Source: Fervidobacterium pennivorans DSM 9078
Lineage (GTDB): Bacteria; Thermotogota; Thermotogae; Thermotogales; Fervidobacteriaceae
Assembly: GCF_000235405.2 (NCBI RefSeq)
Contig: NC_017095.1
Span: 186,001-250,000 of the forward strand
DNA: 64,000 bases
Direction of reading: 5' to 3'
The first letter of the stretch is position 1. The number at the start of each line of letters is the position of its first letter. The notes under the pieces are model-generated. The model saw nothing but the letters and a program-made list of their open reading frames with translations. It had not been told where the DNA came from and made no database searches. Shown here one piece after another: positions 1 to 64,000 of this stretch. Made by a program: the position numbers and the translations under genes.

Positions 1-1215
1 GGATTGTTTACCCCGCTTCCAACGTTCACAAGCTTGCTCATAGGTGGCATGTTTTTGGTCGTTGGAATCATGATAAGAGAAGAAGTACAGCCACAAGTGC
101 AACCGGGTGTAGCAGGTGCTCCAGGCGTAGCAGGTGGACCACCAAGTGGTGTGCCCACAGGTCCTGTACTTTCAACTCCTGAGGAAGTGGCAGAGGTATT
201 GCAGGCGGATACTGTTGAAATAAACATCGGATACGGGCTTTTGCCGTTGGCTGACTTATCTCAAGGCGGGGATATGCTAGAACGTTTGACGATGATACGT
301 AGGCAACTTGCTCAAGAATTAGGTCTTGTTCTTTCACCTATAAGGGTCAGGGATAGCGTCTTACTAAAGCCAAACGAATACGCGATCTATATACGTGGTG
401 CAGAAGTTGCAAGGTATGAGCTCTTTCCAAACAGGTTGCTTGCAATAAACCCAGGTTTCATTACCGAACGCATACCGGGTATAGAGGTCAAAGAACCGGC
501 TTTTGGGTTGCAAGCGTTTTGGATAGATGAGTCTAAGAAAGAGGAAGCAATTCAGAAAGGTTACACGGTCGTTGACCCACCAACGGTCTTCGCCACGCAC
601 GTAACTGAAATCCTACGAAAGTATGCACCTGAATTACTTGGCAATAGAGAATTCCAGCTTCTTGTCGATGGTTTGAGGAACAAATTTGATAGACTGGTGG
701 ACGATGTCTTTAATGTTGTGAAGCCCACGGTAGTAAAAAAGGTTTTACAAGAGTTGCTGCGCGAAGGTGTGTCGATAAGGAATTTGCCATTCATTTTTGA
801 ACTTATTCTTGACAACGCTGAAAAGGCTAGGGATGTTGAAAGTTTAGTGGAATACGTAAGAAGGGGACTGAAGAGGCAGATTGCAAGCAAGCTGATGAGC
901 CAAGACAAGCAAATTCATGCAGTTGCGCTCGATAGTGAATTAGAGAGAATTCTTACCGAATCGATTTCGGAAAGCGATGAAGGTAGATATCTAAGTGTCA
1001 ACCCACAAATTATGAGGGAAATTATAGAGAAGATTTCCCAGGAATTGGAACAACTCATGAGGAAAGGTTATTCACCAATTCTCGTAGTCTCTGGTGCTAT
1101 TCGCCCTTACCTTGCAAGAATGGTGCTCAGGTTCATACCAGGTATTACGGTTATAGCATTTGAAGAGGTTCCTGAGGATGTTAACCTTTCAATCGAGGGT
1201 GTGGTGAGGGTATGA
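1..1215 (+). CDS. flhA: Flagellar export protein FlhA, C-terminal part (5' end outside window)
   Basis: FlhA is the membrane export-gate protein of the flagellar type III secretion system; its cytoplasmic domain docks chaperone-substrate complexes. The frame is open from base 1, so the start and most membrane helices lie upstream. What is visible is one last hydrophobic helix (about residues 11-24), a Pro/Gly/Val/Gln-rich linker, then a roughly 340-residue soluble domain with FlhA-type segments such as LLPLADLSQGG and ILVVSGAIRPYL. The stop overlaps the flhF start by 4 bases (ATGA), which implies translational coupling. The linker (about residues 26-55) has a collagen-like composition, unlike the charged linkers usual in the family. 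Identification is firm from sequence and from the genes that follow. Confidence 0.95.
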   Translation, partial: GLFTPLPTFTSLLIGGMFLVVGIMIREEVQPQVQPGVAGAPGVAGGPPSGVPTGPVLSTPEEVAEVLQADTVEINIGYGLLPLADLSQGGDMLERLTMIRRQLAQELGLVLSPIRVRDSVLLKPNEYAIYIRGAEVARYELFPNRLLAINPGFITERIPGIEVKEPAFGLQAFWIDESKKEEAIQKGYTVVDPPTVFATHVTEILRKYAPELLGNREFQLLVDGLRNKFDRLVDDVFNVVKPTVVKKVLQELLREGVSIRNLPFIFELILDNAEKARDVESLVEYVRRGLKRQIASKLMSQDKQIHAVALDSELERILTESISESDEGRYLSVNPQIMREIIEKISQELEQLMRKGYSPILVVSGAIRPYLARMVLRFIPGITVIAFEEVPEDVNLSIEGVVRV

Positions 1216-2330
1216 TTGTAAAAAAGTATCTGGTGACTGACATCAAAGAAGCTTTCGAAAAGATAAGAGTCGAGCTGGGAAAAGATGCGGTTATATTAAG
1301 CACACGAAAGGTAAAAAAAGGCGGTTTCCTTGGGATAGGCGCCAAGACTTATCTTGAAGTAACGGCAGCAGTTGAGGAAAAGAAAGTGCCACAGACCGAG
1401 GAGAAGGGGCAGATTTACAAACTTCAGGAGATACTCTCTAAAACAAAACAACCACAGCAATCTTCAGAAGATTTGACTGAGCTTAAGAGAATGATGATGG
1501 AATTGAAATCGATGGTCGCAACACAAAGGGCGAACGAACCACAGTGGGTGCAAGATTTGAGAAAAGCATTAGAAAAGCAAGATATCGACGACGAGATTGC
1601 AGAAAAGGTTATAGAGTATGCCAGAGTTAAGTATCAGGAACTCGATTTCAGCAACGAAAACACTAGGCTAATACTTTCTGAAATGTTTCTTCCTTTTTTA
1701 AACACATCCGTGCCTGATGTAAAAGGAAAGGTTCTTTTTGTTGGGCCGACAGGTGTTGGTAAAACCACCACTTTAGCAAAATTGGCTGCGAAATTGAAGC
1801 TCAATGACCACAAACGTGTAGGGATTATTACACTTGACACTTACAGAATAGCCGCAGTTGACCAGTTAAAGACGTACGCGATGCTTCTGGATGTACCTAT
1901 CAGAGTGGCTTACACACCAAAGGAGGCAAAGTTAGAGGTTGAGGCGCTATCTGACTACGATGTTATCCTCATCGATTCAGCAGGTAGGAGTCAGAAAAAC
2001 GAGCTGCATATGACGGAAATAAAAGCAATGGCTGAGGTTGTTGACCCAGACCTCGTCTTCTTGATAGTAGGTATGCAATACAGGTCAGAGGATGTCAAGG
2101 AAATAACTAGTAGGTTCTCAATAGTTTCGCCTACGCATGTTGTACTTTCGAAGATGGATGAAACCTCTTCTTATGGACATTTTGTCAATGTTCCTACGTT
2201 CTTAAATGTTCCAATAGCGTATATAACGAATGGACAACGTGTGCCAGACGATATAATGGAAGCGAATAGTAGAGAGTTAGCTGTTCTTCTAGCACGTGAG
2301 GTGTTGAAAGATGCAAGATCAAGCAAGTAA
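1212..2330 (+). CDS. flhF: Flagellar biosynthesis GTPase FlhF
   Basis: FlhF is an SRP-type GTPase that sets the position of flagellar assembly at the membrane and works with the ATPase FlhG. The N-terminus (MIVKKYLVTDIKEAF) and the segment LGKDAVILSTRKVKKGGFLG are typical of FlhF. A charged linker follows, and then the NG domain with the P-loop GPTGVGKTT (about residues 178-186), DTYRIAAVDQL, and a G3 motif reading DSAGR where DTAGR is usual. At 372 residues the length is normal. The ATG overlaps the flhA stop by 4 bases, and the 3' end overlaps flhG by 20 bases. Confidence 0.96.
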   Translation: MIVKKYLVTDIKEAFEKIRVELGKDAVILSTRKVKKGGFLGIGAKTYLEVTAAVEEKKVPQTEEKGQIYKLQEILSKTKQPQQSSEDLTELKRMMMELKSMVATQRANEPQWVQDLRKALEKQDIDDEIAEKVIEYARVKYQELDFSNENTRLILSEMFLPFLNTSVPDVKGKVLFVGPTGVGKTTTLAKLAAKLKLNDHKRVGIITLDTYRIAAVDQLKTYAMLLDVPIRVAYTPKEAKLEVEALSDYDVILIDSAGRSQKNELHMTEIKAMAEVVDPDLVFLIVGMQYRSEDVKEITSRFSIVSPTHVVLSKMDETSSYGHFVNVPTFLNVPIAYITNGQRVPDDIMEANSRELAVLLAREVLKDARSSK

Positions 2331-3147
2331 CCTTAAAAGTAGCGATATTGTAGCTGTCATAAGTGGAAAAGGTGGCGTCGGAAAGACACTTGTCGCAACG
2401 AATTTGGCAGCGGTAATTGCTGAAAATGGTAAGAAGGTCTTGCTACTCGACGCGGATGTAGGTTTTACTAACGCCGATATATTACTTGGAGTTTATCCAA
2501 AACACTCTATAAAAGATTTTGTGAACCACAAGTGCGATGTTCAAGAATTGATAACACCGACAAGTTATGGTGTAGACCTTATCTCCTTGGGTGGTGATGT
2601 GTCGGACCTGCTTGCGATGAATGAGTTTGTTATCAAAGACTTTGCGACAAGTTTTCTGAAACTTCTTGAAAATTACGATATCGTCTTTATGGATATGCCA
2701 CCGGGATTTTCAAATTCGTATATGCCATTTTTAGCTCTGGTTGATAAATTTATTGTTCTTACCACGCCAGAACCAACGTCTGTTGTTAACACTTATACGA
2801 TGGTAAAGTTACTTAGCATAAAGGGAATAAAAGGTGAGGATATACACATTGTGGCGAATATGGTTCAAAATACAAAAGAAGCGGAAAGTCTCATGGAACG
2901 TTTTTCCGAAGTCGTCGAAAAATTCATTGGGAACAAGGTTTCGTCAGTTACTATGATAAAAGAACACCCACTTGTGGTAAAAAGCATTCATGACCGTCAG
3001 CTGTTTGCTTTAAAGTACAGAAGTATACAACCATCGTTTTCAATTATGCGTATAGCTTCATATTTATTGAGAAGTGAAGTGAAAAAAATACAGGAAGATA
3101 CGTTGATTCAAAAGTTTTTGAGGTTCTTCAGGGGTGATAATAAGTGA
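2311..3147 (+). CDS. flhG: MinD-like ATPase FlhG (YlxH), flagellar number regulator
   Basis: A ParA/MinD-family ATPase of 278 residues with the deviant Walker A motif SGKGGVGKT (about residues 18-26), the DADVGFTNADILLG segment, and a Walker B-like MDMPPGFS region. In the family it stimulates FlhF GTPase activity and limits flagellar number. The ATG follows GAGGTG by seven bases, all inside the end of flhF, so the two partners are translated together. The next gene (PilZ) overlaps its stop by 4 bases. The MinD division protein is a relative, but position directly after flhF makes FlhG the better call. Confidence 0.94.
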   Translation: MQDQASNLKSSDIVAVISGKGGVGKTLVATNLAAVIAENGKKVLLLDADVGFTNADILLGVYPKHSIKDFVNHKCDVQELITPTSYGVDLISLGGDVSDLLAMNEFVIKDFATSFLKLLENYDIVFMDMPPGFSNSYMPFLALVDKFIVLTTPEPTSVVNTYTMVKLLSIKGIKGEDIHIVANMVQNTKEAESLMERFSEVVEKFIGNKVSSVTMIKEHPLVVKSIHDRQLFALKYRSIQPSFSIMRIASYLLRSEVKKIQEDTLIQKFLRFFRGDNK

Positions 3148-3701
3148 CGCTGGAAGAATATGTGAATGCTAATTTAGCGGGGGCGGTGCTCAGAGGTTTT
3201 TCAAAGGACGGAGAATTGCTTGTAAGGTTGAAGGAATTAAAAGGGAAAAGCATAAAGGTATCTTTTCTTTCTTTTGCATCGGTACCAGAAGTTTTGAGGG
3301 TGGATATACCCATAGAAGGTTTTGTACTTTCAGTTATAGGCAAATTATCAGGTCACGATGAAGGAATATATGAATATGTGGCTTTAGAAAAAGCAGGAAT
3401 TTTACAAAGGCGTTCAAAACCGCGTTACGCAGCTTTTGAAGCGTGTTCAATATATGGTTTTAATTCTTTGATTATTGATGTTTCGGAAAACGGTTGTCAG
3501 GTGATTTCTGAGTTCAAGCCAAAAGTCAGAGAAAATGTCGAACTTAAACTCAAAGGTAACAATGACAAAACTATCGAAGGGAATGTGATGTGGTCGGTTG
3601 AAGAAGAAGAATGCTATCGATACGGTATTTACATTCCAAATCCTGATGCCTTTTGGGTGCAGCTTGTTGAAAAATACAAAAGTATAGGAGAGGTAATCTG
3701 A
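3144..3701 (+). CDS. PilZ-domain protein, YcgR-like (first of a pair)
   Basis: 185 residues in two parts: an N-terminal beta-rich region (about 1-85) in the place of the YcgR N-domain, and a PilZ domain. The c-di-GMP-binding signature is present as R-S-K-P-R (RxxxR, about residues 91-95) followed by DVSENG (DxSxxG, about 112-117). In the family, c-di-GMP-bound YcgR slows the flagellar motor. It starts with GTG, overlaps the flhG stop (GTGA), and is joined to the next PilZ gene by a one-base overlap. Its sequence is quite different from that neighbour, so a recent duplication is unlikely. The role as a flagellar brake is inferred from family and context. Confidence 0.82.
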   Translation: MTLEEYVNANLAGAVLRGFSKDGELLVRLKELKGKSIKVSFLSFASVPEVLRVDIPIEGFVLSVIGKLSGHDEGIYEYVALEKAGILQRRSKPRYAAFEACSIYGFNSLIIDVSENGCQVISEFKPKVRENVELKLKGNNDKTIEGNVMWSVEEEECYRYGIYIPNPDAFWVQLVEKYKSIGEVI

Positions 3702-4369
3702 TGGCATACGTGGAATTGATCAACGCTGAAAAGGCTTTAAAAATAGGGCTACCAGCGTTGGTAAGGATAACAATGGTAAAAGAACTCGAAGGTGAATACA
3801 AAAGCAACGTTGTTGATATAGATTTAGCGAGGCGCATCCTATTTCTTTCGATTCCTTCTTATAAGGGTAGATTTATACCTATACCCAAAGGCGTTCGTAT
3901 GACGGTCAACTTATTTGACCGGTCTTCGATTTATGAATTTGATACCGTTTCTCTTGGGGTTATTAAGCGTGACAATATCTATGTTATACCTGTTCCATTC
4001 CCTGAAACCGTGCGAAAAACGGAAAGAAGAAAGTTCGTTAGGATACCTCTTTACCTGGAAGGGCGGTTCTATCTCTCGGATGAAGCAGATGCCGAGTCTT
4101 ACGCGTTTACCACACGTAACATTAGTGCTGGCGGGATGCTGATGGTGACGAAGAAATATTTGAAGATGGGCGATATAATATATGTCGATTTAAAGCTTGA
4201 CAACGAGCTCTCGTTGAACAAACAGAAATCTAAGATTGTCCGACAAGACGAGCAGACGGATGAGGGATTTATGTACGGTGTCCAGTTCCTCGACGTGCCA
4301 CCTTCTCTGGAAAAGGCGCTTGTGAAGTTCATATTCCAGAAAGAAATTAAGATGAAGGCTGTCAAATAA
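3701..4369 (+). CDS. PilZ-domain protein, YcgR-like (second of a pair)
   Basis: 222 residues. An N-terminal YcgR-N-like domain (about 1-100, including IPKGVRMTVNLFD) is followed by a PilZ domain with RRKFVR (RxxxR, about 109-113) and NISAGG (NxSxxG, about 140-145), the residues that contact c-di-GMP. It is the counterpart of the PilZ gene I recall between flhG and cheC in Thermotoga. The ATG at 3701 overlaps the previous TGA by one base, with GGAGAGG upstream. Family knowledge points to a c-di-GMP-responsive motor brake; no enzyme activity is expected. Confidence 0.88.
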   Translation: MAYVELINAEKALKIGLPALVRITMVKELEGEYKSNVVDIDLARRILFLSIPSYKGRFIPIPKGVRMTVNLFDRSSIYEFDTVSLGVIKRDNIYVIPVPFPETVRKTERRKFVRIPLYLEGRFYLSDEADAESYAFTTRNISAGGMLMVTKKYLKMGDIIYVDLKLDNELSLNKQKSKIVRQDEQTDEGFMYGVQFLDVPPSLEKALVKFIFQKEIKMKAVK

Positions 4370-4396
4370 TAAGTAGGCTTGAAAGGAGGAAAGATG

Positions 4397-5011
4397 ATGT
4401 TAGAAAAACTTAACGAAGCTCAGTTGGATGCAATTAAAGAAGTAGGGAATATAGGCACTGGCAACGCAGCTACAGCACTCTCTATGATGCTTGACAAAAA
4501 GGTAGAAATTTCAGTCCCTCAGGTAAAGGTGATACCTATTTCGAAGATACCTTTTCTTTTCGAAAATCCTGAAGAAGTGGTTTGCTCAGTGAAAATGGAA
4601 CTCAAAGAAGACATGACTGGTGAGATACTTTTGGTCTTTGACCCAAAAACTGTTAAAGCACTTGCCAGAGTGCTTACCGGAATGGAAATAGCCGACATAA
4701 CGGAGATGGACGAGTTTACGTCTTCGATGATGAAAGAGATTGGTAATATTATGTGCGGTTCCTATATAACAGCACTTGCTGGATTCACCAATCTCTTCAT
4801 AAATCCGGAACCACCTGAATTGATAGTTGACATGATAAGTGCTATAATCTCTGAAATTTCGATACCACTCGCACTGGCAGGTGAGGAAAATATACTTCTT
4901 GTTGAAACGCTTATAGAGATAGAAGGATTAGAAGAAGCACTCCAAGGTTACTTACTGTTAGTACCTTCTGTAGATTCTCTTGAGAAACTTCTAAAGGCGT
5001 TGGGGATGTGA
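4397..5011 (+). CDS. cheC: CheY-P phosphatase CheC
   Basis: CheC removes phosphate from CheY-P and forms a complex with the deamidase CheD. Both phosphatase half-sites (E-x3-N) are visible: KEVGNIGTGNA near residue 14 and KEIGNIMCGSY near residue 113. The end of the protein (LLLVPSVDSLEKLL) is also typical. I chose the second of two adjacent ATGs, at 4397, because AAAGGAGG (4382-4389) ends seven bases before it; 4394 is possible. A longer TTG reading from 4379 would put the ribosome binding site inside the gene. cheD follows after four bases. Confidence 0.94.
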   Translation: MLEKLNEAQLDAIKEVGNIGTGNAATALSMMLDKKVEISVPQVKVIPISKIPFLFENPEEVVCSVKMELKEDMTGEILLVFDPKTVKALARVLTGMEIADITEMDEFTSSMMKEIGNIMCGSYITALAGFTNLFINPEPPELIVDMISAIISEISIPLALAGEENILLVETLIEIEGLEEALQGYLLLVPSVDSLEKLLKALGM

Positions 5012-5015
5012 CAAG

Positions 5016-5495
5016 ATGAAGAAAAAAGTCATTATCGGAATCGGAGAATGGGCAGTTGAAAAAAACCCTGCAATTTTGGTTACCTTGGGTCTTGGGTCAT
5101 GTGTAGGAGTTTGTATCCGTGACCCTGTTGCTAAAGTGGGCGGGATGGTCCATGTGATGCTTCCAGACAGTGCAGGTAGACCAACGAATACACCTGGTAA
5201 ATTCGCTGATACGGGTGTTAGCTTGGTGGTTGAAGAACTAGTAAAAATGGGTGCATCGCGCTCAAGGTTGGAAGCAAAAATCGCAGGTGGGGCATCGATG
5301 TTTCAATCAGGAATGGATATAGGTGCAAGAAACGTTGAAGCGGTTAAGGGTGTGTTGCAAAGGCTTGGAGTTAAGTTGTTAGCGGAAGACACCGGAGGGA
5401 ACAAGGCAAGGAGTATAGAATACGACATTGAAACTGGAAAATTACTTGTTCGAAAAGTTAAAACAGGGGATTCTGTGGAGGTTGTTGAGATTTGA
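5016..5495 (+). CDS. cheD: Chemoreceptor glutamine deamidase CheD
   Basis: CheD deamidates specific glutamines of chemoreceptors and is regulated through binding to CheC. The catalytic Cys lies in LGSCVGVC (about residue 28) and the His in MVHVMLPDS (about residue 46). The segments KIAGGASMF and AEDTGGNKARS, which help form the active-site fold, are intact. At 159 residues the length is normal. It is directly downstream of its partner cheC. The stop TGA overlaps the TTG start of fliA by three bases. Confidence 0.96.
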   Translation: MKKKVIIGIGEWAVEKNPAILVTLGLGSCVGVCIRDPVAKVGGMVHVMLPDSAGRPTNTPGKFADTGVSLVVEELVKMGASRSRLEAKIAGGASMFQSGMDIGARNVEAVKGVLQRLGVKLLAEDTGGNKARSIEYDIETGKLLVRKVKTGDSVEVVEI

Positions 5496-6247
5496 TTCTC
5501 AACAAAGATGCTATTGTTAAGGAATATTTGCCACTTGTCACACGTCTGGCTAGGGACTTGAAGGTGAATTTACCGCATAACGTGGAAATTGACGACCTTA
5601 TACAAGAAGGGGTTGTAGCTCTGCTTCAGGCAGTAGATAAATACGACCCGCGTCACGGAGCTACGTTCAAGACGTACGTTTACACACGCATAAAAGGTGC
5701 CATGATAGATTATCTGAGAAAGTTAGATTATTTACCCAAAAATGTGAGGCAGGACATAAAGAAGCTGGATAATGAAATTGCGGAATTCTATGCCAAGCAC
5801 CAGCGGTTGCCTACGTATGAGGAACTTGCTGAAATCTTGGGGATGAGTGTTGAAGAAGTGGAACAAACTTACAATGAGCTGTTGCTGAAACAGTATGTGA
5901 ATTTAGATGAATATCTATTTGGTGTGGATGATGAAGGTTCGGATCTATCAAATTATTATGAAGTTCCGAGTAGTGAAGATGTTAAAGAGAAAGCTTGGAA
6001 ATCTATACTTTATGAACAGCTCGTTGAGTCGATAAATAAATTAGACGAGAAAGAAAAACTTATCCTTTCGTTGAGATTTGAACACGACTTATCCTTAAAA
6101 GAAATTGCTGCTGTGCTTGGTGTGACCGAATCCAGGGTTTCACAAATCATCGGGGCAATTCTTTCAAAGCTTAGGAAGATGCTCGACGTAGAAGAAGAGA
6201 TGGAATCATCAAAGCGTAAGGCTGGCAATAAAGATAGCCGAGAATAG
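5492..6247 (+). CDS. fliA: Flagellar sigma factor sigma-28 (FliA/SigD)
   Basis: Directs RNA polymerase to late flagellar and chemotaxis promoters. Regions 2, 3 and 4 are recognisable: YLPLVTRLARDL and the acidic IDDLIQEG (region 2), KLPTYEEL-like region 3 around YEELAEILGMSVEEV, and the region 4 helix-turn-helix LSLKEIAAVLGVTESRVSQI near the C-terminus. It is 251 residues long. The start is TTG at 5492, supported by GGAGG ten bases upstream and the overlap with the cheD stop. No gene recognisable as the anti-sigma factor FlgM is adjacent, though the small protein that follows is unidentified. Confidence 0.95.
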   Translation: MILNKDAIVKEYLPLVTRLARDLKVNLPHNVEIDDLIQEGVVALLQAVDKYDPRHGATFKTYVYTRIKGAMIDYLRKLDYLPKNVRQDIKKLDNEIAEFYAKHQRLPTYEELAEILGMSVEEVEQTYNELLLKQYVNLDEYLFGVDDEGSDLSNYYEVPSSEDVKEKAWKSILYEQLVESINKLDEKEKLILSLRFEHDLSLKEIAAVLGVTESRVSQIIGAILSKLRKMLDVEEEMESSKRKAGNKDSRE

Positions 6248-6280
6248 AGTTGTATCGATGAATATTTTGAGGTGAAGACC

Positions 6281-6607
6281 ATGGCAGAACCAATCAGTGG
6301 GATTCAAAATCAAACGATTATTTTAAGAGTGAGCCACGACAGTTCACATATGGTCAGCTTACAACAATACGCTGCGCAAGCAGCTGCTGCACACAGTGCT
6401 CAAAGTGTTGAAAGAAAGGCACAAACTCAGCTTCGGAGTACGACTAATGTTCAAGGTGCAGAACAAAAACATGTAAAAACGGCGACTGAAGGTAGAAGCC
6501 AGGGCGAATATGTTGGAAGACAACTCAGGGGAGATAAAAAAGAACAAAAAGATGAAAGAGAGATTATCAAACAGGATGGAGCTCATATGTTGGATGTGAG
6601 AGTATGA
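6281..6607 (+). CDS. Uncharacterised small hydrophilic protein after fliA
   Basis: Not recognised. From the ATG at 6281 it is 108 residues, with GAGGTG eight bases upstream; an in-frame GTG at 6272 is a less likely start. The N-terminal third is moderately hydrophobic. The middle is Ala/Gln-rich (QQYAAQAAAAHSAQS) and the C-terminal half is strongly charged with KKEQKDEREI, suggesting a partly disordered or helical protein. It sits between fliA and two more unknown genes and overlaps the next start by 4 bases. I recall unknown genes in the same place in Thermotoga. A link to flagellar control is inferred from position only. Confidence 0.7.
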   Translation: MAEPISGIQNQTIILRVSHDSSHMVSLQQYAAQAAAAHSAQSVERKAQTQLRSTTNVQGAEQKHVKTATEGRSQGEYVGRQLRGDKKEQKDEREIIKQDGAHMLDVRV

Positions 6608-7092
6608 TTGGTTACTTAAGTGTCATGAATATAGATGGCAAGCATCTCGGAGGAATACTAGTTATAAACGATTTAGGTATACCAGTTGAGTTCAAATACT
6701 CCGAACCTGTCACACCTACAAAACTTCAGGAAATCATCTATGGGAATTCTCTCGAATACTACCTTCACACGGAAATCATCGGAAAAGGTTTGGTTCAACG
6801 CTTGGAGAACAAGCCTGAACTGATACTTGTTCAAGACCCAACCCTGTTGTTTGATAAGAACACGGTTATGGTAACGTTATTACCACAGCCTGTTTCTGAG
6901 AAAAAGGAAGGCAACGAAGTGGTTGTTAATTTTAGCAACAAAAGTATAAGGATTACGTTCCCAGAAAACGTCAAGGTTGATGATAGTGTTGTTCAGAAGA
7001 TTTTAGATTACGCCTCCAAGATAGATATCCTGGAACCTTTTGATAGAGTTGAAAAGGCGCTGAAATACGTATGCGAATCGCAAGAGAAATAA
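6604..7092 (+). CDS. Uncharacterised protein in flagellar operon (162 aa)
   Basis: Not recognised. A soluble, mixed alpha/beta protein with no signal peptide or membrane helix. The N-terminus (MIGYLSVMNIDGKHLGG) is followed by a segment reading ELILVQDPTLLFDK and a C-terminal helical region. The ATG overlaps the stop of the upstream small gene (ATGA), and its 3' end overlaps the next gene by 22 bases, so the three unknown genes are probably co-translated. Good ribosome-binding spacing and base composition like its neighbours support a real gene. Confidence 0.75.
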   Translation: MIGYLSVMNIDGKHLGGILVINDLGIPVEFKYSEPVTPTKLQEIIYGNSLEYYLHTEIIGKGLVQRLENKPELILVQDPTLLFDKNTVMVTLLPQPVSEKKEGNEVVVNFSNKSIRITFPENVKVDDSVVQKILDYASKIDILEPFDRVEKALKYVCESQEK

Positions 7093-7910
7093 TTGAAACA
7101 CTAAAGATGGAACTCGGGTTTTTGAGATACAAAAGTCCCGATATCACGGTAGAAACGGTGTTTCACGGCATCGAAGTAACTTTTCCAACAAGGGTAGAAG
7201 GTTTTGAATTCGATACCCCGGGTATATATGATTTACACTCTTCTTTTTATGTTTCGTACCAAGGTTATTCCTTCCCCCAAACGAATGAAAATTTCGCTAT
7301 TAGAGATATAAAGGATTCCATAGAACAAAATATTGAGGGGTTTTGCTTGAATGCGCAGAACCTAAAAGTATGTTCATTGGATGGTTTAAATTCTCTAAAT
7401 TCAAACAACTCTGCGATTGTTTTCAATGAACCACAGAATTTGCGTTTTGATATAGATGAACTGAACGTAGAGGACATCGAAACATTAAGTTCTGATGCAC
7501 ATATCTTAAAAGTGGAAAACGTAGAAGTTTTAGGAAACAACTTAGCAATTAGTGAGTTAGGGTTAAAAGCTCCGAGAAAGTTATTCAAAGTAGAGTTCCG
7601 AAAGCCAGAAAAGTTCCCACCTGTCCTGTCTTCCATCGATTATGTACCTGCCCAGTATGTTGAGAAATCTGCCATATTAAATGCCGTTCGAGCAATCAGT
7701 TCAAAGTACAACGTAGCTCTGTTAAAGTTCTATGGTTATTACCGAGGCATTCCTATGGATGTTGTTTCTGGTATGAAGATATTACCAAATAAGAATTTGA
7801 GAGTGTTTTTTGACCATTCAAAAGTAGAAAAGGTAAAACGTAAACAGTTGCTCCAAAGAGATTTCATCGTTTTTAAATACGAAGATAGATTCGTTTATCA
7901 TTTGGTTTAA
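7071..7910 (+). CDS. Uncharacterised protein, last gene of the flagellar operon (279 aa)
   Basis: Not recognised. A 279-residue soluble protein without signal peptide or clear motif. The N-terminal helix (MRIAREIIETLKMELGF) precedes beta-rich stretches. A middle region around residues 105-160 is rich in Asn, Leu, Glu and Asp. A basic C-terminal section contains VEKVKRKQLLQR. The start lies inside the previous gene (22-base overlap) and has only a weak AAAAGG about 12 bases upstream, so translation may depend on coupling. A hairpin terminator follows at 7983. The function cannot be stated from the sequence. Confidence 0.75.
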   Translation: MRIAREIIETLKMELGFLRYKSPDITVETVFHGIEVTFPTRVEGFEFDTPGIYDLHSSFYVSYQGYSFPQTNENFAIRDIKDSIEQNIEGFCLNAQNLKVCSLDGLNSLNSNNSAIVFNEPQNLRFDIDELNVEDIETLSSDAHILKVENVEVLGNNLAISELGLKAPRKLFKVEFRKPEKFPPVLSSIDYVPAQYVEKSAILNAVRAISSKYNVALLKFYGYYRGIPMDVVSGMKILPNKNLRVFFDHSKVEKVKRKQLLQRDFIVFKYEDRFVYHLV

Positions 7911-7942
7911 GAAAATTCATACAAATTAGACAAAAATTCTCT

Positions 7943-7971
7943 TTTAAAAACTTGCAAAAAGGGTATATAAT
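7943..7971 (+). promoter_or_regulatory. Possible sigma-A promoter before the rnf operon
   Basis: TTTAAA (7943-7948), a 17-base spacer and TATAAT (7966-7971). The predicted start would fall just before the hairpin at 7983, which is an odd arrangement. The -10 match may be chance, or the hairpin may act on this transcript. A weaker alternative for rnfC uses TATGAT at 8054-8059. Confidence 0.3.
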
Positions 7972-7982
7972 ATCATTGCAAA

Positions 7983-8008
7983 GGGGTTTGGCTTAACCCT
8001 CCTTTTTT
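7983..8008 (+). terminator. Short hairpin terminator after the flagellar operon
   Basis: GGGTT (7984-7988) pairs with AACCC (7995-7999), with one extra G-T pair and a six-base loop, and is followed by six T at 8003-8008. The stem is short, so efficiency may be modest. It lies between the last flagellar-operon gene and rnfC. Confidence 0.55.
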
Positions 8009-8095
8009 GTTGTATTTCATACGATGAGTTCCAAATAAACATAAAGAGAGAATTATGATATTAATTTTTATTTTCTTCACTGGGAGGTGTGGTGA

Positions 8096-9403
8096 GTGAA
8101 GTTGTTGACGTTTAAAGGAGGAGTCCATCCACCCGAAAAGAAGTTAACAGAGCATGAAAAGATTCAACTTGCACCACTGCCAGAAAAAGTTGTTGTGCTC
8201 ATGGCGCAACATGCAGGTGCACCAGCAAAGGTCGTTGTGGAAGTTGGGCAGCAGGTGAAAACAGGACAAGTCATAGGGGAACCACAGGGTCCTGTCTCCG
8301 CTTATGTGCACGCTCCTGTCACAGGGACTGTGACAAGTGTAGCTAAAATCAACAGTGCAGTCCATGGTATGGCGGTTGAGGCTGTAACTATCGAAAGAAC
8401 GGGAGAGGATGAGTGGGAATTACTATCTAAACTGGATTGGACAACAGCATCAAAAGAAGAACTTATCGAACAGATAAAAAAAGCAGGTGTTGTTGGACTT
8501 GGAGGAGCGATGTTCCCAACACATGTGAAACTAACCCCTTCAAAACCTGTTGACACACTCATAATAAACGGGGCGGAGTGTGAACCATACCTTACTATTG
8601 ACCACAGAGTAATGCTCGAGATGGATGAAGAAGTGTTAGAAGGTATTGAGATTACCAAGAAGATTTTAGGTGTCAAAGAAGTTTACATAGGCATCGAGTA
8701 TAACAAGAAGGATGCTATTGAACATCTTGAGAGGAAATGGAAAGGGAAGGTAAAGGTTGCCGCACTGAAGACAAAATACCCACAGGGTGCTGAAAAACAA
8801 CTGATAAAAGCAATTACGGGTAGGGAAGTGCCAAGTGGCGGATTACCAATGGATGTTGGTGTAGTTGTTCAAAATGTCAGTACGATGGTTGCGATAAAAC
8901 AGGCAATAGTGGATGGTAAACCCCTCATTGAGCGTGGGATGACTCTAACAGGTGAGGGTGTGAATAAAAAAGGTAATTGGTGGGTTAGAATAGGAACCCC
9001 GATATCGTGGATTATTGAAAGGCTTGGAGATGGGTTTGTCGAAGGTTATAACGAATTAAAAGTGTTAATGGGTGGACCGATGATGGGTATACCTGTTCCA
9101 AGTTTGGATACACCTCTTTTAAAAGGAAACAATGGTATTACCGTTATACCGGAACAAAAACGTGAGAGCACGAACTGTATTAGGTGTTCTTACTGTGTCC
9201 ATGTGTGTCCAATGAACCTACAGCCTTACTTGCTTGACTTGCTTGCAAGAAAGAAAAAATACGATGAGGCGGTAGCTATCGGTTTGCTTGATTGTATCGA
9301 GTGTGGTTCTTGTACTTACATTTGTCCAGCTAACGTTGAACACGTCAAGTCGATAAAGCTTGCAAAGAAAGTCTACCGCGCACTGAGAGGTGGTAAGAAA
9401 TGA
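8096..9403 (+). CDS. rnfC: Rnf complex subunit RnfC (Fe-S/flavin electron-entry subunit)
   Basis: RnfC is the peripheral subunit of the ion-pumping ferredoxin:NAD+ oxidoreductase. The sequence has the N-terminal GGVHPPEKK, the nucleotide/flavin region NGAECEPYLTIDHRVML, and two 4Fe-4S motifs CIRCSYCVHVCP (about residues 361-372) and CIECGSCTYICP (about 400-411). It is 435 residues, the compact form. The start is GTG at 8096 with GGGAGGTG seven bases upstream. It leads a five-gene operon and overlaps rnfD by 4 bases. Confidence 0.95.
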   Translation: MKLLTFKGGVHPPEKKLTEHEKIQLAPLPEKVVVLMAQHAGAPAKVVVEVGQQVKTGQVIGEPQGPVSAYVHAPVTGTVTSVAKINSAVHGMAVEAVTIERTGEDEWELLSKLDWTTASKEELIEQIKKAGVVGLGGAMFPTHVKLTPSKPVDTLIINGAECEPYLTIDHRVMLEMDEEVLEGIEITKKILGVKEVYIGIEYNKKDAIEHLERKWKGKVKVAALKTKYPQGAEKQLIKAITGREVPSGGLPMDVGVVVQNVSTMVAIKQAIVDGKPLIERGMTLTGEGVNKKGNWWVRIGTPISWIIERLGDGFVEGYNELKVLMGGPMMGIPVPSLDTPLLKGNNGITVIPEQKRESTNCIRCSYCVHVCPMNLQPYLLDLLARKKKYDEAVAIGLLDCIECGSCTYICPANVEHVKSIKLAKKVYRALRGGKK

Positions 9404-10383
9404 AGAATGTAAAATTACTAACAACATCTGCACCGCATCTGAGAACTCAGGATTCGACAAGGAAGATAATGATAGATGTGCTAATTGCTTTAGCACCCGC
9501 TACCATTGCGGCTACATTTTTCTTTGGTATGTACGCATTAGTACTATCTACTCTTGGTATGATTAGTGCTGAATTGATTGAACTTTTTATAATGAGGGTT
9601 CTGAGAAAAGATAAGAATTTTGTCCCAAATGGTAGCGCTGCAGTCACAGGATTGTTGCTAGCTTTGAACGTCAGCGTGGCAACACCCTGGTGGGTACTAC
9701 TCATAGGTGTGGTCTTTGCTATTGCTATCGTGAAGCACGCGTTTGGTGGACTTGGTCAGAATATCTTCAACCCAGCACTCGCGGCAAGGGTGTTCTTGCT
9801 CGTTTCTTTTCCAACCTTCATGACGACATGGTATAAGCCAATAGCATCGTTCGGTGGTTGGTATACCGACGCGCAAACAACTGCAACACCACTCGCTATG
9901 TTGAAATTACAGGGTTTCAGCAAGGTTATGGAAAGCACAAATTATCTTGATTTGGCTTTCGGAAATGTTGGTGGATGTATAGGCGAAACGAGTGCTGTTC
10001 TTTTGTTTATAGGCTTCCTTTATTTGGTTTTCAGAGGAAGAATCAAGGTAGTTATACCCGCTACTTATATCGGCAGTGTGTTACTCATCGCCTCGATATT
10101 CTATACTGTAAATCCAGAAAGATTTGGTTCACCAATCCTCCACGTGTTATCTGGTGGCTTGATGCTTGGCGCACTTTTCATGGCAACGGATATGGTCACC
10201 AGCCCAATGACACTTAAGGGACAAGCTATATTCGGTCTTGGTTGCGGTGTTGTAACGATGCTTATCAGGTATTTTGGGGGCTACCCAGAAGGTGTTTCTT
10301 TGTCAATACTTCTTATGAACGCTCTAGTGCCTATAATTGACAGACACACGCAGCCAAGGATTTTTGGGAGGCGAAAAGCATGA
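9400..10383 (+). CDS. rnfD: Rnf complex membrane subunit RnfD
   Basis: An integral membrane subunit with covalently bound FMN in the family. Multiple hydrophobic helices are evident. A TTATPL segment near residue 160 matches the position of the flavinylation motif (S/T-x-A-T), so a Thr-linked FMN is likely. The C-terminal section includes FMATDMVTSPMT and PEGVSLSILLMNALVP, both characteristic of RnfD/NqrB. It overlaps rnfC at its start (ATGA) and rnfG at its end by 4 bases. Confidence 0.94.
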   Translation: MKNVKLLTTSAPHLRTQDSTRKIMIDVLIALAPATIAATFFFGMYALVLSTLGMISAELIELFIMRVLRKDKNFVPNGSAAVTGLLLALNVSVATPWWVLLIGVVFAIAIVKHAFGGLGQNIFNPALAARVFLLVSFPTFMTTWYKPIASFGGWYTDAQTTATPLAMLKLQGFSKVMESTNYLDLAFGNVGGCIGETSAVLLFIGFLYLVFRGRIKVVIPATYIGSVLLIASIFYTVNPERFGSPILHVLSGGLMLGALFMATDMVTSPMTLKGQAIFGLGCGVVTMLIRYFGGYPEGVSLSILLMNALVPIIDRHTQPRIFGRRKA

Positions 10384-11081
10384 AAGAAAATAGGCGTGAA
10401 ATGCTGAAGATGAGTATCACGTTGATGGTTTACACATTAATTGCGGGAATTGCTCTTGGTCTGGTCTACACGATTACGAAAGATAGAATCGCCGAAGCGG
10501 AACTTGCGAACGTCATATCTTCCATGGAAAGTTTGCTAACAGACGAAAACGGGAATGCTATTGTAAGTGTTGATGAGATAAAGAAAATCGTGCTTTCAAA
10601 AAGGAACGAAATGGGTAATGTGTTGTTCACCGACAGTGTAGGAACAGTGATAGCTCCTGTGTATGAATTTGAAACAGATAGTGCAAAGTATTATCTTCTA
10701 ACCGGTTATGCGGTTGGTTACGGTGGAAACGTCGTAACGATGGCCGCATTCCAACTTGACAAAACCACAGGTGAACTGTCGTTAAAAGCTATTAAAGTGC
10801 TTGATTACTCACAAGAAACCCCGGGACTTGGTGCAAAAATAGCAGACCCCAATGTGCAGAAGAGGTTCTTCCCGATACCAGAGACGGGTCTTAGCAACGG
10901 CTTAAAGGTAGATAAGGACGCGGGAAAACAAGGAATTGATCCAGAAGAGGCAAAACAAGAAGGGGTTGTGAAGGTATCTGATGTGATGACTGGTGCAACC
11001 ATCACTCCAAGGGCAGTTGTGAGTTCTTTGAACGCGATGTACAAGTTCCTTAAAGAAAAGTATCTCGGGGGTGAAATGTAA
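10380..11081 (+). CDS. rnfG: Rnf complex subunit RnfG (covalent FMN protein)
   Basis: 233 residues with one N-terminal membrane helix (about residues 12-32) and an extracytoplasmic FMN-binding domain. The flavinylation motif TGAT lies at about residues 204-207 in SDVMTGATITPRAVV. The conserved ETPGLGAKI segment is also present (about 144-152). The flavin would be attached by an ApbE-type transferase, not seen in this window. The ATG follows GGGAGG and overlaps the rnfD stop. The stop overlaps the start of rnfE by one base. Confidence 0.94.
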   Translation: MKENRREMLKMSITLMVYTLIAGIALGLVYTITKDRIAEAELANVISSMESLLTDENGNAIVSVDEIKKIVLSKRNEMGNVLFTDSVGTVIAPVYEFETDSAKYYLLTGYAVGYGGNVVTMAAFQLDKTTGELSLKAIKVLDYSQETPGLGAKIADPNVQKRFFPIPETGLSNGLKVDKDAGKQGIDPEEAKQEGVVKVSDVMTGATITPRAVVSSLNAMYKFLKEKYLGGEM

Positions 11082-11761
11082 TGGCCTCTAAGATTTCGGA
11101 ATTCACTAAGGGAATAATAAAGGAGAACCCAACGTACGTTCAGGTTCTTGGAATGTGTCCAACACTTGCGACAACAACGAGTGCAAAAAATGGTTTTGGA
11201 ATGGGATTAGCTGCAACAGCTGTGCTTGTTATGTCAAATATAGTTATATCCGCCATTAGAAAGACTGTGCCAGAAAAGATAAGAATTCCAATTTTCATCA
11301 CGGTAATTGCCACATTTGTTACCATTGTGGATCTGGTAATGCACGCGTTCACGTATGATTTGTGGAAAACCTTGGGACTTTTCATACCTCTTATAGTTGT
11401 TAACTGTATCATCATGGGACGGGCGGAGGCGTACGCTTCAAAACACGGAGTCGTTGATTCATTACTTGATGGATTAGGCATGGGGGTTGGTTTCACACTT
11501 AGCCTTACGTTGCTCGGTAGTATAAGGGAACTTTTAGGTAACGGGACGATTTTTGATATCGAGGTCTGGGGTAAGGCATTCAATATGTTCGTTATGATTC
11601 TTCCACCAGGCGCTTATCTGACCCTCGGTCTCCTAGCAGCGCTCTTTGCGGCGATTTCAATTAATCGCCAGGAAAAGGCAAAGAAGAAAGCCCAAGCTCA
11701 ACAAGCGCAACAAACTCAACAGATTCAACAGGCTCAGCAAAAGGTAGGTGAAACTAAATGA
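11081..11761 (+). CDS. rnfE: Rnf complex membrane subunit RnfE, with Gln-rich tail
   Basis: An integral membrane subunit related to RnfA and NqrD, with the paired motifs NPTYVQVLGMCPTLA near the N-terminus and IPLIVVNCIIMGRAEAYA in the middle. RnfA and RnfE form an inverted-topology pair that takes part in ion translocation. Unusually, the C-terminus carries about 28 residues of Lys/Ala/Gln-rich low complexity (KKKAQAQQAQQTQQIQQAQQ) after the last helix. It overlaps rnfG by one base and rnfA by four. Confidence 0.94.
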   Translation: MASKISEFTKGIIKENPTYVQVLGMCPTLATTTSAKNGFGMGLAATAVLVMSNIVISAIRKTVPEKIRIPIFITVIATFVTIVDLVMHAFTYDLWKTLGLFIPLIVVNCIIMGRAEAYASKHGVVDSLLDGLGMGVGFTLSLTLLGSIRELLGNGTIFDIEVWGKAFNMFVMILPPGAYLTLGLLAALFAAISINRQEKAKKKAQAQQAQQTQQIQQAQQKVGETK

Positions 11762-12330
11762 AGTTGTTCTTGATTTTGCTATCGGCAATGCTTGTCAATA
11801 ATTATGTGTTCGTCAGGTTCTTGGGGATTTGTCCATTCTTGGGTGTTTCGAAAAAAACATCTACTGCCGTTGGAATGGGGCTTGCAGTTATATTCGTATT
11901 GGTTATGTCTTCCGCCATTTCTTGGGGTCTTGATTTGTTGCTTGTAAAACTTCAGCTGGAGTTTCTAAGGACCATAGTTTTCATACTTGTTATTGCAACG
12001 TTTGTGCAGTTTGTTGAGGCTTTCTTGAAAAAGAATAATCCAACACTTTACGAAGCGTTGGGTATCTACCTACCGTTGATAACAACAAACTGTATCATTT
12101 TGGGTATAGCGATAGTGAATAGTTTGTCTAAATACACGTTCTTTGAGGCTATTTTTAACGCACTTGGTGCAGGTCTCGGATTTTTACTGGCTCTGGTCAT
12201 CTTTTCAGGTATCAGGGAAAGGCTTGAACTCTACGATGTGCCAAGGCCGTTCCTTAACCTTCCAATATCTATGATAACGGCTTCTTTACTTTCTCTTGCA
12301 TTCATGGGATTTCAGGGAATGATAAAATAA
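11758..12330 (+). CDS. rnfA: Rnf complex membrane subunit RnfA
   Basis: 190 residues, about six membrane helices, with the family motifs NNYVFVRFLGICPFLGVS (N-terminus) and YLPLITTNCIILGIAI (middle). It is the last gene of this operon. rnfB, which usually follows and carries the extra Fe-S clusters that receive electrons from ferredoxin, is absent; a strong terminator follows within 30 bases instead. The ATG overlaps the rnfE stop. Confidence 0.95.
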   Translation: MKLFLILLSAMLVNNYVFVRFLGICPFLGVSKKTSTAVGMGLAVIFVLVMSSAISWGLDLLLVKLQLEFLRTIVFILVIATFVQFVEAFLKKNNPTLYEALGIYLPLITTNCIILGIAIVNSLSKYTFFEAIFNALGAGLGFLLALVIFSGIRERLELYDVPRPFLNLPISMITASLLSLAFMGFQGMIK

Positions 12331-12357
12331 GGTGTTTTAAAGTTAACTTAGAACAAC

Positions 12358-12396
12358 AAAGAAAGAAGTTCCGGTTTTCCGGGACTTCTTTCTTTT
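12358..12396 (+). terminator. Strong intrinsic terminator after rnfA
   Basis: A 17-bp hairpin: 12358-12374 pairs with 12379-12395 with one G-T pair and a TTTT loop. The 3' arm ends in a T-rich run. The other strand also has an A-rich flank, so it may work both ways. Confidence 0.9.
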
Positions 12397-12411
12397 GGTT
12401 GTATTCAATGA

Positions 12412-12440
12412 TTCAAAAATTATAAAATCTGTGGTAAAAT
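12412..12440 (+). promoter_or_regulatory. Probable promoter of pnp
   Basis: TTCAAA (12412-12417), 17-base spacer, TAAAAT (12435-12440), just after the rnf terminator and 58 bases before the pnp start. Confidence 0.5.
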
Positions 12441-12497
12441 AATCTGATTGAAAAGAAAAAATCAAAAACATGAATAGAGAAAACCGGAGGTGTGGCT

Positions 12498-14582
12498 ATG
12501 TCAGTTCGAGAGTGGCGAAAAGTCTTATTCGGGAAAGAATGGGTCTTCCAGCACGGTAAAGTAGCAAAACAATCCGCAGGTTCAATTTGGGCAAGGTTTG
12601 GTGACAGTGTTGTTCTTGCAACGGCAAACGTTTCGGACAAAGTAGTTGAAGGTATCGATTTTGTCCCGTTAACGGTAGAGTATATGGAAAAGTTCTATGC
12701 TGCCGGTAAAATTCCTGGTGGTTTTATCAAACGTGAAGGTAAACCTTCGGAAAGTGGGATACTTTCCTCAAGACTTATCGACAGGCCAATAAGACCGCTC
12801 TTTCCAAAAACGTTGAGGAACGAGGTTCAAGTTATTGTGACTGTGCTTTCCGTAGACCCGGACTGTCCAACGGATGTGCTTGGTATATCTGCTGCGTCGT
12901 TGGCTTTGAATATTTCAAAAATACCGTTCGATGGTATTGTTGCTGGTGTCCAGGTTGGTTACGTGGATGGGCAGTTCATTGTCTTCCCAACAGCTGAGCA
13001 ACTTGAAAGAAGTAAAATAGATATCGTTGTTGCTGGTACAAAGGATGCCATTACCATGGTCGAAGGTGAGGCGAAAGAGGTTACCGAAGATGAGATGTTA
13101 CAAGCACTTATGGTTGCTCACGAGGCTATCAAAGAAATTGTAGCGTTCCAAGAAGAAATTATCAGGGAGTTTAACGTTGAGAAAATGCCTTTACCAGAGC
13201 CAAAGTATAATGTAGAACTTGTTGAAAAATTTGCCGAATATGTTGACATGAACGAATTAGAAAAGAGAATTTTCGCACGAGGTAAGCAGGAACGTGTAGA
13301 GTTGGCAGATGAATACTACGAAAGTATTGTGCAAAAATTCTTTGAGGAGAACAACATAAGTGAGGAAGAACAGGAGGAATATAAGTTACCGTTGAAGGAA
13401 AAGTATGATGAGCTATCCAAAAAGCTCATGAGGAAGATAATAATCGAGCGTGGTATAAGGGCTGATGGAAGGGGACCAAAGGATATAAGACCTATCAGCT
13501 GCGAAGTTGGGTTACTTCCAAGAACACACGGTTCCGCGCTATTTACAAGGGGCGAGACGCAGAGCCTTGGTATTGTGACACTCGGTTCGCCAGCGGAAGA
13601 GCAGATAATCGATACTTTGATAGAAGAAGGCACGAAGAGATTTATGCTGCATTACAACTTCCCACCATTCTCCACAGGTGAAGTAAAACCGTTAAGATTG
13701 AGCAGAAGAGAAATAGGTCACGGGCACCTTGCGGAAAGGGCTGTTAAAGCTGTTATTCCTTCGGAAGACGAGTTTCCATACGTTATAAGGGTTGTTTCGG
13801 AAATTCTTGAATCCAACGGTTCTTCGTCGATGGCAACTGTATGTTCCGCATCTCTTGCCTTAATGGATGCCGGAGTTCCGATCAAAAAGCACGTTGCTGG
13901 TGTTGCGATGGGTTTGATTCTTGAAGGAGATAAATCAGTCATATTAACAGATATTATAGGGCTTGAAGACCACTGGGGTGATATGGACTTTAAGGTTGCA
14001 GGAACAAGAGATGGAATAACGGCATTCCAAATGGACTGTAAAGTTTCCGGCGTTAGTGAGGAATTACTTAGAGCAGCCCTTTACCAGGCAAAAGAGGCGA
14101 GAATGTTTATACTCGATAAACTATACGAGACGATTTCTGAACCACGGAAAGAACTTTCACCTTATGCGCCAAGGATTAAATGGTTCTACATCGACCCAAC
14201 CAGGAGTGGTGAACTCATAGGACCTGGTGGAAAGATAATTAAGTCCATTATAAAGATGTTCGATGTTGAAATTTCTATAGATGACGAGACAGGAAAGGTT
14301 ACTGTCAGCGGTGTTGATCCAGAAAAGGTGCAGGGAGCTATTGATTATATCCAGAATATGTTCCGTGACATCTCTGTTGGTGATGTTTATGATGGTAAGA
14401 TAACAAGGGTTGAGAATTACGGTATCTTTGTTGAAATCGCACCTGGTAAGATAGGTTTGGCCCACGCCTCTAAATTAGGAAACGTGAAACCTACATCCTT
14501 CAAAGTTGGAGATAGAGTGAGAGTAGAAGTTATCAGCATAGATGAAATCGGAAGGTTCCAACTTAGGAGGGTCGAAGAATAA
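12498..14582 (+). CDS. pnp: Polyribonucleotide nucleotidyltransferase (PNPase)
   Basis: A phosphorolytic 3'-to-5' exoribonuclease of RNA turnover. Domains in order are RNase PH-like 1 (about 10-220), a helical linker, RNase PH-like 2 (about 310-540, including [13 protein letters not shown]-type sequence at TRGETQSLG), a KH domain with [10 protein letters not shown], and an S1 domain ([17 protein letters not shown]) at the end. The start is ATG 12498 because GGAGG (12486-12490) is seven bases upstream; the in-frame GTG at 12492 would be too close. The M16 peptidase follows after 4 bases. Confidence 0.97.
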
Positions 14583-14586
14583 GCAT

Positions 14587-15807
14587 ATGGTCAAACTCGG
14601 AGAAAATATATACTATTACGAAATACCAGGTGTCAGATCAGCAACAATTGCTTTTATTGTTGGAAGTGGTCCGGTCTATGAACCGGACCATTTACTCGGA
14701 ATTTCACATTTTATTGAACATACGGTCTTCCGTAAGACAAAGAGACGAACATTGAAAGAAATAAAGTTTCCCATCGAGCAGGTTGGTGGGTTGTTAAATG
14801 CCTGGACTGACAAAGAGGATACGGTTTATTATGCAAAGGTCCCTTCTTCATTTTTTAAAACGGCGTTCAATATACTAAGAGAAATTGTTTTTGAACCGGA
14901 GTTCACAGAGAGAAACGTTGAGCTTGAAAGAAAGATAATTCTTCAAGAATACTACTCCGACTTGGAAGTACCAGAACAGAGGTTGTTTAACAAATTCTTC
15001 GAAGAACTTATCGATGGTCCGCATTCCAAATCGATAATTGGAACGGAAGAAACGATAAAGAATATTAAAAAGGAAGACTTGGAGCAGTTCCACGCGGAGA
15101 TGTATTCACCTTACAACGTGAAACTCGTCATTGCTGGTCACGTTGACGAAAAGGATTTAAAAGTTGTTAAAGAGCTGAACTTAGTAGAAGGTTTCAAGAC
15201 AGCAAAACAGAGTTCTAGGCTCAAAATAGGTATTGTTTGTGACAAATTCAAAGAAACGCAGCAGGTTCATCTTCTCTTTGCTCACGACGGGATACCACTA
15301 GTAGATGAGGAAAATATCTACGCATCAATGGTTCTTAAAACGCTACTTGGTAGTGGTATGAGTTCTGTTTTGTTTGAACAAATCAGGGAGAGAAAAGCTC
15401 TTGTTTACGATATCAGCGTATCGCATTTGCAGAGCAAAGAATGGGGAGTTTTCTTGATATACGCCGCGACTTCTTTTGGGAATGCTCGAAAGCTTGTTGA
15501 TGAACTCTACTCACTCTTTAAAAATTTCAAGCTTACGAAAAAGGTTTTTGACTATGGGAAGAAACGTTTACTTGGATATCTTGAACTTTTGACTGAGAGC
15601 ACGTCCTCACTTATCTCTCTTTACACTCAATATTTAGCAAATGACATTCAAGCCAAGAGCGTGGACGAAATCATAGAACGTGTAAGGGCGGTTAGTGAGA
15701 AAGATGTGGAGCGAGTTTTCGAAAAGATGATTTCAGGTCAATGGTCACTTGCATATGTAACCCCTGAAGAGGAATTGCAAGTTGAATTGCAAGACATTTA
15801 TGTTTAA
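14587..15807 (+). CDS. M16-family zinc peptidase (processing-peptidase-like)
   Basis: A single-chain pitrilysin-family protein with the inverted zinc motif HFIEH (H41-H45) and the distal glutamate region ERKIILQEYYSD near residue 120. The second, inactive-type half follows (LRERKALVYDIS-like at IRERKALVYD). About 406 residues is the length of the small bacterial PqqL/YmxG-type peptidases, which often follow pnp. I chose ATG 14587; AGGAGG lies 16 bases upstream inside pnp, which is long. A reading from 14542 adds residues unlike the family. Confidence 0.9.
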   Translation: MVKLGENIYYYEIPGVRSATIAFIVGSGPVYEPDHLLGISHFIEHTVFRKTKRRTLKEIKFPIEQVGGLLNAWTDKEDTVYYAKVPSSFFKTAFNILREIVFEPEFTERNVELERKIILQEYYSDLEVPEQRLFNKFFEELIDGPHSKSIIGTEETIKNIKKEDLEQFHAEMYSPYNVKLVIAGHVDEKDLKVVKELNLVEGFKTAKQSSRLKIGIVCDKFKETQQVHLLFAHDGIPLVDEENIYASMVLKTLLGSGMSSVLFEQIRERKALVYDISVSHLQSKEWGVFLIYAATSFGNARKLVDELYSLFKNFKLTKKVFDYGKKRLLGYLELLTESTSSLISLYTQYLANDIQAKSVDEIIERVRAVSEKDVERVFEKMISGQWSLAYVTPEEELQVELQDIYV

Positions 15808-15831
15808 TCATTATCATTGGAGGTGCTTTCA

Positions 15832-17232
15832 ATGAGTAAATTTTCAAACCTGACAGATTTTGACAATCTAACGCCGCGCCAAATTGTTGCAGAACTTGAT
15901 AAGTACATCATAGGACAGTACGAGGCAAAAAAAGCGGTTGCGATAGCTATAAGAAACAGAATTAGAAGACAGAGGCTACCTGAAGAATGGAGAAAAGAGG
16001 TAATACCGAAAAATATCTTGCTCATAGGACCGACAGGTGTTGGTAAGACAGAGATTGCAAGAAGGTTAGCACAACTATCAGGTTCACCATTTTTAAAAGT
16101 CGAAGCGACAAAGTTCACAGAAGTTGGTTACGTAGGTAAGAACGTGGATTCGATGATAAGGGACTTGGTTGAGATAGCTGTTAATATGGTCAAACAAGAA
16201 AAGATAAAAGAAGTTGAGCCAAAGGTGAAGGACTTGGTTGAAGAGCGGATATTGGAAGCTTTGGTTCCAGGTAAAAAACAAAATATCCCCTTTGCAAATA
16301 TATTTGGTTTCCAAGCGCCATTCCAAGGTCAGCAAGAGCAAAACGAAGAAGTCGATATTCGCAGAAAGCGAGCAGAACTAAGGGAAAAGCTAAGGAACGG
16401 TGAATTGGAAGATATGGAAATAGAAATAGACGTCGAAGTTAGTCAACCCGGTGTTGGTTTTATAGGCATGCCAGATATGGAAGACATGGGTATTGATTTT
16501 TCACAGATACTTGGAAATATACTACCGAAACAGAGGAAGAGAAGAAGAATGAAAATTTCAGAAGCAAGAAGAATACTGACCCCTATAGAATCCGAAAAAC
16601 TCATCGATATGGATGAGGTCATTCAAAAAGCACTCACGTTGGCGCAAGAAAGAGGAATCATATTCATCGACGAACTTGATAAGATAGCGGCAACTGGACA
16701 AGGGCACGGACCTGATGTGTCAAGGCAAGGGGTTCAAAGAGACTTACTTCCAATTGTTGAGGGAACAACTGTTACAACAAGGTACGGACCAGTTAGAACG
16801 GATTACATTCTTTTCATAGGTGCTGGCGCGTTCCATATGTCAAAACCTTCGGATTTGATTCCTGAACTCCAGGGTAGGTTCCCGATAAGGGTAGAACTGG
16901 AACCTCTCAAAGAAGAAGATTTCGTAAGAATACTCACAGAGCCAGAAAACGCTCTATTAAAACAATATAAAGCGCTTCTTTATACGGAAGGAGTAGAGCT
17001 TGATTTTACTGACGATGCAATAAGTGAGATTGCAAAGATAGCATACAAACTGAACGAGAAGATGGAGAATATAGGAGCAAGAAGGCTTTATACGGTAGTT
17101 GAAAAGCTTTTAGAAGACATCATGTTTGAAGCGCCCGAAGTAGAAAAGAAGATAGTCATAGACAAAGACTACGTTACCAAGAAACTTGGAAAGATCATTG
17201 AAGACGAAAACGCAGCCGCTTACATTCTCTAA
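15832..17232 (+). CDS. hslU: HslU, ATPase subunit of the HslUV protease
   Basis: An AAA+ unfoldase with N-terminal [17 protein letters not shown], Walker [10 protein letters not shown] (about residues 66-74), an intermediate domain (about 110-245), Walker [12 protein letters not shown] (about 276) and a C-terminal domain ending in AAAYIL, which matches the HslV-docking tail of the family. The ATG at 15832 follows GGAGGTG by six bases. The peptidase partner hslV, commonly the gene before hslU, is not adjacent or anywhere in the window. The preserved tail suggests a partner exists elsewhere. Confidence 0.96.
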
Positions 17233-17269
17233 TCGAACAATTAAAAAAACATTTGAGAGGAGGGGTTTG

Positions 17270-18598
17270 ATGGCGCGTGCCCATATAAAACCAAGCCGTG
17301 TTAGGGAGAGTCTGTTGGCGTATCTATTTTTGCTACCTGCACTAGTTGTGCTAAGCATTTTCACATTCTGGCCCATCGGTTTTTCTTTTGTCCTGAGTTT
17401 TTTTAAGTGGGACTTTAGGAATATGAAGAACCCATACTTTTATGGACTTGGTAACTACAAAGAGATTTTGAAATTCGACTACCCTGTGAAGTTCCCGTTT
17501 TACAAAGGTTTGATTTATAGTGTGCTTTATATTTTGTTATCTGTCCTGTTTTTATTGGTAATATTTGCTATTGTTGAGATGTTGGGAAAAAAGAAACTGG
17601 ACTGGAAAAAAGTGATTTTCGTCGCTGCGTATTTAATATTGCTTGTTCTTTATGGAACCTCGATGGCTCATCTTAATATGGGTAGATTGTTGGTTTTTCT
17701 TGTAGCCTCGGCTGGACTTCTTACTTGGGGCTGGCGTGGTAAGATAGTTAGTTCTAAGTTGCTTTCAGACCACGCATGGCTTGGCTTTGTCATATGGCTT
17801 GTTACCTATGTCCTTTTCGAATTTAGATTCACGGCAGGGTTTAATGGTCAAAGCTATGGAATTGTGGATTTTCTCATAGACGCGTCAGAGAAGAATTTGT
17901 TCTTTAAAGCTTTAGTGAACACCACCTATTATGTGATTCTTACAGTTCCTATCGGTTTAAGTCTGGCTTTGCTCATCGCACTTCTTTTAAACAGTATAGA
18001 AAAGTTTAAAGCGTTCTTCAGAACGGTGTTTTTCATACCATTTGTCACTTCAGTTGTTGCAGTATCGCTTATCTGGAAATGGATTTTTAACGATGACGTG
18101 GGTTTGCTCAACTATATCCTTGTTTCGATGGGGCTACAACCTGTGAAGTGGTTGAAAGATGCAAAATGGACAATACCGACAGTTAGCATAGTCTCCATAT
18201 GGCGACACGTTGGATACAACGCTATGATTTTCTTGGCTGGTTTGCAGAATATCGACACGTTCTACTATGAAGCTGCGGAAGTTGATGGAGCAAATAGTTT
18301 GCAAAAGTTCTTTAAAATCACTTGGCCACTTCTCTCACCAACAACGTTTTTCCTGCTGATAGTTTCTGTCATAGGTGCGTTCAAGGTCTTTCAAGAGGTC
18401 TTCACTTTGTACGATGGCTTACCGGGACCTTACGGAAACAGTGGTATGACGATGGTTTATTACGTTTTTGACTTGTTCTATCGTCAGCAAAGGATGGGTA
18501 TTGCAAGTGCAGCAGCATATTTGTTATTCTTGGTAATTCTTGTCTTCACATTCATCCAATACAGAGTTGGCGACAAAGTCGTCGAATACGTTAGCTGA
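17270..18598 (+). CDS. Sugar ABC transporter permease, MalF-like, with extra membrane helices
   Basis: A binding-protein-dependent permease of about 442 residues. The ATG at 17270 follows GAGAGGAGGGG. The first helix (LLAYLFLLPALVVLSIFTF) is followed by an insertion of about 150 residues with four or so hydrophobic helices. The normal core then resumes at LVNTTYYVILTVPIGLSLAL. The cytoplasmic EAA loop is intact (YYEAAEVDGANSLQKFF, near residue 330) and would contact the ATPase. It pairs with the next gene 21 bases on. No binding protein or ATPase gene is adjacent, so the substrate is unknown. Confidence 0.88.
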   Translation: MARAHIKPSRVRESLLAYLFLLPALVVLSIFTFWPIGFSFVLSFFKWDFRNMKNPYFYGLGNYKEILKFDYPVKFPFYKGLIYSVLYILLSVLFLLVIFAIVEMLGKKKLDWKKVIFVAAYLILLVLYGTSMAHLNMGRLLVFLVASAGLLTWGWRGKIVSSKLLSDHAWLGFVIWLVTYVLFEFRFTAGFNGQSYGIVDFLIDASEKNLFFKALVNTTYYVILTVPIGLSLALLIALLLNSIEKFKAFFRTVFFIPFVTSVVAVSLIWKWIFNDDVGLLNYILVSMGLQPVKWLKDAKWTIPTVSIVSIWRHVGYNAMIFLAGLQNIDTFYYEAAEVDGANSLQKFFKITWPLLSPTTFFLLIVSVIGAFKVFQEVFTLYDGLPGPYGNSGMTMVYYVFDLFYRQQRMGIASAAAYLLFLVILVFTFIQYRVGDKVVEYVS

Positions 18599-18619
18599 CG
18601 TGTTGAGGGGGAACAGAAT

Positions 18620-20779
18620 ATGAGAGAATTAAAAAAGCTTGTAATTTACCTACTTTTAGTAATTGGCTCAGTTGTTATGATAGCCCCGTTTGCATGGATG
18701 ATAGTGACTTCGTTCAAGTTACCCTCAGAGGTTAATTCGTGGCCACCGAAATGGACTACGAGGTCGTTTGCATCAAGCAGAGATGTAAAAGTTGTGCCTT
18801 CAACTGGAACCGTATCGACCGTTAAAGGTTTGAGTTTGAGAGAAGCTTTAGCTTTCATTGCAAAGAAGACTACAGGACTGAATTTAAACGTTAACGATGA
18901 CCCATTTTACAGAGGAACTCTGACAATTCCATTTAAGGGTGTGAGGTATTCAAAAGGAGCATCTCAAGAAGAATTCAGCAATTTCCTTGCGCAAATAACT
19001 ATTCCAACTGATTTTAACGCTGATATTAGTAACCCTGAGCAGTTTTTCGAAAACGTCTTTTTGTTTTATAAAACAGGTGCCAACCCGTTTTTTAGGAGAG
19101 ATGTTTTCGTTGAAGGTTTGATAGGTTCACTTGAATCGTTAGCGGATACAATAGATATGATTTCTACTTTTGGGATTGACAGGATTACCGATGAGAGCGA
19201 AAAATCAACATTTGAGAAGTTCTTAGAGGATGTTGTTAAGAACATTGAGTTGGTTAAGGCGGAGGTTAACAAATATAAGGCAGGAGCGGAAATAGTCCTT
19301 AGTGATGAGGAAATAGATGCAATAAAAGATGTTCTGAGCAGATATAACTTTGTGTATTCCGGAATTAATGAGGTAAGTGAGAATTATAATAACACCGTTA
19401 GAAACACCGTAGGAAAATACTTAGAAAACATAGATTTCTATGTGAAAGTTAAGGCTTACTTTTCCGAAATCCAAAATGAGCAAGCAGAGACTGATATAGT
19501 TGCCGTTCCTCTTAGCAAAGAAGAGCGTGTTAACTTATTGATAAACCGCGTTCAGGATTTTAAAGATAGAGATTTACTTGTGGAAATTGTAAAGAACACA
19601 TCACTAAAAAATGTTGTGGAAGAATTTGCTAAGAGGATTGATGATGAAGTAGTAAGGAAATTCAATATAAGTGTACAGGATTTAGCATCTCTTAAGACTC
19701 TTTTAGGCAACTTGATAAATATTGCCGCAGAAAATGGTTTAGATTCACAAGCTTTGCTAAACGATTCTTACGACACTTTCATTGATGCTTTAGAATCTAA
19801 GGTAGGCTTTAACCTTTCTTATTCGGCTACAAAATCAAAGCTTGATGCGTATGCTGAAGAAATCCCAAATGCTAAAGAAGTTTTCAGGGCGGTTGCGCTT
19901 AATTCCCTCGAATTACAGTCTTTGAGAGCTATATATGAGCAGACAGTCTATGCATGGCGGGTTGTATCAGCTCCAAGCTTTGTTAAGGACGTGTTAGTCA
20001 AGGAAGGGAAGACGATAGAAATCCTTCTTGAGGATGTGCACCCAGTGTATTTCGTTGACGACGGGATTAAAACGGTTCATGTTAAATTCAGTCCCGGCGA
20101 TGTATTCAAAAACGTGTTCCAAAATTACGTGAGCGCTTGGAACGCAGCTCCGTTTGGAAGGTACTACTTCAACACCGTTTTTATTGCAACAGTAACAACT
20201 ATCTTGGAAATTGTAATTTCGGCAATGGCAGCGTACGCGTTCTCTTGGATGAACTTCCCAGGAAAAGGTTTACTGTTCAGTATATTCCTTGCAACGATGA
20301 TGGTGCCAGGTGAAGTGTTGCTTGTTCCAAACTTTATCACGATAACGAAATTTGGATGGATAGATACATACTATGCACTGATAGTCCCGTGGGTCGTTAG
20401 TGTCTTTTCCATATTCTTAATGCGACAGCATTTCATGAGTATACCATCGGAGCTTTTCGATGCAGCAAAAATCGATGGTTCATCACATTGGAGATTTTTG
20501 TGGCAAATAGTTGTTCCTCTCAGCAAGCCTGTGATTATCACAAGCGCGCTCTTGAAGTTTGTTGGTAGCTGGAATGCTTTCTTGTGGGTGTTAATTGTCA
20601 CCAACAGTCCGAAGTACAGAACACTTACGGTTGGGTTGCAATCGTTCAGTTCGGAAGTTGGAACACTCTACAACTTACTCATGGCTGCGGCAACGTTCAG
20701 TATACTCCCGGTTGTGATTATATTCCTCTTTGCACAAAAATACTTCGTCAGAGGTATTGCCAGAACAGGGTTGAAGTGA
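18620..20779 (+). CDS. Sugar ABC transporter permease, MalG-like, with large insertion
   Basis: 719 residues where the MalG family usually has about 280. Helix 1 (residues 8-30, ending APFAWMIVTSFK) matches MalG. An insertion of about 470 residues (about 33-505) follows with no strong membrane helix: beta-like at both ends, long charged helical segments in the middle. The core resumes at FGRYYFNTVFIATV and contains the EAA loop SELFDAAKIDGSSHW (near residue 610). Both ends of the insertion are in one open frame, so it is not a broken gene. By topology the insertion should lie outside the cytoplasm, where it could contact the binding protein or sugar. Confidence 0.88.
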   Translation: MRELKKLVIYLLLVIGSVVMIAPFAWMIVTSFKLPSEVNSWPPKWTTRSFASSRDVKVVPSTGTVSTVKGLSLREALAFIAKKTTGLNLNVNDDPFYRGTLTIPFKGVRYSKGASQEEFSNFLAQITIPTDFNADISNPEQFFENVFLFYKTGANPFFRRDVFVEGLIGSLESLADTIDMISTFGIDRITDESEKSTFEKFLEDVVKNIELVKAEVNKYKAGAEIVLSDEEIDAIKDVLSRYNFVYSGINEVSENYNNTVRNTVGKYLENIDFYVKVKAYFSEIQNEQAETDIVAVPLSKEERVNLLINRVQDFKDRDLLVEIVKNTSLKNVVEEFAKRIDDEVVRKFNISVQDLASLKTLLGNLINIAAENGLDSQALLNDSYDTFIDALESKVGFNLSYSATKSKLDAYAEEIPNAKEVFRAVALNSLELQSLRAIYEQTVYAWRVVSAPSFVKDVLVKEGKTIEILLEDVHPVYFVDDGIKTVHVKFSPGDVFKNVFQNYVSAWNAAPFGRYYFNTVFIATVTTILEIVISAMAAYAFSWMNFPGKGLLFSIFLATMMVPGEVLLVPNFITITKFGWIDTYYALIVPWVVSVFSIFLMRQHFMSIPSELFDAAKIDGSSHWRFLWQIVVPLSKPVIITSALLKFVGSWNAFLWVLIVTNSPKYRTLTVGLQSFSSEVGTLYNLLMAAATFSILPVVIIFLFAQKYFVRGIARTGLK

Positions 20780-20810
20780 TATTTCAGTTAACATATAATC
20801 AAAAACAGCA

Positions 20811-20848
20811 AACATACCCCAGGTGCTAATTTCCTGGGGTATGTTTTA
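20811..20848 (+). terminator. Intrinsic terminator after the permease pair
   Basis: AACATACCCCAGG (20811-20823) pairs with CCTGGGGTATGTT (20833-20845), nine-base loop, followed by more T. It closes the transcript that contains hslU and the permeases. Confidence 0.88.
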
Positions 20849-20940
20849 AAATGGATAGTTCAAAAAACGAACAAAGCGTGGTAGGATTTTATGAGGGAAC
20901 GTAGTTCGGTGTTTTCACAAAAGGAGGAGTAGTTAGTTGC

Positions 20941-22239
20941 ATGTCGACAAGCAATCCGAGTAGTTCAAAGAAGGACTATACAAGAACGATGAAATTATCT
21001 GTTATAGAAGGCGCACTCTACACCCTTGCGTTTAATGCAACTCAGGGATTTGTTTACTCCACGCTTGCGCTGTACTTCAATTTTGACCCGGTTCTTGTAT
21101 CGGTTCTTGCTGTCTTGCCTGCTTCTTCTCAGTTAGTCCAATTTTTCTCCCCGGTAATCTACAAGATTATTCCTTCGAGAAAAAAAGCGATATTTTGGAT
21201 TGCATTTATCGCGAGAGCAAGCTTTGTGATTATCCCATTTTCACTGGTAACTGGCGTAAAGAACAAGATTATCGTAGCGGTACCCTTCATTATCTTTAGT
21301 ATTCTGAACAGCCTAGTTGGTAGTCTTTGGACGTCTGCGATGAAGGACATTGTTCCCGAGGATAGAAGGAATAAATATTTCGGAATGAGAAACACGATAG
21401 CTACATTTGCGGGTCTTGTTGCATGGGTTTCTTACTCGATGATTCTGCAATATCTTGAGCGTGCAACTGCTCTTTTGATTATTTACCTTATCTGTTCTTC
21501 GGTCTTTATCTATACTGCATATCTACTTTATTTACACGATATTCCTGAAACCAAAGTCGTAGAATATGGTTTAACGATGCCACTCCGCACTCTAAAGAAT
21601 AGAAAGTTCAGAAATTTCGTGGTATTTGTCTTCATTTGGAACTTCGCAATACAGTTTGCTGGTCCGTTCTTCAGTTACTTTGAAGTATCACAACTTAAGG
21701 TTCCGTATTCATTCCTTGGAATACTGAACGTTATAAACTCTGTACTTGCGATGTTTTTCTACATGTTTTATGGAAAAGTTGCTGAGCGTGTAGGAGAAAA
21801 GAATATGATTAGATACGGAATTACTTTGGCGTTAGTTATCCCATTTCTTTATTCAATAATGACACCAAGTAATTACAGATATCTACTTATTATCAACGCA
21901 GTTATCGCGGCGATGGCATGGAGTGCTATAAACCTTGCTTATTTTACTTTGCTTCTGAAGATTGTTGAAGAACCAAGCGAAATATACATTTCCATGCACG
22001 CATTTGTTGCTGGAATTTCTTCATTGATTGCATCCTACTTGGGTGGGGTTACTTTGAATGGAATAAAAGATTGGCGGTTCTTTGGGCTTACGGGATATAA
22101 TGTAATGTTCATGATTGCCTTTGCTTTAAGGATAGGTGCTTTGATTTTGTTTATAAAACTGGATTTTGGTACAGAAGGACATAGGCCTTTGAAATTTGTG
22201 GAGATTGGTCAAATACTGTGGAGAAGATCAAGGTATTAA
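20941..22239 (+). CDS. Major facilitator superfamily (MFS) transporter
   Basis: 432 residues with about 12 hydrophobic helices and short charged loops at positions typical of MFS proteins (KIIPSRKKAIFW after helix 2, DIVPEDRRNKYFGMRN after helix 4). A hydrophilic N-terminal tail of about 18 residues precedes helix 1. The ATG at 20941 follows AAAGGAGGAG. It stands alone after a terminator and before ribF. The substrate cannot be told from sequence. Confidence 0.85.
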   Translation: MSTSNPSSSKKDYTRTMKLSVIEGALYTLAFNATQGFVYSTLALYFNFDPVLVSVLAVLPASSQLVQFFSPVIYKIIPSRKKAIFWIAFIARASFVIIPFSLVTGVKNKIIVAVPFIIFSILNSLVGSLWTSAMKDIVPEDRRNKYFGMRNTIATFAGLVAWVSYSMILQYLERATALLIIYLICSSVFIYTAYLLYLHDIPETKVVEYGLTMPLRTLKNRKFRNFVVFVFIWNFAIQFAGPFFSYFEVSQLKVPYSFLGILNVINSVLAMFFYMFYGKVAERVGEKNMIRYGITLALVIPFLYSIMTPSNYRYLLIINAVIAAMAWSAINLAYFTLLLKIVEEPSEIYISMHAFVAGISSLIASYLGGVTLNGIKDWRFFGLTGYNVMFMIAFALRIGALILFIKLDFGTEGHRPLKFVEIGQILWRRSRY

Positions 22240-22275
22240 TGTAAGAAAAAAGCAGTTGCAAGAGGTGGATTAAAT

Positions 22276-23214
22276 ATGACCTACATAGAAAGTTCAAAAA
22301 GTTTTGAGTACGTTGATGGTATCTTCATTACAATCGGTGTCTTTGACGGTGTGCATAAAGGTCACAAAAAGATTCTTTCAAAGCTTTCACAACTTTCCGA
22401 GGAGAACAACGGTCAAGCAAAAATTTACACTATCTTGTACCCCATGGATTACTATTTGGGAGAATTTGAGGGGTTGATTACATCCGTTGAAGATAGATTG
22501 GATTTGCTTTCGGTCTATGGAGATGTAAAGATACTCGAGCTACCACAAATCAAAGATCTAACGGCTGATGAATTTTTCGAGTGGATTTCCAAAGGGGTAA
22601 AAGGTATTGTTGTTGGTCACGATTTCAAATTTGGCAAGGGTGGAACCGGTGATGTGCACCTACTTGAAAAGCTTTGTGAACGAAAAGGTATAAGGCTGGA
22701 GGTAATCCCACCTGTTGTTGTAGATGGGATTAGAGTAAGCAGTAGCCATATCAGAAAGATGATAAAAAATGGACAAGTGAAAGATGTAAAGAGATTTTTA
22801 GGTAGGAACTACTCTATACACGGTGTAGTTTACAAAGATAAGCAGATTGGAAGAAAATTAGGTTTCCCAACTGCAAACGTGAAAAGACCTGATCTTTACT
22901 TGGTTGAACCAGCTACTGGTGTGTATTTTGTTAAGGTTTACACACCGAAACAATACTATGGTCTGATGAATGTGGGGTTTCGACCGACGATAGAACATTC
23001 AAGAAAAATAAAATACGAAGTTTATATACTCGACTTCTCAGACAATTTGTATGGAAAAGAGATACGAGTAGAGTTCCTTGAATATCTAAGACCTGAGATT
23101 AAATTCGATACGATAACACAGTTGATAGAGCAAATGAAGAACGATGAGGAATACGCAAGGAGGTTAATTAAGGAGTATGAAAAATTCGAGCCAAAAGATT
23201 CGGAACAAATCTGA
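22276..23214 (+). CDS. ribF: Bifunctional riboflavin kinase / FMN adenylyltransferase RibF
   Basis: Makes FMN and FAD from riboflavin and ATP. The N-terminal nucleotidyltransferase domain has [10 protein letters not shown] (about residues 22-31) and SSSHIRKMI. The C-terminal kinase domain has [11 protein letters not shown] (about 192-202) and a VGFRPT segment. At 312 residues it is full length. Its 3' end overlaps the start of nth by 38 bases. FMN/FAD supply is relevant to the flavin-rich Rnf complex nearby, though the genes are not one operon. Confidence 0.95.
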
Positions 23215-23839
23215 GTTAAATTGCAGTAACATTAACAAACTTGCTGAAATGATAATAAAGAAGTTCCCACGGGAACACGATGAAAAAGACCCTTTCAAAG
23301 TACTTATCACCACAATTCTCAGTCAAAGAAGTCGCGATGAGAATACAGAAGTATCTGCAAAGAATCTTTTCAGTGTGTATGAAAATGTCGAGCAGTTAGC
23401 TCAGGCAAAGCCAGAGGAATTGTACGACCTGATTAGACCATCCGGGCTTTACAAGGAGAAAGCGGAAAGGATAATTGCAGTCTCGAAGATAATCTTGGAA
23501 AAGTACGGCGGGAGGGTTCCAGATAATCTGGAAGAACTTCTTTCACTACCTGGCGTAGGTCGAAAAACAGCAAATATTGTTTTGCATGTGAGCTTTGGCC
23601 AGCAAGCACTTGCAGTGGATACACACGTTCACAGGATATCGAATAGATTAGGTTGGGTGAATACAAAAACACCGGAACAAACGGAAGAAGAATTGAAAAA
23701 AATACTGGACCCCAACCTTTGGGGTCCAGTCAATGGTTCTATGGTTGAATTCGGAAAGCAGATTTGCCGTCCAATTTCACCTAAATGTGAGGAGTGCTTC
23801 CTAACAGCATGTTGCAAGTATTTTAAAGAGAAGAGATAA
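23177..23839 (+). CDS. nth: Endonuclease III, DNA glycosylase/AP lyase
   Basis: Removes oxidised pyrimidines and cuts at abasic sites. The helix-hairpin-helix [15 protein letters not shown] carries the catalytic Lys (about residue 132) and [13 protein letters not shown] the catalytic Asp (about 148). The C-terminal 4Fe-4S motif C-x6-C-x2-C-x5-C is visible in [17 protein letters not shown]. The start at 23177 lies inside ribF; an internal ATG further on is possible. Codons for DPNLWGPV (around 23704-23730) form a perfect hairpin that looks like a terminator for the opposite strand. Confidence 0.95.
23696..23730 (-). terminator. Intrinsic terminator of the fliD operon, embedded in nth
   Basis: On the minus strand a perfect 10-bp stem (ACTGGACCCC, 23730-23721, with GGGGTCCAGT, 23713-23704) and a 7-base loop are followed by A and seven T (23702-23696). 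It lies 111 bases past the fliD stop, wholly inside the convergent nth coding sequence. On the plus strand no T-run follows. Confidence 0.8.
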
Positions 23840-23840
23840 A

Positions 23841-25631
23841 CTATTTCCTTTGCACAAACGCTTGAGCCATGAATGCACCTTGAGCTTGCAATTTTGCCAA
23901 GGCACTTTCGAGAGCCGAATACTTTGCCCAGAGTTGTTGTTCTTTCTTTTGGAGATACTCCATCATTGTTACCATGCGTTTCGAAAGAATGCGCTTTTCT
24001 CTCTCAAGTCTTCCATTTACACCAGCAACAGTGTCGATTTCCCCGTTGAACTTTGTCAAATCCCAGCTGTATTCTTTGAGTTGTATAGCCAAACCCTTGT
24101 AGGATTCAGTGTTTCCAAAAAATTCCCACACTGCATTAGGACCGTTGTCATCTATGAATTTTCTTAGTCGGTTTTCGTCTAATGTAATCTTACCTCTCAT
24201 AGTGTTTTGGAAACCTCTACCTGTATCGCCAGAAGAAATACCTAAATCTCCTAGAGTTTTTCCATTCACGTTCGTTGTCAGGAAACTTCGAAATTTATCA
24301 AAAATACGTCTTAAGAAAGCATCATTTTTCAACAAGCCTTGGAGCTTCTCATCCTCGCTCATTTGGTCTTCTGACTTACCTCTAACTTTATCTTCAGTTA
24401 GTTTTGTGTAAAGAAAATCAGTAATCTCATTCCATTTGTTAACAAAATCTTTTACACGTTCAACGATTTTATCCCTATCTGTTCCAACTGTAACGATGGC
24501 ACTACCTAAAGCTGAAAGATTTAAAGTCAGACCGTTATAAGTCAAGGTATTAGATTTAGATGACAGCTCTTCAGTAACACCGTTGAATGTTACCCTAACT
24601 TGAGCCAATTGCCCAAGTACAAAAGTGGAGTTAACATCATCAAGTTTTAAAGAAGTCAGTACAGTGTTATCACCCTCAACCGATATGATGTTATCTCCTG
24701 TCGTTTTACTTGTAAGCACAACTTGACCTGATTTGTCATCGTACTTTGCGTACACATCACTGACAGTGTTGTTGATCTTTTGAATCATACTTTGTAACGT
24801 GTCAGAAGTTTTAAGAGCAATTTCTTTTTCGTTTATTTTTATTGTAGTATCCGAACTGATACCGAGACTCGATAGTGTTTTGAATGTTGAGTAAACACCG
24901 ATATCTCCTGAGCTTTCAAGTGTAAAGGTCGTGCCTGATTGTTTTAAACTCGCATCATTTAGCCTGAAGACAAACGTGAAATTACCTGAGACATTTGAGA
25001 TTTGGAATGCTTTGCTTGATTCAATTTTCAGTTTCCCATCTTGGAACGTTATATTGGCAGATACTCCTAAATCTGTAAACGCTTGCTGTAGTTTTGATAT
25101 AATATCGTTTATTGTGTCACTATGGGATATAGTGATTTGCTGTTCTTGCGAGCCAATTTTAATTTTCACTGTTGAATTATCTACGGGAGTGTAGCGTGTA
25201 TCTATACTCGCATACGTATCAGTTGCCTGAATTTCTCTTCCAAGTTTGCCACTTTTGAAGATACTGTTCGTTGCAAGGGTTAGTACATCGATGTTGTAAG
25301 TACCATCAAGTGCTGATGGCGCAGCACTTGCTGTAAGCACGTTGGTAGCTGAAGAACTTGCCGTCTTTGGGATTAGAGTTGCCTGAAGTGAAAAATTGGT
25401 TATGTAATCATAGAACTCTCTTATCTTTTCCGAGACTTTTTTATAAGCTTTCTGAAGGTTTGTGTATTGCGTATACTTATCGTTGAGTCTCTGGAGGGGT
25501 AGAGACTCGATTTCCAAAAGCTTTTCTATGATACTCTGTGTATCAAGACCACTTACAGCACCACCAATCTGCATTCTTGATGATTGTTGGTACCGGTAAT
25601 TGATGTTGTTAGCTATACTTGAGAGGTCCAT
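23841..25631 (-). CDS. fliD: Flagellar filament cap protein FliD
   Basis: FliD forms the cap under which flagellin subunits fold at the filament tip. The N-terminal region has IGGAVSGLDTQSIIEKLLEIE (positions 22-42) and the heptad-rich stretch up to about residue 90. The C-terminal region has the FliD-type coiled coil GRLEREKRILSKRM. The middle is Ser/Thr/Asp-rich beta sheet as in D2-D3 domains. At 596 residues it is within the family's range. It follows flaG by 4 bases and converges on nth, whose stop is 1 base away. Confidence 0.95.
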   Translation of the reverse strand: MDLSSIANNINYRYQQSSRMQIGGAVSGLDTQSIIEKLLEIESLPLQRLNDKYTQYTNLQKAYKKVSEKIREFYDYITNFSLQATLIPKTASSSATNVLTASAAPSALDGTYNIDVLTLATNSIFKSGKLGREIQATDTYASIDTRYTPVDNSTVKIKIGSQEQQITISHSDTINDIISKLQQAFTDLGVSANITFQDGKLKIESSKAFQISNVSGNFTFVFRLNDASLKQSGTTFTLESSGDIGVYSTFKTLSSLGISSDTTIKINEKEIALKTSDTLQSMIQKINNTVSDVYAKYDDKSGQVVLTSKTTGDNIISVEGDNTVLTSLKLDDVNSTFVLGQLAQVRVTFNGVTEELSSKSNTLTYNGLTLNLSALGSAIVTVGTDRDKIVERVKDFVNKWNEITDFLYTKLTEDKVRGKSEDQMSEDEKLQGLLKNDAFLRRIFDKFRSFLTTNVNGKTLGDLGISSGDTGRGFQNTMRGKITLDENRLRKFIDDNGPNAVWEFFGNTESYKGLAIQLKEYSWDLTKFNGEIDTVAGVNGRLEREKRILSKRMVTMMEYLQKKEQQLWAKYSALESALAKLQAQGAFMAQAFVQRK

Positions 25632-25635
25632 AGCA

Positions 25636-26031
25636 TCACACCCTTTCGTCCATTAATACCCCCAGCAATTCTTGAATGTTCTTTGCAAGTTTAATTGCTA
25701 GCTCTGGAGGTATCTGCCTGATAACCTCCCCTGTTTCCGGGTCCTTAATCTTAATAACTACCATGTTTGTATCTTTATCAATACGAAACTCTGCCTCACC
25801 TCTAAATATTTTCTTTAGCTTCTCGAAGTTTTCCTTAAATATTTCCAGTTCTTCATCTTTTCGCTCTCCTAAAATGTTTTGCAACTCACCGCTTGCCTTG
25901 GTGTTTTCTCTTACAACGTTTTCAACCATACCATTTTGCTCGTTTGGTGCTACGTGACTTTTGTTCAATAAGTCTGGTTCAACGATACCGCTCCTGATTC
26001 CAACACCTTTCACTCCATTCACTCCGTCCAT
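25636..26031 (-). CDS. flaG: Flagellar protein FlaG
   Basis: About 131 residues. The C-terminal FlaG domain is clear: EFRIDKDTNMVVIKIKDP, then GEVIRQIPPE and a final helix. FlaG is linked to filament length in other bacteria, with no known enzyme activity. I start it at ATG 26031 because GGAGGGG is five bases before it. A longer reading to 26085 would overlap rbfA and puts that site inside the gene. It is directly before fliD, the usual partner. Confidence 0.9.
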   Translation of the reverse strand: MDGVNGVKGVGIRSGIVEPDLLNKSHVAPNEQNGMVENVVRENTKASGELQNILGERKDEELEIFKENFEKLKKIFRGEAEFRIDKDTNMVVIKIKDPETGEVIRQIPPELAIKLAKNIQELLGVLMDERV

Positions 26032-26068
26032 GGCTACCCCTCCATGAAAAATCGGATTAGACCTTCCC

Positions 26069-26446
26069 TTATTTATTATCGTCACTCTTTTCTTTTTCTT
26101 TAATTGAATCCAATAACTGAGCTATTCTTACGGTGGCTTCTATACCTTTATCTTCCTTGAACCTAAGCTCAGGTGCAACGTACATTCTTATATTCTTTGC
26201 AACGTAAGTTCTAAAATATCCCTTTTTTGATTCCAAATACTCAACAACCTCTTTTCGTTTGTTTTCGTCACCAAGAACGCTAACAAAGATATCGGCGTAT
26301 CTTTTGTCCTTTGAAACTTCCACCCTTGAAAATGTGATGAGTGACCTTACCGTATCTATGTAAGGGTCCTTCATCTCCATTAATGCTTCAGCTAAAACTT
26401 TTCTTAATTCGGATTCGAGCATTTTAAGTTTGTACTCCTTCTTCAT
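26069..26446 (-). CDS. rbfA: Ribosome-binding factor A (RbfA)
   Basis: A small KH-like protein that helps mature the 16S rRNA 5' end in 30S assembly. The family sequence is visible in LRKVLAEALMEMKDP and VEVSKDKRYADIFVSVLG, then LRMYVAPELRFKEDKG-type residues near the C-terminus. It is 125 residues from ATG 26446, which follows GGAGGTG by seven bases. It overlaps the end of the HDOD gene by 23 bases. Confidence 0.93.
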   Translation of the reverse strand: MKKEYKLKMLESELRKVLAEALMEMKDPYIDTVRSLITFSRVEVSKDKRYADIFVSVLGDENKRKEVVEYLESKKGYFRTYVAKNIRMYVAPELRFKEDKGIEATVRIAQLLDSIKEKEKSDDNK

Positions 26447-27338
26447 CTTTAACACCTCCATAAATCATATCTTTTGATTTTTCAAACACTCTTTCGAGCT
26501 CGTGGAACATTATTTTCAAGTCACTGGGCTTAATCCCAAGAACACTGAAAACCAAAGGATCTAGATAGGGTGGACCGTAAGATAAAGAATAACCGGGTAG
26601 AAAGATATTTGAAAAAACATTTGCTAAATGGACGATACAAGTCATTTCTACATATGGTAAATCAGGGTTAAGCGACGGTTTTTCGTGGTACAGGGCAACA
26701 GAAATGTATTCATCAGGGAATTTCCACAGTTTTAAAAGTTCGCCACCTAATTCCATATGGTCTTCAACTTGACATTTGTATTCGATTAAAAACATAGGTG
26801 TTTGTTTTTCCTCGCTAAATTTTGCAAGTTCATACATGTACGTTGGGAAAAGCAAGTCTATTGCTATTTTTCCAACATCGTGCATTATTCCTGCAAGAAA
26901 AACTTCTTCTCGGTTCATAAATCCGATATTTTTTGCAATATGTTCTGCGAAAATTGCGGTTGTCATAAAGTGCGACCATAGTTTGTCATGGTCAATAAAT
27001 GTATGTTTTGAATGTAACGCAGAATACGTAAAAACACTGAGCGCAAGATTACGCACAGTTTTGAAACCAACTATGACTATAGCTTCGCTCAGTTTTGTAA
27101 TTTTTCTTGGCAGACCATAGTATGCTGAATTGACAAGTCGGAGTATCTTCGATGAAAGTCCAACATCCATTGAAATGACCTTTTCCAGGTCTTTTGCACT
27201 CGCATTCGGATTTGATGCGGTTGAAATAATTTCTTGAACGACAATGTCGGGAGTTGGTATTTCAGAGATTGTTCCGAGCAGTTCTTTTATCATTCGCACT
27301 CGCTCCATTTGATTATTTTTGAGCAAGTAAATTGTCAC
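26424..27338 (-). CDS. HDOD-domain signalling protein
   Basis: 304 residues with an HDOD domain (about 20-215): SEIPTPDIVVQEI, KDLEKVISMDVGLSSKILRLVNSAYYG and a HDVGKIA motif. HDOD proteins lack the full HD phosphohydrolase set and act in signalling in many bacteria. The GTG start overlaps the stop of the upstream histidine kinase (GTGA); an internal ATG at 27293 with GGAG nine bases before it is an alternative. Coupling suggests a shared pathway with the kinase. The output is unknown. Confidence 0.85.
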   Translation of the reverse strand: MTIYLLKNNQMERVRMIKELLGTISEIPTPDIVVQEIISTASNPNASAKDLEKVISMDVGLSSKILRLVNSAYYGLPRKITKLSEAIVIVGFKTVRNLALSVFTYSALHSKHTFIDHDKLWSHFMTTAIFAEHIAKNIGFMNREEVFLAGIMHDVGKIAIDLLFPTYMYELAKFSEEKQTPMFLIEYKCQVEDHMELGGELLKLWKFPDEYISVALYHEKPSLNPDLPYVEMTCIVHLANVFSNIFLPGYSLSYGPPYLDPLVFSVLGIKPSDLKIMFHELERVFEKSKDMIYGGVKDEEGVQT

Positions 27339-28747
27339 TCTTTAGACATTTTTGTTTTTGGGAGAATGACTTCAAATATGCTTCCTTGACCAACTTCTGA
27401 CTTGACTTGGATTTCTCCACCGTGCATTTCCACAACTTCTTTTACTATTGCCAAGCCAAGTCCTGTTCCTGGTATCGCGTAAGTTAGTTCGTTATCTACG
27501 CGGTAGAATTTGTCAAATATCTTGTCAATTTTATCCCCTGGTATACCTATACCGTTGTCTTCAACGGATATTCTTATTTTCTCTCCTTCGTCGCTCACAG
27601 AGACTCTGACGTATCTGCTGTCCTTCTGTGGGTCAGAAAATTTTATTGCGTTGTTTAAAAGATTTACAATCACCTGCTCAATCCTTCGCCGGTCACACTC
27701 AATTGTTATTGGTAAGCATTCACTCTCAATCTTCACTTTCTTTTCTTCGGCAAATACCTGAACAGTGCTTACTGCACGTTCAATGATGTCGCAAATATTG
27801 GCAGGTTCTACTACTATGCGCATGGTTCCAGATTCCAGCTGAGAGAAATCGAGCAAATCGTTTAAGAGCTGTTCCAATCTTAAAGATTGTTCGTGAACGA
27901 TATTGAGAAATTCTTGTATTTCTTCGTAATTCATCGGCATGCTCAATATCGTTTCAACGTATGCCTTTATCGCAGCAAGTGGCGTTCTTAATTCGTGAGA
28001 GATGTTTGCAATGAAGTTCGTTTTTATTTTATCTACTTCTTTTAACTTTTGAATCTCTTTCTCGGTGGTGATATTTCTAACATTTACAAGTATCCTGTCT
28101 TCACCAAAAAGTTTGATACCTTTGAGCGATACGCTGAAGAAAGAGTTCGCTTCCTCGAACTCAAAAAACTCTGTGCCATTTTCTATACTCTTCAAAATCT
28201 CATCGAATAATCTATGGTGCTCGTTGAGTATTTGCTCTGCTTTTACGTTTTTAAACTCAACATCACGGTCTTTAAAGACGATAATACCATCGTTTGAAAC
28301 GTTTATTATGGTTTCGTAATACTCGCGAGAATCGTCAACAATCTTAAATAGCCTCAGGTTTTCAAGCGTGATGCCCGAGAGATAGGCAATCAGTTGTAAA
28401 TAGTCTATGACCTCAGCAGTGGGTTCGTTAGTTGTTAGGATAACTATGAGCGATAATACCTTACTCCCTTTGAAAATAGGGATGAGTCCAACGTAAATAT
28501 CCTCAAAAGGAAGAAACGCTGGATGGAGCCTTTCTTCTACCCACTGGAGGTAATCAACATAGTATTCTTTGGCGATAGTTACGTCCCCAGGTTCTGAGTA
28601 TATGAGCTCTTTATCTCTCAAGACGTTTAAAACCTGAAAATCGAGGATACGCTTTAAAATGCCAACCAAAGCGCTGTACAGTTTGTTCTCATCGTCTACT
28701 TTTGATATTTCAAGCATGTATTTTGAAAGAAGTTGTTGAATTTCCAT
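27335..28747 (-). CDS. Sensor histidine kinase, soluble, GAF/PAS-type sensor
   Basis: About 470 residues with no membrane helix. An N-terminal GAF-like region (about 10-140) is followed by a PAS-like region (about 145-230). The HisKA helix has SHELRTPLAAIKAYVE (phospho-His near residue 249), and the HATPase domain has NLLNNAIKFS, EDNGIGIP and GTGLGLAIV. I start it at ATG 28747, after GAGAAGGTGG; the in-frame TTG at 28765 is less likely. No response regulator is next to it. The overlap with the HDOD gene is the only hint of a partner. It likely senses an internal cue. Confidence 0.9.
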   Translation of the reverse strand: MEIQQLLSKYMLEISKVDDENKLYSALVGILKRILDFQVLNVLRDKELIYSEPGDVTIAKEYYVDYLQWVEERLHPAFLPFEDIYVGLIPIFKGSKVLSLIVILTTNEPTAEVIDYLQLIAYLSGITLENLRLFKIVDDSREYYETIINVSNDGIIVFKDRDVEFKNVKAEQILNEHHRLFDEILKSIENGTEFFEFEEANSFFSVSLKGIKLFGEDRILVNVRNITTEKEIQKLKEVDKIKTNFIANISHELRTPLAAIKAYVETILSMPMNYEEIQEFLNIVHEQSLRLEQLLNDLLDFSQLESGTMRIVVEPANICDIIERAVSTVQVFAEEKKVKIESECLPITIECDRRRIEQVIVNLLNNAIKFSDPQKDSRYVRVSVSDEGEKIRISVEDNGIGIPGDKIDKIFDKFYRVDNELTYAIPGTGLGLAIVKEVVEMHGGEIQVKSEVGQGSIFEVILPKTKMSKE

Positions 28748-28795
28748 CGATTGCCACCTTCTCAATGGATTTGCGTTTCCCAGCTTTAATCCTTT

Positions 28796-30424
28796 TTACA
28801 TCTTTTCAGGGGCACTCACACCAAGCAATTTCAAACCTTCTGAAATGATAATCTTAACACCAAGAGCAAGATTGAGACGTGCATTAGAAAGTCCCGGGTT
28901 TTCTGGGTCTACTATCTTGTAGTCAGCATAGTATTTATGGAACGCTGCAGCGAGATTTTCGAGATAGTCAGTTAGGTAATGTGGAGAGAGCTTGTCCCTT
29001 ACGCGTTCCAAGACATCGTCAAATGTAGAAATAAGCTTTATGATTTTCAACTCAGCTTCGTTTTCAAGAAGTTCGATATTGTTAAGTAGCTCAAATTTTA
29101 ATCCTTTTGCCTGTGCGTTTTCGAAAAGGCTTGAAATTCTTGCGTGAGCGTATTGAACGTAATAAACTGGGTTATCCGTTGTTTGGGCTTTAGCTAATTC
29201 AAGATCAAAGTTCAGATGTGTGTTCACATCAACCATTGCAAAGAAATATCTTGTAGCATCCTTTCCAACTTCGTCTATCAGTTCGTCCAATGTAACGAAT
29301 TCGCCGGCACGCGTACTCATCTTCACTATTTCGTTTCCGCGTTTGAGTGTTACGAACTGGTGCAAAACGAAGATAAGGAAATCTTCTGGGATATCGAGCG
29401 CCTTAATCGCTGCGTACATCCTTGGCAAATGTCCGTGGTGGTCACTTCCGAAGATATCGATTGCAATATCATAGCCTCGTTTGAATTTGTTATAGTGGTA
29501 TGCAATATCTGTCAAATAGTATGTGTAACTTCCGTCGCTTTTGATAAGGACCTTATCATTATCGTTTTCGAACTGAGATACTTTAAACCAAATAGCGCCC
29601 TCGTGTTCGTATACCAAGTCTTTGCTTTTCAGTATGTCAAGCACTTTCTGAACGGTTCCATCATCTATCAAACTTTTTTCACTTACGACGCTGTCGAACT
29701 TTGCGTCGAGTTTCTCTAGTGTGGTATCAAACATCTTTTTTATCTCACGAAGTGCGTATCCTTTAAAGATTTCTTCTACCTCTTCGTTCCAAATGCGGAA
29801 GAACTTGTCGTTGTGGTCTTTTAATACAAGTTTCGCGATATCTATTACGTATTCTCCACGGTATCCATCTTCGGGTATGGGTTCGTCGTAGCCAAGAAGT
29901 TGGTTATACCTTGCCCAGACAGATTTGGCAAGCAGTTTTATTTGTCTGCCGGCATCGTTTAAATACATTTCCTTTGTTACGTCGTAGCCAATGTATTTCA
30001 GAACGTTACCAAGCACATCTCCGATGATGACCTGACGACCGTGTCCAACCGTTAACGGACCTGTTGGGTTTGCACTACCGTATTCAAGAAGGATTTTACC
30101 CTTGTTTTTGAACTTCCATATGCCTGAAGGGTTTCTAAGGAAATTTTCGAGGAAATTTCTATAAAAAGTTTTAGAAACCTTGAAGTTGATGAACCCAGGT
30201 CCTGCTATCGTTATCTCTTCAAACATGGGATGTCCAGAGAGCTTTTCTACAAAATATTTTGCCACCTCTCTTGGTGGCTTTTTGAAGTGTTTTGCACCGA
30301 CTAAAGCGATATTCGTGGAAAAGTCTCCGAAATGTTCTTCTGGTACCTCGACAACGAAGTCGTATTCATATCCACTTTCCATCAAAAAACTTCTCAAAAG
30401 ATTTTCTATTTCTTTGCGAATCAT
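28796..30424 (-). CDS. argS: Arginyl-tRNA synthetase
   Basis: A class I synthetase that charges tRNA-Arg. The HIGH-type signature is in NPTGPLTVGHGRQ and the KMSKS-type loop reads KMSTRAGEF. The C-terminal DALR domain contains the anticodon-binding helices (YYVQYAHARISSLF). At 542 residues it is complete. The ATG follows AGGAGG by 11 bases. It lies between engB and the histidine kinase in the long minus-strand run. Confidence 0.96.
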   Translation of the reverse strand: MIRKEIENLLRSFLMESGYEYDFVVEVPEEHFGDFSTNIALVGAKHFKKPPREVAKYFVEKLSGHPMFEEITIAGPGFINFKVSKTFYRNFLENFLRNPSGIWKFKNKGKILLEYGSANPTGPLTVGHGRQVIIGDVLGNVLKYIGYDVTKEMYLNDAGRQIKLLAKSVWARYNQLLGYDEPIPEDGYRGEYVIDIAKLVLKDHNDKFFRIWNEEVEEIFKGYALREIKKMFDTTLEKLDAKFDSVVSEKSLIDDGTVQKVLDILKSKDLVYEHEGAIWFKVSQFENDNDKVLIKSDGSYTYYLTDIAYHYNKFKRGYDIAIDIFGSDHHGHLPRMYAAIKALDIPEDFLIFVLHQFVTLKRGNEIVKMSTRAGEFVTLDELIDEVGKDATRYFFAMVDVNTHLNFDLELAKAQTTDNPVYYVQYAHARISSLFENAQAKGLKFELLNNIELLENEAELKIIKLISTFDDVLERVRDKLSPHYLTDYLENLAAAFHKYYADYKIVDPENPGLSNARLNLALGVKIIISEGLKLLGVSAPEKM

Positions 30425-30461
30425 CTACGCTATGACCTCCTGGTTTCGTAGTTTTTATGCT

Positions 30462-31091
30462 TTATTCTTTTGATAATTCTTCAATTATAACATTCCATAT
30501 CTTATCCAGACCTTCCTTTTTGACAGAGGAACATGGGATGATTTGCCGGATTTTGTAACCTGATAACACCTGCTCAAAATACTTGAGTTGCTTGTTTAGT
30601 TCAGAAGAACTTAGCTTGTCAATCTTGGTCAGCACAACAACAGGTGAAATTCCTAGCACTTCCAACCACTCGAGTAATTGAGCATCAGAGTCCATGAGTT
30701 CGTGTCTGGAATCTATCAGTGCAAAGAGTGCTTTCATATTCCAAGACCGTTCAGAGAAATATCTTTCGATGACTTTTCGCCACTCTTCCCTGTCTTTTTT
30801 GGAAGCGCGTGCGTATCCGTAACCCGGAAGGTCGACAAGGTAGAACTTGCTATTTATCAGATAGTAGTTAATCGTTCTTGTTTTTCCAGGATTTTTACTG
30901 ACAAACGCAACCCTTTTCCCGATAATTGCGTTCAGAAGACTGGATTTTCCAACGTTCGAACGCCCCACAAATGCGAATTCCCCACGGAGAGGCTCCGGGA
31001 ATTTGTCATTTGGTTTCGCTATTACTTTTGCGAGTTCTACGCTTCTTACTTCTATTGGTTTCACTGGTTTGCTTGTTTGTGCTTGTTTCAC
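30462..31091 (-). CDS. engB: Ribosome biogenesis GTPase EngB (YsxC/YihA)
   Basis: A small GTPase for 50S assembly. Motifs are [12 protein letters not shown] (G1), the conserved [10 protein letters not shown] (G2), DLPGYGYA (G3) and TKID (G4). I start it at GTG 31091 because GGAGGTGG lies about seven bases upstream, giving about 209 residues. An ATG reading to 31127 adds residues rich in Cys/Trp unlike the family. With this start the gene overlaps the end of lon by 86 bases, an unusually long overlap. Confidence 0.93.
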
Positions 31092-33474
31092 ACAAAGCCA
31101 CCTCCAGCACTTCGTCGATTGTTTCAACGAAGATGAAGTTCATGTTTTTCTTAACTTCCTCGGGTATCTTTTCCAGATCTACTTTGTTTTTCTTAGGTAA
31201 TATGACTGTTTTAATACCTTTCCTGTAGGCTGCTAAAACCTTCTCCTTTATACCTCCAACAGGTAACACTCGTCCTCTTAGCGTAATTTCTCCAGTCATT
31301 GCTACGTCGTTTCTAACAGGTATGTCTTTTACCACTGAAACTAAAGCCGTTGTAATAGTGACACCTGCGCTTGGTCCATCTTTTGGAACAGCACCTTCGG
31401 GTACGTGGATATGTATATCGTATTTTGTGAACTTTTCTGAATAATCTTCTCCACACAGCTTTCTTGCCAAACTCAAAGCAATTCGAACGGATTCCTTCAT
31501 TACATCACCGAGCTGACCGGTGATTATCAGTTGACCATTCCCGGGTATCAGAGCACTTTCTATGTAAAGTGTTGTCCCACCGTTTGGAGTCCAAGCAAGT
31601 CCTGTTGCGATGCCAACGAGTGGTTTTTCTAAAGAGTCTTCATCTCTTATCTTCTCTGGTCCCAGGTATTCAACTACTTTTTCGGGAGTTATTACAACGG
31701 TTTTGTTAGTCTTTGTGAATTCCAATGTTGCCTTTCTCACAACGCTTCTCAGTTGTCTTTCCAGTTCGCGGACACCCGGTTCCAGGGTATATTCATGGAT
31801 TATCTTTTTTATCGCCGAGTCTTTGAAAATGAAGATCTTTGCCTTTTTCTCTGTAAATTCTTCGTAGATTTTTGGTATTATGTAGTTCTTGGCTATGTAG
31901 AACTTTTCAACATCGGTGTAGCTTGAAATCTCAATTACTTCCATACGGTCCCTTAGTGCGGGTGGTATTGTGTATAATACGTTTGCTGTTGTAACAAAAA
32001 GCACTTCAGACAAATCGAACGGTAATTCTATGTAATGGTCTACAAAATCTTTGTTTTGCTCAGGGTCAAGAACTTCGAGCAATGCGGAAGCAGGGTCACC
32101 CTGGAAACTTATTCCCATTTTATCTATCTCATCAAGTAATATCACAGGGTTTTTAACTCCCAATTTCCTTATGAGTTGTATGATTCTACCAGGCATCGCA
32201 CCTACGTATGTTCTTCTATGACCACGTATTTCAGCTTCGTCCCTCAAACCACCGAGTGACATACGACCGAATTTTCTGTTCATTGCACGGGCAATGGACT
32301 TTGCCAGAGAGGTTTTACCAACCCCCGGAGGACCGACGAAGCAGATTATAGGTGCCTTGGTCTTGTCGGAAAGTTTTCTTGTCGCAAGGTATTCTAATAT
32401 TCTCTGCTTTGGTTCCTCCAAACCGTAGTGGTCTTCATTTAGGACTTTCTCTGCATACTCTATATCAACCGTGTCTTCTGTTTTCTCATACCAAGGTAAA
32501 TTGAGTATCCAGTCAAGGTAAGTCCTTATTACACTTGCTTCAGGTGCGTACGGAGACATCTTCTCTAATCTTTGCAGTTCCGCCTGTGCCTTTTCTTTAA
32601 CGTGTTCTGGGTAATTCCCCTTCTCTATCTTTTCTCTTATTTCCTTTATCTCAACGTCCTCTTCTCCGCCGAGCTCGTCGCGAATAACACGCAACTTCTC
32701 CCTCAGATAGTATTCCCTCTGACTTTTTTCAATTCTTTCCTTGACCTTTTGGTCCAGTTGCTGTTCTATCTCCAGTAATTCCGTTTCCCGAGCTAATATG
32801 TCTAAGATTTTTTCAAGACGATTCGCAGGATGAACTGTTTCGAGCAGTTCTTGTTTTTCTTCAATACTTCCTGGACACAAAGACGCCGCTATATCCGCGA
32901 AAACATCGGCATTATCAACATCTTCTAACAGCATTAACGTCTCAGGTGGTATTTTCCTTGAATACTGGACATATTTATGGAGTTCTTCTTTGACCATTCG
33001 CATTAAAGCAATTAAGCGTTTTGATTTGCCATAGCGTGCCTTGAGTATTTCAAGTTCAAACTCAAAGAACTTCTCACCAACGTTCTTTATCCATTTCGCC
33101 CTTGCAATTCCCTCAACAAGGACTTTAAAAGTGTTATCTGGTAATTTACCAACTTGAATAATTCGAACAATTGTGCCTACTTTGTAAAGGTCACTTTCCT
33201 TTGGGTCTTCAATTGCCGGGTCTTTTTGGTTCACTACGAAGACCAAGTTGTTTGTGTGTTCCATCGCGTGCTCAAGAGCCATAAGGGATTTTTCCCTGCC
33301 TACATAGAAAGGAACAACGGTGTTGGGGAAAATCACCATGTTGCTCCGCATCGCTATTGCAGGCAGTATATTTGGAATAGATATTCTTTCTTCCCTACTC
33401 TTTCTTGCCTCTTTTTCTAGCTTTGCGAATCTCTTTTGGTTGTTTTGGTTGTTCTTCTTTTCGGTCTTATCCAA
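31006..33474 (-). CDS. lon: ATP-dependent protease Lon
   Basis: 822 residues. The N-terminal substrate domain begins near [21 protein letters not shown]. The AAA+ module has GPPGVGKTS and [10 protein letters not shown]. The C-terminal protease domain has the catalytic Ser in PKDGPSAG (about residue 700) and the Lys in [13 protein letters not shown]. It starts with TTG at 33474, supported by AAGGAGGTG eight bases upstream, and overlaps the tsaE stop by 8 bases. The Lys/Arg/Thr-rich C-terminal end overlaps engB. Confidence 0.97.
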
Positions 33475-33949
33475 TGTGCATGCACCTCCTTATTAGTTCG
33501 AGTCTTCCGCTATCTGCTGTGATACTTACTTTTCTGTGACCTTCATCAACATGTTCGAAGATAATAGTTATGAAATCTTCCAAGAAAAATTCCTTTACCA
33601 ATTCGCCCCATTCGATTACAAATATTCCATCTTTCTCTTCTATTTCTCCTTCAAGAACGTAAAATATCTCTTCCAAGTTGTTAAGACGGTAAGCATCTAT
33701 ATGATAGACCGTTTTTATACAAGAATAAACATTCATCAACGTAAACGTTGGACTTGTGACGATGTGTTCACTACAGCCAAGTCCGGTGACCAAACCACGA
33801 ACAAATGTGGTCTTTCCGCTTCCGATTTCGCCGGACAGAATCAGTATATCGCCGTCTGAAAGACAACTTGCGAACCTTTTTGCCACACTTTTCAATTCCT
33901 CTTCATTTAAGATTCCCAGTTCAATGCGCGGTTGACTGCTTGTTTCCAC
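33467..33949 (-). CDS. tsaE: tRNA threonylcarbamoyladenosine biosynthesis ATPase TsaE
   Basis: 160 residues with the P-loop [14 protein letters not shown] and the [10 protein letters not shown] switch-like segment, then HIDAYRL and a GIFVIEWGE motif, all typical of TsaE (YjeE). It works with TsaB, TsaC and TsaD to make t6A in tRNA. The GTG start at 33949 follows GAGGAGG by ten bases and lies within the end of glpK (43-base overlap). Confidence 0.95.
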
Positions 33950-35352
33950 TTGTTGAATTCCTCCTCACGAGATTGTTTTGGAGTAAATATCCTATCTATC
34001 TTCCTAATTTCCTGAAGCTTTTCCTTAGTGACCAAGCCTAAAGCGATAGCGGCCAAGCTTGCTGCCCCAAGGGCTGTTGTTTCTCTGTTAACTGGTCTTT
34101 CAACCACTGTATTCACCACATCGGCAAGGATTTGCATGATAAGGTTATTTTTCGATACGCCGCCGTCTACTTTTAGGGCGTTAATCTTTATATTACTTTC
34201 TTTTTCCATCAACATGACTAATTGTCCGACGGAAAATGCGATACCCTCGAATGCAGCGTAGATGATATGTCTTTTGTCAGTTCCGGGGGTGAGCCCGATT
34301 ATCAATCCCCTTGCGTATGGGTCCCAGTAAGGAGCGCCAAGTCCTGTGAGTGCTGGAACGAAGTAGATTCCTCCATTGTTGCCAACCTGGAGTGCTAGCT
34401 CAGTTAATTCCAAGCTATCTTTTGCGAAACCAAGGTTTTTGATGAGATAATTTACCAACGTGCCCGTTATGAACACACTACCTTCGAGTGCGTAGACAAG
34501 CTCATCCTTAATCTTCCATCCAACGGTGCTTAACAAGTTATGTTCTGAATAGATTTTTTCATTTCCTGTGTTCATTAAAATAAAGCTGCCAGTCCCGAGC
34601 GTGCATTTTACATCTCCTTTTTGGAACGCCGTTTGACCAAAGAGTGCCGCCTGTTGGTCACCAACTAAAGATGCCACAGGAATACCGTCGTCTGTGTAAC
34701 CTATGAACTGTGCTGTATCAACAACTTCAGGTAAGAATTCCCTCTTGATGCCGAACAATTCCAAAAGTTCGTCGTCCCAATCGAGAGTGTTTATATTAAA
34801 TATCATAGTTCTTGATGCGTTTGAATAATCTGTCACGTGCCTGCCTGTCAATTTCCAAGCAAGGAAACTATCTATCGTTCCGAACCTCAACGTCCCTTTG
34901 TTATAAGCTTTTTGTACTTCTGGCACATTTTGAATAAGCCATTCCATTTTAGTTGCTGAAAAGTACGGGTCTACAACTAATCCTGTTTTCTCTTTTATCA
35001 CACGTCCGTACTCTTTTCTCAGATAACTTGATCTCTCCGCCGTTCTACGACACTGCCAAACTATGGCGTTGTGTAGCACTTCTTTAGTTTCAGAATCCCA
35101 GGCAACAACCGTTTCTCTTTGATTCGTTATACCGATAACATCTATTTTCTTCCCCCTTGAATTTGCAACTCGTTGGCATTCTTCGAGAACCTCAACAACG
35201 GTTTGCCAAATGTCTTCAGGGTTGTGTTCGACCCACCCTTCTTTCGGGTATATCTGACGAAATTCTCTACGTGCCTCGTGAACGACGGAAAAATCATCAT
35301 CAAATAAAATTGCCCTTGTGCTTGTTGTTCCTTGGTCCAAACCAACGAACAT
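33907..35352 (-). CDS. glpK: Glycerol kinase
   Basis: Phosphorylates glycerol to glycerol-3-phosphate. The N-terminus GLDQGTTSTRAILFD binds ATP phosphates. The signatures VVAWDSETKEVLHNAIVWQCRRT, DQQAALFGQ and TLGTGSFILMNTG are also visible (first one split over residues 70-93). At 481 residues it is slightly short but complete. No glycerol facilitator or glpD is next to it. The ATG follows GGGAGGGAAAAGG. Confidence 0.96.
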   Translation of the reverse strand: MFVGLDQGTTSTRAILFDDDFSVVHEARREFRQIYPKEGWVEHNPEDIWQTVVEVLEECQRVANSRGKKIDVIGITNQRETVVAWDSETKEVLHNAIVWQCRRTAERSSYLRKEYGRVIKEKTGLVVDPYFSATKMEWLIQNVPEVQKAYNKGTLRFGTIDSFLAWKLTGRHVTDYSNASRTMIFNINTLDWDDELLELFGIKREFLPEVVDTAQFIGYTDDGIPVASLVGDQQAALFGQTAFQKGDVKCTLGTGSFILMNTGNEKIYSEHNLLSTVGWKIKDELVYALEGSVFITGTLVNYLIKNLGFAKDSLELTELALQVGNNGGIYFVPALTGLGAPYWDPYARGLIIGLTPGTDKRHIIYAAFEGIAFSVGQLVMLMEKESNIKINALKVDGGVSKNNLIMQILADVVNTVVERPVNRETTALGAASLAAIALGLVTKEKLQEIRKIDRIFTPKQSREEEFNKWKQAVNRALNWES

Positions 35353-35400
35353 ATCCTTTTCCCTCCCTATCCTATCCCCTGACTGGTTTACGTCTTTTTG

Positions 35401-35622
35401 TCATTTGAAAAACCTGCTTATGATGTTCAGCACTATTGTAAGTATCACACTCAATATAATCATCGTTGTTATTGGGAAGATGAAAACGAAATTCTTTCTT
35501 TTGATAACGATATCTCCAGGAAGCCAGTTAAGGTCACTCATCTTCGATATCAGAAACATCGTCAAGCCCATCGTAATGGTTATTAGTCCGAGCATGATCA
35601 ATAATTTTCCAATTTCCCGCAT
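35401..35622 (-). CDS. Small membrane protein, DUF2905 family
   Basis: 73 residues with two hydrophobic helices (about 5-22 and 48-68) separated by the family segment DLNWLPGDIVIKRKN. The ATG at 35622 follows AAGGAGGGAG. The function of the family is unknown. It overlaps the 3' part of the PSP1-domain gene by 89 bases in another frame. Both frames look genuine because this one has its own family signature and ribosome binding site. Confidence 0.85.
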   Translation of the reverse strand: MREIGKLLIMLGLITITMGLTMFLISKMSDLNWLPGDIVIKRKNFVFIFPITTMIILSVILTIVLNIISRFFK

Positions 35623-36430
35623 TTTCTCCCTCCTTGAAGTAGGAGAATGGAAGTGCGACCATCTCGCCATCGTCGGTCTGTAGTGTTACCCTTGAGAGAA
35701 ATACGTTTACTGTAATCACTTTCGCAATTTTTCCATCGTAGTAAATTGTGGAACCTTCATCGGGAATGTTTTTCAATGCTTCAACATAAAAATCGTGCTC
35801 AAACGTTAAACAACAAAGCAATCTACCACACGGCCCTGTAATTTTAGAAGTGTTTATCATCATCTGTTGTTGTTTTGCATGTTTCAGAGTCACACTATCG
35901 AATTCTCTCAAAAAATAGGAACAACAGCTCTTTCGACCACAAAGTCCCAATCCTTTGATGAATTTCATCTCGTCTCTCGCACCGACTTGTCTTAATTCAA
36001 TACGTGTTTTGAACTCTTTTGCTATGTCTTTTACAAGTTCTCGAAAGTCTACCCTTGTTTTTGAGCTAAAGTATATTACTAACTTACTCCGGTCAAATAT
36101 ATATTTGGATTGCAAAACCTTCATTGGAAGGTTGTGTTTTTTAACAAGCTCGATGGTCACTTCTCGCGCCTTTTTTGCAATTTCCTCGTTTTCTCGGATA
36201 ATCTCCAAATCTTCTTCTGTTGCTTTTCTAATAATGGCTTTGAGTTCATAATTAACATCGTCTATGCTTATGTTCTTTGGACCTAGCAAGACTTTGCCAT
36301 AATCTGTTCCGAATTCGCTGAGAACAATTGCGTAATCACCGTATGTAAATGTTTCTCCGTTATCTAAGTAATACACAATTTTTCCCAGTGGCATCAACTC
36401 AACACCATAAACGGTAGCTTCAAAACTCAT
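35534..36430 (-). CDS. PSP1-domain protein, YaaT-like
   Basis: 298 residues with the PSP1 core in VLQSKYIFDRSKLVIYFSS and two Cys clusters, GLCGRKSCCSYF and GPCGRLLCCLTFE, shared by the YaaT group. In Bacillus, YaaT belongs to a complex with YlbF and YmcA that affects RNA processing and development; the role here is unknown. The start overlaps the holB stop by four bases, a pairing known also from Firmicutes. Confidence 0.9.
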   Translation of the reverse strand: MSFEATVYGVELMPLGKIVYYLDNGETFTYGDYAIVLSEFGTDYGKVLLGPKNISIDDVNYELKAIIRKATEEDLEIIRENEEIAKKAREVTIELVKKHNLPMKVLQSKYIFDRSKLVIYFSSKTRVDFRELVKDIAKEFKTRIELRQVGARDEMKFIKGLGLCGRKSCCSYFLREFDSVTLKHAKQQQMMINTSKITGPCGRLLCCLTFEHDFYVEALKNIPDEGSTIYYDGKIAKVITVNVFLSRVTLQTDDGEMVALPFSYFKEGENAGNWKIIDHARTNNHYDGLDDVSDIEDE

Positions 36431-37263
36431 AGATTATCACCTCTTAATCCAAGCAGTAGTGTGTAATACGTCAGTTGGTAGTTGAAGTTCGCGATCTTAG
36501 CCTTCAGAATCTCGTCGCATATGCGCAGATATTTTATCTTCAGATTTGGAGAAAGTGAACTATTTTTGTAAATCAACCAAGAAATAACCTTTGCAACAAT
36601 TCTTAGAAACTTTATGTTATTCTTCTTGGATAACTGTGAAATAAATTTCACATAAGTTGCCAGGTCTTTGTTTAAGTATTGTTCAAGGATATGTTTTAAA
36701 GATATGATGACATCGAGCTCTTGAGCGATTTCATCAATTTCGTCTATAGCTTCGAGTAATTCTTCTTCGGAAAGGATTGAATATGTCTTTTTCTTGATTT
36801 GTTCAAGGAAATCGTAATTCCAATAAACCAGATACCTTTCAAATTCGTCCAACTCTGGTTCGATAGGTAATTGTACTTGTAACTTTTGTAACCTACTTCT
36901 TATCGTCGGTAAAAGTGAAAACCATCTTGAGGTAACGAGAATTAATATCGCATATGACGGTGGCTCTTCAAGAGTTTTTAAAAACGCATTTGCAGCTTCT
37001 TGAGTCATTTTATCTGCATCGTAGAGAATAACCTTTTTTATTTCTCCTTTTGGGGCAAACTCAAGAAACTCGATGACGGTTCTAACCTCGTCAATTCCAA
37101 TGTTTGTGTCAGGCTCGATTATCATTAAGTCTTGTATGTCGAAGCCATCTATTAAACCTTTTAGCAACGCTTTTGCGTATGCTTTGTTTGGAACAACCAA
37201 ACCATACGATTTTCCGTTTTCCAAATGTTTAGATATTTTATCTCTAATTTCCTCAAACGTCAT
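36427..37263 (-). CDS. holB: DNA polymerase III clamp-loader subunit delta prime (HolB-like)
   Basis: An AAA+ fold protein without an intact P-loop near the N-terminus (NKAYAKALLKG in that place), as expected for delta prime. It has KKVILYDADKMTQEAANAFLKTLEEPP and the segment SRWFSLLPTIRSRLQ, which includes the SRC-like region reading SRW, and IRSRLQ. The start is uncertain: ATG 37263, GTG 37272 (AGGAG eight bases before it) or longer readings to 37332. About 278 residues from the ATG. Start aside, the call is well supported. Confidence 0.88.
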   Translation of the reverse strand: MTFEEIRDKISKHLENGKSYGLVVPNKAYAKALLKGLIDGFDIQDLMIIEPDTNIGIDEVRTVIEFLEFAPKGEIKKVILYDADKMTQEAANAFLKTLEEPPSYAILILVTSRWFSLLPTIRSRLQKLQVQLPIEPELDEFERYLVYWNYDFLEQIKKKTYSILSEEELLEAIDEIDEIAQELDVIISLKHILEQYLNKDLATYVKFISQLSKKNNIKFLRIVAKVISWLIYKNSSLSPNLKIKYLRICDEILKAKIANFNYQLTYYTLLLGLRGDNL

Positions 37264-37379
37264 TGTTGTCACCACCGAGACTCCTGATATGTTCTTCAAG
37301 TGTTTGTATAACATGTAGCTGTAATAATTCAATTCTTTCCGAGTACGTTCGGAACTTAGAAATTTTTACTTGCATTTTA

Positions 37380-37408
37380 ATTATATCACAAACAACGGAT
37401 TTAGACTA
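37380..37408 (-). promoter_or_regulatory. Probable promoter of the holB run (divergent pair)
   Basis: On the minus strand TAGTCT (37408-37403), a 17-base spacer and TATAAT (37385-37380). The -35 is weak. It overlaps the -35 of the plus-strand promoter. Confidence 0.5.
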
Positions 37409-37422
37409 TTGCTTTCCGTTGT
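37392..37422. promoter_or_regulatory. Candidate operator: 8-bp inverted repeat over both -35 elements
   Basis: ACAACGGA (37392-37399), 15 bases, TCCGTTGT (37415-37422): perfect dyad centred on 37407, within the overlap of the divergent -35 elements. A regulator binding here could affect both transcripts. The regulator is not identified. Confidence 0.4.
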
Positions 37423-37430
37423 GGTATAAT
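37402..37430 (+). promoter_or_regulatory. Promoter of the polyprenyl synthase gene
   Basis: TAGACT (37402-37407), 17-base spacer, TATAAT (37425-37430), 51 bases before the ATG at 37482. Confidence 0.6.
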
Positions 37431-37481
37431 CATTGAAATGGCTAGTATTTCGATGCTCGAATAAGGAGAGAGTAAACTACT

Positions 37482-38564
37482 ATGGGTGAGGAAAGAGCAG
37501 TTAAAAGGTTTGATACCCAGTATTTGACAGAGAGAGTAAATGAGACAATTCAGTCTTTATTGAAAGAATTAATTGAAAACACGCCAGATACGTTGAAGGT
37601 ATACTCTCAGGAGTTTGCTAAGTTTACCTTGAGGCCAGGCAAGCGAATTAGACCACTTCTATTGTTGCTGACATATTATGGATACGCCAGTTCTTCGGAT
37701 AATGATAATGATAAAAGTGCCTACATGTTGGCCGGGATATTGGAGATAATGCACGCGTTCTTACTTGTGCATGATGATGTTATCGATGAGTCTTCACTTA
37801 GACGAGGTGAACCTACACTCCACAAGATTTATGAACAACTAACTGGTAGTGAAAAAATAGGGAAAGACCTTGCAATCGTCGTTGGTGATATAGCAAGTTT
37901 TTACTATTTTGGAAAGCTCTCAGATTTATTTAATTTTGATATTGAAAAGGAAACATTCCATATGCTTCTCAAACTCTTTGCCGACTGTTACGTGAGGACC
38001 GGATACGGTCAATTGCTCGACATACTTTTCACAGGAAGTGTAAGTGAGCGCGCTCTAAAAGATGATATCCCAACCAATATCAGCCTCTACAAAACCGCTT
38101 ACTATACCTTCGTCTATCCCATGCTCTTTGGGTATTATTTGACGGGTAGGAATGAAATAGAAGATGCTCAGAAACTCCAACAGATGGGTGAAAAGGTAGG
38201 TATTGCGTTCCAGTATAGGGATGATATACTTGGCACGTTCGGTGGTGATACGAAAAGCGCTAACGACATCCTCGAAGGGAAAGCAACCATCCTCGTTAAG
38301 AAAACGATGGACAAGCTTACAGAAGATGAAAAAGAAAAATTCTTAGGTTTGATAAACAAGAAAGATAAGTCTGAAAGTGATATCGAAATGATAAAATTGT
38401 ATATGCTCAAATCTGGTGCTTTAAATGAGACAATTAAAGATGTGACAAAACTAGTAACGGAAGCGCTTTCAATATTGGCTGTTCTCAAGATGGATACGTA
38501 CTACAAAGCTGAGATAGAGAAGATTTTCAGAAAGGTTTTGGATATCCCAAAAGTTGCGTTTTAA
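37482..38564 (+). CDS. Polyprenyl diphosphate synthase (trans-isoprenyl)
   Basis: Condenses isopentenyl diphosphate with allylic diphosphates. The first aspartate-rich motif is HDDVIDES (Asp near 97-98). The second reads FQYRDDILG, with Gly where many bacterial enzymes have Asp. RPGKRIRPLL binds diphosphate. A Phe five residues before the first Asp resembles archaeal GGPP synthases and suggests a C15-C20 product, but a longer chain is not excluded. At 360 residues it is somewhat longer than usual; the C-terminal helices (about 280-360) are extended. It has its own promoter. Confidence 0.88.
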   Translation: MGEERAVKRFDTQYLTERVNETIQSLLKELIENTPDTLKVYSQEFAKFTLRPGKRIRPLLLLLTYYGYASSSDNDNDKSAYMLAGILEIMHAFLLVHDDVIDESSLRRGEPTLHKIYEQLTGSEKIGKDLAIVVGDIASFYYFGKLSDLFNFDIEKETFHMLLKLFADCYVRTGYGQLLDILFTGSVSERALKDDIPTNISLYKTAYYTFVYPMLFGYYLTGRNEIEDAQKLQQMGEKVGIAFQYRDDILGTFGGDTKSANDILEGKATILVKKTMDKLTEDEKEKFLGLINKKDKSESDIEMIKLYMLKSGALNETIKDVTKLVTEALSILAVLKMDTYYKAEIEKIFRKVLDIPKVAF

Positions 38565-38586
38565 ATGCTAACCGGTGGTGGTAAGT

Positions 38587-40749
38587 ATGGCGGATTATCC
38601 ACTTCAGTATAAAAATCCTGGACCTGATGTTGTTTTGAAGACCAAACGCGGTTATCCAAGACTTGGTGCAACTCCGGATGAAACAGGTGTGAATTTTGCA
38701 ATATTCTCACGCCACGCAACGAGGGTTATTTTAGAACTTTACCAAAATTACTACGATGATAAACCATCGCACGTTTTTGAACTGGACCCTGTGAAGAACA
38801 AAACCGGGGACATATGGCATATCTATGTTTATGGTGTTGGACATGGACAGTACTACGGCTGGAGGATAGATGGTCCTTATGACCCTATCAACGGGAAGAG
38901 ATTTAATGTCAATAAGTTGCTGATAGACCCTTATGCAAAGGCTATTACAACGTTTTTTGATTGGAACGACGATGTGGTTTACGGTTACGACAGAAACTCA
39001 CCGATGGGCGACCTTTCATTCTCAACACTGGACTCGGCAAAGAGTATGATAAGGTCTATAGTCATAGACGATTCTAAATATGATTGGGAAGACGACAGAC
39101 AACTCCACATACCCTGGAACGAAACCATCATTTACGAGATGCACGTAAGACTTTTTACCATAAGTCCTACCGCGAATGTAAAATTCCCAGGTACATTTTT
39201 GGGAATAATCGAAAAATTGGACCACTTGAAAGAACTCGGGGTTACAACGATTGAACTGATGCCTATTTTTGAGTTTAATCTTAATTCCAATCCAAACATA
39301 AATCCGTTGACAGGTGAACGCTTAAAAGATGTCTGGGGTTACAACCCTTTGAATTTTTTCGCCGTTACTGGGAACTACTCGGTTGGTTTAAAACTCGGGG
39401 AACAGGTTTTCCTCTTCAAAGACTTTGTAAAGTTGATGCACAAGAACGGGTTTGAGGTTATTCTTGACGTAGTTTACAACCACACTGGTGAAGGTGGAGA
39501 AAAAGGTCCCACAATTTGTTTTAGAGGCATCGATAACGAAATATACTACATGCTTGATCCGAAGAACAAAAGGTATTACTTGAATTACTCGGGATGTGGT
39601 AACACACTAAATTGCAATCATCCTGTAGTCAAAGAGATGATAATAGACAGTCTTCGCTACTGGGCAACGGAGATGCACGTGGATGGTTTCAGATTCGACC
39701 TTGCATCCATACTTGGACGAACACCAGATGGACGGTGGATTGGTGACTTTTCGTTACTTAAAGATATCGCAGAAGACCCGATAGTTGGGAAACTTAAACT
39801 CATAGCGGAAGGTTGGGATGCGGCTGGTGGTTATTACCTTGGACAGTTCCCGGAAGGTTGGGCGGAGTGGAACGGTAAATACCGCGATTGTGTAAGACGT
39901 TTTGTACGCGGTGACAACGGAACTATTCAGGAACTCATGCTCCGTATTGCAGGAAGCCCGGATTTGTATGCAAACAGGCAACCACATGCCAGCATCAATT
40001 TTATAACCTGCCACGATGGTTTCACCATGCGCGATTTGGTTTCTTATAACCAAAAGCACAACGAAGCAAACGGCGAGGGTAACAAAGATGGTGCCGATGA
40101 GAATTTTAGTTACAATTACGGTGTTGAAGGTGATACTGACGATGAGAGTATAATTAGGATAAGGAAACAACAGATAAAGAACTTCTTTGCCATTCTCATG
40201 GTTTCACATGGTACCCCCATGATATTGATGGGCGACGAGATGTTCCGAACGCAGAAAGGTAACAACAACGCTTACTGTATAGATGACGAAACCACATGGG
40301 TGGATTGGACACTGAAGGAAAAACACAGAGATTTGTTCGAATTTGTGAAGAAGATTATACACTTTAGAAAATCACATAACGCATTGAAAAGGGAATGCTT
40401 CTATCAAAGATACGACAAGTTTGGAAACCTTGTGACAGACATAACCTGGCATGGTGTAAACCCATTTGAACCAGATACAAGCTATCATTCACATTCGATA
40501 GCATTCATGATTTCAGGATTTGACCCTGTGAAAGGTGTGAGGATAGATAACGATATCTATGTTATTCTGAACCAGTGGGTTGAACCTTTGAAATTTGTCT
40601 TGCCACCACTTTACGGACAATTCTGGTATAGAGTTGTTGATACTGCTCAAGAATATCCAAGAGACTTTCTTGACGTGCCTGAAAAGATAGATGGATACTA
40701 CATTGCACAACCACGCAGCACGGTCATATTTATCTCAGATGCCCAGTAA
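38587..40749 (+). CDS. Glycogen debranching / isoamylase-type enzyme (GH13, GlgX-like)
   Basis: Hydrolyses alpha-1,6 branches in the family. An N-terminal CBM48-like domain (about 15-150, with TGVNFAIFSRHATRVILELY) is followed by a TIM barrel with DVVYNHTGEG, the nucleophile Asp in GFRFDLASILG (about residue 371), the acid Glu in LIAEGWD (about 408) and FITCHDG (third Asp, about 477). About 720 residues, with the C-terminal beta domain. There is no signal peptide, so it acts in the cytoplasm. The ATG at 38587 follows GGTGGTGG; upstream GTGs would include that site. No other glycogen gene is near. Confidence 0.9.
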   Translation: MADYPLQYKNPGPDVVLKTKRGYPRLGATPDETGVNFAIFSRHATRVILELYQNYYDDKPSHVFELDPVKNKTGDIWHIYVYGVGHGQYYGWRIDGPYDPINGKRFNVNKLLIDPYAKAITTFFDWNDDVVYGYDRNSPMGDLSFSTLDSAKSMIRSIVIDDSKYDWEDDRQLHIPWNETIIYEMHVRLFTISPTANVKFPGTFLGIIEKLDHLKELGVTTIELMPIFEFNLNSNPNINPLTGERLKDVWGYNPLNFFAVTGNYSVGLKLGEQVFLFKDFVKLMHKNGFEVILDVVYNHTGEGGEKGPTICFRGIDNEIYYMLDPKNKRYYLNYSGCGNTLNCNHPVVKEMIIDSLRYWATEMHVDGFRFDLASILGRTPDGRWIGDFSLLKDIAEDPIVGKLKLIAEGWDAAGGYYLGQFPEGWAEWNGKYRDCVRRFVRGDNGTIQELMLRIAGSPDLYANRQPHASINFITCHDGFTMRDLVSYNQKHNEANGEGNKDGADENFSYNYGVEGDTDDESIIRIRKQQIKNFFAILMVSHGTPMILMGDEMFRTQKGNNNAYCIDDETTWVDWTLKEKHRDLFEFVKKIIHFRKSHNALKRECFYQRYDKFGNLVTDITWHGVNPFEPDTSYHSHSIAFMISGFDPVKGVRIDNDIYVILNQWVEPLKFVLPPLYGQFWYRVVDTAQEYPRDFLDVPEKIDGYYIAQPRSTVIFISDAQ

Positions 40750-40782
40750 ATAGAACATGGCTTGAAACAGGGAGGTAGATTC

Positions 40783-41370
40783 ATGGAAAGATTTAACGTT
40801 CTTTTGGAGTTAATCGGATTCACTGCGTTTTTCGCAGGTCTCATTTTGAACATCAAAGTGAAGAATACTTTGCTATCGAAAGTGATACTTTTGCTGACTC
40901 TTTTAGGTATTGGTTTTTTTGTTAAGAACCCATATTTAATTGTCTTAATGACGATAATTTTAATACCCTCACGTTATTTCTATACCCCTGTTGGAAAAGA
41001 TGTGATTCATGATTTAAAGAGTTATCTATTCAACAGAACTATGCTTAGAAGCAAAACTTATTTAATGCTCGCATTGACAGGAAGTGTTTTCCTGGGGTTT
41101 GCGCTCCCTTCTGTTAAGAACTATCCGGTGACTATAAGCATTATTACACTGATTATGGTTTTGTTGTTGTGGATTGTTGATATTTCTAATATGAAAAGCT
41201 TCGAGGAAAAAATAAAGAGGGCCACCGAAAAAAGTGGTGACCCTATCGAAGCTTTAAAATATGCGTATAAACTTATGAATCCATTTTCAAATGTTGAAGT
41301 GGACGAAATCATTAAAAATAGGATAGAACTCTTCAAAAACATTCAGGGAAGGAAAACAAACAAAGAATGA
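40783..41370 (+). CDS. Uncharacterised membrane protein
   Basis: Not recognised. 195 residues: five or so hydrophobic helices (about 5-25, 30-46, 48-60, 88-105 and 112-132), then a soluble helical C-terminal tail with SGDPIEALKYAYKLMNP. The ATG at 40783 follows GGGAGGTAG. It sits 33 bases after the debranching enzyme in the same direction and ends convergent with ridA. Its coding sequence holds a hairpin and T-run that look like the ridA terminator on the other strand (41207-41243). Confidence 0.72.
   Translation: MERFNVLLELIGFTAFFAGLILNIKVKNTLLSKVILLLTLLGIGFFVKNPYLIVLMTIILIPSRYFYTPVGKDVIHDLKSYLFNRTMLRSKTYLMLALTGSVFLGFALPSVKNYPVTISIITLIMVLLLWIVDISNMKSFEEKIKRATEKSGDPIEALKYAYKLMNPFSNVEVDEIIKNRIELFKNIQGRKTNKE
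41207..41243 (-). terminator. Intrinsic terminator of ridA, embedded in the convergent gene
   Basis: On the minus strand GGGTCACC (41243-41236) pairs with GGTGGCCC (41226-41219) with one G-T pair and a nine-base loop. TCTTTATTTTTT follows to about 41207. It lies about 145 bases past the ridA stop, inside the plus-strand membrane-protein gene. Confidence 0.62.
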
Positions 41371-41386
41371 AAAAATGAAAAATTTG

Positions 41387-41770
41387 CTATGCTTCAACAA
41401 CAAACTCCATCTCCACTAACGCACCTTTTGGCAGGCTTGAAACTCCGACGGTACTCCTTGCCGGGAAGTCTTTGGTGAAGCTTTCAAAATATTTTTGGTA
41501 GACTTCGTTGATTTTTGAAAACTCTTCCAATTTCACAGTGAAGATGGTTGTTTTCACAACATTTTTCAAAGATAAACCAATTTCAGAGAGCATGGTATTC
41601 AGGTTTTTCAATATCTGTTCCGTTGCGTTTTCAACACTATCGTTCACAAGTTCACCGGTCTCAGGGTTAATCGGCAAAATTCCAGAGAAGAAGATGAGAT
41701 TCCCAACTTTTACAGCAGACGAATACGGTCCTACTGCCTTTGGACCTTTTTCGAATTTCAACACTTCCAT
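41387..41770 (-). CDS. ridA: RidA-family reactive imine/enamine deaminase
   Basis: 127 residues, full length for the YjgF/YER057c/UK114 family. PKAVGPYSSAVKVGNLIFFSG at the N-terminus and the conserved RSTVGVSSLPKGALVEME, with the substrate-binding Arg (about residue 106), are intact. RidA hydrolyses 2-aminoacrylate and other imines. The ATG at 41770 follows GGAGGTG. It is 36 bases downstream of the ECF-type ATPase gene and probably shares its transcript. Confidence 0.93.
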   Translation of the reverse strand: MEVLKFEKGPKAVGPYSSAVKVGNLIFFSGILPINPETGELVNDSVENATEQILKNLNTMLSEIGLSLKNVVKTTIFTVKLEEFSKINEVYQKYFESFTKDFPARSTVGVSSLPKGALVEMEFVVEA

Positions 41771-41806
41771 CTCGAACACCTCCATTTTTGAGTTGTGAGT
41801 TATACA

Positions 41807-42505
41807 TTATACAGCTTTTGAAGTAAACTCTCTGTGCACCTTTTCACGGTAAAGCTTTACACCATCGCTTGGATTACCATCGAAAACAACAGCTCCATTA
41901 TCTATGTAAATACACCGATCTGAGTAGGGACTGAAAAGATTTAGTTCATGTGTCGCGATAATTATACCTTTACCAGCCTCTTTCAATTTCACAACAGCAT
42001 CGACAACCTCGCGTTTTCCATTTTTATCGAGCATCGCAGTAACCTCATCGAGCAATAAAAACTCAGGTTGAAGAGCCAATATCGATGCAATTGCAAGTCT
42101 TTGCTTTTGCCCACCAGACAGATAGTATGGGTCCGCATCTTTCAACTCTGCGAGTTCTAAAAGATTTAAAACGTAGTTTGCCCTTATTTCCATTTCTCTT
42201 TTGTCAAGTCCTATGTTTTCCAATCCGAATATCACGTCTTCCCAAACGGTTGAACCAATAATTTGGGTCTCTGGATTTTGGAAAACGTATCCTGTAATTT
42301 CCGATACGTCGTTTATCCCTTCAGGAAGAATGATTTCACCAGCGTAATCTATTAGTCCAGCGAGAACTTTCAGCAAAGTTGATTTCCCAGAGCCGTTTGC
42401 CCCGATTACCATGACGATTTCTCCAGTCTCGAAAGAGGTTGAAATATTCTTCAATATATGCTTGTTTGCGTAGGATACGCTGATGTTTTTTAATTTCAGG
42501 ACCAA
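41807..42505 (-). CDS. ECF/cobalt-type ABC transporter ATPase (EcfA/CbiO-like)
   Basis: An ABC ATPase with Walker A GANGSGKST, Q-loop region YVFQNPETQIIGSTVWEDVIFG (a hallmark of the ECF ATPases), signature LSGGQKQRLAIA, and Walker B FLLLDEVT. The start is TTG 42505, since AGGAGGAG is eight bases upstream and the protein then begins LVLKLKNISVSYA like its relatives; longer readings to 42607 are unlikely. It gives 233 residues. EcfA usually works with a second ATPase, an EcfT and an S component; none is adjacent, so the substrate is open. Confidence 0.88.
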   Translation of the reverse strand: MVLKLKNISVSYANKHILKNISTSFETGEIVMVIGANGSGKSTLLKVLAGLIDYAGEIILPEGINDVSEITGYVFQNPETQIIGSTVWEDVIFGLENIGLDKREMEIRANYVLNLLELAELKDADPYYLSGGQKQRLAIASILALQPEFLLLDEVTAMLDKNGKREVVDAVVKLKEAGKGIIIATHELNLFSPYSDRCIYIDNGAVVFDGNPSDGVKLYREKVHREFTSKAV

Positions 42506-42624
42506 CTTAGCCTCTCCTCCTGATAAATTTGAAATTTTAGATTGTTCTGATATAATCATATCACGGAAAATGTAGAAGTAAAAAGGGAAAAATAAAGGAT
42601 GTGGCAAGAAAGGAGGAAAAGTAT

Positions 42625-43509
42625 ATGATTAAATTTTCGAAAGATTTTGATTTGAAAGAACAGATTAAGGAGTACGTGCTTTCTACAATAGGTGTCATGT
42701 TGACCGCACTTGGACTTGTGATATTCTTCATTCCAAACAACATCGCAGCTGGTGGTGCCAGTGGTATGGCGATGATTCTGCACAAGTTAATTTCCACCGT
42801 CCCCGTGGGTATTTGGATGTACATCGTAAATGTTGTACTTTTCGTGTTAGGTTTTTTACTTGTTGGTAAAGATTTCAGTTTTAAAACGATATATTCAACA
42901 TTTGCTTTGAACTTCTTCGTTGATTTGTTTGACAGGATTATAAACATTCCGAAATATACCGGCGAAGATTTGATGCTTGCTGTCTTTTTCGGTAACGTGT
43001 TGACGTCTGTTGGTATGGCTATAGCGTTTGCAAACAACTCCTCGACAGGTGGTACGGATATTATAGCAAAAATAATTTCGAAATATTTCCACACACCGAT
43101 AGGAACAACGCTACTTATGGTTGATTTCGCTATAGGTATATTTGCAGGGTTTGCGTTCAACGCAAGAATCGCCATGTACGCGTTGCTTGCAATAATTATA
43201 AACGGTATCACCATAGATTTTGTGCTCAAAGGTCTTGAACTCTCCGTAACGATGATGATTATCTCAAAGAAAGTGGATGATATTAAAAAATACATACTTG
43301 AGAAAATGGAACGCGGTGCAACGATACTCAAAGCGCAGGGCGCTTACTCGGGTAGAGATATCGACGTGCTCTACGTAGCACTAAAGCGCAGAGAACTTGG
43401 CGAAGTGTTGAACGTGATTCGTCATATCGACCCCGAGGCGTTTGTTATTGTCACAGAAGCCAGATACGTTCTTGGGGAAGGCTTTAGAAGGGTAGATAAG
43501 GTGGTTTGA
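42625..43509 (+). CDS. YitT-family membrane protein (DUF161/DUF2179)
   Basis: 294 residues with five or six helices in the N-terminal part (TIGVMLTALGLVIFFIPNNIAAGG is the family opening) and a soluble C-terminal DUF2179 domain with RGATILKAQGAYSGRD and VLYVALKRRE. The family is widespread and poorly understood. The ATG at 42625 follows AAAGGAGG by eight bases. It diverges from the ECF ATPase gene and ends at a two-way terminator. Confidence 0.88.
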   Translation: MIKFSKDFDLKEQIKEYVLSTIGVMLTALGLVIFFIPNNIAAGGASGMAMILHKLISTVPVGIWMYIVNVVLFVLGFLLVGKDFSFKTIYSTFALNFFVDLFDRIINIPKYTGEDLMLAVFFGNVLTSVGMAIAFANNSSTGGTDIIAKIISKYFHTPIGTTLLMVDFAIGIFAGFAFNARIAMYALLAIIINGITIDFVLKGLELSVTMMIISKKVDDIKKYILEKMERGATILKAQGAYSGRDIDVLYVALKRRELGEVLNVIRHIDPEAFVIVTEARYVLGEGFRRVDKVV

Positions 43510-43529
43510 ACAACGATATCACTAAAATT

Positions 43530-43563
43530 AAAGGGCTCCCGGTGTTATTGGGAGCCCTTTCGA
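43530..43563 (+). terminator. Bidirectional terminator between yitT-family gene and chemoreceptor
   Basis: AAAGGGCTCCC (43530-43540) pairs perfectly with GGGAGCCCTTT (43550-43560), nine-base loop. T-rich ends occur on both strands, suiting the two convergent genes. Confidence 0.85.
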
Positions 43564-43572
43564 ATTTATTTA

Positions 43573-45558
43573 TTAGATTTTAAATCTTCTCACTGTTTCA
43601 ACAAGTTTTTCTGCGATATCGTCAAGGTTCTCGGCTGTCCTTGCAATATTTGACATAGCATCTGCTTGTTGTTTTATTGCCATTGTGACTTCGTTCATCT
43701 GTTCAACTACACTGACCATCGACTTACTTGCACTATCCATAGCACTGCTCATTTCTTCTGCTGCTGCGCTCTGTTCTTGTGCGCTGGCTGCAAGGTTCTC
43801 CGTCATCTGAGACATACGCACTATGCTTTGGAGAATCTGTTCGAATTGTGATTTTACCAAGTTTGATTCGCTGTATGCTTTGTTGACAATTTCAACAGTT
43901 TCGTTTGTTGCTTCGCTTGCTTTCATACTGTTATCAACTATACCTCGGAGTATCTCTGCGATATTCTGAGTTGCTTGCTTACTTTCTTCCGCAAGTTTCC
44001 TGATTTCATCTGCAACTACTGCAAAACCTCTACCAGCTTCTCCTGCTCTTGCAGCTTCTATTGCAGCGTTCAGTGCAAGTAGGTTTGTCTGCTCGGCTAT
44101 AGAGTTAATGGTATCAACAATCTCACCTATGTTCTTTGCGCTCTCACTGAGTTTTTCCACAATCTGGAACGTAACATCGGCTTTTTCTCTTGTCTGGACG
44201 ATAACATCTGCAATTGAGAAAATAGCTTTCTGACCTTCGTTCGCAAGTTGCGTGACTTTTTGCGCTTCCTCACTGAGCTTTTGAGAAGCGTTGGCAACAT
44301 TTTGAGCGCTTGCCGCAACCTCTTCTATACCACTCGTCATTTCTTCTATTGCAGCGGATGCGTTGTTAACGTTTGAATTGACGCTGTCAACCTGTGCGGT
44401 GAGCTCCTCAATTGTAGCACTGACTTCCTCAGACACAGCGGCAACTTTCGAAGCTTCTTGCTTGACTGTTTGAGAATCCCTTTCAATGTTCGTTGCTATT
44501 TCCCTGAGTGCCAAAACCATCTTGTCAAGGGCTGCAGCAAGTTTTCCAATCTCGTCTTTAGATGAATAGTTGATTCTAACTGTAAGGTCGCCATTCGCTA
44601 TCTTATCGGCACTTTCTACAATATCATTGATTGGCTTAATGACGAACGCCCTGCTTATAAATAATGCCACAATGACACCTAATATGACAGCCACAATTGT
44701 TATGGAGATATTAATTAACGTTTGTAAGTTAGCTTCCTTCATCAAGTCTTTTTCGAGAACAACCGTTGCATAAGTCCATCCGTTTGGAAGTCTCTTGTAA
44801 CCTGTGATTCTTTTTTCGTTGTTGAATGTGTATCCGAACACCCCACTTTCCGGACCGGAGACCCATTTCTGGAAGAATTCTGTATCTTTTACGTTCTTAC
44901 CAACCAACGTCTTATCGGAATGCATTATGATATTACCTTCAGCAGATACTATTGCATTCAAGTATCCTAATTCCTTACCCTTTGATAAAAGCGTATCGGA
45001 AAGCTTTGATACATCAAAATCGAGTGCAACTACTCCAACGATACCCTCATCGGTTTGGACGGTTTTTGCTACAGTTACAACAAGTTTTCCTGTCGATGCG
45101 TCTGCATATGGCTCAGTTACGATTATCTGACCAGGTTTTGCCACGGCTGCTTGATACCAAGGTCTTGAGGTTGGGTCGTATCCTTCTGGAAGTTCTTGTT
45201 CGGGTACTAAATACATGCGTTTATCTTTCAATCCCACGTAAACATTCATGACGTCTGGATAGCTTTTAATAACGCTGTCAAACAACTTTTTCATCCACAC
45301 ATCTTCTTGGTATTCATTCTTGTAAACACCCATAACGTTTGCATCTTTGGAGAGCAGCTCGATTAGTTTGGTATGTTGTTCAATAAAACTCCAGAAGGTT
45401 TCTCCACTGTTTTCCGCAAGTGCTTGAAGGTTTTGTTTGGTTTTTTCGATAATGCTGGAACGTAAAGAAAACGTTGAATAAATACCAATAATAACCATAC
45501 CGATGGCAAGCACAGCCACTATGACCAAAATTTTTTGAAAAATACTCAAGTTTCGCAT
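43573..45558 (-). CDS. Methyl-accepting chemotaxis protein with dCache sensor
   Basis: 661 residues. TM1 is at about 9-31, followed by an extracytoplasmic dCache domain (about 35-280), TM2 at about 285-305, HAMP ([22 protein letters not shown]) and the signalling hairpin whose tip reads [19 protein letters not shown]. In the sensor, SRPWYQAA and PYADASTG, with a later Asp in VALDFD, resemble the amino-acid-binding pattern of dCache_1 domains, so an amino acid ligand is plausible. CheC and CheD in this window are likely partners in adaptation. Confidence 0.92.
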
Positions 45559-45894
45559 TCCATTCCCTCCTTTAACTGTGTTTTTTTGTAGTTGAGTATT
45601 AACAAAAGACGAGAACTAGAAGACATTCTCAACATTGCGATAGTTTGCACATATAATTATACTACATTTTTACGATGTGAGGATACCAGTTTTTTGAAAA
45701 AAGAGATTTTACAATCAACTACGGCTAACAATACTTTTCTTTCGATAGAATGCGTTGGATTTCGGCTCCTATCACACGAACGTATCCTTTGACATAGCAA
45801 CGTGAAAAATGGTCTAATTGACATGGATAATGTGATAGGTGATTCATATATTACTATCCGATATGTTCATATTTGAGGTGGAGGTGGTCGTTGT
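45559..45894. other. Intergenic region between chemoreceptor and thiolase
   Basis: 336 bases without a convincing gene. It holds a minus-strand TATAAT (45661-45656) without a clear -35, which could serve the chemoreceptor with a leader of about 90 bases, and the plus-strand thiolase promoter. TTGACAT occurs twice, 29 bases apart (45789 and 45818). A 67-codon frame at 45592-45792 has no family signature. Confidence 0.5.
45789..45818 (+). promoter_or_regulatory. Promoter of the thiolase gene
   Basis: TTGACA (45789-45794), 18-base spacer, TCTAAT (45813-45818). The leader would be about 70 bases. A second TTGACA at 45818 has no -10 at a usable distance. Confidence 0.6.
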
Positions 45895-47097
45895 ATGGTT
45901 TACATCCTTGGTGCAAAGCGGACGGCTATTGGAAGTTTTGGAGGCTCTTTGAAAGATATTCCCGCGCCGCAACTTGGTGCAATTGCAGCAAAGGCAGCGA
46001 TAGTGCAATCTGGAGTTCCGGTTGAAGATTTCGACGAAACTATTGTCGGTTGTATTCTAACAGCTGGGCAAGGCATGGGTCCGGGTAGACAAGTTGGCAT
46101 CTATGCTGGCATTCCTGCTGAGAAGCCAGGTTACACTGTCAACATGCTATGCGGTAGTGGGATGAAGTCAGTCATGATAGGCGCCAGTGACATTGAACTC
46201 GGCGAGGCTGACGTTGTGCTTGCAGGTGGAATAGAAAATATGTCACAAGCGCCGTTCTTGATTTCTTACCGTGCAAGATTCGGTCTGAGGTTTGGAAGTC
46301 AAGAAATGCAAGACCACATGATACTTGATGGGCTCACGGATGTCTTCAATAAAGTGCACATGGGTCTTACCGCTGAAACACTCGCCGAAGAGTTCAACAT
46401 ATCTCGTGAAGAACAAGACGAATTTGCTTACAACAGTCAGATGAAGGCAAAGGCAGCTATTGAAGCGGGTAAGTTTAAAGACGAAATCGTGCCAGTTGAG
46501 GTTCCAGACAAGAAGGGAGTTAAAATTTTCGATACGGACGAATACCCACGTTTCGATACAACACTTGAATCGTTGGCAAAGTTAAGACCAGCATTTAAAC
46601 CTAACGGAACAATTACAGCCGGGAACGCAAGTGGAATAAACGATGGTGGTAGCGCGATAGTTCTTGCAAGTGAAAGGTATGTTGAAAAGAAAGGACTTAA
46701 GCCGTTGGGCAGGATTGTTGCATGGGCTCAAGCTGGTGTAGACCCGATGAGGATGGGTTTCGGACCGGTTCCAGCAACGGAAAAGGTGCTTAAAAAAGCA
46801 GGTTTGTCATTCCAGGATATAGAACTCATTGAACTTAACGAAGCATTCGCTGCACAAAGCCTTGCGGTTATAAAAGGATGGGAAAAGGCATTCGGAGTTA
46901 CAAAAGATTGGATTCTCGAGCGTACGAACGTCAATGGCGGAGCGATAGCACTTGGTCATCCAATCGGTGCTAGTGGAAACAGGATTATAGTAACGTTGCT
47001 CTATGAAATGAAGAAAAGGCACGTGAAGTATGGTTTAGCTACACTTTGTATCGGTGGTGGAATGGGCACTGCTGTAATTGTTGAAAACATTGAGTAA
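45895..47097 (+). CDS. Acetyl-CoA acetyltransferase (thiolase)
   Basis: Condenses two acetyl-CoA to acetoacetyl-CoA or runs the reverse cleavage. The acyl-enzyme Cys is in NMLCGSGMKS (about residue 87), the His in HPIGASGNRI (about 353) and the second Cys in CIGGGMGTA (about 385). At 400 residues it is complete. The ATG follows GGAGGTGG. Taking out the insertion sequence downstream leaves the SDR gene 26 bases after its stop, so the two were once a tight operon. Confidence 0.94.
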   Translation: MVYILGAKRTAIGSFGGSLKDIPAPQLGAIAAKAAIVQSGVPVEDFDETIVGCILTAGQGMGPGRQVGIYAGIPAEKPGYTVNMLCGSGMKSVMIGASDIELGEADVVLAGGIENMSQAPFLISYRARFGLRFGSQEMQDHMILDGLTDVFNKVHMGLTAETLAEEFNISREEQDEFAYNSQMKAKAAIEAGKFKDEIVPVEVPDKKGVKIFDTDEYPRFDTTLESLAKLRPAFKPNGTITAGNASGINDGGSAIVLASERYVEKKGLKPLGRIVAWAQAGVDPMRMGFGPVPATEKVLKKAGLSFQDIELIELNEAFAAQSLAVIKGWEKAFGVTKDWILERTNVNGGAIALGHPIGASGNRIIVTLLYEMKKRHVKYGLATLCIGGGMGTAVIVENIE

Positions 47098-47100
47098 TAC

Positions 47101-47106
47101 TTTAGA
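47101..47106 (+). repeat. Target-site duplication, left copy
   Basis: TTTAGA directly before the left inverted repeat; the same six bases directly follow the right inverted repeat at 48168-48173. Confidence 0.75.
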
Positions 47107-48167
47107 GGATAGTGTTAACTTGTAGTGATGAAAGAGTGTAAGTGTGAAAGAATGCAATTGATATTGCCATTGTGTGTTTTCCAAAGATTCTTCACTACAC
47201 AAAAGCCTTGAATGTATTTTGCTAAATTCTTCGTATTCTTCAGCCCTCGCTTGAGTCGGAAAAAGTCTTTCAACAATGAAAACTTAGATTCACATTGATT
47301 GTTTTTACCGAGCGGTACCACTACGTGATTGATATTTCTGAACAACAGCTTTACTGCACTTTCATATGCACCAAGTCCATCAGTAATAAGTTCAATGCTT
47401 TTAGGTTCTAAATTACCAAAGAACTTCTCGAGCAATACTTTGACTTGTCCCATATCACGGTACTTTGAGACATGCCAACAAAGGATAAAGTTAGTTTCAT
47501 GATCGACTAATAGCCAAACATAGTACTTTTGTTCTTTGAACACAAGAACAGTTTCATCAGCATGAACTGAGAAAACATTTTCGATGGTAAATGTTGGGAA
47601 AAGTACAGAGAATAAAGTACACAATCTAATAACCCATTTGTATATGGTGACATGAGATACTTTGATATTAAGAGAATGAGCAAGAGAGCGATAAGACATA
47701 TTGTGTTTCATATACAAAACGAAAGCTTTTAAGATGAAGTAGATAGGGAAGCGGAAATATTTAAATTTCTCAGGAATAAGTGAGACTGGTTCAGGAAGGT
47801 TAAAAGGAACTCTATCTTTTGTACGACAAGCTCTACAACGGAAGACAACGAAAGAGCGACGGACTTTGTGAATTTCCATAGCTTTACCACAAGAAGAGCA
47901 TTTGGGATATGGGAAAGGAAAGTTTTTGCGTTTTTGAGAATGGGAAAGTTTGAAGGAATGATGGCAGAGTTTGCAAAGGAATTGTTGGTTACCGTATTTG
48001 TCGTGACCGTTTTTGTATAGGCTGGTGGAACCGCATTTTGGACAAGAGAGTGTTGAGTTGTTCATATCGGGATACCTCCTTTGTCGAGAGTTGGTTGGGG
48101 GGTGTCCCCTCTTTATAAGGATAATGCGGTTTTTGGAAAGTTTCAATACTTTTAGTTAACATTATCC
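47107..48167 (-). mobile_element. Complete insertion sequence, about 1.06 kb
   Basis: The ends carry an inverted repeat: GGATAGTGTTAACT (47107-47120) and, read inward from the right, GGATAATGTTAACT (48167-48154), 13 of 14 matching. A 6-bp duplication TTTAGA flanks the element. One intact transposase gene fills it on the minus strand. The intact ends and gene point to a recent insertion. The transposase resembles IS6/IS240-type DDE enzymes, but those usually make 8-bp duplications, so the family is not settled. Confidence 0.85.
47115..48065 (-). CDS. DDE transposase with N-terminal zinc ribbons
   Basis: About 316 residues from ATG 48065, which follows AAAGGAGG by about nine bases. The N-terminus has two zinc-ribbon-like Cys sets (CPKCGSTSLYKNG with CKLC, then CSSCGKAM with CRAC) and then a DNA-binding helical part (MSYRSLAHSLNIKVSHVTIY). 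The catalytic core has Asp in HADETVLVF, Asp in LITDGLGAYESA and Glu in NNQCESKFSLLKDFF. That fits an IS6/IS240-like DDE domain. It is intact, so the element may be active. Confidence 0.88.
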   Translation of the reverse strand: MNNSTLSCPKCGSTSLYKNGHDKYGNQQFLCKLCHHSFKLSHSQKRKNFPFPYPKCSSCGKAMEIHKVRRSFVVFRCRACRTKDRVPFNLPEPVSLIPEKFKYFRFPIYFILKAFVLYMKHNMSYRSLAHSLNIKVSHVTIYKWVIRLCTLFSVLFPTFTIENVFSVHADETVLVFKEQKYYVWLLVDHETNFILCWHVSKYRDMGQVKVLLEKFFGNLEPKSIELITDGLGAYESAVKLLFRNINHVVVPLGKNNQCESKFSLLKDFFRLKRGLKNTKNLAKYIQGFCVVKNLWKTHNGNINCILSHLHSFITTS

Positions 48168-48173
48168 TTTAGA
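48168..48173 (+). repeat. Target-site duplication, right copy
   Basis: TTTAGA directly after the right inverted repeat, matching 47101-47106. Confidence 0.75.
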
Positions 48174-48190
48174 GATGAGGGGGTTATACT

Positions 48191-48910
48191 ATGAGATTGG
48201 ATGGTAAGGTGTGTATTATTACGGGAGCAGGGAGTGGTATTGGAAGAGCAGCAGCTGAGTTGTTTGCAAAAGAAGGAGCTATAGTTATCGCGTGTGATGT
48301 AAATGAGACATCGTATGAAAATCCAAATATACATTTCTACAAACTCGATGTAACGGATAGAAACAGGATAGCTGAGGTTGTGAAGGATGTTGTTGAGAAA
48401 TTTGGAAAGATAGACGTGCTTGTAAACAACGCAGGTATTACACGTGATGCGTTGATTCAAAATATGACCGAGGAAGATTGGGACAAGGTTATCAATGTGA
48501 ACCTGAAAGGTGTTTTCAATATGACACAAGCCGTTGTTCCATACATGTTGGAGGCAGGCAAGGGTAGCATAATCAACACATCATCTGTTGTTGGAGTTTA
48601 TGGAAACATAGGTCAGACAAATTATGCAGCAACAAAAGCAGGTGTCATTGGTATGACGAAAACATGGGCGAAAGAATTTGCCAGAAAGGGCGCACAAATC
48701 AGGGTTAACGCTGTCGCACCAGGCTTTATCAAAACGCCGATGACAGAAAAGGTTCCAGAAAAGATTTTAACTATGATGGCAGAAAAAGCAGCACTTAAAC
48801 GCCTCGGAGAACCGATCGAAGTAGCTTACGTGTATTTGTTCCTTGCTTCAGATGAATCGTCCTATATCACAGGTCAAGTGATAGGTGTAGATGGAGGGCT
48901 TATACTCTAG
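48191..48910 (+). CDS. SDR-family reductase (FabG / acetoacetyl-CoA reductase type)
   Basis: 239 residues. The NAD(P) motif is TGAGSGIGRAAA (about 10-21), then NNAGITRDA, and the catalytic Tyr and Lys in NYAATKAG (Tyr 145, Lys 149), with the Ser in NTSSVVG. FabG and acetoacetyl-CoA reductase cannot be told apart by these motifs. Its place after a thiolase favours a 3-oxoacyl/acetoacetyl-CoA substrate. It has GAGGGGG eight bases before the ATG but is now cut off from the thiolase by the insertion sequence, so its transcription depends on read-through or a promoter in the element. Confidence 0.9.
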   Translation: MRLDGKVCIITGAGSGIGRAAAELFAKEGAIVIACDVNETSYENPNIHFYKLDVTDRNRIAEVVKDVVEKFGKIDVLVNNAGITRDALIQNMTEEDWDKVINVNLKGVFNMTQAVVPYMLEAGKGSIINTSSVVGVYGNIGQTNYAATKAGVIGMTKTWAKEFARKGAQIRVNAVAPGFIKTPMTEKVPEKILTMMAEKAALKRLGEPIEVAYVYLFLASDESSYITGQVIGVDGGLIL

Positions 48911-48933
48911 TAGATTAAAGTAACAAATACACC

Positions 48934-48974
48934 AAAAATGTCCCTGGTTCAGTGCATCACCAGGGACATTTTTT
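48934..48974 (+). terminator. Bidirectional terminator after the SDR gene
   Basis: AAAAATGTCCCTGGT (48934-48948) pairs with ACCAGGGACATTTTT (48959-48973), ten-base loop, with T-runs on both strands. It serves the SDR gene and the convergent binding-protein gene. Confidence 0.88.
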
Positions 48975-48989
48975 GTATTCTTTTATACT

Positions 48990-49712
48990 TTAGAAGCTTC
49001 CCACATATGATGTAAGTATACGCTGTATTGTTCCATTTGATACGAGTTTGGAGATTGCATCATTCAGTTTTTTCTCTAAAGAGCTGTTTAGCAGAACTGC
49101 ACCTATATTAGTGGAGTAAATCAAATCTTTGTGAACTTGGAAACCATATTTTTTCGATAGATACAAAGCGTTGATATAATCAAAGAACGCACCATCTATT
49201 TTTTTAATGAGTAGGTTAATCACAATTTCCTCGTTTGATACAAACGTCGAGTATTTTATCTTTTTGCCAGATTTGACCCAATCTCTAACAATTCTCTCAC
49301 CGGTGCTGCCTTTCTTTACCCCAAAAGTGATTTTTTCGATATCTCCGTCCCACTTGATGTCTTTTCTGAGCACTATCGCAAGTCCTGAATTAATGTAAGG
49401 TTGGGTGAATTTGAAGACTTTTTTTCTTTCATCGGTCATATGGATTCCACCGGCTATTACATCCAAACCGAGTTTTGGAAGTACCGCAGCGTCAAGCACA
49501 GAGAATGGTAACACGTAAAACTCCACTTGCATATTCAACTCGGTTCCAATAGCCCGCCAAATGTCGTATTCTATTCCAGAAAGCTTGATGGAAAGCCAAT
49601 ACGCGTATGGTTCACCTAATAAAAGTCCTATTTTTAGAAATTGGCCAAAAGTATATATGGAAATTAATAAAATTGCTAAGAGTAATATAGCGACAGCATT
49701 TTTTATTGTCAC
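48990..49712 (-). CDS. Family 3 solute-binding protein (amino-acid type), orphan
   Basis: 240 residues. An N-terminal hydrophobic segment (about 5-24) with no Cys acts as a signal peptide or anchor. The SBP_bac_3 fold is seen in VLDAAVLPKLGLDVIAGGIHMTDERKK (split over residues 72-98) and FTQPYINSGLAIVLRK. Members bind polar amino acids or act as sensor domains. The GTG start at 49712 follows GGGGGTG. No permease or ATPase gene is adjacent, so transport partners are unknown. Confidence 0.85.
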   Translation of the reverse strand: MTIKNAVAILLLAILLISIYTFGQFLKIGLLLGEPYAYWLSIKLSGIEYDIWRAIGTELNMQVEFYVLPFSVLDAAVLPKLGLDVIAGGIHMTDERKKVFKFTQPYINSGLAIVLRKDIKWDGDIEKITFGVKKGSTGERIVRDWVKSGKKIKYSTFVSNEEIVINLLIKKIDGAFFDYINALYLSKKYGFQVHKDLIYSTNIGAVLLNSSLEKKLNDAISKLVSNGTIQRILTSYVGSF

Positions 49713-49804
49713 TCACACACCCCCAGAATAAAGAACGTTTTTCCTTGTTCTGTAAGTTTAGACTATTTTACTAGTATTTTCGTTCAACTTTTTCAGTGTT
49801 CAAA

Positions 49805-49843
49805 AATTAAAGCCTCTGGGACGATTCATACTCCAGAGGCTTT
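49805..49843 (-). terminator. Intrinsic terminator after thiB
   Basis: On the minus strand AAAGCCTCTGG (49843-49833) pairs with CCAGAGGCTTT (49819-49809), 13-base loop, followed by AATTTTTG. T's also follow on the plus strand. Confidence 0.8.
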
Positions 49844-49871
49844 TTAATTGCCATAATTTTTTAGTTTTTCG

Positions 49872-50855
49872 TTATCCAACCACAGCTTTTTCCCATTTTC
49901 TGAGTATTTCGTCCAACCTATCGTTAACGGTTGGGTTAAGTCTCAGTATTTTGTTAACAGGTGGTACGTATTTGTATACTTCCGGTAGCTGAACATCGAT
50001 AACAGGGAACATCCACTGGTTCAGTGGTACTTCCTTTTGGAAATCCGGGGTGAGCATGAACTCTATGAATGCCCTCGCAAGTGCCAAGTTCTTTGCGCCC
50101 TTTACGATAGCTGCGTATTCCTCGAGCACGTACGCACCTTCCTCAAATATTATAGGCATGTACTTGATTGTGCCGTATTTGTACATACTGTAAGCACCAT
50201 CTGTTGCATAACTCACTATCATGTCTGCTTCGCCTGTTTCGAGCATTTTGAATGCTGCGCTCCATCCACTTGTAAATGTCAATACGTTTTTCTTGACTTC
50301 TTTCCAAAAGTCCATTGCACCGTCTTCTCCAAGTGCAGCAATGGTCCACATCAGGAATGTTAAACCCGTGCTGGAGGTTCTTGGGTCGATAAGCACGAAC
50401 TTGCCTTTGTATTCGGGTTTCAAAAGGTCTTTGAAAGATTTTGGAGGATTCTTTATCTTTTCGATGTTGTAAATCATCGCCAAAGCTCCGTAGTCGTAGA
50501 CTGTTCCGTAGTCGTTAATGAAGCCTTTGTAGACAAGATTTTTCGAATTGGTAGCACGATACTTTTGCAACAAGTTCTCTTTTATCGCTTTTTGAAGCTG
50601 TTGAGGATTTAAACCGATGACAACATCAGCCTTAGGTGCGTTCTTTTCTGCAATAAGTCTTGCTAAAACGTCTCCCATAGAACCAAAACTAATAACTCTA
50701 ACTTTACACTTGTACATCTGCTCGAATTTCGGAATGACAACCTTTGCTATTCCACCCGCAAAACTATCAGATGTGTAAATAACAAGCTCTGCGGAAAACA
50801 CAAAAACCGTTGTTGTCAGCAAAAAGAAAACCGTTAACTTAAGCAATCCTTTCAT
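49872..50855 (-). CDS. thiB: Thiamine ABC transporter substrate-binding protein ThiB-like
   Basis: 327 residues with a cleavable signal peptide (about 1-21, ending FVFSA). The protein has ELVIYTSDSFAGGIAKVVIP, GLNPQQLQKAIKENL and FTSGWSAAFKMLETGEADMIVSYATDGAY (last over residues 207-235), characteristic of the ThiB/TbpA group. The TPP riboswitch and terminator directly upstream support thiamine as ligand. The permease and ATPase genes that usually follow are absent; a terminator comes instead, so this is an orphan binding protein in this window. Confidence 0.92.
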   Translation of the reverse strand: MKGLLKLTVFFLLTTTVFVFSAELVIYTSDSFAGGIAKVVIPKFEQMYKCKVRVISFGSMGDVLARLIAEKNAPKADVVIGLNPQQLQKAIKENLLQKYRATNSKNLVYKGFINDYGTVYDYGALAMIYNIEKIKNPPKSFKDLLKPEYKGKFVLIDPRTSSTGLTFLMWTIAALGEDGAMDFWKEVKKNVLTFTSGWSAAFKMLETGEADMIVSYATDGAYSMYKYGTIKYMPIIFEEGAYVLEEYAAIVKGAKNLALARAFIEFMLTPDFQKEVPLNQWMFPVIDVQLPEVYKYVPPVNKILRLNPTVNDRLDEILRKWEKAVVG

Positions 50856-50890
50856 GTTAGTCCCTCCTTCTTAAAGTGTGAGTATTTTTA

Positions 50891-50937
50891 AAATAAAAAA
50901 TCCCTCCGCTTTTGTGTTTTCAACTAAGCGGAGGGAT
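50891..50937 (-). terminator. Riboswitch-controlled intrinsic terminator upstream of thiB
   Basis: On the minus strand ATCCCTCCGCTT (50937-50926) pairs perfectly with AAGCGGAGGGAT (50911-50900), and T's follow (50899-50896, then TATTT). It lies between the aptamer and the thiB ribosome binding site. Confidence 0.88.
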
Positions 50938-50977
50938 GGTCTAAAAGGTTTTTTATTATTTACCGTCTTATCCTGAT

Positions 50978-51074
50978 TCCTGGTCCCTCCGCCGGTATTA
51001 CCCGGATCAGGTTCGAAGGGTCGGGAACTTGGCGTTCCCCTCTCAGCCCCGCATTCAGGAGCTCCCCTCCAGGA
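50978..51074 (-). promoter_or_regulatory. TPP riboswitch (THI element)
   Basis: Read on the minus strand: P1 arms TCCTGG (51074-51069) and CCAGGA (50983-50978), the conserved GGGGCTGAGAGG (around 51054-51043), ACCCTTCGAACCTGAT (51020-51005) and the pyrophosphate-sensing GCGGAGGGA (50992-50984). All landmarks of the class are in order. GCGGAGGGA is the same nine bases as the 3' arm of the terminator below, so its 5' arm can pair with either: free aptamer allows antitermination, bound aptamer releases the terminator. Confidence 0.95.
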
Positions 51075-51098
51075 TATAGGAAATATGTTTTCAAAGGT

Positions 51099-51127
51099 AT
51101 TATAACATGCTTTTAAGTTTTAATCAA
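51099..51127 (-). promoter_or_regulatory. Promoter of the TPP riboswitch / thiB transcript
   Basis: On the minus strand TTGATT (51127-51122), 17-base spacer, TATAAT (51104-51099). The start would be about 15-20 bases before the aptamer. Confidence 0.8.
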
Positions 51128-51256
51128 GGGAATATAATTATTGGTTCCGAAGATCCTGATATAATTACTATAACGATTGAAGTAATGATAAATCGGCGAG
51201 GATTGGCAATACGAAAAAGAGGAGTTATATCAAGTTTTTTATGGAGGGAACAAAAA

Positions 51257-52438
51257 GTGCCTGGACAGAGAGTTTTTCACAAGTATCATTTTCTTTCATT
51301 TGTAATCTCTATTCAAGCGTACCTTTACAGCACTTATATAAACTCAACTGCTGCAAAATTGGGTTTTTCTTTCACTCAAATAGGTCTTGTTAACCTTATT
51401 TTATCCATAGCCTACGCAATAGCAAGCGTAACTTTGGGACACATCGGAACAAGATACGGATACAAAAGGACAATATCTTTTTTAGCTGTATATCTTTTTA
51501 TTGTCTCAATGTTCGGATTTTTTGCTAACAACCCTAAACGTTTGGTCATTTTTGCGGTTCTCCAAGGTGCCTTTTTTGGGGCATTCTTTCCACAAGTTGA
51601 AGGATTGATTGCTAAGTCTGAAAGCTTACTGAGAGTAGACCCACCATCGATAACAGGCAGGTTCACATTGTCTTGGAGCACGGGAAACATGATCGGGGTT
51701 GCGTTTGGCCCTTTTCTTACCGTAAGAGTGCCAAGTGCCGTATTTATAACGGGTTTAATAATCTCGGGTCTGACAAGTCTGTGGGTCTTTTTAGACTACA
51801 AAAAGTTTGGGGATGTCATTACGTTTACACCTTACAGAAAACTTCTTGAGCATTCTCGGAATTCATCCGTTGTTATGAACAAAAATATGATGAAGAAACT
51901 CAGTTTGGAATACAGAATTATTCTATTCCTTGGTGGTTTGATTTACACATCTGTTTTGGCTAGTTTTCCTAAGTTGATGATGCTTGCCGGGCTGAAGTTG
52001 GAAAATGCGGGTTTTTTAACTGTAGGAGCAAATATAGGAGTTGTGCTCATTTTTGGTATTTTGCAGTCTTGGAAAGGCTGGGTAGGAAACGAATATGTTT
52101 GTGGCATACTTTTGTCGGTTGTTCCAATAACAGGATTAATAGCATTTTTTGCCAAAAACCCTTTAATGTTCTTCCTTACAGCGTTGTTTGCAGGTTTTAG
52201 TTACGCTGTCCCGTATACGTTTGCCATATTCTACGGACTTTTGTCAGAGGAAGAAGCGCACGGCAAACAAGGGGCTTTGCATGAAATGGTTATTGGACTT
52301 TTGTTCGGCGTAGGTCCGCTTATTGGAGGAGTATTGTTTGACAACTTCGGGGGAAATTTAGGTTTGTTAGTTTACGCGTTTTCAATAAGTGCTGCTATAT
52401 ACCTTATTCAACTGCTTTTTAATTTTTCAAGAAAATAG
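51257..52438 (+). CDS. MFS transporter
   Basis: 393 residues from GTG 51257, which follows GGAGGG by eight bases. An open reading from 51107 extends upstream into the thiB promoter and adds a poor N-terminus. There are about 12 hydrophobic helices, with a typical MFS loop after helix 2 (GTRYGYKRTISFL) and a long central loop (about 205-235). The substrate is unknown. It diverges from the thiB riboswitch and converges with the MATE gene. Transport of a thiamine precursor is possible by position only. Confidence 0.85.
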   Translation: MPGQRVFHKYHFLSFVISIQAYLYSTYINSTAAKLGFSFTQIGLVNLILSIAYAIASVTLGHIGTRYGYKRTISFLAVYLFIVSMFGFFANNPKRLVIFAVLQGAFFGAFFPQVEGLIAKSESLLRVDPPSITGRFTLSWSTGNMIGVAFGPFLTVRVPSAVFITGLIISGLTSLWVFLDYKKFGDVITFTPYRKLLEHSRNSSVVMNKNMMKKLSLEYRIILFLGGLIYTSVLASFPKLMMLAGLKLENAGFLTVGANIGVVLIFGILQSWKGWVGNEYVCGILLSVVPITGLIAFFAKNPLMFFLTALFAGFSYAVPYTFAIFYGLLSEEEAHGKQGALHEMVIGLLFGVGPLIGGVLFDNFGGNLGLLVYAFSISAAIYLIQLLFNFSRK

Positions 52439-52451
52439 AACAACTACTCTA

Positions 52452-53873
52452 TTAAATAACCCTCTTTTTATACCAGTCAGATTTTAAAAATGCGATGGAC
52501 ATAACCAAAACTTCAACAAATTCTGTTACAGGAAAAGCCATCCACAGTCCGATAGGTCCTAAACGGAGCACATATGTGGAAATCAAAACAAGTGGAACCA
52601 TAACCCCCCATCGACTTAAAATGCCCGCTATCATAGGAATTGACGTCTTTCCTGAGCCGAAAAATGCACTGGAAAGCCCCGCACTGAAGGATATCATAAA
52701 TAACGCAAAGACAACGTATGGGATACTTCTGGCACCAATTTCTATTACATTTTTGTTTGATGTGAAAAGAGTAAAAACAGATTCTCGGAATAGTAGTATA
52801 AGCACGAGTAAGAGAGAAACAATGATAACACTGTAGAGAGTTGCTAAAATTGTTGCCTTCTTTGCACCCTCTTCGTTGTTCTTCCCCAGTTGGAATCCTA
52901 CCAAGGTGCTTGCACCCATCGATAAACCAAATATTGGGATAACGGCAAACCCAAACATGCGCTCAATAATGCCAAAGACGGTTACATATTCTGGACCAAA
53001 AAGTGATGAAATTTTGATTAACACAGTATAAGAAAGGTTTCGAAGTAGCATTTCGACACCGGACGGTAACCCTATAGTGATAAGTTTTGTATCTATTTTC
53101 TTATCCAGTAATAAGAGCCCTTTTAGGGATATCTTTACACCTTCTATTCCGCGAAAAAGTAGGTATAATCCCCATATAAGAGGAATAAAAGTGGAAATCA
53201 CTGTTGCCCACGCAGCACCGGAAACACCAAGACCAAAGCCTGTGATGTTGAATAACGGAAGTTTATCAAAAATAAATATAGGGTCCAATATTATATTTAC
53301 AATAGTTCCCGTTGCCATGGTAAGTGTTGCAAGCGATGCACAACCTATATTTCTTAGCGCCGTGAATGTGGAGTAAGTCATAAAAAATATGGGCATGAAA
53401 AATATGCGGATGTACCCATAGTGAATTGCCGAGTTAACGACTTCAATATCCGAAGAAAAGAAACTAACAATAGGTTTGAAAAACACCAGCAATATGCCTG
53501 AAGCAATAAGCGCAACCATAGCCTTAAAGATGAGGGTTTGCTCTATTATTCGTGATGTTAATTTCAAATCGCCTTTACCATACGCTTGTGAAATCAACGA
53601 AACGGAAGAAGTGCCTATAATTTCGTTAAGTATTTCGACTAACCAAAATATTGTGGAGAATATGACGACTCCTGCGATGGCTTTGTAGGAAATCTTTCCA
53701 ATCCAGAACATATCAACGATATCGTACAGGGATTGTATAGCGAAACCAAGCATTGTGGGAAGGGATAATCTAAATAATTCTTTGGTGAGAAACTTGACGC
53801 TTTCATTCTCAACGATATGTTTTTTGCCATTTGACCTTTCGTCAAATGTTTTCGGTGTTTTCAATGTTTTCAC
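52452..53873 (-). CDS. MATE-family efflux transporter
   Basis: 473 residues with 12 hydrophobic helices in two repeats, opening with LFRLSLPTMLGFAIQSLYDIVDMFWIG (residues 33-59), the family signature. MATE proteins export cationic compounds using H+ or Na+. A hydrophilic N-terminal tail of about 30 residues precedes helix 1. The GTG start at 53873 follows GGGGGG. It is downstream of another MFS gene on the same strand, 49 bases away. Confidence 0.92.
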   Translation of the reverse strand: MKTLKTPKTFDERSNGKKHIVENESVKFLTKELFRLSLPTMLGFAIQSLYDIVDMFWIGKISYKAIAGVVIFSTIFWLVEILNEIIGTSSVSLISQAYGKGDLKLTSRIIEQTLIFKAMVALIASGILLVFFKPIVSFFSSDIEVVNSAIHYGYIRIFFMPIFFMTYSTFTALRNIGCASLATLTMATGTIVNIILDPIFIFDKLPLFNITGFGLGVSGAAWATVISTFIPLIWGLYLLFRGIEGVKISLKGLLLLDKKIDTKLITIGLPSGVEMLLRNLSYTVLIKISSLFGPEYVTVFGIIERMFGFAVIPIFGLSMGASTLVGFQLGKNNEEGAKKATILATLYSVIIVSLLLVLILLFRESVFTLFTSNKNVIEIGARSIPYVVFALFMISFSAGLSSAFFGSGKTSIPMIAGILSRWGVMVPLVLISTYVLRLGPIGLWMAFPVTEFVEVLVMSIAFLKSDWYKKRVI

Positions 53874-53895
53874 CGTATCCCCCCATTTATGTAAC

Positions 53896-53922
53896 CTAGA
53901 ATTCCTAGAATTTCTAGAATTC
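53896..53922 (+). repeat. Three tandem copies of a 9-bp unit
   Basis: CTAGAATTC, CTAGAATTT, CTAGAATTC in direct succession, ending one base before the MFS stop codon at 53923-53925 (minus strand). Each unit is close to a palindrome. Confidence 0.85.
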
Positions 53923-55128
53923 TTACTCGGAAATATGTTTGTACATTCTAATCATAACATAAGCGTTTAAAAAATAGAAAAGCGAGCTTACAACAAAAAT
54001 GAGCGTGTATCCGTTGTTGTATTTGGTGAATATGGAAAATAGGTCTGCTGAGAGGGCACGTGCAACGTTGTTTATAAACGAGTTCATACCGTTAATCGAG
54101 GAAAGCAGATTTGCTGGTATGTTGGAAAAGACTAAGGCGGTCAGGAGAGGACCAACCATATTCATTACCGCAAAGCGGAGTATATACACGAAGGTAAAGG
54201 TTATCGGTTCCCTTATAAAGCTGAGCAATACGATTAGTATGGGCACGAATACATAAGAAAAGATTAAAACGTTCATATCCCCGAACTTTTTCCCCAACTT
54301 GTAAGAAAACACTGCACCAATACTGGTAGCTAACTGAGCTAACGCTAAAATGAGTCCTATCAACGATGGTTTCATATGGAATATATCGTAGAATATCACA
54401 TTACCAAAAGTTACAAACAAGCCTGCGCCAAATCCAACACTCATAGTGGACAAGAAATAGTAAAGTACCACTTTCAACGCCCGCTTGTCTAACTTGTTGA
54501 GAATGCTGAAAAATTTTAGCACATTGGTGTCTCCAGTGTTTTGGCGTTCGTATTTTGGTTCATATAATTTCAGTTTCCAGATAGGAGCAAACGCAACGAT
54601 TCTTGATAAACTTGCTACAATTAATACGGTCCTAATTGGAAAAACGTCTCCTAACAACCCACCAAATATATTTCCCAAAACTCCGGTGAACATTCCTATT
54701 CCAAAGTTAAGACCTAGCACCTTACTACGACTTTCTCTTGAAGTGTTTAGTATCAAAAGTGTGGAAAGGACAATGGATGTTGCTGTTGAAAAACCACCGA
54801 AAAGAAAAGAAGAAATGCCAAGCTGAATAAGTGAGGGAGAAATGACCCTATACGTTCCGAAAAAAATACTCAAAAGATGTGTAGTAAGCATTAGTTGTTT
54901 TTTATTAATTTTATCTGCAATGATACCAAAAACAAGTCCAAGTAACGCACTACCCCAAAGGAAGAATGAGGTGATACGACCAACTTGCGAAGTTGGTATG
55001 CCTGAGGTTCGAAGCATCAGATTGAAAATGGTTCCGTATATACCTTGTGCAAGCCCATCTATGAACGTAAAAAGAGTAATTAAGCGAGCAGCAGAATCAG
55101 TTGACGATGAATCGGAACGATAAGGCAT
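53923..55128 (-). CDS. MFS transporter
   Basis: 401 residues with 12 hydrophobic helices, opening RLITLFTFIDGLAQGIYGTIF. The MFS loop DKINKKQLMLT follows helix 2. It is not closely similar to the other two MFS proteins in the window. GAGGAGG lies 14 bases before the ATG at 55128, a long gap. The substrate is unknown. Confidence 0.85.
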   Translation of the reverse strand: MPYRSDSSSTDSAARLITLFTFIDGLAQGIYGTIFNLMLRTSGIPTSQVGRITSFFLWGSALLGLVFGIIADKINKKQLMLTTHLLSIFFGTYRVISPSLIQLGISSFLFGGFSTATSIVLSTLLILNTSRESRSKVLGLNFGIGMFTGVLGNIFGGLLGDVFPIRTVLIVASLSRIVAFAPIWKLKLYEPKYERQNTGDTNVLKFFSILNKLDKRALKVVLYYFLSTMSVGFGAGLFVTFGNVIFYDIFHMKPSLIGLILALAQLATSIGAVFSYKLGKKFGDMNVLIFSYVFVPILIVLLSFIREPITFTFVYILRFAVMNMVGPLLTALVFSNIPANLLSSINGMNSFINNVARALSADLFSIFTKYNNGYTLIFVVSSLFYFLNAYVMIRMYKHISE

Positions 55129-55282
55129 GATTTTGTGTAAAACCTCCTCGATTAGTCTGAAAATAAGTTAGGACATCGAACAATCATCAATTAAATTCTA
55201 ACATTACACTTTTCAAAATCAAGTCGGAAAACTTCTGCTTTTTGAATCTTTCTTCTAACTAAAAAATTTTTGACTTTTTTGA

Positions 55283-55309
55283 TTAGCACTCTTGACAAAT
55301 AAGTGCTAA
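55283..55309 (+). promoter_or_regulatory. CIRCE element (HrcA operator)
   Basis: TTAGCACTC (55283-55291), nine bases, AAGTGCTAA (55301-55309). This is the CIRCE consensus with one mismatch in the right arm. It contains the -35 of the clp promoter, so HrcA repression and heat-shock induction are expected. Confidence 0.92.
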
Positions 55310-55320
55310 TATGGTATACT
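55292..55320 (+). promoter_or_regulatory. Promoter of the Hsp100 gene
   Basis: TTGACA (55292-55297), 17-base spacer, TATACT (55315-55320), the -35 lying in the CIRCE spacer. Confidence 0.88.
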
Positions 55321-55335
55321 ATCATCGGAAATGCA

Positions 55336-55373
55336 AATTAAACAAAATAGAAAGAATTAAACAAAATAGAAAG
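55336..55373 (+). repeat. Perfect tandem duplication of 19 bases in the 5' leader
   Basis: AATTAAACAAAATAGAAAG at 55336-55354 and again at 55355-55373, between the promoter and the ribosome binding site. It looks like a recent slippage duplication. Confidence 0.85.
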
Positions 55374-55393
55374 AAAAGAAAGGAGTGGTTGAT

Positions 55394-57613
55394 ATGACAT
55401 TCAACCTCGAGGAATTCACGGAAAACGCTCAGGAGATATTACAGTCTGTAACGGATGTGTTAAATCGTTACAGGCAGAATCAGATGGCGCCTGAGCACGT
55501 GCTTTTAGCCATGTTGGAGAACTCGAAAAACGCTGCTTACGATATTCTGACTCATCTCAACGTAGATATCGATGGTTTGAGAAGAGATGTGGAACGTGTT
55601 ATCACATCCAGAGGAGGTTATAACTACTATTCTGGTGGCACAGGCCAGATCTACGTTACACCAGATACTACTAAGGTCATTAATGAAGCGAAACGCGAAG
55701 CAAGACGCATGGGTGACGAAAAGGTCGGAACAGACCATTTACTCCTTGCTATGGCAATAGTACCAGAAACAACTGTCTACAGGTTGCTGGCAAGATATGG
55801 AGTCACCCAAGACAAGCTCTATACAGCTATCAAAGAACTTAGAATGAAGAGAACATATTCTGAAGAGGAAAACATCGACGTTCTTGCCAAATTTACCGAG
55901 AACTTAACTGAAATGGCAAAGAACGGACAGTTGATGCCTGTCATAGGTAGGGACAACGAAGTCAACAGGATGATAGAAATTCTTGGGAGAAAGATTAAGA
56001 ACAACCCAGTTCTCATAGGAGACCCAGGTGTTGGTAAGACAGCAATCGTTGAGGGGCTTGCTCAAAGAATAGTCTCTGGAAATGTGCCAGATTTCTTGAA
56101 GAACAAAACAATTCTTAAGCTTGATCTTGCAAGGTTAGTTGCTGGAACAAAATTCAGAGGAGAATTCGAGGAAAGGCTCAAGAAACTTATAGATGTGCTC
56201 AAAAAGAGAACAGATGTGATCCTCTTCATCGACGAACTTCATACAGTTGTTGGGGCTGGAGCTGCTGAAGGTGCTCTCGATGCTGGTAACATTCTGAAAC
56301 CAGAACTGGCAAGAGGTACACTGAGGGTGATTGGAGCAACTACTGTTGAAGAATACAGAAAACATATAGAAAAAGACAAAGCGCTTGCAAGAAGGTTCCA
56401 GGTTATATTCGTTTCAGAACCATCGGTTGAAGAAACGATTGAGATTTTGAAGGGTCTCAGACCGAAATTCGAAGAGTTCCATGGAGTTAAGATTAGTGAC
56501 AAAGCTATCGAAGCAGCCGCCAAGTTGGCTTCAAAGTACATTACAGACAGGTTCATGCCGGACAAAGCCGTGGACTTGGTAGATGAGGCAGCAGCTCGTG
56601 CGAAGATAGATGGTAAACAAGAAGTAACGGATGAAGATATTGCAAAGGTTATCGAGCGCTGGACTGGTATACCTGTTGGTAAGATTATGGGTGACGAAAA
56701 GGAAAAAATTAAGAACCTTGAAAAGCTCATTCACGAAAAGTTTGTAGACCAAGAAGAAGCAGTAAAAGTTGTAGCGAACGCTATAAAGATGTCTCGTGCA
56801 GGTATCAGAAATCCGAAACGACCACTCGGTGTGTTCTTGTTCCTTGGACCAACTGGTGTTGGTAAAACAGAGCTTGCAAAGAGATTAGCCGACGTGCTGT
56901 TTGGTAGTGAAAAGGCGCTAATCAGAATCGATATGAGTGAGTACATGGAAAAGCATTCAGTTGCCAGGTTAATTGGTGCACCTCCAGGATACGTCGGTTA
57001 CGAAGAAGGTGGACAGCTCACAGAACAAGTGAGAAGAAGACCATACAGTGTCGTGCTCTTTGACGAAATCGAAAAGGCGCATCCAGAAGTCTTCAACGTG
57101 TTGCTACAGCTCTTCGATGATGGAAGACTTACCGATGGTAAGGGTACGACGGTTGATTTCAGAAACACGATAATTATAATGACAAGTAACATAGGTTCAG
57201 ACATAATAATCCAAGACATTGAAGATGGTTTAGAAAATGCTATACCAAAGCATATCGAAGAAGAAATGCGCAGGTATTTCAGACCAGAGTTAATTAACAG
57301 AATCGATGCGGCTGTTGTTTTCAAACCACTCAAGAAAGAACACATTAAGCAAATAATCGATATCTATCTCAAAGAACTCAACGAAAGACTTGCCGATAGA
57401 AACATCGTTGTGGAACTAGATGAATCAGTGAAAGAATACTTGGCAACGGAAGGTTACGTACCAACGATGGGTGCTAGACCTCTTAGAAGATTGTTTGAGA
57501 ACACAGTAGAGTTCAAACTTGCTGAACTGATAATCGACGAACAAGTCAAGGAAGGTCAAAAAGTGAAATTCTACTGGAAAGAAGAAGGACTTTACTGGGA
57601 GATACAAGGATAG
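55394..57613 (+). CDS. Hsp100/Clp ATPase without middle domain
   Basis: 739 residues from ATG 55394, with AAAGGAG eight bases before it. The double Clp N-domain (about 1-145) is followed by AAA-1 with GDPGVGKTA (about 210) and AAA-2 with GPTGVGKTE (about 486), then the C-terminal domain. Between the AAA modules only a short linker is left, so the coiled-coil M domain of ClpB (and the shorter one of ClpC) is missing. In the region after MTSNIG I see no IGF/LGF-type tripeptide for ClpP docking (it reads [15 protein letters not shown]). It may be a ClpA/ClpC-related protein that works without ClpP. CIRCE control supports a heat-shock role. Confidence 0.9.
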
Positions 57614-57634
57614 CAAATAAATTAGACATTAGGA

Positions 57635-57677
57635 AACCCTCCTCAAGATAGAAATTTTGAGGAGGGTTCTTTTTTTG
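57635..57677 (+). terminator. Intrinsic terminator after the Hsp100 gene
   Basis: AACCCTCCTCAA (57635-57646) pairs with TTGAGGAGGGTT (57657-57668), ten-base loop, followed by CTTTTTTTT. Confidence 0.92.
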
Positions 57678-57720
57678 TATTTTTAGCATATAATATACTT
57701 TTTGGAACGTACCTACCCTG

Positions 57721-57749
57721 TTGACAGGTGAGAGTTTGTATGATAGAAT
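57721..57749 (+). promoter_or_regulatory. Promoter of the tRNA pair
   Basis: TTGACA (57721-57726), 17-base spacer, TAGAAT (57744-57749), 14 bases before tRNA-Cys. Confidence 0.7.
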
Positions 57750-57763
57750 GTAACACGCAACGG

Positions 57764-57840
57764 GGCGACGTAGCCAAGGGGTCTAAGGCGGAGGTCTGCA
57801 AAATCTCTATTCGAGGGTTCAAATCCCTCCGTCGCCTCCA
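57764..57840 (+). tRNA. tRNA-Cys (GCA)
   Basis: A cloverleaf of 77 bases with encoded CCA. The acceptor arm GGCGACG (57764-57770) pairs with CGTCGCC (57830-57836). The anticodon loop is CTGCAAA on a 5-bp stem with one G-T pair. The T-arm sequence is GAGGGTTCAAATCCCTC. The anticodon GCA reads Cys codons. Confidence 0.95.
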
Positions 57841-57847
57841 GGTTTTT

Positions 57848-57923
57848 GGGCTCGTAGCTCAGTTGGCAGAGCATCCGGCTCATAACCGGACGGTCGGGGG
57901 TTCGATTCCCTCCGAGCCCACCA
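57848..57923 (+). tRNA. tRNA-Met (CAT), elongator type
   Basis: A cloverleaf of 76 bases with encoded CCA. The acceptor arm GGGCTCG pairs with CGAGCCC. The anticodon stem CCGG/CCGG has the loop CTCATAA with anticodon CAT. The acceptor pair G1-C72 and lack of the initiator-type GGG/CCC anticodon stem argue against the initiator. A lysidine-modified tRNA-Ile(CAU) is not excluded. It is seven bases after tRNA-Cys. Confidence 0.9.
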
Positions 57924-57926
57924 GGA

Positions 57927-57964
57927 AACAAAGATGCAGCGGGCATGCGCCCGTCTTTGTTTTA
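57927..57964 (+). terminator. Terminator after the tRNA pair
   Basis: ACAAAGA and TCTTTGT form the lower stem, CGGGC and GCCCG the upper stem, with a 5-base bulge on the 5' side and an ATGC loop. TTTT follows. The bulge weakens it somewhat. Confidence 0.65.
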
Positions 57965-57998
57965 TGCTTTAGGCAAAAATAATTCTTAGTCCAAAAAA

Positions 57999-58043
57999 TC
58001 CCGCTCTGCTTAAGAATGAGCAGGGCCGCATAAGACCGAGGGA
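57999..58043 (+). promoter_or_regulatory. Candidate ribosomal protein leader before rpsF (S6:S18-type)
   Basis: The leader can fold as an 8-bp stem, GCTCTGCT (58003-58010) with AGCAGGGC (58019-58026), closed by TCCC/GGGA (57999-58002 with 58040-58043). The strand between holds CGCATAAGACCGA. A CCG-containing leader bound by S6 and S18 is known before rpsF in many bacteria. The match is by gross features, and exact motif agreement was not verified. Confidence 0.4.
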
Positions 58044-58054
58044 GGAGGTGCTTT

Positions 58055-58444
58055 ATGAGGATATACGAAACGATGTTCATCATCAAACCAGACGTACCAG
58101 AGGAAGAAAGGAACAACTTGGTTGAAGGTGTTAAGAAGTTCTTGGAAGAAAGACTCGGAGCGCAGGTTGAAAACGTTGACAGATGGGGTATTAGAAAACT
58201 AGCCTACAAGATTGGAAAGTACTTCGAAGGAGACTACACAGTTATTTACTTCAGGTCAAACGGTCAAGGACTTGATCAACTTGAGAATTATTTCAAAGTG
58301 CACCCAGATTTCATGAGATGGCAAACATTCAGAAGAGAAGACCTTGAGAAAAAGGAAAGAAAAGCAGCAAGAGCCAAGAAAGAAGCGGAAAGCTCTAGCC
58401 AGGAAGGCCAGCAGGAGGGTGCTTCTGAAGAGAAGGTGGAATAA
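58055..58444 (+). CDS. rpsF: Ribosomal protein S6
   Basis: 129 residues. MRIYETMFIIKPD at the N-terminus, RWGIRKLAYKI and VHPDFMRWQTFR are typical of S6, which binds 16S rRNA with S18 in the 30S platform. The charged C-terminal tail (about 95-129, Lys/Glu/Gln-rich) is longer than in E. coli. GGAGGAGG precedes the ATG. Its stop overlaps the ssb start by one base. Confidence 0.97.
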   Translation: MRIYETMFIIKPDVPEEERNNLVEGVKKFLEERLGAQVENVDRWGIRKLAYKIGKYFEGDYTVIYFRSNGQGLDQLENYFKVHPDFMRWQTFRREDLEKKERKAARAKKEAESSSQEGQQEGASEEKVE

Positions 58445-58854
58445 TGTCGTATAACAAAGTTGTTCTTGTGGGTAGATTAACACGAGACCCTGAGACAAGG
58501 CAAACAATCGACGGAAATTTGGTAACCACGTTTACAATTGCGGTAAACCGAGGAACAAATGGAGATGAAGCCGATTTTATAAGGATTGTAGCATTTAGGA
58601 AGCTGGCAGAATTGGCACATAACTATCTTCAAAAAGGTAGAATGGTTTTGGTTGATGGCAAGTTGAGAATCAATAAATGGAAAACAAACGATGGTCAAAC
58701 CAGGTCAACCGTCGAAATATGGGCAGACAATATCGTGTTTGTTGACTCAAGAAAGAGTGACAAAGAAATCCCAGAAGAAATACCATACGAAGAAGTTTTT
58801 GGCGAAGATATTGAAGAAGAAGACATCCCGAATGACGATGAACCACCATTTTGA
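58444..58854 (+). CDS. ssb: Single-stranded DNA-binding protein
   Basis: 136 residues. The OB fold has MSYNKVVLVGRLTRDPETR and a central FIRIVAFRKLAELAHNYLQKGR (residues 40-61), the normal SSB core. An acidic tail ends DDEPPF, the C-terminal tip used for protein partners. It lies in the standard rpsF-ssb-rpsR order, starting at ATG 58444. Confidence 0.97.
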   Translation: MSYNKVVLVGRLTRDPETRQTIDGNLVTTFTIAVNRGTNGDEADFIRIVAFRKLAELAHNYLQKGRMVLVDGKLRINKWKTNDGQTRSTVEIWADNIVFVDSRKSDKEIPEEIPYEEVFGEDIEEEDIPNDDEPPF

Positions 58855-58893
58855 TGAGTATAATGAATTATACGTTAATAGGAGGGAAGTAGG

Positions 58894-59124
58894 ATGCCAA
58901 GAGTAAGGCAAAGAAGAAGAAAAATTAAGGCATGTAAACTGTGTGAAATGAATCTTGACTATGTTGACTATAAAGATACAAAATTGCTCAAGGATTTCTT
59001 AAATGAAAAAGGTAAGATACTTCCAAGAAGGCTTACAGGAAACTGTGCGAAGCACCAAAGAATGGTAAAGACCGCAATCAAAAGAGCAAGACAGATGGCA
59101 TTGTTACCATACCTAAAATACTAA
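58894..59124 (+). CDS. rpsR: Ribosomal protein S18
   Basis: 76 residues, short and basic. [17 protein letters not shown] is the N-terminal Cys-bearing part, followed by [20 protein letters not shown], the RNA-binding core. It follows ssb after 39 bases with GGAGGGAAG before the ATG. It partners S6 in the ribosome. A strong terminator follows. Confidence 0.97.
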
Positions 59125-59130
59125 AAAATA

Positions 59131-59171
59131 AAAGAAGTCGCCAGTTAGCTGTTGGCGACTTCTTTTTTTTT
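59131..59171 (+). terminator. Intrinsic terminator after rpsR
   Basis: AAAGAAGTCGCCA (59131-59143) pairs perfectly with TGGCGACTTCTTT (59153-59165), nine-base loop, followed by more T. Confidence 0.93.
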
Positions 59172-59204
59172 CAGGTTTATATTGATGAGTAAGAGGTGCT
59201 AAAT

Positions 59205-60122
59205 ATGACAAACGATTTCGTTTCAAAGATAGCTTTGACTACAATTTTCCTTGCTTTGTTATTTCCTGTTGTTTTAAGTCTTTTTGCTACCGAGGTTCCA
59301 CAAGATTGGATTCTTTACACAAACGGTCCTAAGTTAGAAGAACTTATGTTGGCGAAGGCTGATTTGGTTGTGATTGATTATTCTTCTGATGGAACAGACA
59401 AAAAGGCTTTTAAGAAGGAAGATATAGTGCTTTTACAATCTCAAGGAAAAAAGGTATTTTCTTACTTAAACTTCGCTGTTGCTGAAAATTGGAGATTCTA
59501 TTGGAGTTTTTTAGACAAAGCCATCGTGCTCGGGTCTCTGGACAATTGGCCCGGAGAATATTACGTTAAATACTGGTACACAGAATGGTATGACGTGGTA
59601 AAGCAATATATGAAAAGAATCACATCAGCCGGGTTCAATGGAGTTGCTTTGGATTGGATAAACATCTATCAACATGCAAAACTTCAAAAGCTTTCTGGAA
59701 AAAGTGCAGAAGCATTGAAAAACGCTATGGTGGAAAACCTGAGAAAACTAATAAGCGATTTTCCAAAGTTGGAATACGCGCTGGTGAATGGAGAAGATAT
59801 ACTGCTTGAATTTCCAGACATAAGGAAAAGAGTAAAGTATGTTATCGTTGAGAGCCTGTTTTTTTCTGAGGGTCAACTTGTAACGAATACTGAAGAGTTT
59901 GTTCGCAGAGTGAATAAGCTGTCTCTGCTTGTAAAGAATGGGATTACCGTTCTTTCAATTGAATACATTGATAACGGCAATCCCTTCGACAATATGAATG
60001 CCCATCGTATAAAAACATACGTGAGTTTGGCGAAAAAATACGGGTTTAAGTATTATATTGCACGATTGGACATGAAATTGGACGTTGTTAACATTCCCAG
60101 GATACCAAATAGCAAGGACTGA
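59205..60122 (+). CDS. Secreted protein of TM1410-like / GH114-like glycosidase fold
   Basis: About 305 residues with a signal peptide or anchor (about residues 8-27, FVSKIALTTIFLALLFPVVL). The mature part resembles TM1410-type TIM-barrel proteins: WILYTNGP, ADLVVIDYSSDGT, KKVFSYLNFAVAENWRFYW and GFNGVALDWINIY. The Asp in ALDW and Glu in the VIVESLFFSEG segment would be candidate catalytic residues. An endo-galactosaminidase-like activity is only a family-based guess. The ATG at 59205 follows AGAGGTG. It ends convergent with era, with a palindrome covering both stops. Confidence 0.65.
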   Translation: MTNDFVSKIALTTIFLALLFPVVLSLFATEVPQDWILYTNGPKLEELMLAKADLVVIDYSSDGTDKKAFKKEDIVLLQSQGKKVFSYLNFAVAENWRFYWSFLDKAIVLGSLDNWPGEYYVKYWYTEWYDVVKQYMKRITSAGFNGVALDWINIYQHAKLQKLSGKSAEALKNAMVENLRKLISDFPKLEYALVNGEDILLEFPDIRKRVKYVIVESLFFSEGQLVTNTEEFVRRVNKLSLLVKNGITVLSIEYIDNGNPFDNMNAHRIKTYVSLAKKYGFKYYIARLDMKLDVVNIPRIPNSKD

Positions 60123-60124
60123 TT

Positions 60125-61021
60125 TCAGTCCAAATCGTCACGCATTCCGACTTCGTTTAGAATGATGAAGTCTTTGTTTCTCCAGTCTTTTTTGACCTTT
60201 ACATGGAGGTCTAAGTAAACTTTTGAACCCAAGAAGTATTCTATATCCTTTCTTGCGCTTTCCCCAATTTTCTTTATCATTCTTCCTTCCTGACCAATGA
60301 TGATACCCTTCTGACTTTCCCTTTCAACGTAAATGTTTGCCCTAATGTACACGACACCGTTCGGTCTTTCTTTAACTTCTTCGACAATTACAGCAACGGA
60401 GTGAGGAATTTCTTCGTATGTGAAATGGAATATCTTTTCCCTTATCAGTTCAGAAGCGATAAAGGAAAGTGGTCTGTCAACTATAATATCTTCTGGATAC
60501 AGTTGAGGACCTTCTGGCAAATGTTGTTTTATCTTTTCTACGAGCTCGTTTAATCCCTCGCCAGTTACCGCGGATGTGCGCACCACATCAAGGAGGTTGT
60601 TTACATGGCTTCTTATTTGTTCTTCTATTAAATCTGCACGGTCATTGTCCACAAGGTCTATTTTGTTGATTACCCCAATTGTTGGTGTTTCAGACTGGTT
60701 AATGTAGTTTGATATATGTTCTTCTGGTGTTTCAAAACCTTCCTTTGCATCGATTGTAAAAAGCAACAAATCAACGTTTTTTAACGCTTGAACGGCGGCT
60801 TTAACCATGTATTCACCAAGCCTGTGCAGTGGCTTGTGTATACCCGGTGTGTCTACGAAAATGATTTGAGCATCTGAGTCCGTGTATATAACATTTATTC
60901 TGTTTCTGGTTGTCTGTGGTTTATCTGATACAATGACAACTTTTTTCTTCATTATCGCATTGATTATCGATGACTTACCTACGTTGGGTTTTCCAACAAA
61001 CGAAACAAATCCACTCTTCAT
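60125..61021 (-). CDS. era: GTPase Era
   Basis: 298 residues: a GTPase domain ([22 protein letters not shown]) and a C-terminal KH domain with [20 protein letters not shown] (about 240-259). Era binds the 3' end of 16S rRNA and acts in 30S assembly. It is the last gene of the minus-strand run from dnaB. GGGAGGGAG precedes the ATG. Confidence 0.96.
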
Positions 61022-61073
61022 TTAGTCTCCCTCCCATCAGAATGCATTGCGATTTCTCTGGATTCTTATATCT

Positions 61074-62090
61074 TTAGTCTTCCACTTGCTCCTGCTTATT
61101 CTGTTCTTCAAAAGCCTTAGCGAATTCTCCTGATTCGAGTTTACTTATAAACAGTCCCAGCAAAATCTTTACATCCTCACTAAGTTTGACCCTTCTATCG
61201 ATGAAGTAAAGGTATTCTATAACATTTTTCAGCAGCTTTGGAGAATAAAACAACACATGGTTTACAGGCTTGTATTTTGAATCTTTGAATGCGAACCCTA
61301 AAAACCTTGCAACCCTTGGTGAAAGAATCCCAAGCTCTTTGGAAAGATTAGCTACATCAGGCCATTTGTAATCAGGTTTTTTTGGAGCGTGGACTACGAT
61401 GTTGAATAGTTCTATAAAATGCTTTGAAACTGTGTACGATATAATTATCGGTTCATAATTATTGCAGATTTCATGTAGCATGTTTTTCGCAATCGAGTAA
61501 TTTTGCTCTGATAAAGCGAAACAGAATTCGTCCAATTTGCTGATAGTTCTTTTAAAGACAATTTGTTCAACATCTTGTGGTGTTGGGTGCTCACCAGCGT
61601 AAATTTGCAGTTTTTCAAGTTCTGCGAGTATCGCATATTCATCAGGTCCTGTGAATTTAAATATGCTTTTCGCAACTTCTTCATGGCATGTTACACCTAT
61701 CTTGCTTGCCACATCTTTAACAAAATTCAACCACTTGTCTTCTTCCCATTCTTTGGGTTTTTCGAATGTCAAGATTTCTACTTTGCCTGGAATCCTTGTA
61801 ACCTCTTTTCCTACTTTTTCTGTTCGGACAAAAACCGTAACCCAATTTCCTGATAAATCGAGTGATTGAAATTGTTTTTTTTCACTCTTAGACCACTCGT
61901 CAAAATCTACTAAATCGTAAACTTTAGCGCTCGAAAACAATCCTAAACTTACACCGGCGTTCTTTAATTCTTCAATCTTTCCGTCATCATCGGCGAATAT
62001 TTTGTGATATTCCACATCTTTACCTTTCAGATATTCTTTTATATAAAGTTCTTTGCTGAGCTCGGAGTCACCAACGAGGTAAATAACCAT
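61074..62090 (-). CDS. holA: DNA polymerase III clamp-loader subunit delta (HolA)
   Basis: 338 residues with MVIYLVGDSELSKELYIKEYL at the start (positions 1-21), where the P-loop is absent as usual in delta, and KVYDLVDFDEW in domain 1. The domain 2-3 region has FTGPDEYAILAELEKLQIY. The C-terminal helical domain ends LLGLFISKLESG. Delta opens the sliding clamp. AAGGAGGAG is about 14 bases before the ATG. The delta prime gene is 24 kb away in this window. Confidence 0.9.
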   Translation of the reverse strand: MVIYLVGDSELSKELYIKEYLKGKDVEYHKIFADDDGKIEELKNAGVSLGLFSSAKVYDLVDFDEWSKSEKKQFQSLDLSGNWVTVFVRTEKVGKEVTRIPGKVEILTFEKPKEWEEDKWLNFVKDVASKIGVTCHEEVAKSIFKFTGPDEYAILAELEKLQIYAGEHPTPQDVEQIVFKRTISKLDEFCFALSEQNYSIAKNMLHEICNNYEPIIISYTVSKHFIELFNIVVHAPKKPDYKWPDVANLSKELGILSPRVARFLGFAFKDSKYKPVNHVLFYSPKLLKNVIEYLYFIDRRVKLSEDVKILLGLFISKLESGEFAKAFEEQNKQEQVED

Positions 62091-62111
62091 ATTCGTCCGT
62101 TCTTCTCCTCC

Positions 62112-62828
62112 TTAACCTATAACTTCGATTATTCTACCATTTTCCATTCTCATGATTCTGTTCGCAATTTGTGCAACATTTTGATCATGTGTTACTATGA
62201 CAAAAGTTGTTCCAAATTCTTTGTTAAGCTCGATTATCAACTTTTTGATTTGCTCTCCATTTTTCACATCCAATGCACCTGTTGGTTCGTCAGCCCAGAT
62301 GATTTTTGGGGTTGTTGAAAGTGCACGAGCGATGGAAACTCTTTGTTGCTCACCACCTGACAACTGCGAAGGATACGCATCTTTTCTGTGAGAGATTCCC
62401 ATAAATTCGAGCAGTTCTAAAGCCCTTTTTCGTGCTTCTGTGACTGGAACTTTATTAAGAAGAAGAGGTAGTTCTACGTTCTCAACAGCAGTTAGAACGG
62501 GAATAAGGTTGAAAAACTGGAATATAAACCCCATACTCTTTGCTCTGAATTTCGCTTTCTCTTCTTCAGACATTTTTGTTATTTCCTGTCCGTCTATAAT
62601 TATTGTACCTGAAGTTGGAATATCAAGACCTGCCAGCAAGTTCAATAGAGTGGTCTTTCCAGAGCCAGACGGGCCAAGTATTGCAACGATTTCTCCTTTG
62701 TATATCTCCAAATTCACAGAATCGAGTGCTACGACTTTTGAACTACCAGAACCGTAGATTTTGGAAAGATTTTCGGCTTTCACTATGATTTCTTTCAGTT
62801 CATTCGTGGCATTAAAATTTTTTTGCAT
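62112..62828 (-). CDS. ABC transporter ATPase, MacB/LolD type
   Basis: 238 residues. Walker A is GPSGSGKTT, the signature LSGGEQQRVSIARAL, Walker B IIWADEPTGALD, and the D-loop and H-loop (VTHDQ) follow. The insert FQFFNLIPVLTAVENVELPLL is typical of the MacB/LolD/FtsE-like group, which pairs with FtsX-like permeases for export or lipoprotein release. No such permease is next to it. GAGGTGG precedes the ATG. Confidence 0.92.
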   Translation of the reverse strand: MQKNFNATNELKEIIVKAENLSKIYGSGSSKVVALDSVNLEIYKGEIVAILGPSGSGKTTLLNLLAGLDIPTSGTIIIDGQEITKMSEEEKAKFRAKSMGFIFQFFNLIPVLTAVENVELPLLLNKVPVTEARKRALELLEFMGISHRKDAYPSQLSGGEQQRVSIARALSTTPKIIWADEPTGALDVKNGEQIKKLIIELNKEFGTTFVIVTHDQNVAQIANRIMRMENGRIIEVIG

Positions 62829-62837
62829 CTTTCCACC

Positions 62838-63323
62838 TCATTTTAAGTTCCTAAACTTTTCCCGCAACTTCCTTTCTACAAATTCAGGAACCCACTGAGA
62901 AACTTGTCCGCCGAATGATGCAACTTCTTTTACAAGGCTTGAAGAAAGGAAAGAGTAATTCTTATCAGTCATAAGGAAGACGGTTTCAACTCCGTTGCAT
63001 ATTTCTTTGTTAGCAAGTGCCATCTGGAGTTCATATTCAAAATCCGTAACTGCTCTTAAACCTCTAATGACCACATTTATTTTGTTTTTCGTCGTATATT
63101 CAACCAAGAGCCCTGAAAATGTGTCAACACGTACGTTAGGTATGTCTTTTAAACATTCTTTCACCATTTCCACACGTTCTTCTATCGTGAAGGTATAGTG
63201 CTTTCTCTTGTTTTCCATAACCACCACATAAAGTTCATCGAATAATTCGGCAGCTCTTTTGGCGATGTCTATATGACCATACGTTATTGGGTCAAAGGAA
63301 CCAGGGTAGATAGCTCTAACCAT
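62838..63323 (-). CDS. coaD: Phosphopantetheine adenylyltransferase (CoaD)
   Basis: 161 residues. The N-terminal [15 protein letters not shown] has the TxGH-type motif, and the C-terminal [17 protein letters not shown] matches the ISSTxVR-type segment. It makes dephospho-CoA from phosphopantetheine. The ATG at 63323 follows AAGGAG by eight bases. It is in the housekeeping run with dnaB, holA and era. Confidence 0.96.
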
Positions 63324-63364
63324 ATTTTCAGCTCCTTCTTTTGGTTGTTTTCTGTTAGACTAAT

Positions 63365-64000
63365 TTAGACTTCCGAATGGAATATATCAGGTTCGAAGAA
63401 GTTTGTAAACGATGGATTGAACATCAGAGTTATTGTTCCGATAGGTCCGTTTCGTTGCTTTCCGATGATTATCTCTGTTTCGTGTGGTAAGTCAACGTGC
63501 TGTTTTTTATAGTATTCTTCTCTGTAAAGGAAAATAACAACGTCAGCGTCTTGTTCGATAGCACCTGACTCTCTGAGGTCGCTAAGACGTGGACGCTTGT
63601 CTTCCCTCTGTTCTACTGCTCTTGATAGCTGTGATAGTGCGATAATCGAAACATCGAGTTCCCTTGCCAGAAGTTTCAATGAACGGGAGATTTCAGAAAT
63701 TTCCTGCTGGCGACTGTCTCTCCTGCCATCACCCAAATCCATAAGTTGCAAATAATCTATGAATATGGCATCTATATTGTATTCTTTCTTCATTCTTCTT
63801 GCCTTCGCTCTCAAGACACGTGGTTCTAGGTTAGATTCATCATCTATTATTATATTCGCTTTCATCAACCTTGAGGCACCTTGGACAAGCCTTTTCCATT
63901 CTTCGTCACTTAACCAGCCTCTTCTAACCTTTTGAAGGTCTACAAGAGATTCCATACACAAAAGTCTTTGAATAAGTTGTTCCTTGCTCATCTCCAGGCT
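63365..64000 (-). CDS. dnaB: Replicative DNA helicase DnaB, C-terminal part (5' end outside window)
   Basis: The frame runs on past the window end, so the N-terminal and central parts are missing. What is seen is the RecA-like ATPase C-terminus: SLEMSKEQLIQRLL at the boundary, DAIFIDYLQLMDLG (Walker B), ALSQLSRAVEQREDKRPRLSDLRESG (split over two motifs), and the GKQRNGPIGTITLMF end. It unwinds DNA at the replication fork. coaD follows 41 bases later. Confidence 0.95.
   Translation of the reverse strand, partial: SLEMSKEQLIQRLLCMESLVDLQKVRRGWLSDEEWKRLVQGASRLMKANIIIDDESNLEPRVLRAKARRMKKEYNIDAIFIDYLQLMDLGDGRRDSRQQEISEISRSLKLLARELDVSIIALSQLSRAVEQREDKRPRLSDLRESGAIEQDADVVIFLYREEYYKKQHVDLPHETEIIIGKQRNGPIGTITLMFNPSFTNFFEPDIFHSEV

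Follow-up and report, generated by a model that had tools for sequence, protein, structure and literature searches.

A candidate TPP riboswitch of Fervidobacterium pennivorans whose terminator arm is complementary to the ligand-binding core

Which strand of a TPP aptamer does a terminator arm compete for when it controls a thiamine-uptake gene? The question is raised by a leader of Fervidobacterium pennivorans DSM 9078, a thermophilic member of the Fervidobacteriaceae (Thermotogales), in which nine bases of the aptamer recur in the terminator. The leader lies on the minus strand of a 64,000-nucleotide stretch of the chromosome (NC_017095.1, positions 186,001 to 250,000), which we call the window and whose first letter is position 1. 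Our analysis, which leans on folding calculations, suggests that the locus very probably controls a thiamine-uptake gene as a TPP-responsive transcriptional OFF riboswitch, operating by strand exchange in which the core of the aptamer would be invaded. Taken alone, such a TPP OFF riboswitch is routine; what deserves a specialist's attention is that throughout the family the switching strand is predicted to have shifted into the ligand-binding core.

Both components that the original prediction placed at 50891-51074, a TPP aptamer and a terminator, are present (Table 1). The aptamer matches RF00059 over the full length of the model with 81.9 bits, above the gathering score of 54.3 bits, and a thiamine-uptake gene lies downstream, its product reaching 248.7 bits with TIGR01254 (cut-off 93.4). 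With the thiB equivalog model, which is narrower, the score of 191.7 stays under the cut-off of 317.15; the protein is also encoded in two Fervidobacterium records at 75 and 79% identity. Between aptamer and gene stands an intrinsic terminator, a stem of 11 pairs (50936-50926 with 50911-50901) that closes a 14-base loop and is followed by TTTTTTATTT. The consensus scan reported no terminator here; its loop limit is 8 bases, and the actual loop has 14. Promoter-like sites are no more numerous in the region than in shuffled sequence (2 observed, 2.1 in shuffles), so that the likely promoter is backed by its position and not by its score. We also considered the Shine-Dalgarno element at 50867-50861 as a possible translational layer of control and set it aside as an ordinary ribosome site, because AGGAGGGA-type sites occur in relatives as well: among the 32 family leaders listed, several are of this type and more are AGGAGGT-like.

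Table 1. Features of the leader and the gene that it precedes, in window coordinates
Feature	Position	Strand	Evidence
Likely promoter: TTGATT, 17-base spacer, TATAAT, TG before the -10	51099..51127	-	Consensus scan, 10/12 matches
TPP riboswitch aptamer (RF00059)	50967..51078	-	Rfam 81.9 bits, model positions 1-105
Aptamer copy of GCGGAGGGA, predicted antiterminator partner	50984..50992	-	Sequence, Rfam structure line, ensemble pairing with terminator 5′ arm
Terminator 5′ arm TCCCTCCGCTT, strand common to antiterminator and terminator	50926..50936	-	Sequence
Terminator 3′ arm AAGCGGAGGGA, contains second GCGGAGGGA (50909-50901)	50901..50911	-	Sequence; terminator stem in MFE fold
U tract TTTTTTATTT of intrinsic terminator	50891..50900	-	Sequence
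Shine-Dalgarno GGAGGGA of transporter gene, further copy of the 7-base part	50861..50867	-	Sequence
Regulated gene: thiamine ABC transporter substrate-binding protein (sfuA/ThiB-like)	49872..50855	-	TIGR01254 248.7 bits

The repeated sequence was located correctly from the outset: GCGGAGGGA stands at 50992-50984 in the aptamer and again at 50909-50901 in the 3′ arm of the terminator, and the 5′ arm, through its portion TCCCTCCGC (50936-50928), complements both copies, confirming that one arm could pair with either. The likeness of the two partners follows from this design of one arm with two partners. In the window GCGGAGGGA occurs three times, always here (in the aptamer, in the 3′ arm and, on the other strand, in the 5′ arm), against 0.20 expected, and none of 100 dinucleotide shuffles reached three copies. 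The 2.17-Mb genome holds nine occurrences, against two of the pattern read backwards; three are those described, one lies in the second TPP aptamer, two lie in genes for tRNA-Met and tRNA-Thr and three are elsewhere. The copies at genome positions 173326 and 173431 suggested a further leader of this kind and were rejected, as they belong to the two tRNA genes. A computed duplex between 5′ arm and aptamer comes to -20.8 kcal/mol, compared with a mean of -13.9 for 200 shuffles of the arm (p 0.03). Since GCGGAGGGA is the norm for the aptamers of the family (33 of 34 loci), the terminator arm is the telling part of the match.

According to the Rfam structure line, the nine bases consist of one P5 base, the CG junction, the four-base 3′ strand of P4 and the GA junction before P1; the first base of the P4 3′ strand faces a G here and does not form a pair. 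Residues of the P4/P5 arm of the TPP aptamer bind the pyrophosphate, with a C and the G that follows it contacting the beta-phosphate directly (PMC6414600). By sequence correspondence, these two contacts would be C50991 and G50990. Thus the proposal that the same nine bases serve both ligand binding and antitermination needs dividing: pairing with the terminator arm is supported by the ensemble calculations that follow, and a role for all nine as ligand contacts is not.

Our folding model excludes tertiary contacts and the ligand. Before the 3′ arm has been made, C50991-A50988 are paired with the terminator arm in 0.90 of the ligand-free ensemble at 37 °C and 0.72 at 65 °C, and the antiterminator ensemble lies below that of the native aptamer by 4.2 (37 °C) and 4.9 (65 °C) kcal/mol. 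Comparison of best single structures at this stage leaves the antiterminator a narrower margin, 1.8 kcal/mol at 37 °C and 0.8 at 65 °C; with just the 5′ arm complete the native best structure at 65 °C is 0.7 kcal/mol lower than the antiterminator. Thus, by computation, the alternative helix expected of an OFF switch is favored in the ligand-free transcript at the stage when the terminator has yet to be completed. With the 3′ arm finished, native aptamer plus terminator falls below the antiterminator by 8.5 (37 °C), 4.5 (65 °C) and 1.2 (75 °C) kcal/mol, all from ensembles. In other words, the full-length RNA prefers the terminator in the model even without ligand, and the switch would therefore need kinetic control. 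The ligand-free MFE structure of the full leader is a misfolded aptamer.

These results fit the following scheme, in which we infer TPP binding, termination, the direction of control and the kinetics from sequence and folding. At low TPP, the nascent 5′ arm (50936-50928) would pair with GCGGAGGGA in the aptamer core (50992-50984), destroying the P4/junction part of the TPP pocket and withholding the arm from its 3′ partner, so that polymerase would read through. At high TPP, the folded aptamer would bury the core, the 5′ arm would pair with the copy in the 3′ arm, and transcription would stop at the U tract. The switching decision is probably kinetic: early binding of TPP, or its absence, would decide, and the outcome would be held kinetically. 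The strand invaded would be the CG junction and the 3′ strand of P4, and not the 3′ strand of P1. The original reading of the switch is supported as the best model of the locus, with the folding calculations arguing for it. It had also called this a very direct switch; one arm with two partners is the normal strand exchange of OFF riboswitches. The less usual feature, predicted invasion of the core in place of the P1 strand, went unremarked there.

If the arrangement is more than a property of one leader, it should be visible among relatives. We analyzed all 77 TPP loci found in 57 of 61 genomes (this one and 60 others), of which 34 loci from 19 genomes belong to the window's own family. A terminator-like hairpin follows all 34 by our final finder, which is loose (at least six pairs, four G-C pairs, five T in eight). 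An arm was scored as using the core when it paired with at least three of the four bases C77-A80, and as using P1 when it paired with at least four of the six P1 3′ bases; duplexes were computed with the 3′ part of the aptamer. The residue numbers C77-A84, including C77-A80, follow what we take to be the numbering of the thiM crystal structure. Bacilli served for comparison, reached through Paenibacillus dakarensis: matches occurred in 60 of 61 genomes (180 by per-genome count), from which 70 loci were taken, 30 as returned and 40 picked by hand down the list; one (L199) was dropped because it had a core that the motif in use did not cover, and 59 of the remaining 69 have a hairpin.

The two groups are predicted to place their arms differently. 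Family arms use C77-A80 in 31 of 34 loci by duplex and, by ensemble, in 25 (37 °C) or 26 (65 °C); in the Bacilli sample, 59 arms yield 7 such cases by duplex and 2 by ensemble. For the ensemble counts at 37 °C (25/34 against 2/59) Fisher's test gives p 5e-13, a value that treats the loci as independent and ignores their relatedness, with 29 different hairpins among the family loci. The nine family loci without the ensemble mark at 37 °C are L005, L006, L007, L010, L017, L023, L048, L060 and L066. The footprint of the family arms covers positions +1 to +6 from C77 at 0.94-0.97, with 0.53 at C77 itself and 0.71 at A84, whereas Bacilli arms peak at +12 (0.75). An older terminator finder missed some long stems, and our main counts come from the final one; with the older finder, and at least half of the arm required on a wider core window at 37 °C, the register appeared in 23 of 32 family loci, 0 of 63 Bacilli loci, and 10 of 14 and 1 of 13 loci in the two other families of the order, f2 and f3. 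The second TPP leader of this genome (L078 1989-5100, genome 679988-683099) has the same core-arm design with another loop and flank. Downstream of it lie genes for Thi4 and ThiC and an ORF of the AP_endonuc_2 type, and its aptamer is one of two TPP aptamers in the genome.

P1 is the usual switching helix of riboswitches generally, as one account has it (PMC2258182), and the arm might here too compete mainly with the 3′ strand of P1, its match to the core being incidental. Bacilli arms do fall on that strand, in 32 of 59 loci by duplex and 26 of 59 by ensemble (37 °C). At this locus, however, the arm's ensemble pairing with the six P1 3′ bases is 0.00 at both 37 and 65 °C, against 0.90 on C77-A80 at 37 °C, and only 5 of 34 family loci by duplex, and 1 of 34 by ensemble, pair there; we regard such a conventional switch as very unlikely. 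Similar doubt attaches to an antiterminator formed with the 5′ P1/P2 strand (UGGAGGG, 51071-51065), or to several apo folds sharing the work, an account that we think has little chance of being right. The unconstrained MFE structure at 65 °C, taken at the end of the 5′ arm, does pair the arm with 51071-51065, and that strand holds 0.06 of the arm at 37 °C and 0.17 at 65 °C. In addition, the terminator arms of two relatives, L030 and L048, best match GCAGGGGAG of the 5′ P1/P2 strand and not the 3′ core, on which ground we rejected core covariation in these two loci; their arms represent a further way to wire the same aptamer. Yet at this locus 0.73 of the arm at 37 °C, and 0.58 at 65 °C, lies on the core, and the family means are 0.63 and 0.57 for the core against 0.12 and 0.13 for the 5′ strand.

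It could also be argued that the terminator is a fixed, non-switching attenuator whose match with the aptamer arose by chance or was inherited with the sequence. The preference of the full-length model for the terminator with or without ligand would suit such an element, as would the way in which conflicts between the two pairings are settled. We had expected the pairing of arm with aptamer to be better kept than that of arm with terminator, and the opposite was found: where the two disagree in the core, the terminator pair is kept in 44 cells and the aptamer pair in 4 (49 Thermotogae loci, with G-U scored as not kept), and a hand count in the window's own family gives 16 against 2. This is partly expected because the terminator needs its stem; it nonetheless speaks against any strong claim of selection on the antiterminator. 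On the other side, of 23 terminator-like hairpins found in the window, the one here matches the aptamer by perfect complementarity over 9 nt, none of the remaining 22 exceeding 6 nt, and the core-arm match recurs in 31 of 34 family loci despite their 29 different hairpins. A fixed attenuator is, in our judgment, the least probable of these readings and hardly to be believed.

Invasion of the core, which we favor, has its limits. Within the family the core is so constant that compensatory change cannot be shown; L048, the sole locus with another core, does not use C77-A80. Over the three families of the order together, GGAGGGA is the core of 43 loci, 41 of which show core pairing by duplex, as do 2 of the 18 loci whose core differs. 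Among the seven Bacilli loci with the GGAGGGA core, two show it by duplex and none by ensemble. These counts indicate that the design tracks the G at a variable core position within the order, and that the core alone is not sufficient. With other cores in the order, pairing is mostly absent and for the most part is not restored by matching changes; L076, with core GCGTAGGGA and arm ACCCTACCT, is one locus where the two do match. At the base just 3′ of the core (24 loci), T lies opposite A or G in 14 of 15 cases and C opposite G in 3 of 7, the other two being one pair and one mismatch, a match that is only suggestive.

In the two other families of the order the picture is mixed. Core pairing is found in 4 of 14 f2 loci by duplex and 2 of 14 by ensemble, with exact 7-nt complements in 2 of 14; in f3 the duplex count is 8 of 13 and the ensemble count 0 of 13, with exact 7-nt complements in 8 of 13. 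At the level of the class, 3 of 14 loci have core pairing, whichever measure is used. A mixed outgroup, made up of Spirochaetes, distant Thermotogae and single representatives of other phyla, comprises 16 loci, 7 of them with a hairpin; L129 was left out as below the Rfam cut-off, and L108-L110, L124 and L125 as repeats of genomes already counted. Of these 7, core pairing is predicted in 4 by duplex and in none by ensemble.

The surroundings of the leader offer some observations of their own. On the minus strand, 48990-50855 holds the gene for the thiamine substrate-binding protein and then one for a family-3 substrate-binding protein; genes for a short-chain dehydrogenase and a thiolase follow on the other strand, and the same set occurs in the same order in another Fervidobacterium record (L081). 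A transposase ORF (DDE_Tnp_IS240; 47115-48146, minus strand) separates the dehydrogenase and thiolase genes, which adjoin in L081, and is a probable insertion. None of the four ORFs searched encodes an ABC permease or ATPase, and no ThiP permease in the genome exceeds its model's cut-off; there are two matches, both below it, the better being G000:C1:272971-273924. Divergently, an ORF for an MFS transporter (51107-52438, plus strand) has a listed start codon that overlaps the promoter region of the riboswitch; translation may really begin further inside the ORF.

Several accounts (PMC2258182, PMC10907184, PMC7237195) present the exchange of strands between an antiterminator and a terminator as the standard mechanism, and in principle the locus is textbook material; the choice of the invaded strand is less ordinary. 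Like the TPP (THI-box) OFF riboswitches of Bacillus subtilis tenA and Neisseria meningitidis thiC, which are reported to form their terminator on binding TPP (PMC7237195, PMC3280964), it combines an aptamer with a mutually exclusive antiterminator and intrinsic terminator. What differs from the N. meningitidis switch is the predicted antiterminator partner, here the CG junction and P4 3′ strand. A published landscape model of tenA and thiM also argues for kinetic control (PMC3280964). The TPP covariation model of Hertz et al. (2026, PMC13273304) likewise places a terminator hairpin after the aptamer; it has only two nucleotides in common to aptamer and platform, in contrast to the nine core bases predicted here. 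Its first alignment restricted the post-aptamer length to 40-45 nt, and other spacings may consequently be under-represented in the model. A parallel may lie in the eukaryotic TPP riboswitches that control splicing, in which a portion of P4-P5 pairs with the platform and is displaced when TPP binds (PMC2258182); their partner lies near a 5′ splice site, whereas here it is the arm of a bacterial terminator. In literature covered mostly at the level of abstracts, we found no description of a core-invading register in Thermotogae; the 2002 comparison of THI elements may contain one.

We thus seem to be dealing with a riboswitch of known kind that has a clade-specific switching register. We put at about even the chances of a generalization: in the Fervidobacterium family, TPP riboswitches would for the most part switch through invasion of the ligand-binding core, at the CG junction and P4 3′ strand, and leave P1 largely out. 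Such a register would be specific to the lineage, linked to the G at the variable core position, and parallel to P4-P5 switching in eukaryotes. If the generalization is true, bacterial lineages differ in the strand through which the same aptamer is wired to its terminators, and this family would supply a compact case in which the bases that hold the ligand also prevent termination. It would, in addition, allow one to test directly how the response depends on which strand is invaded, according to whether the arm competes with the bound ligand or with the outer stem.
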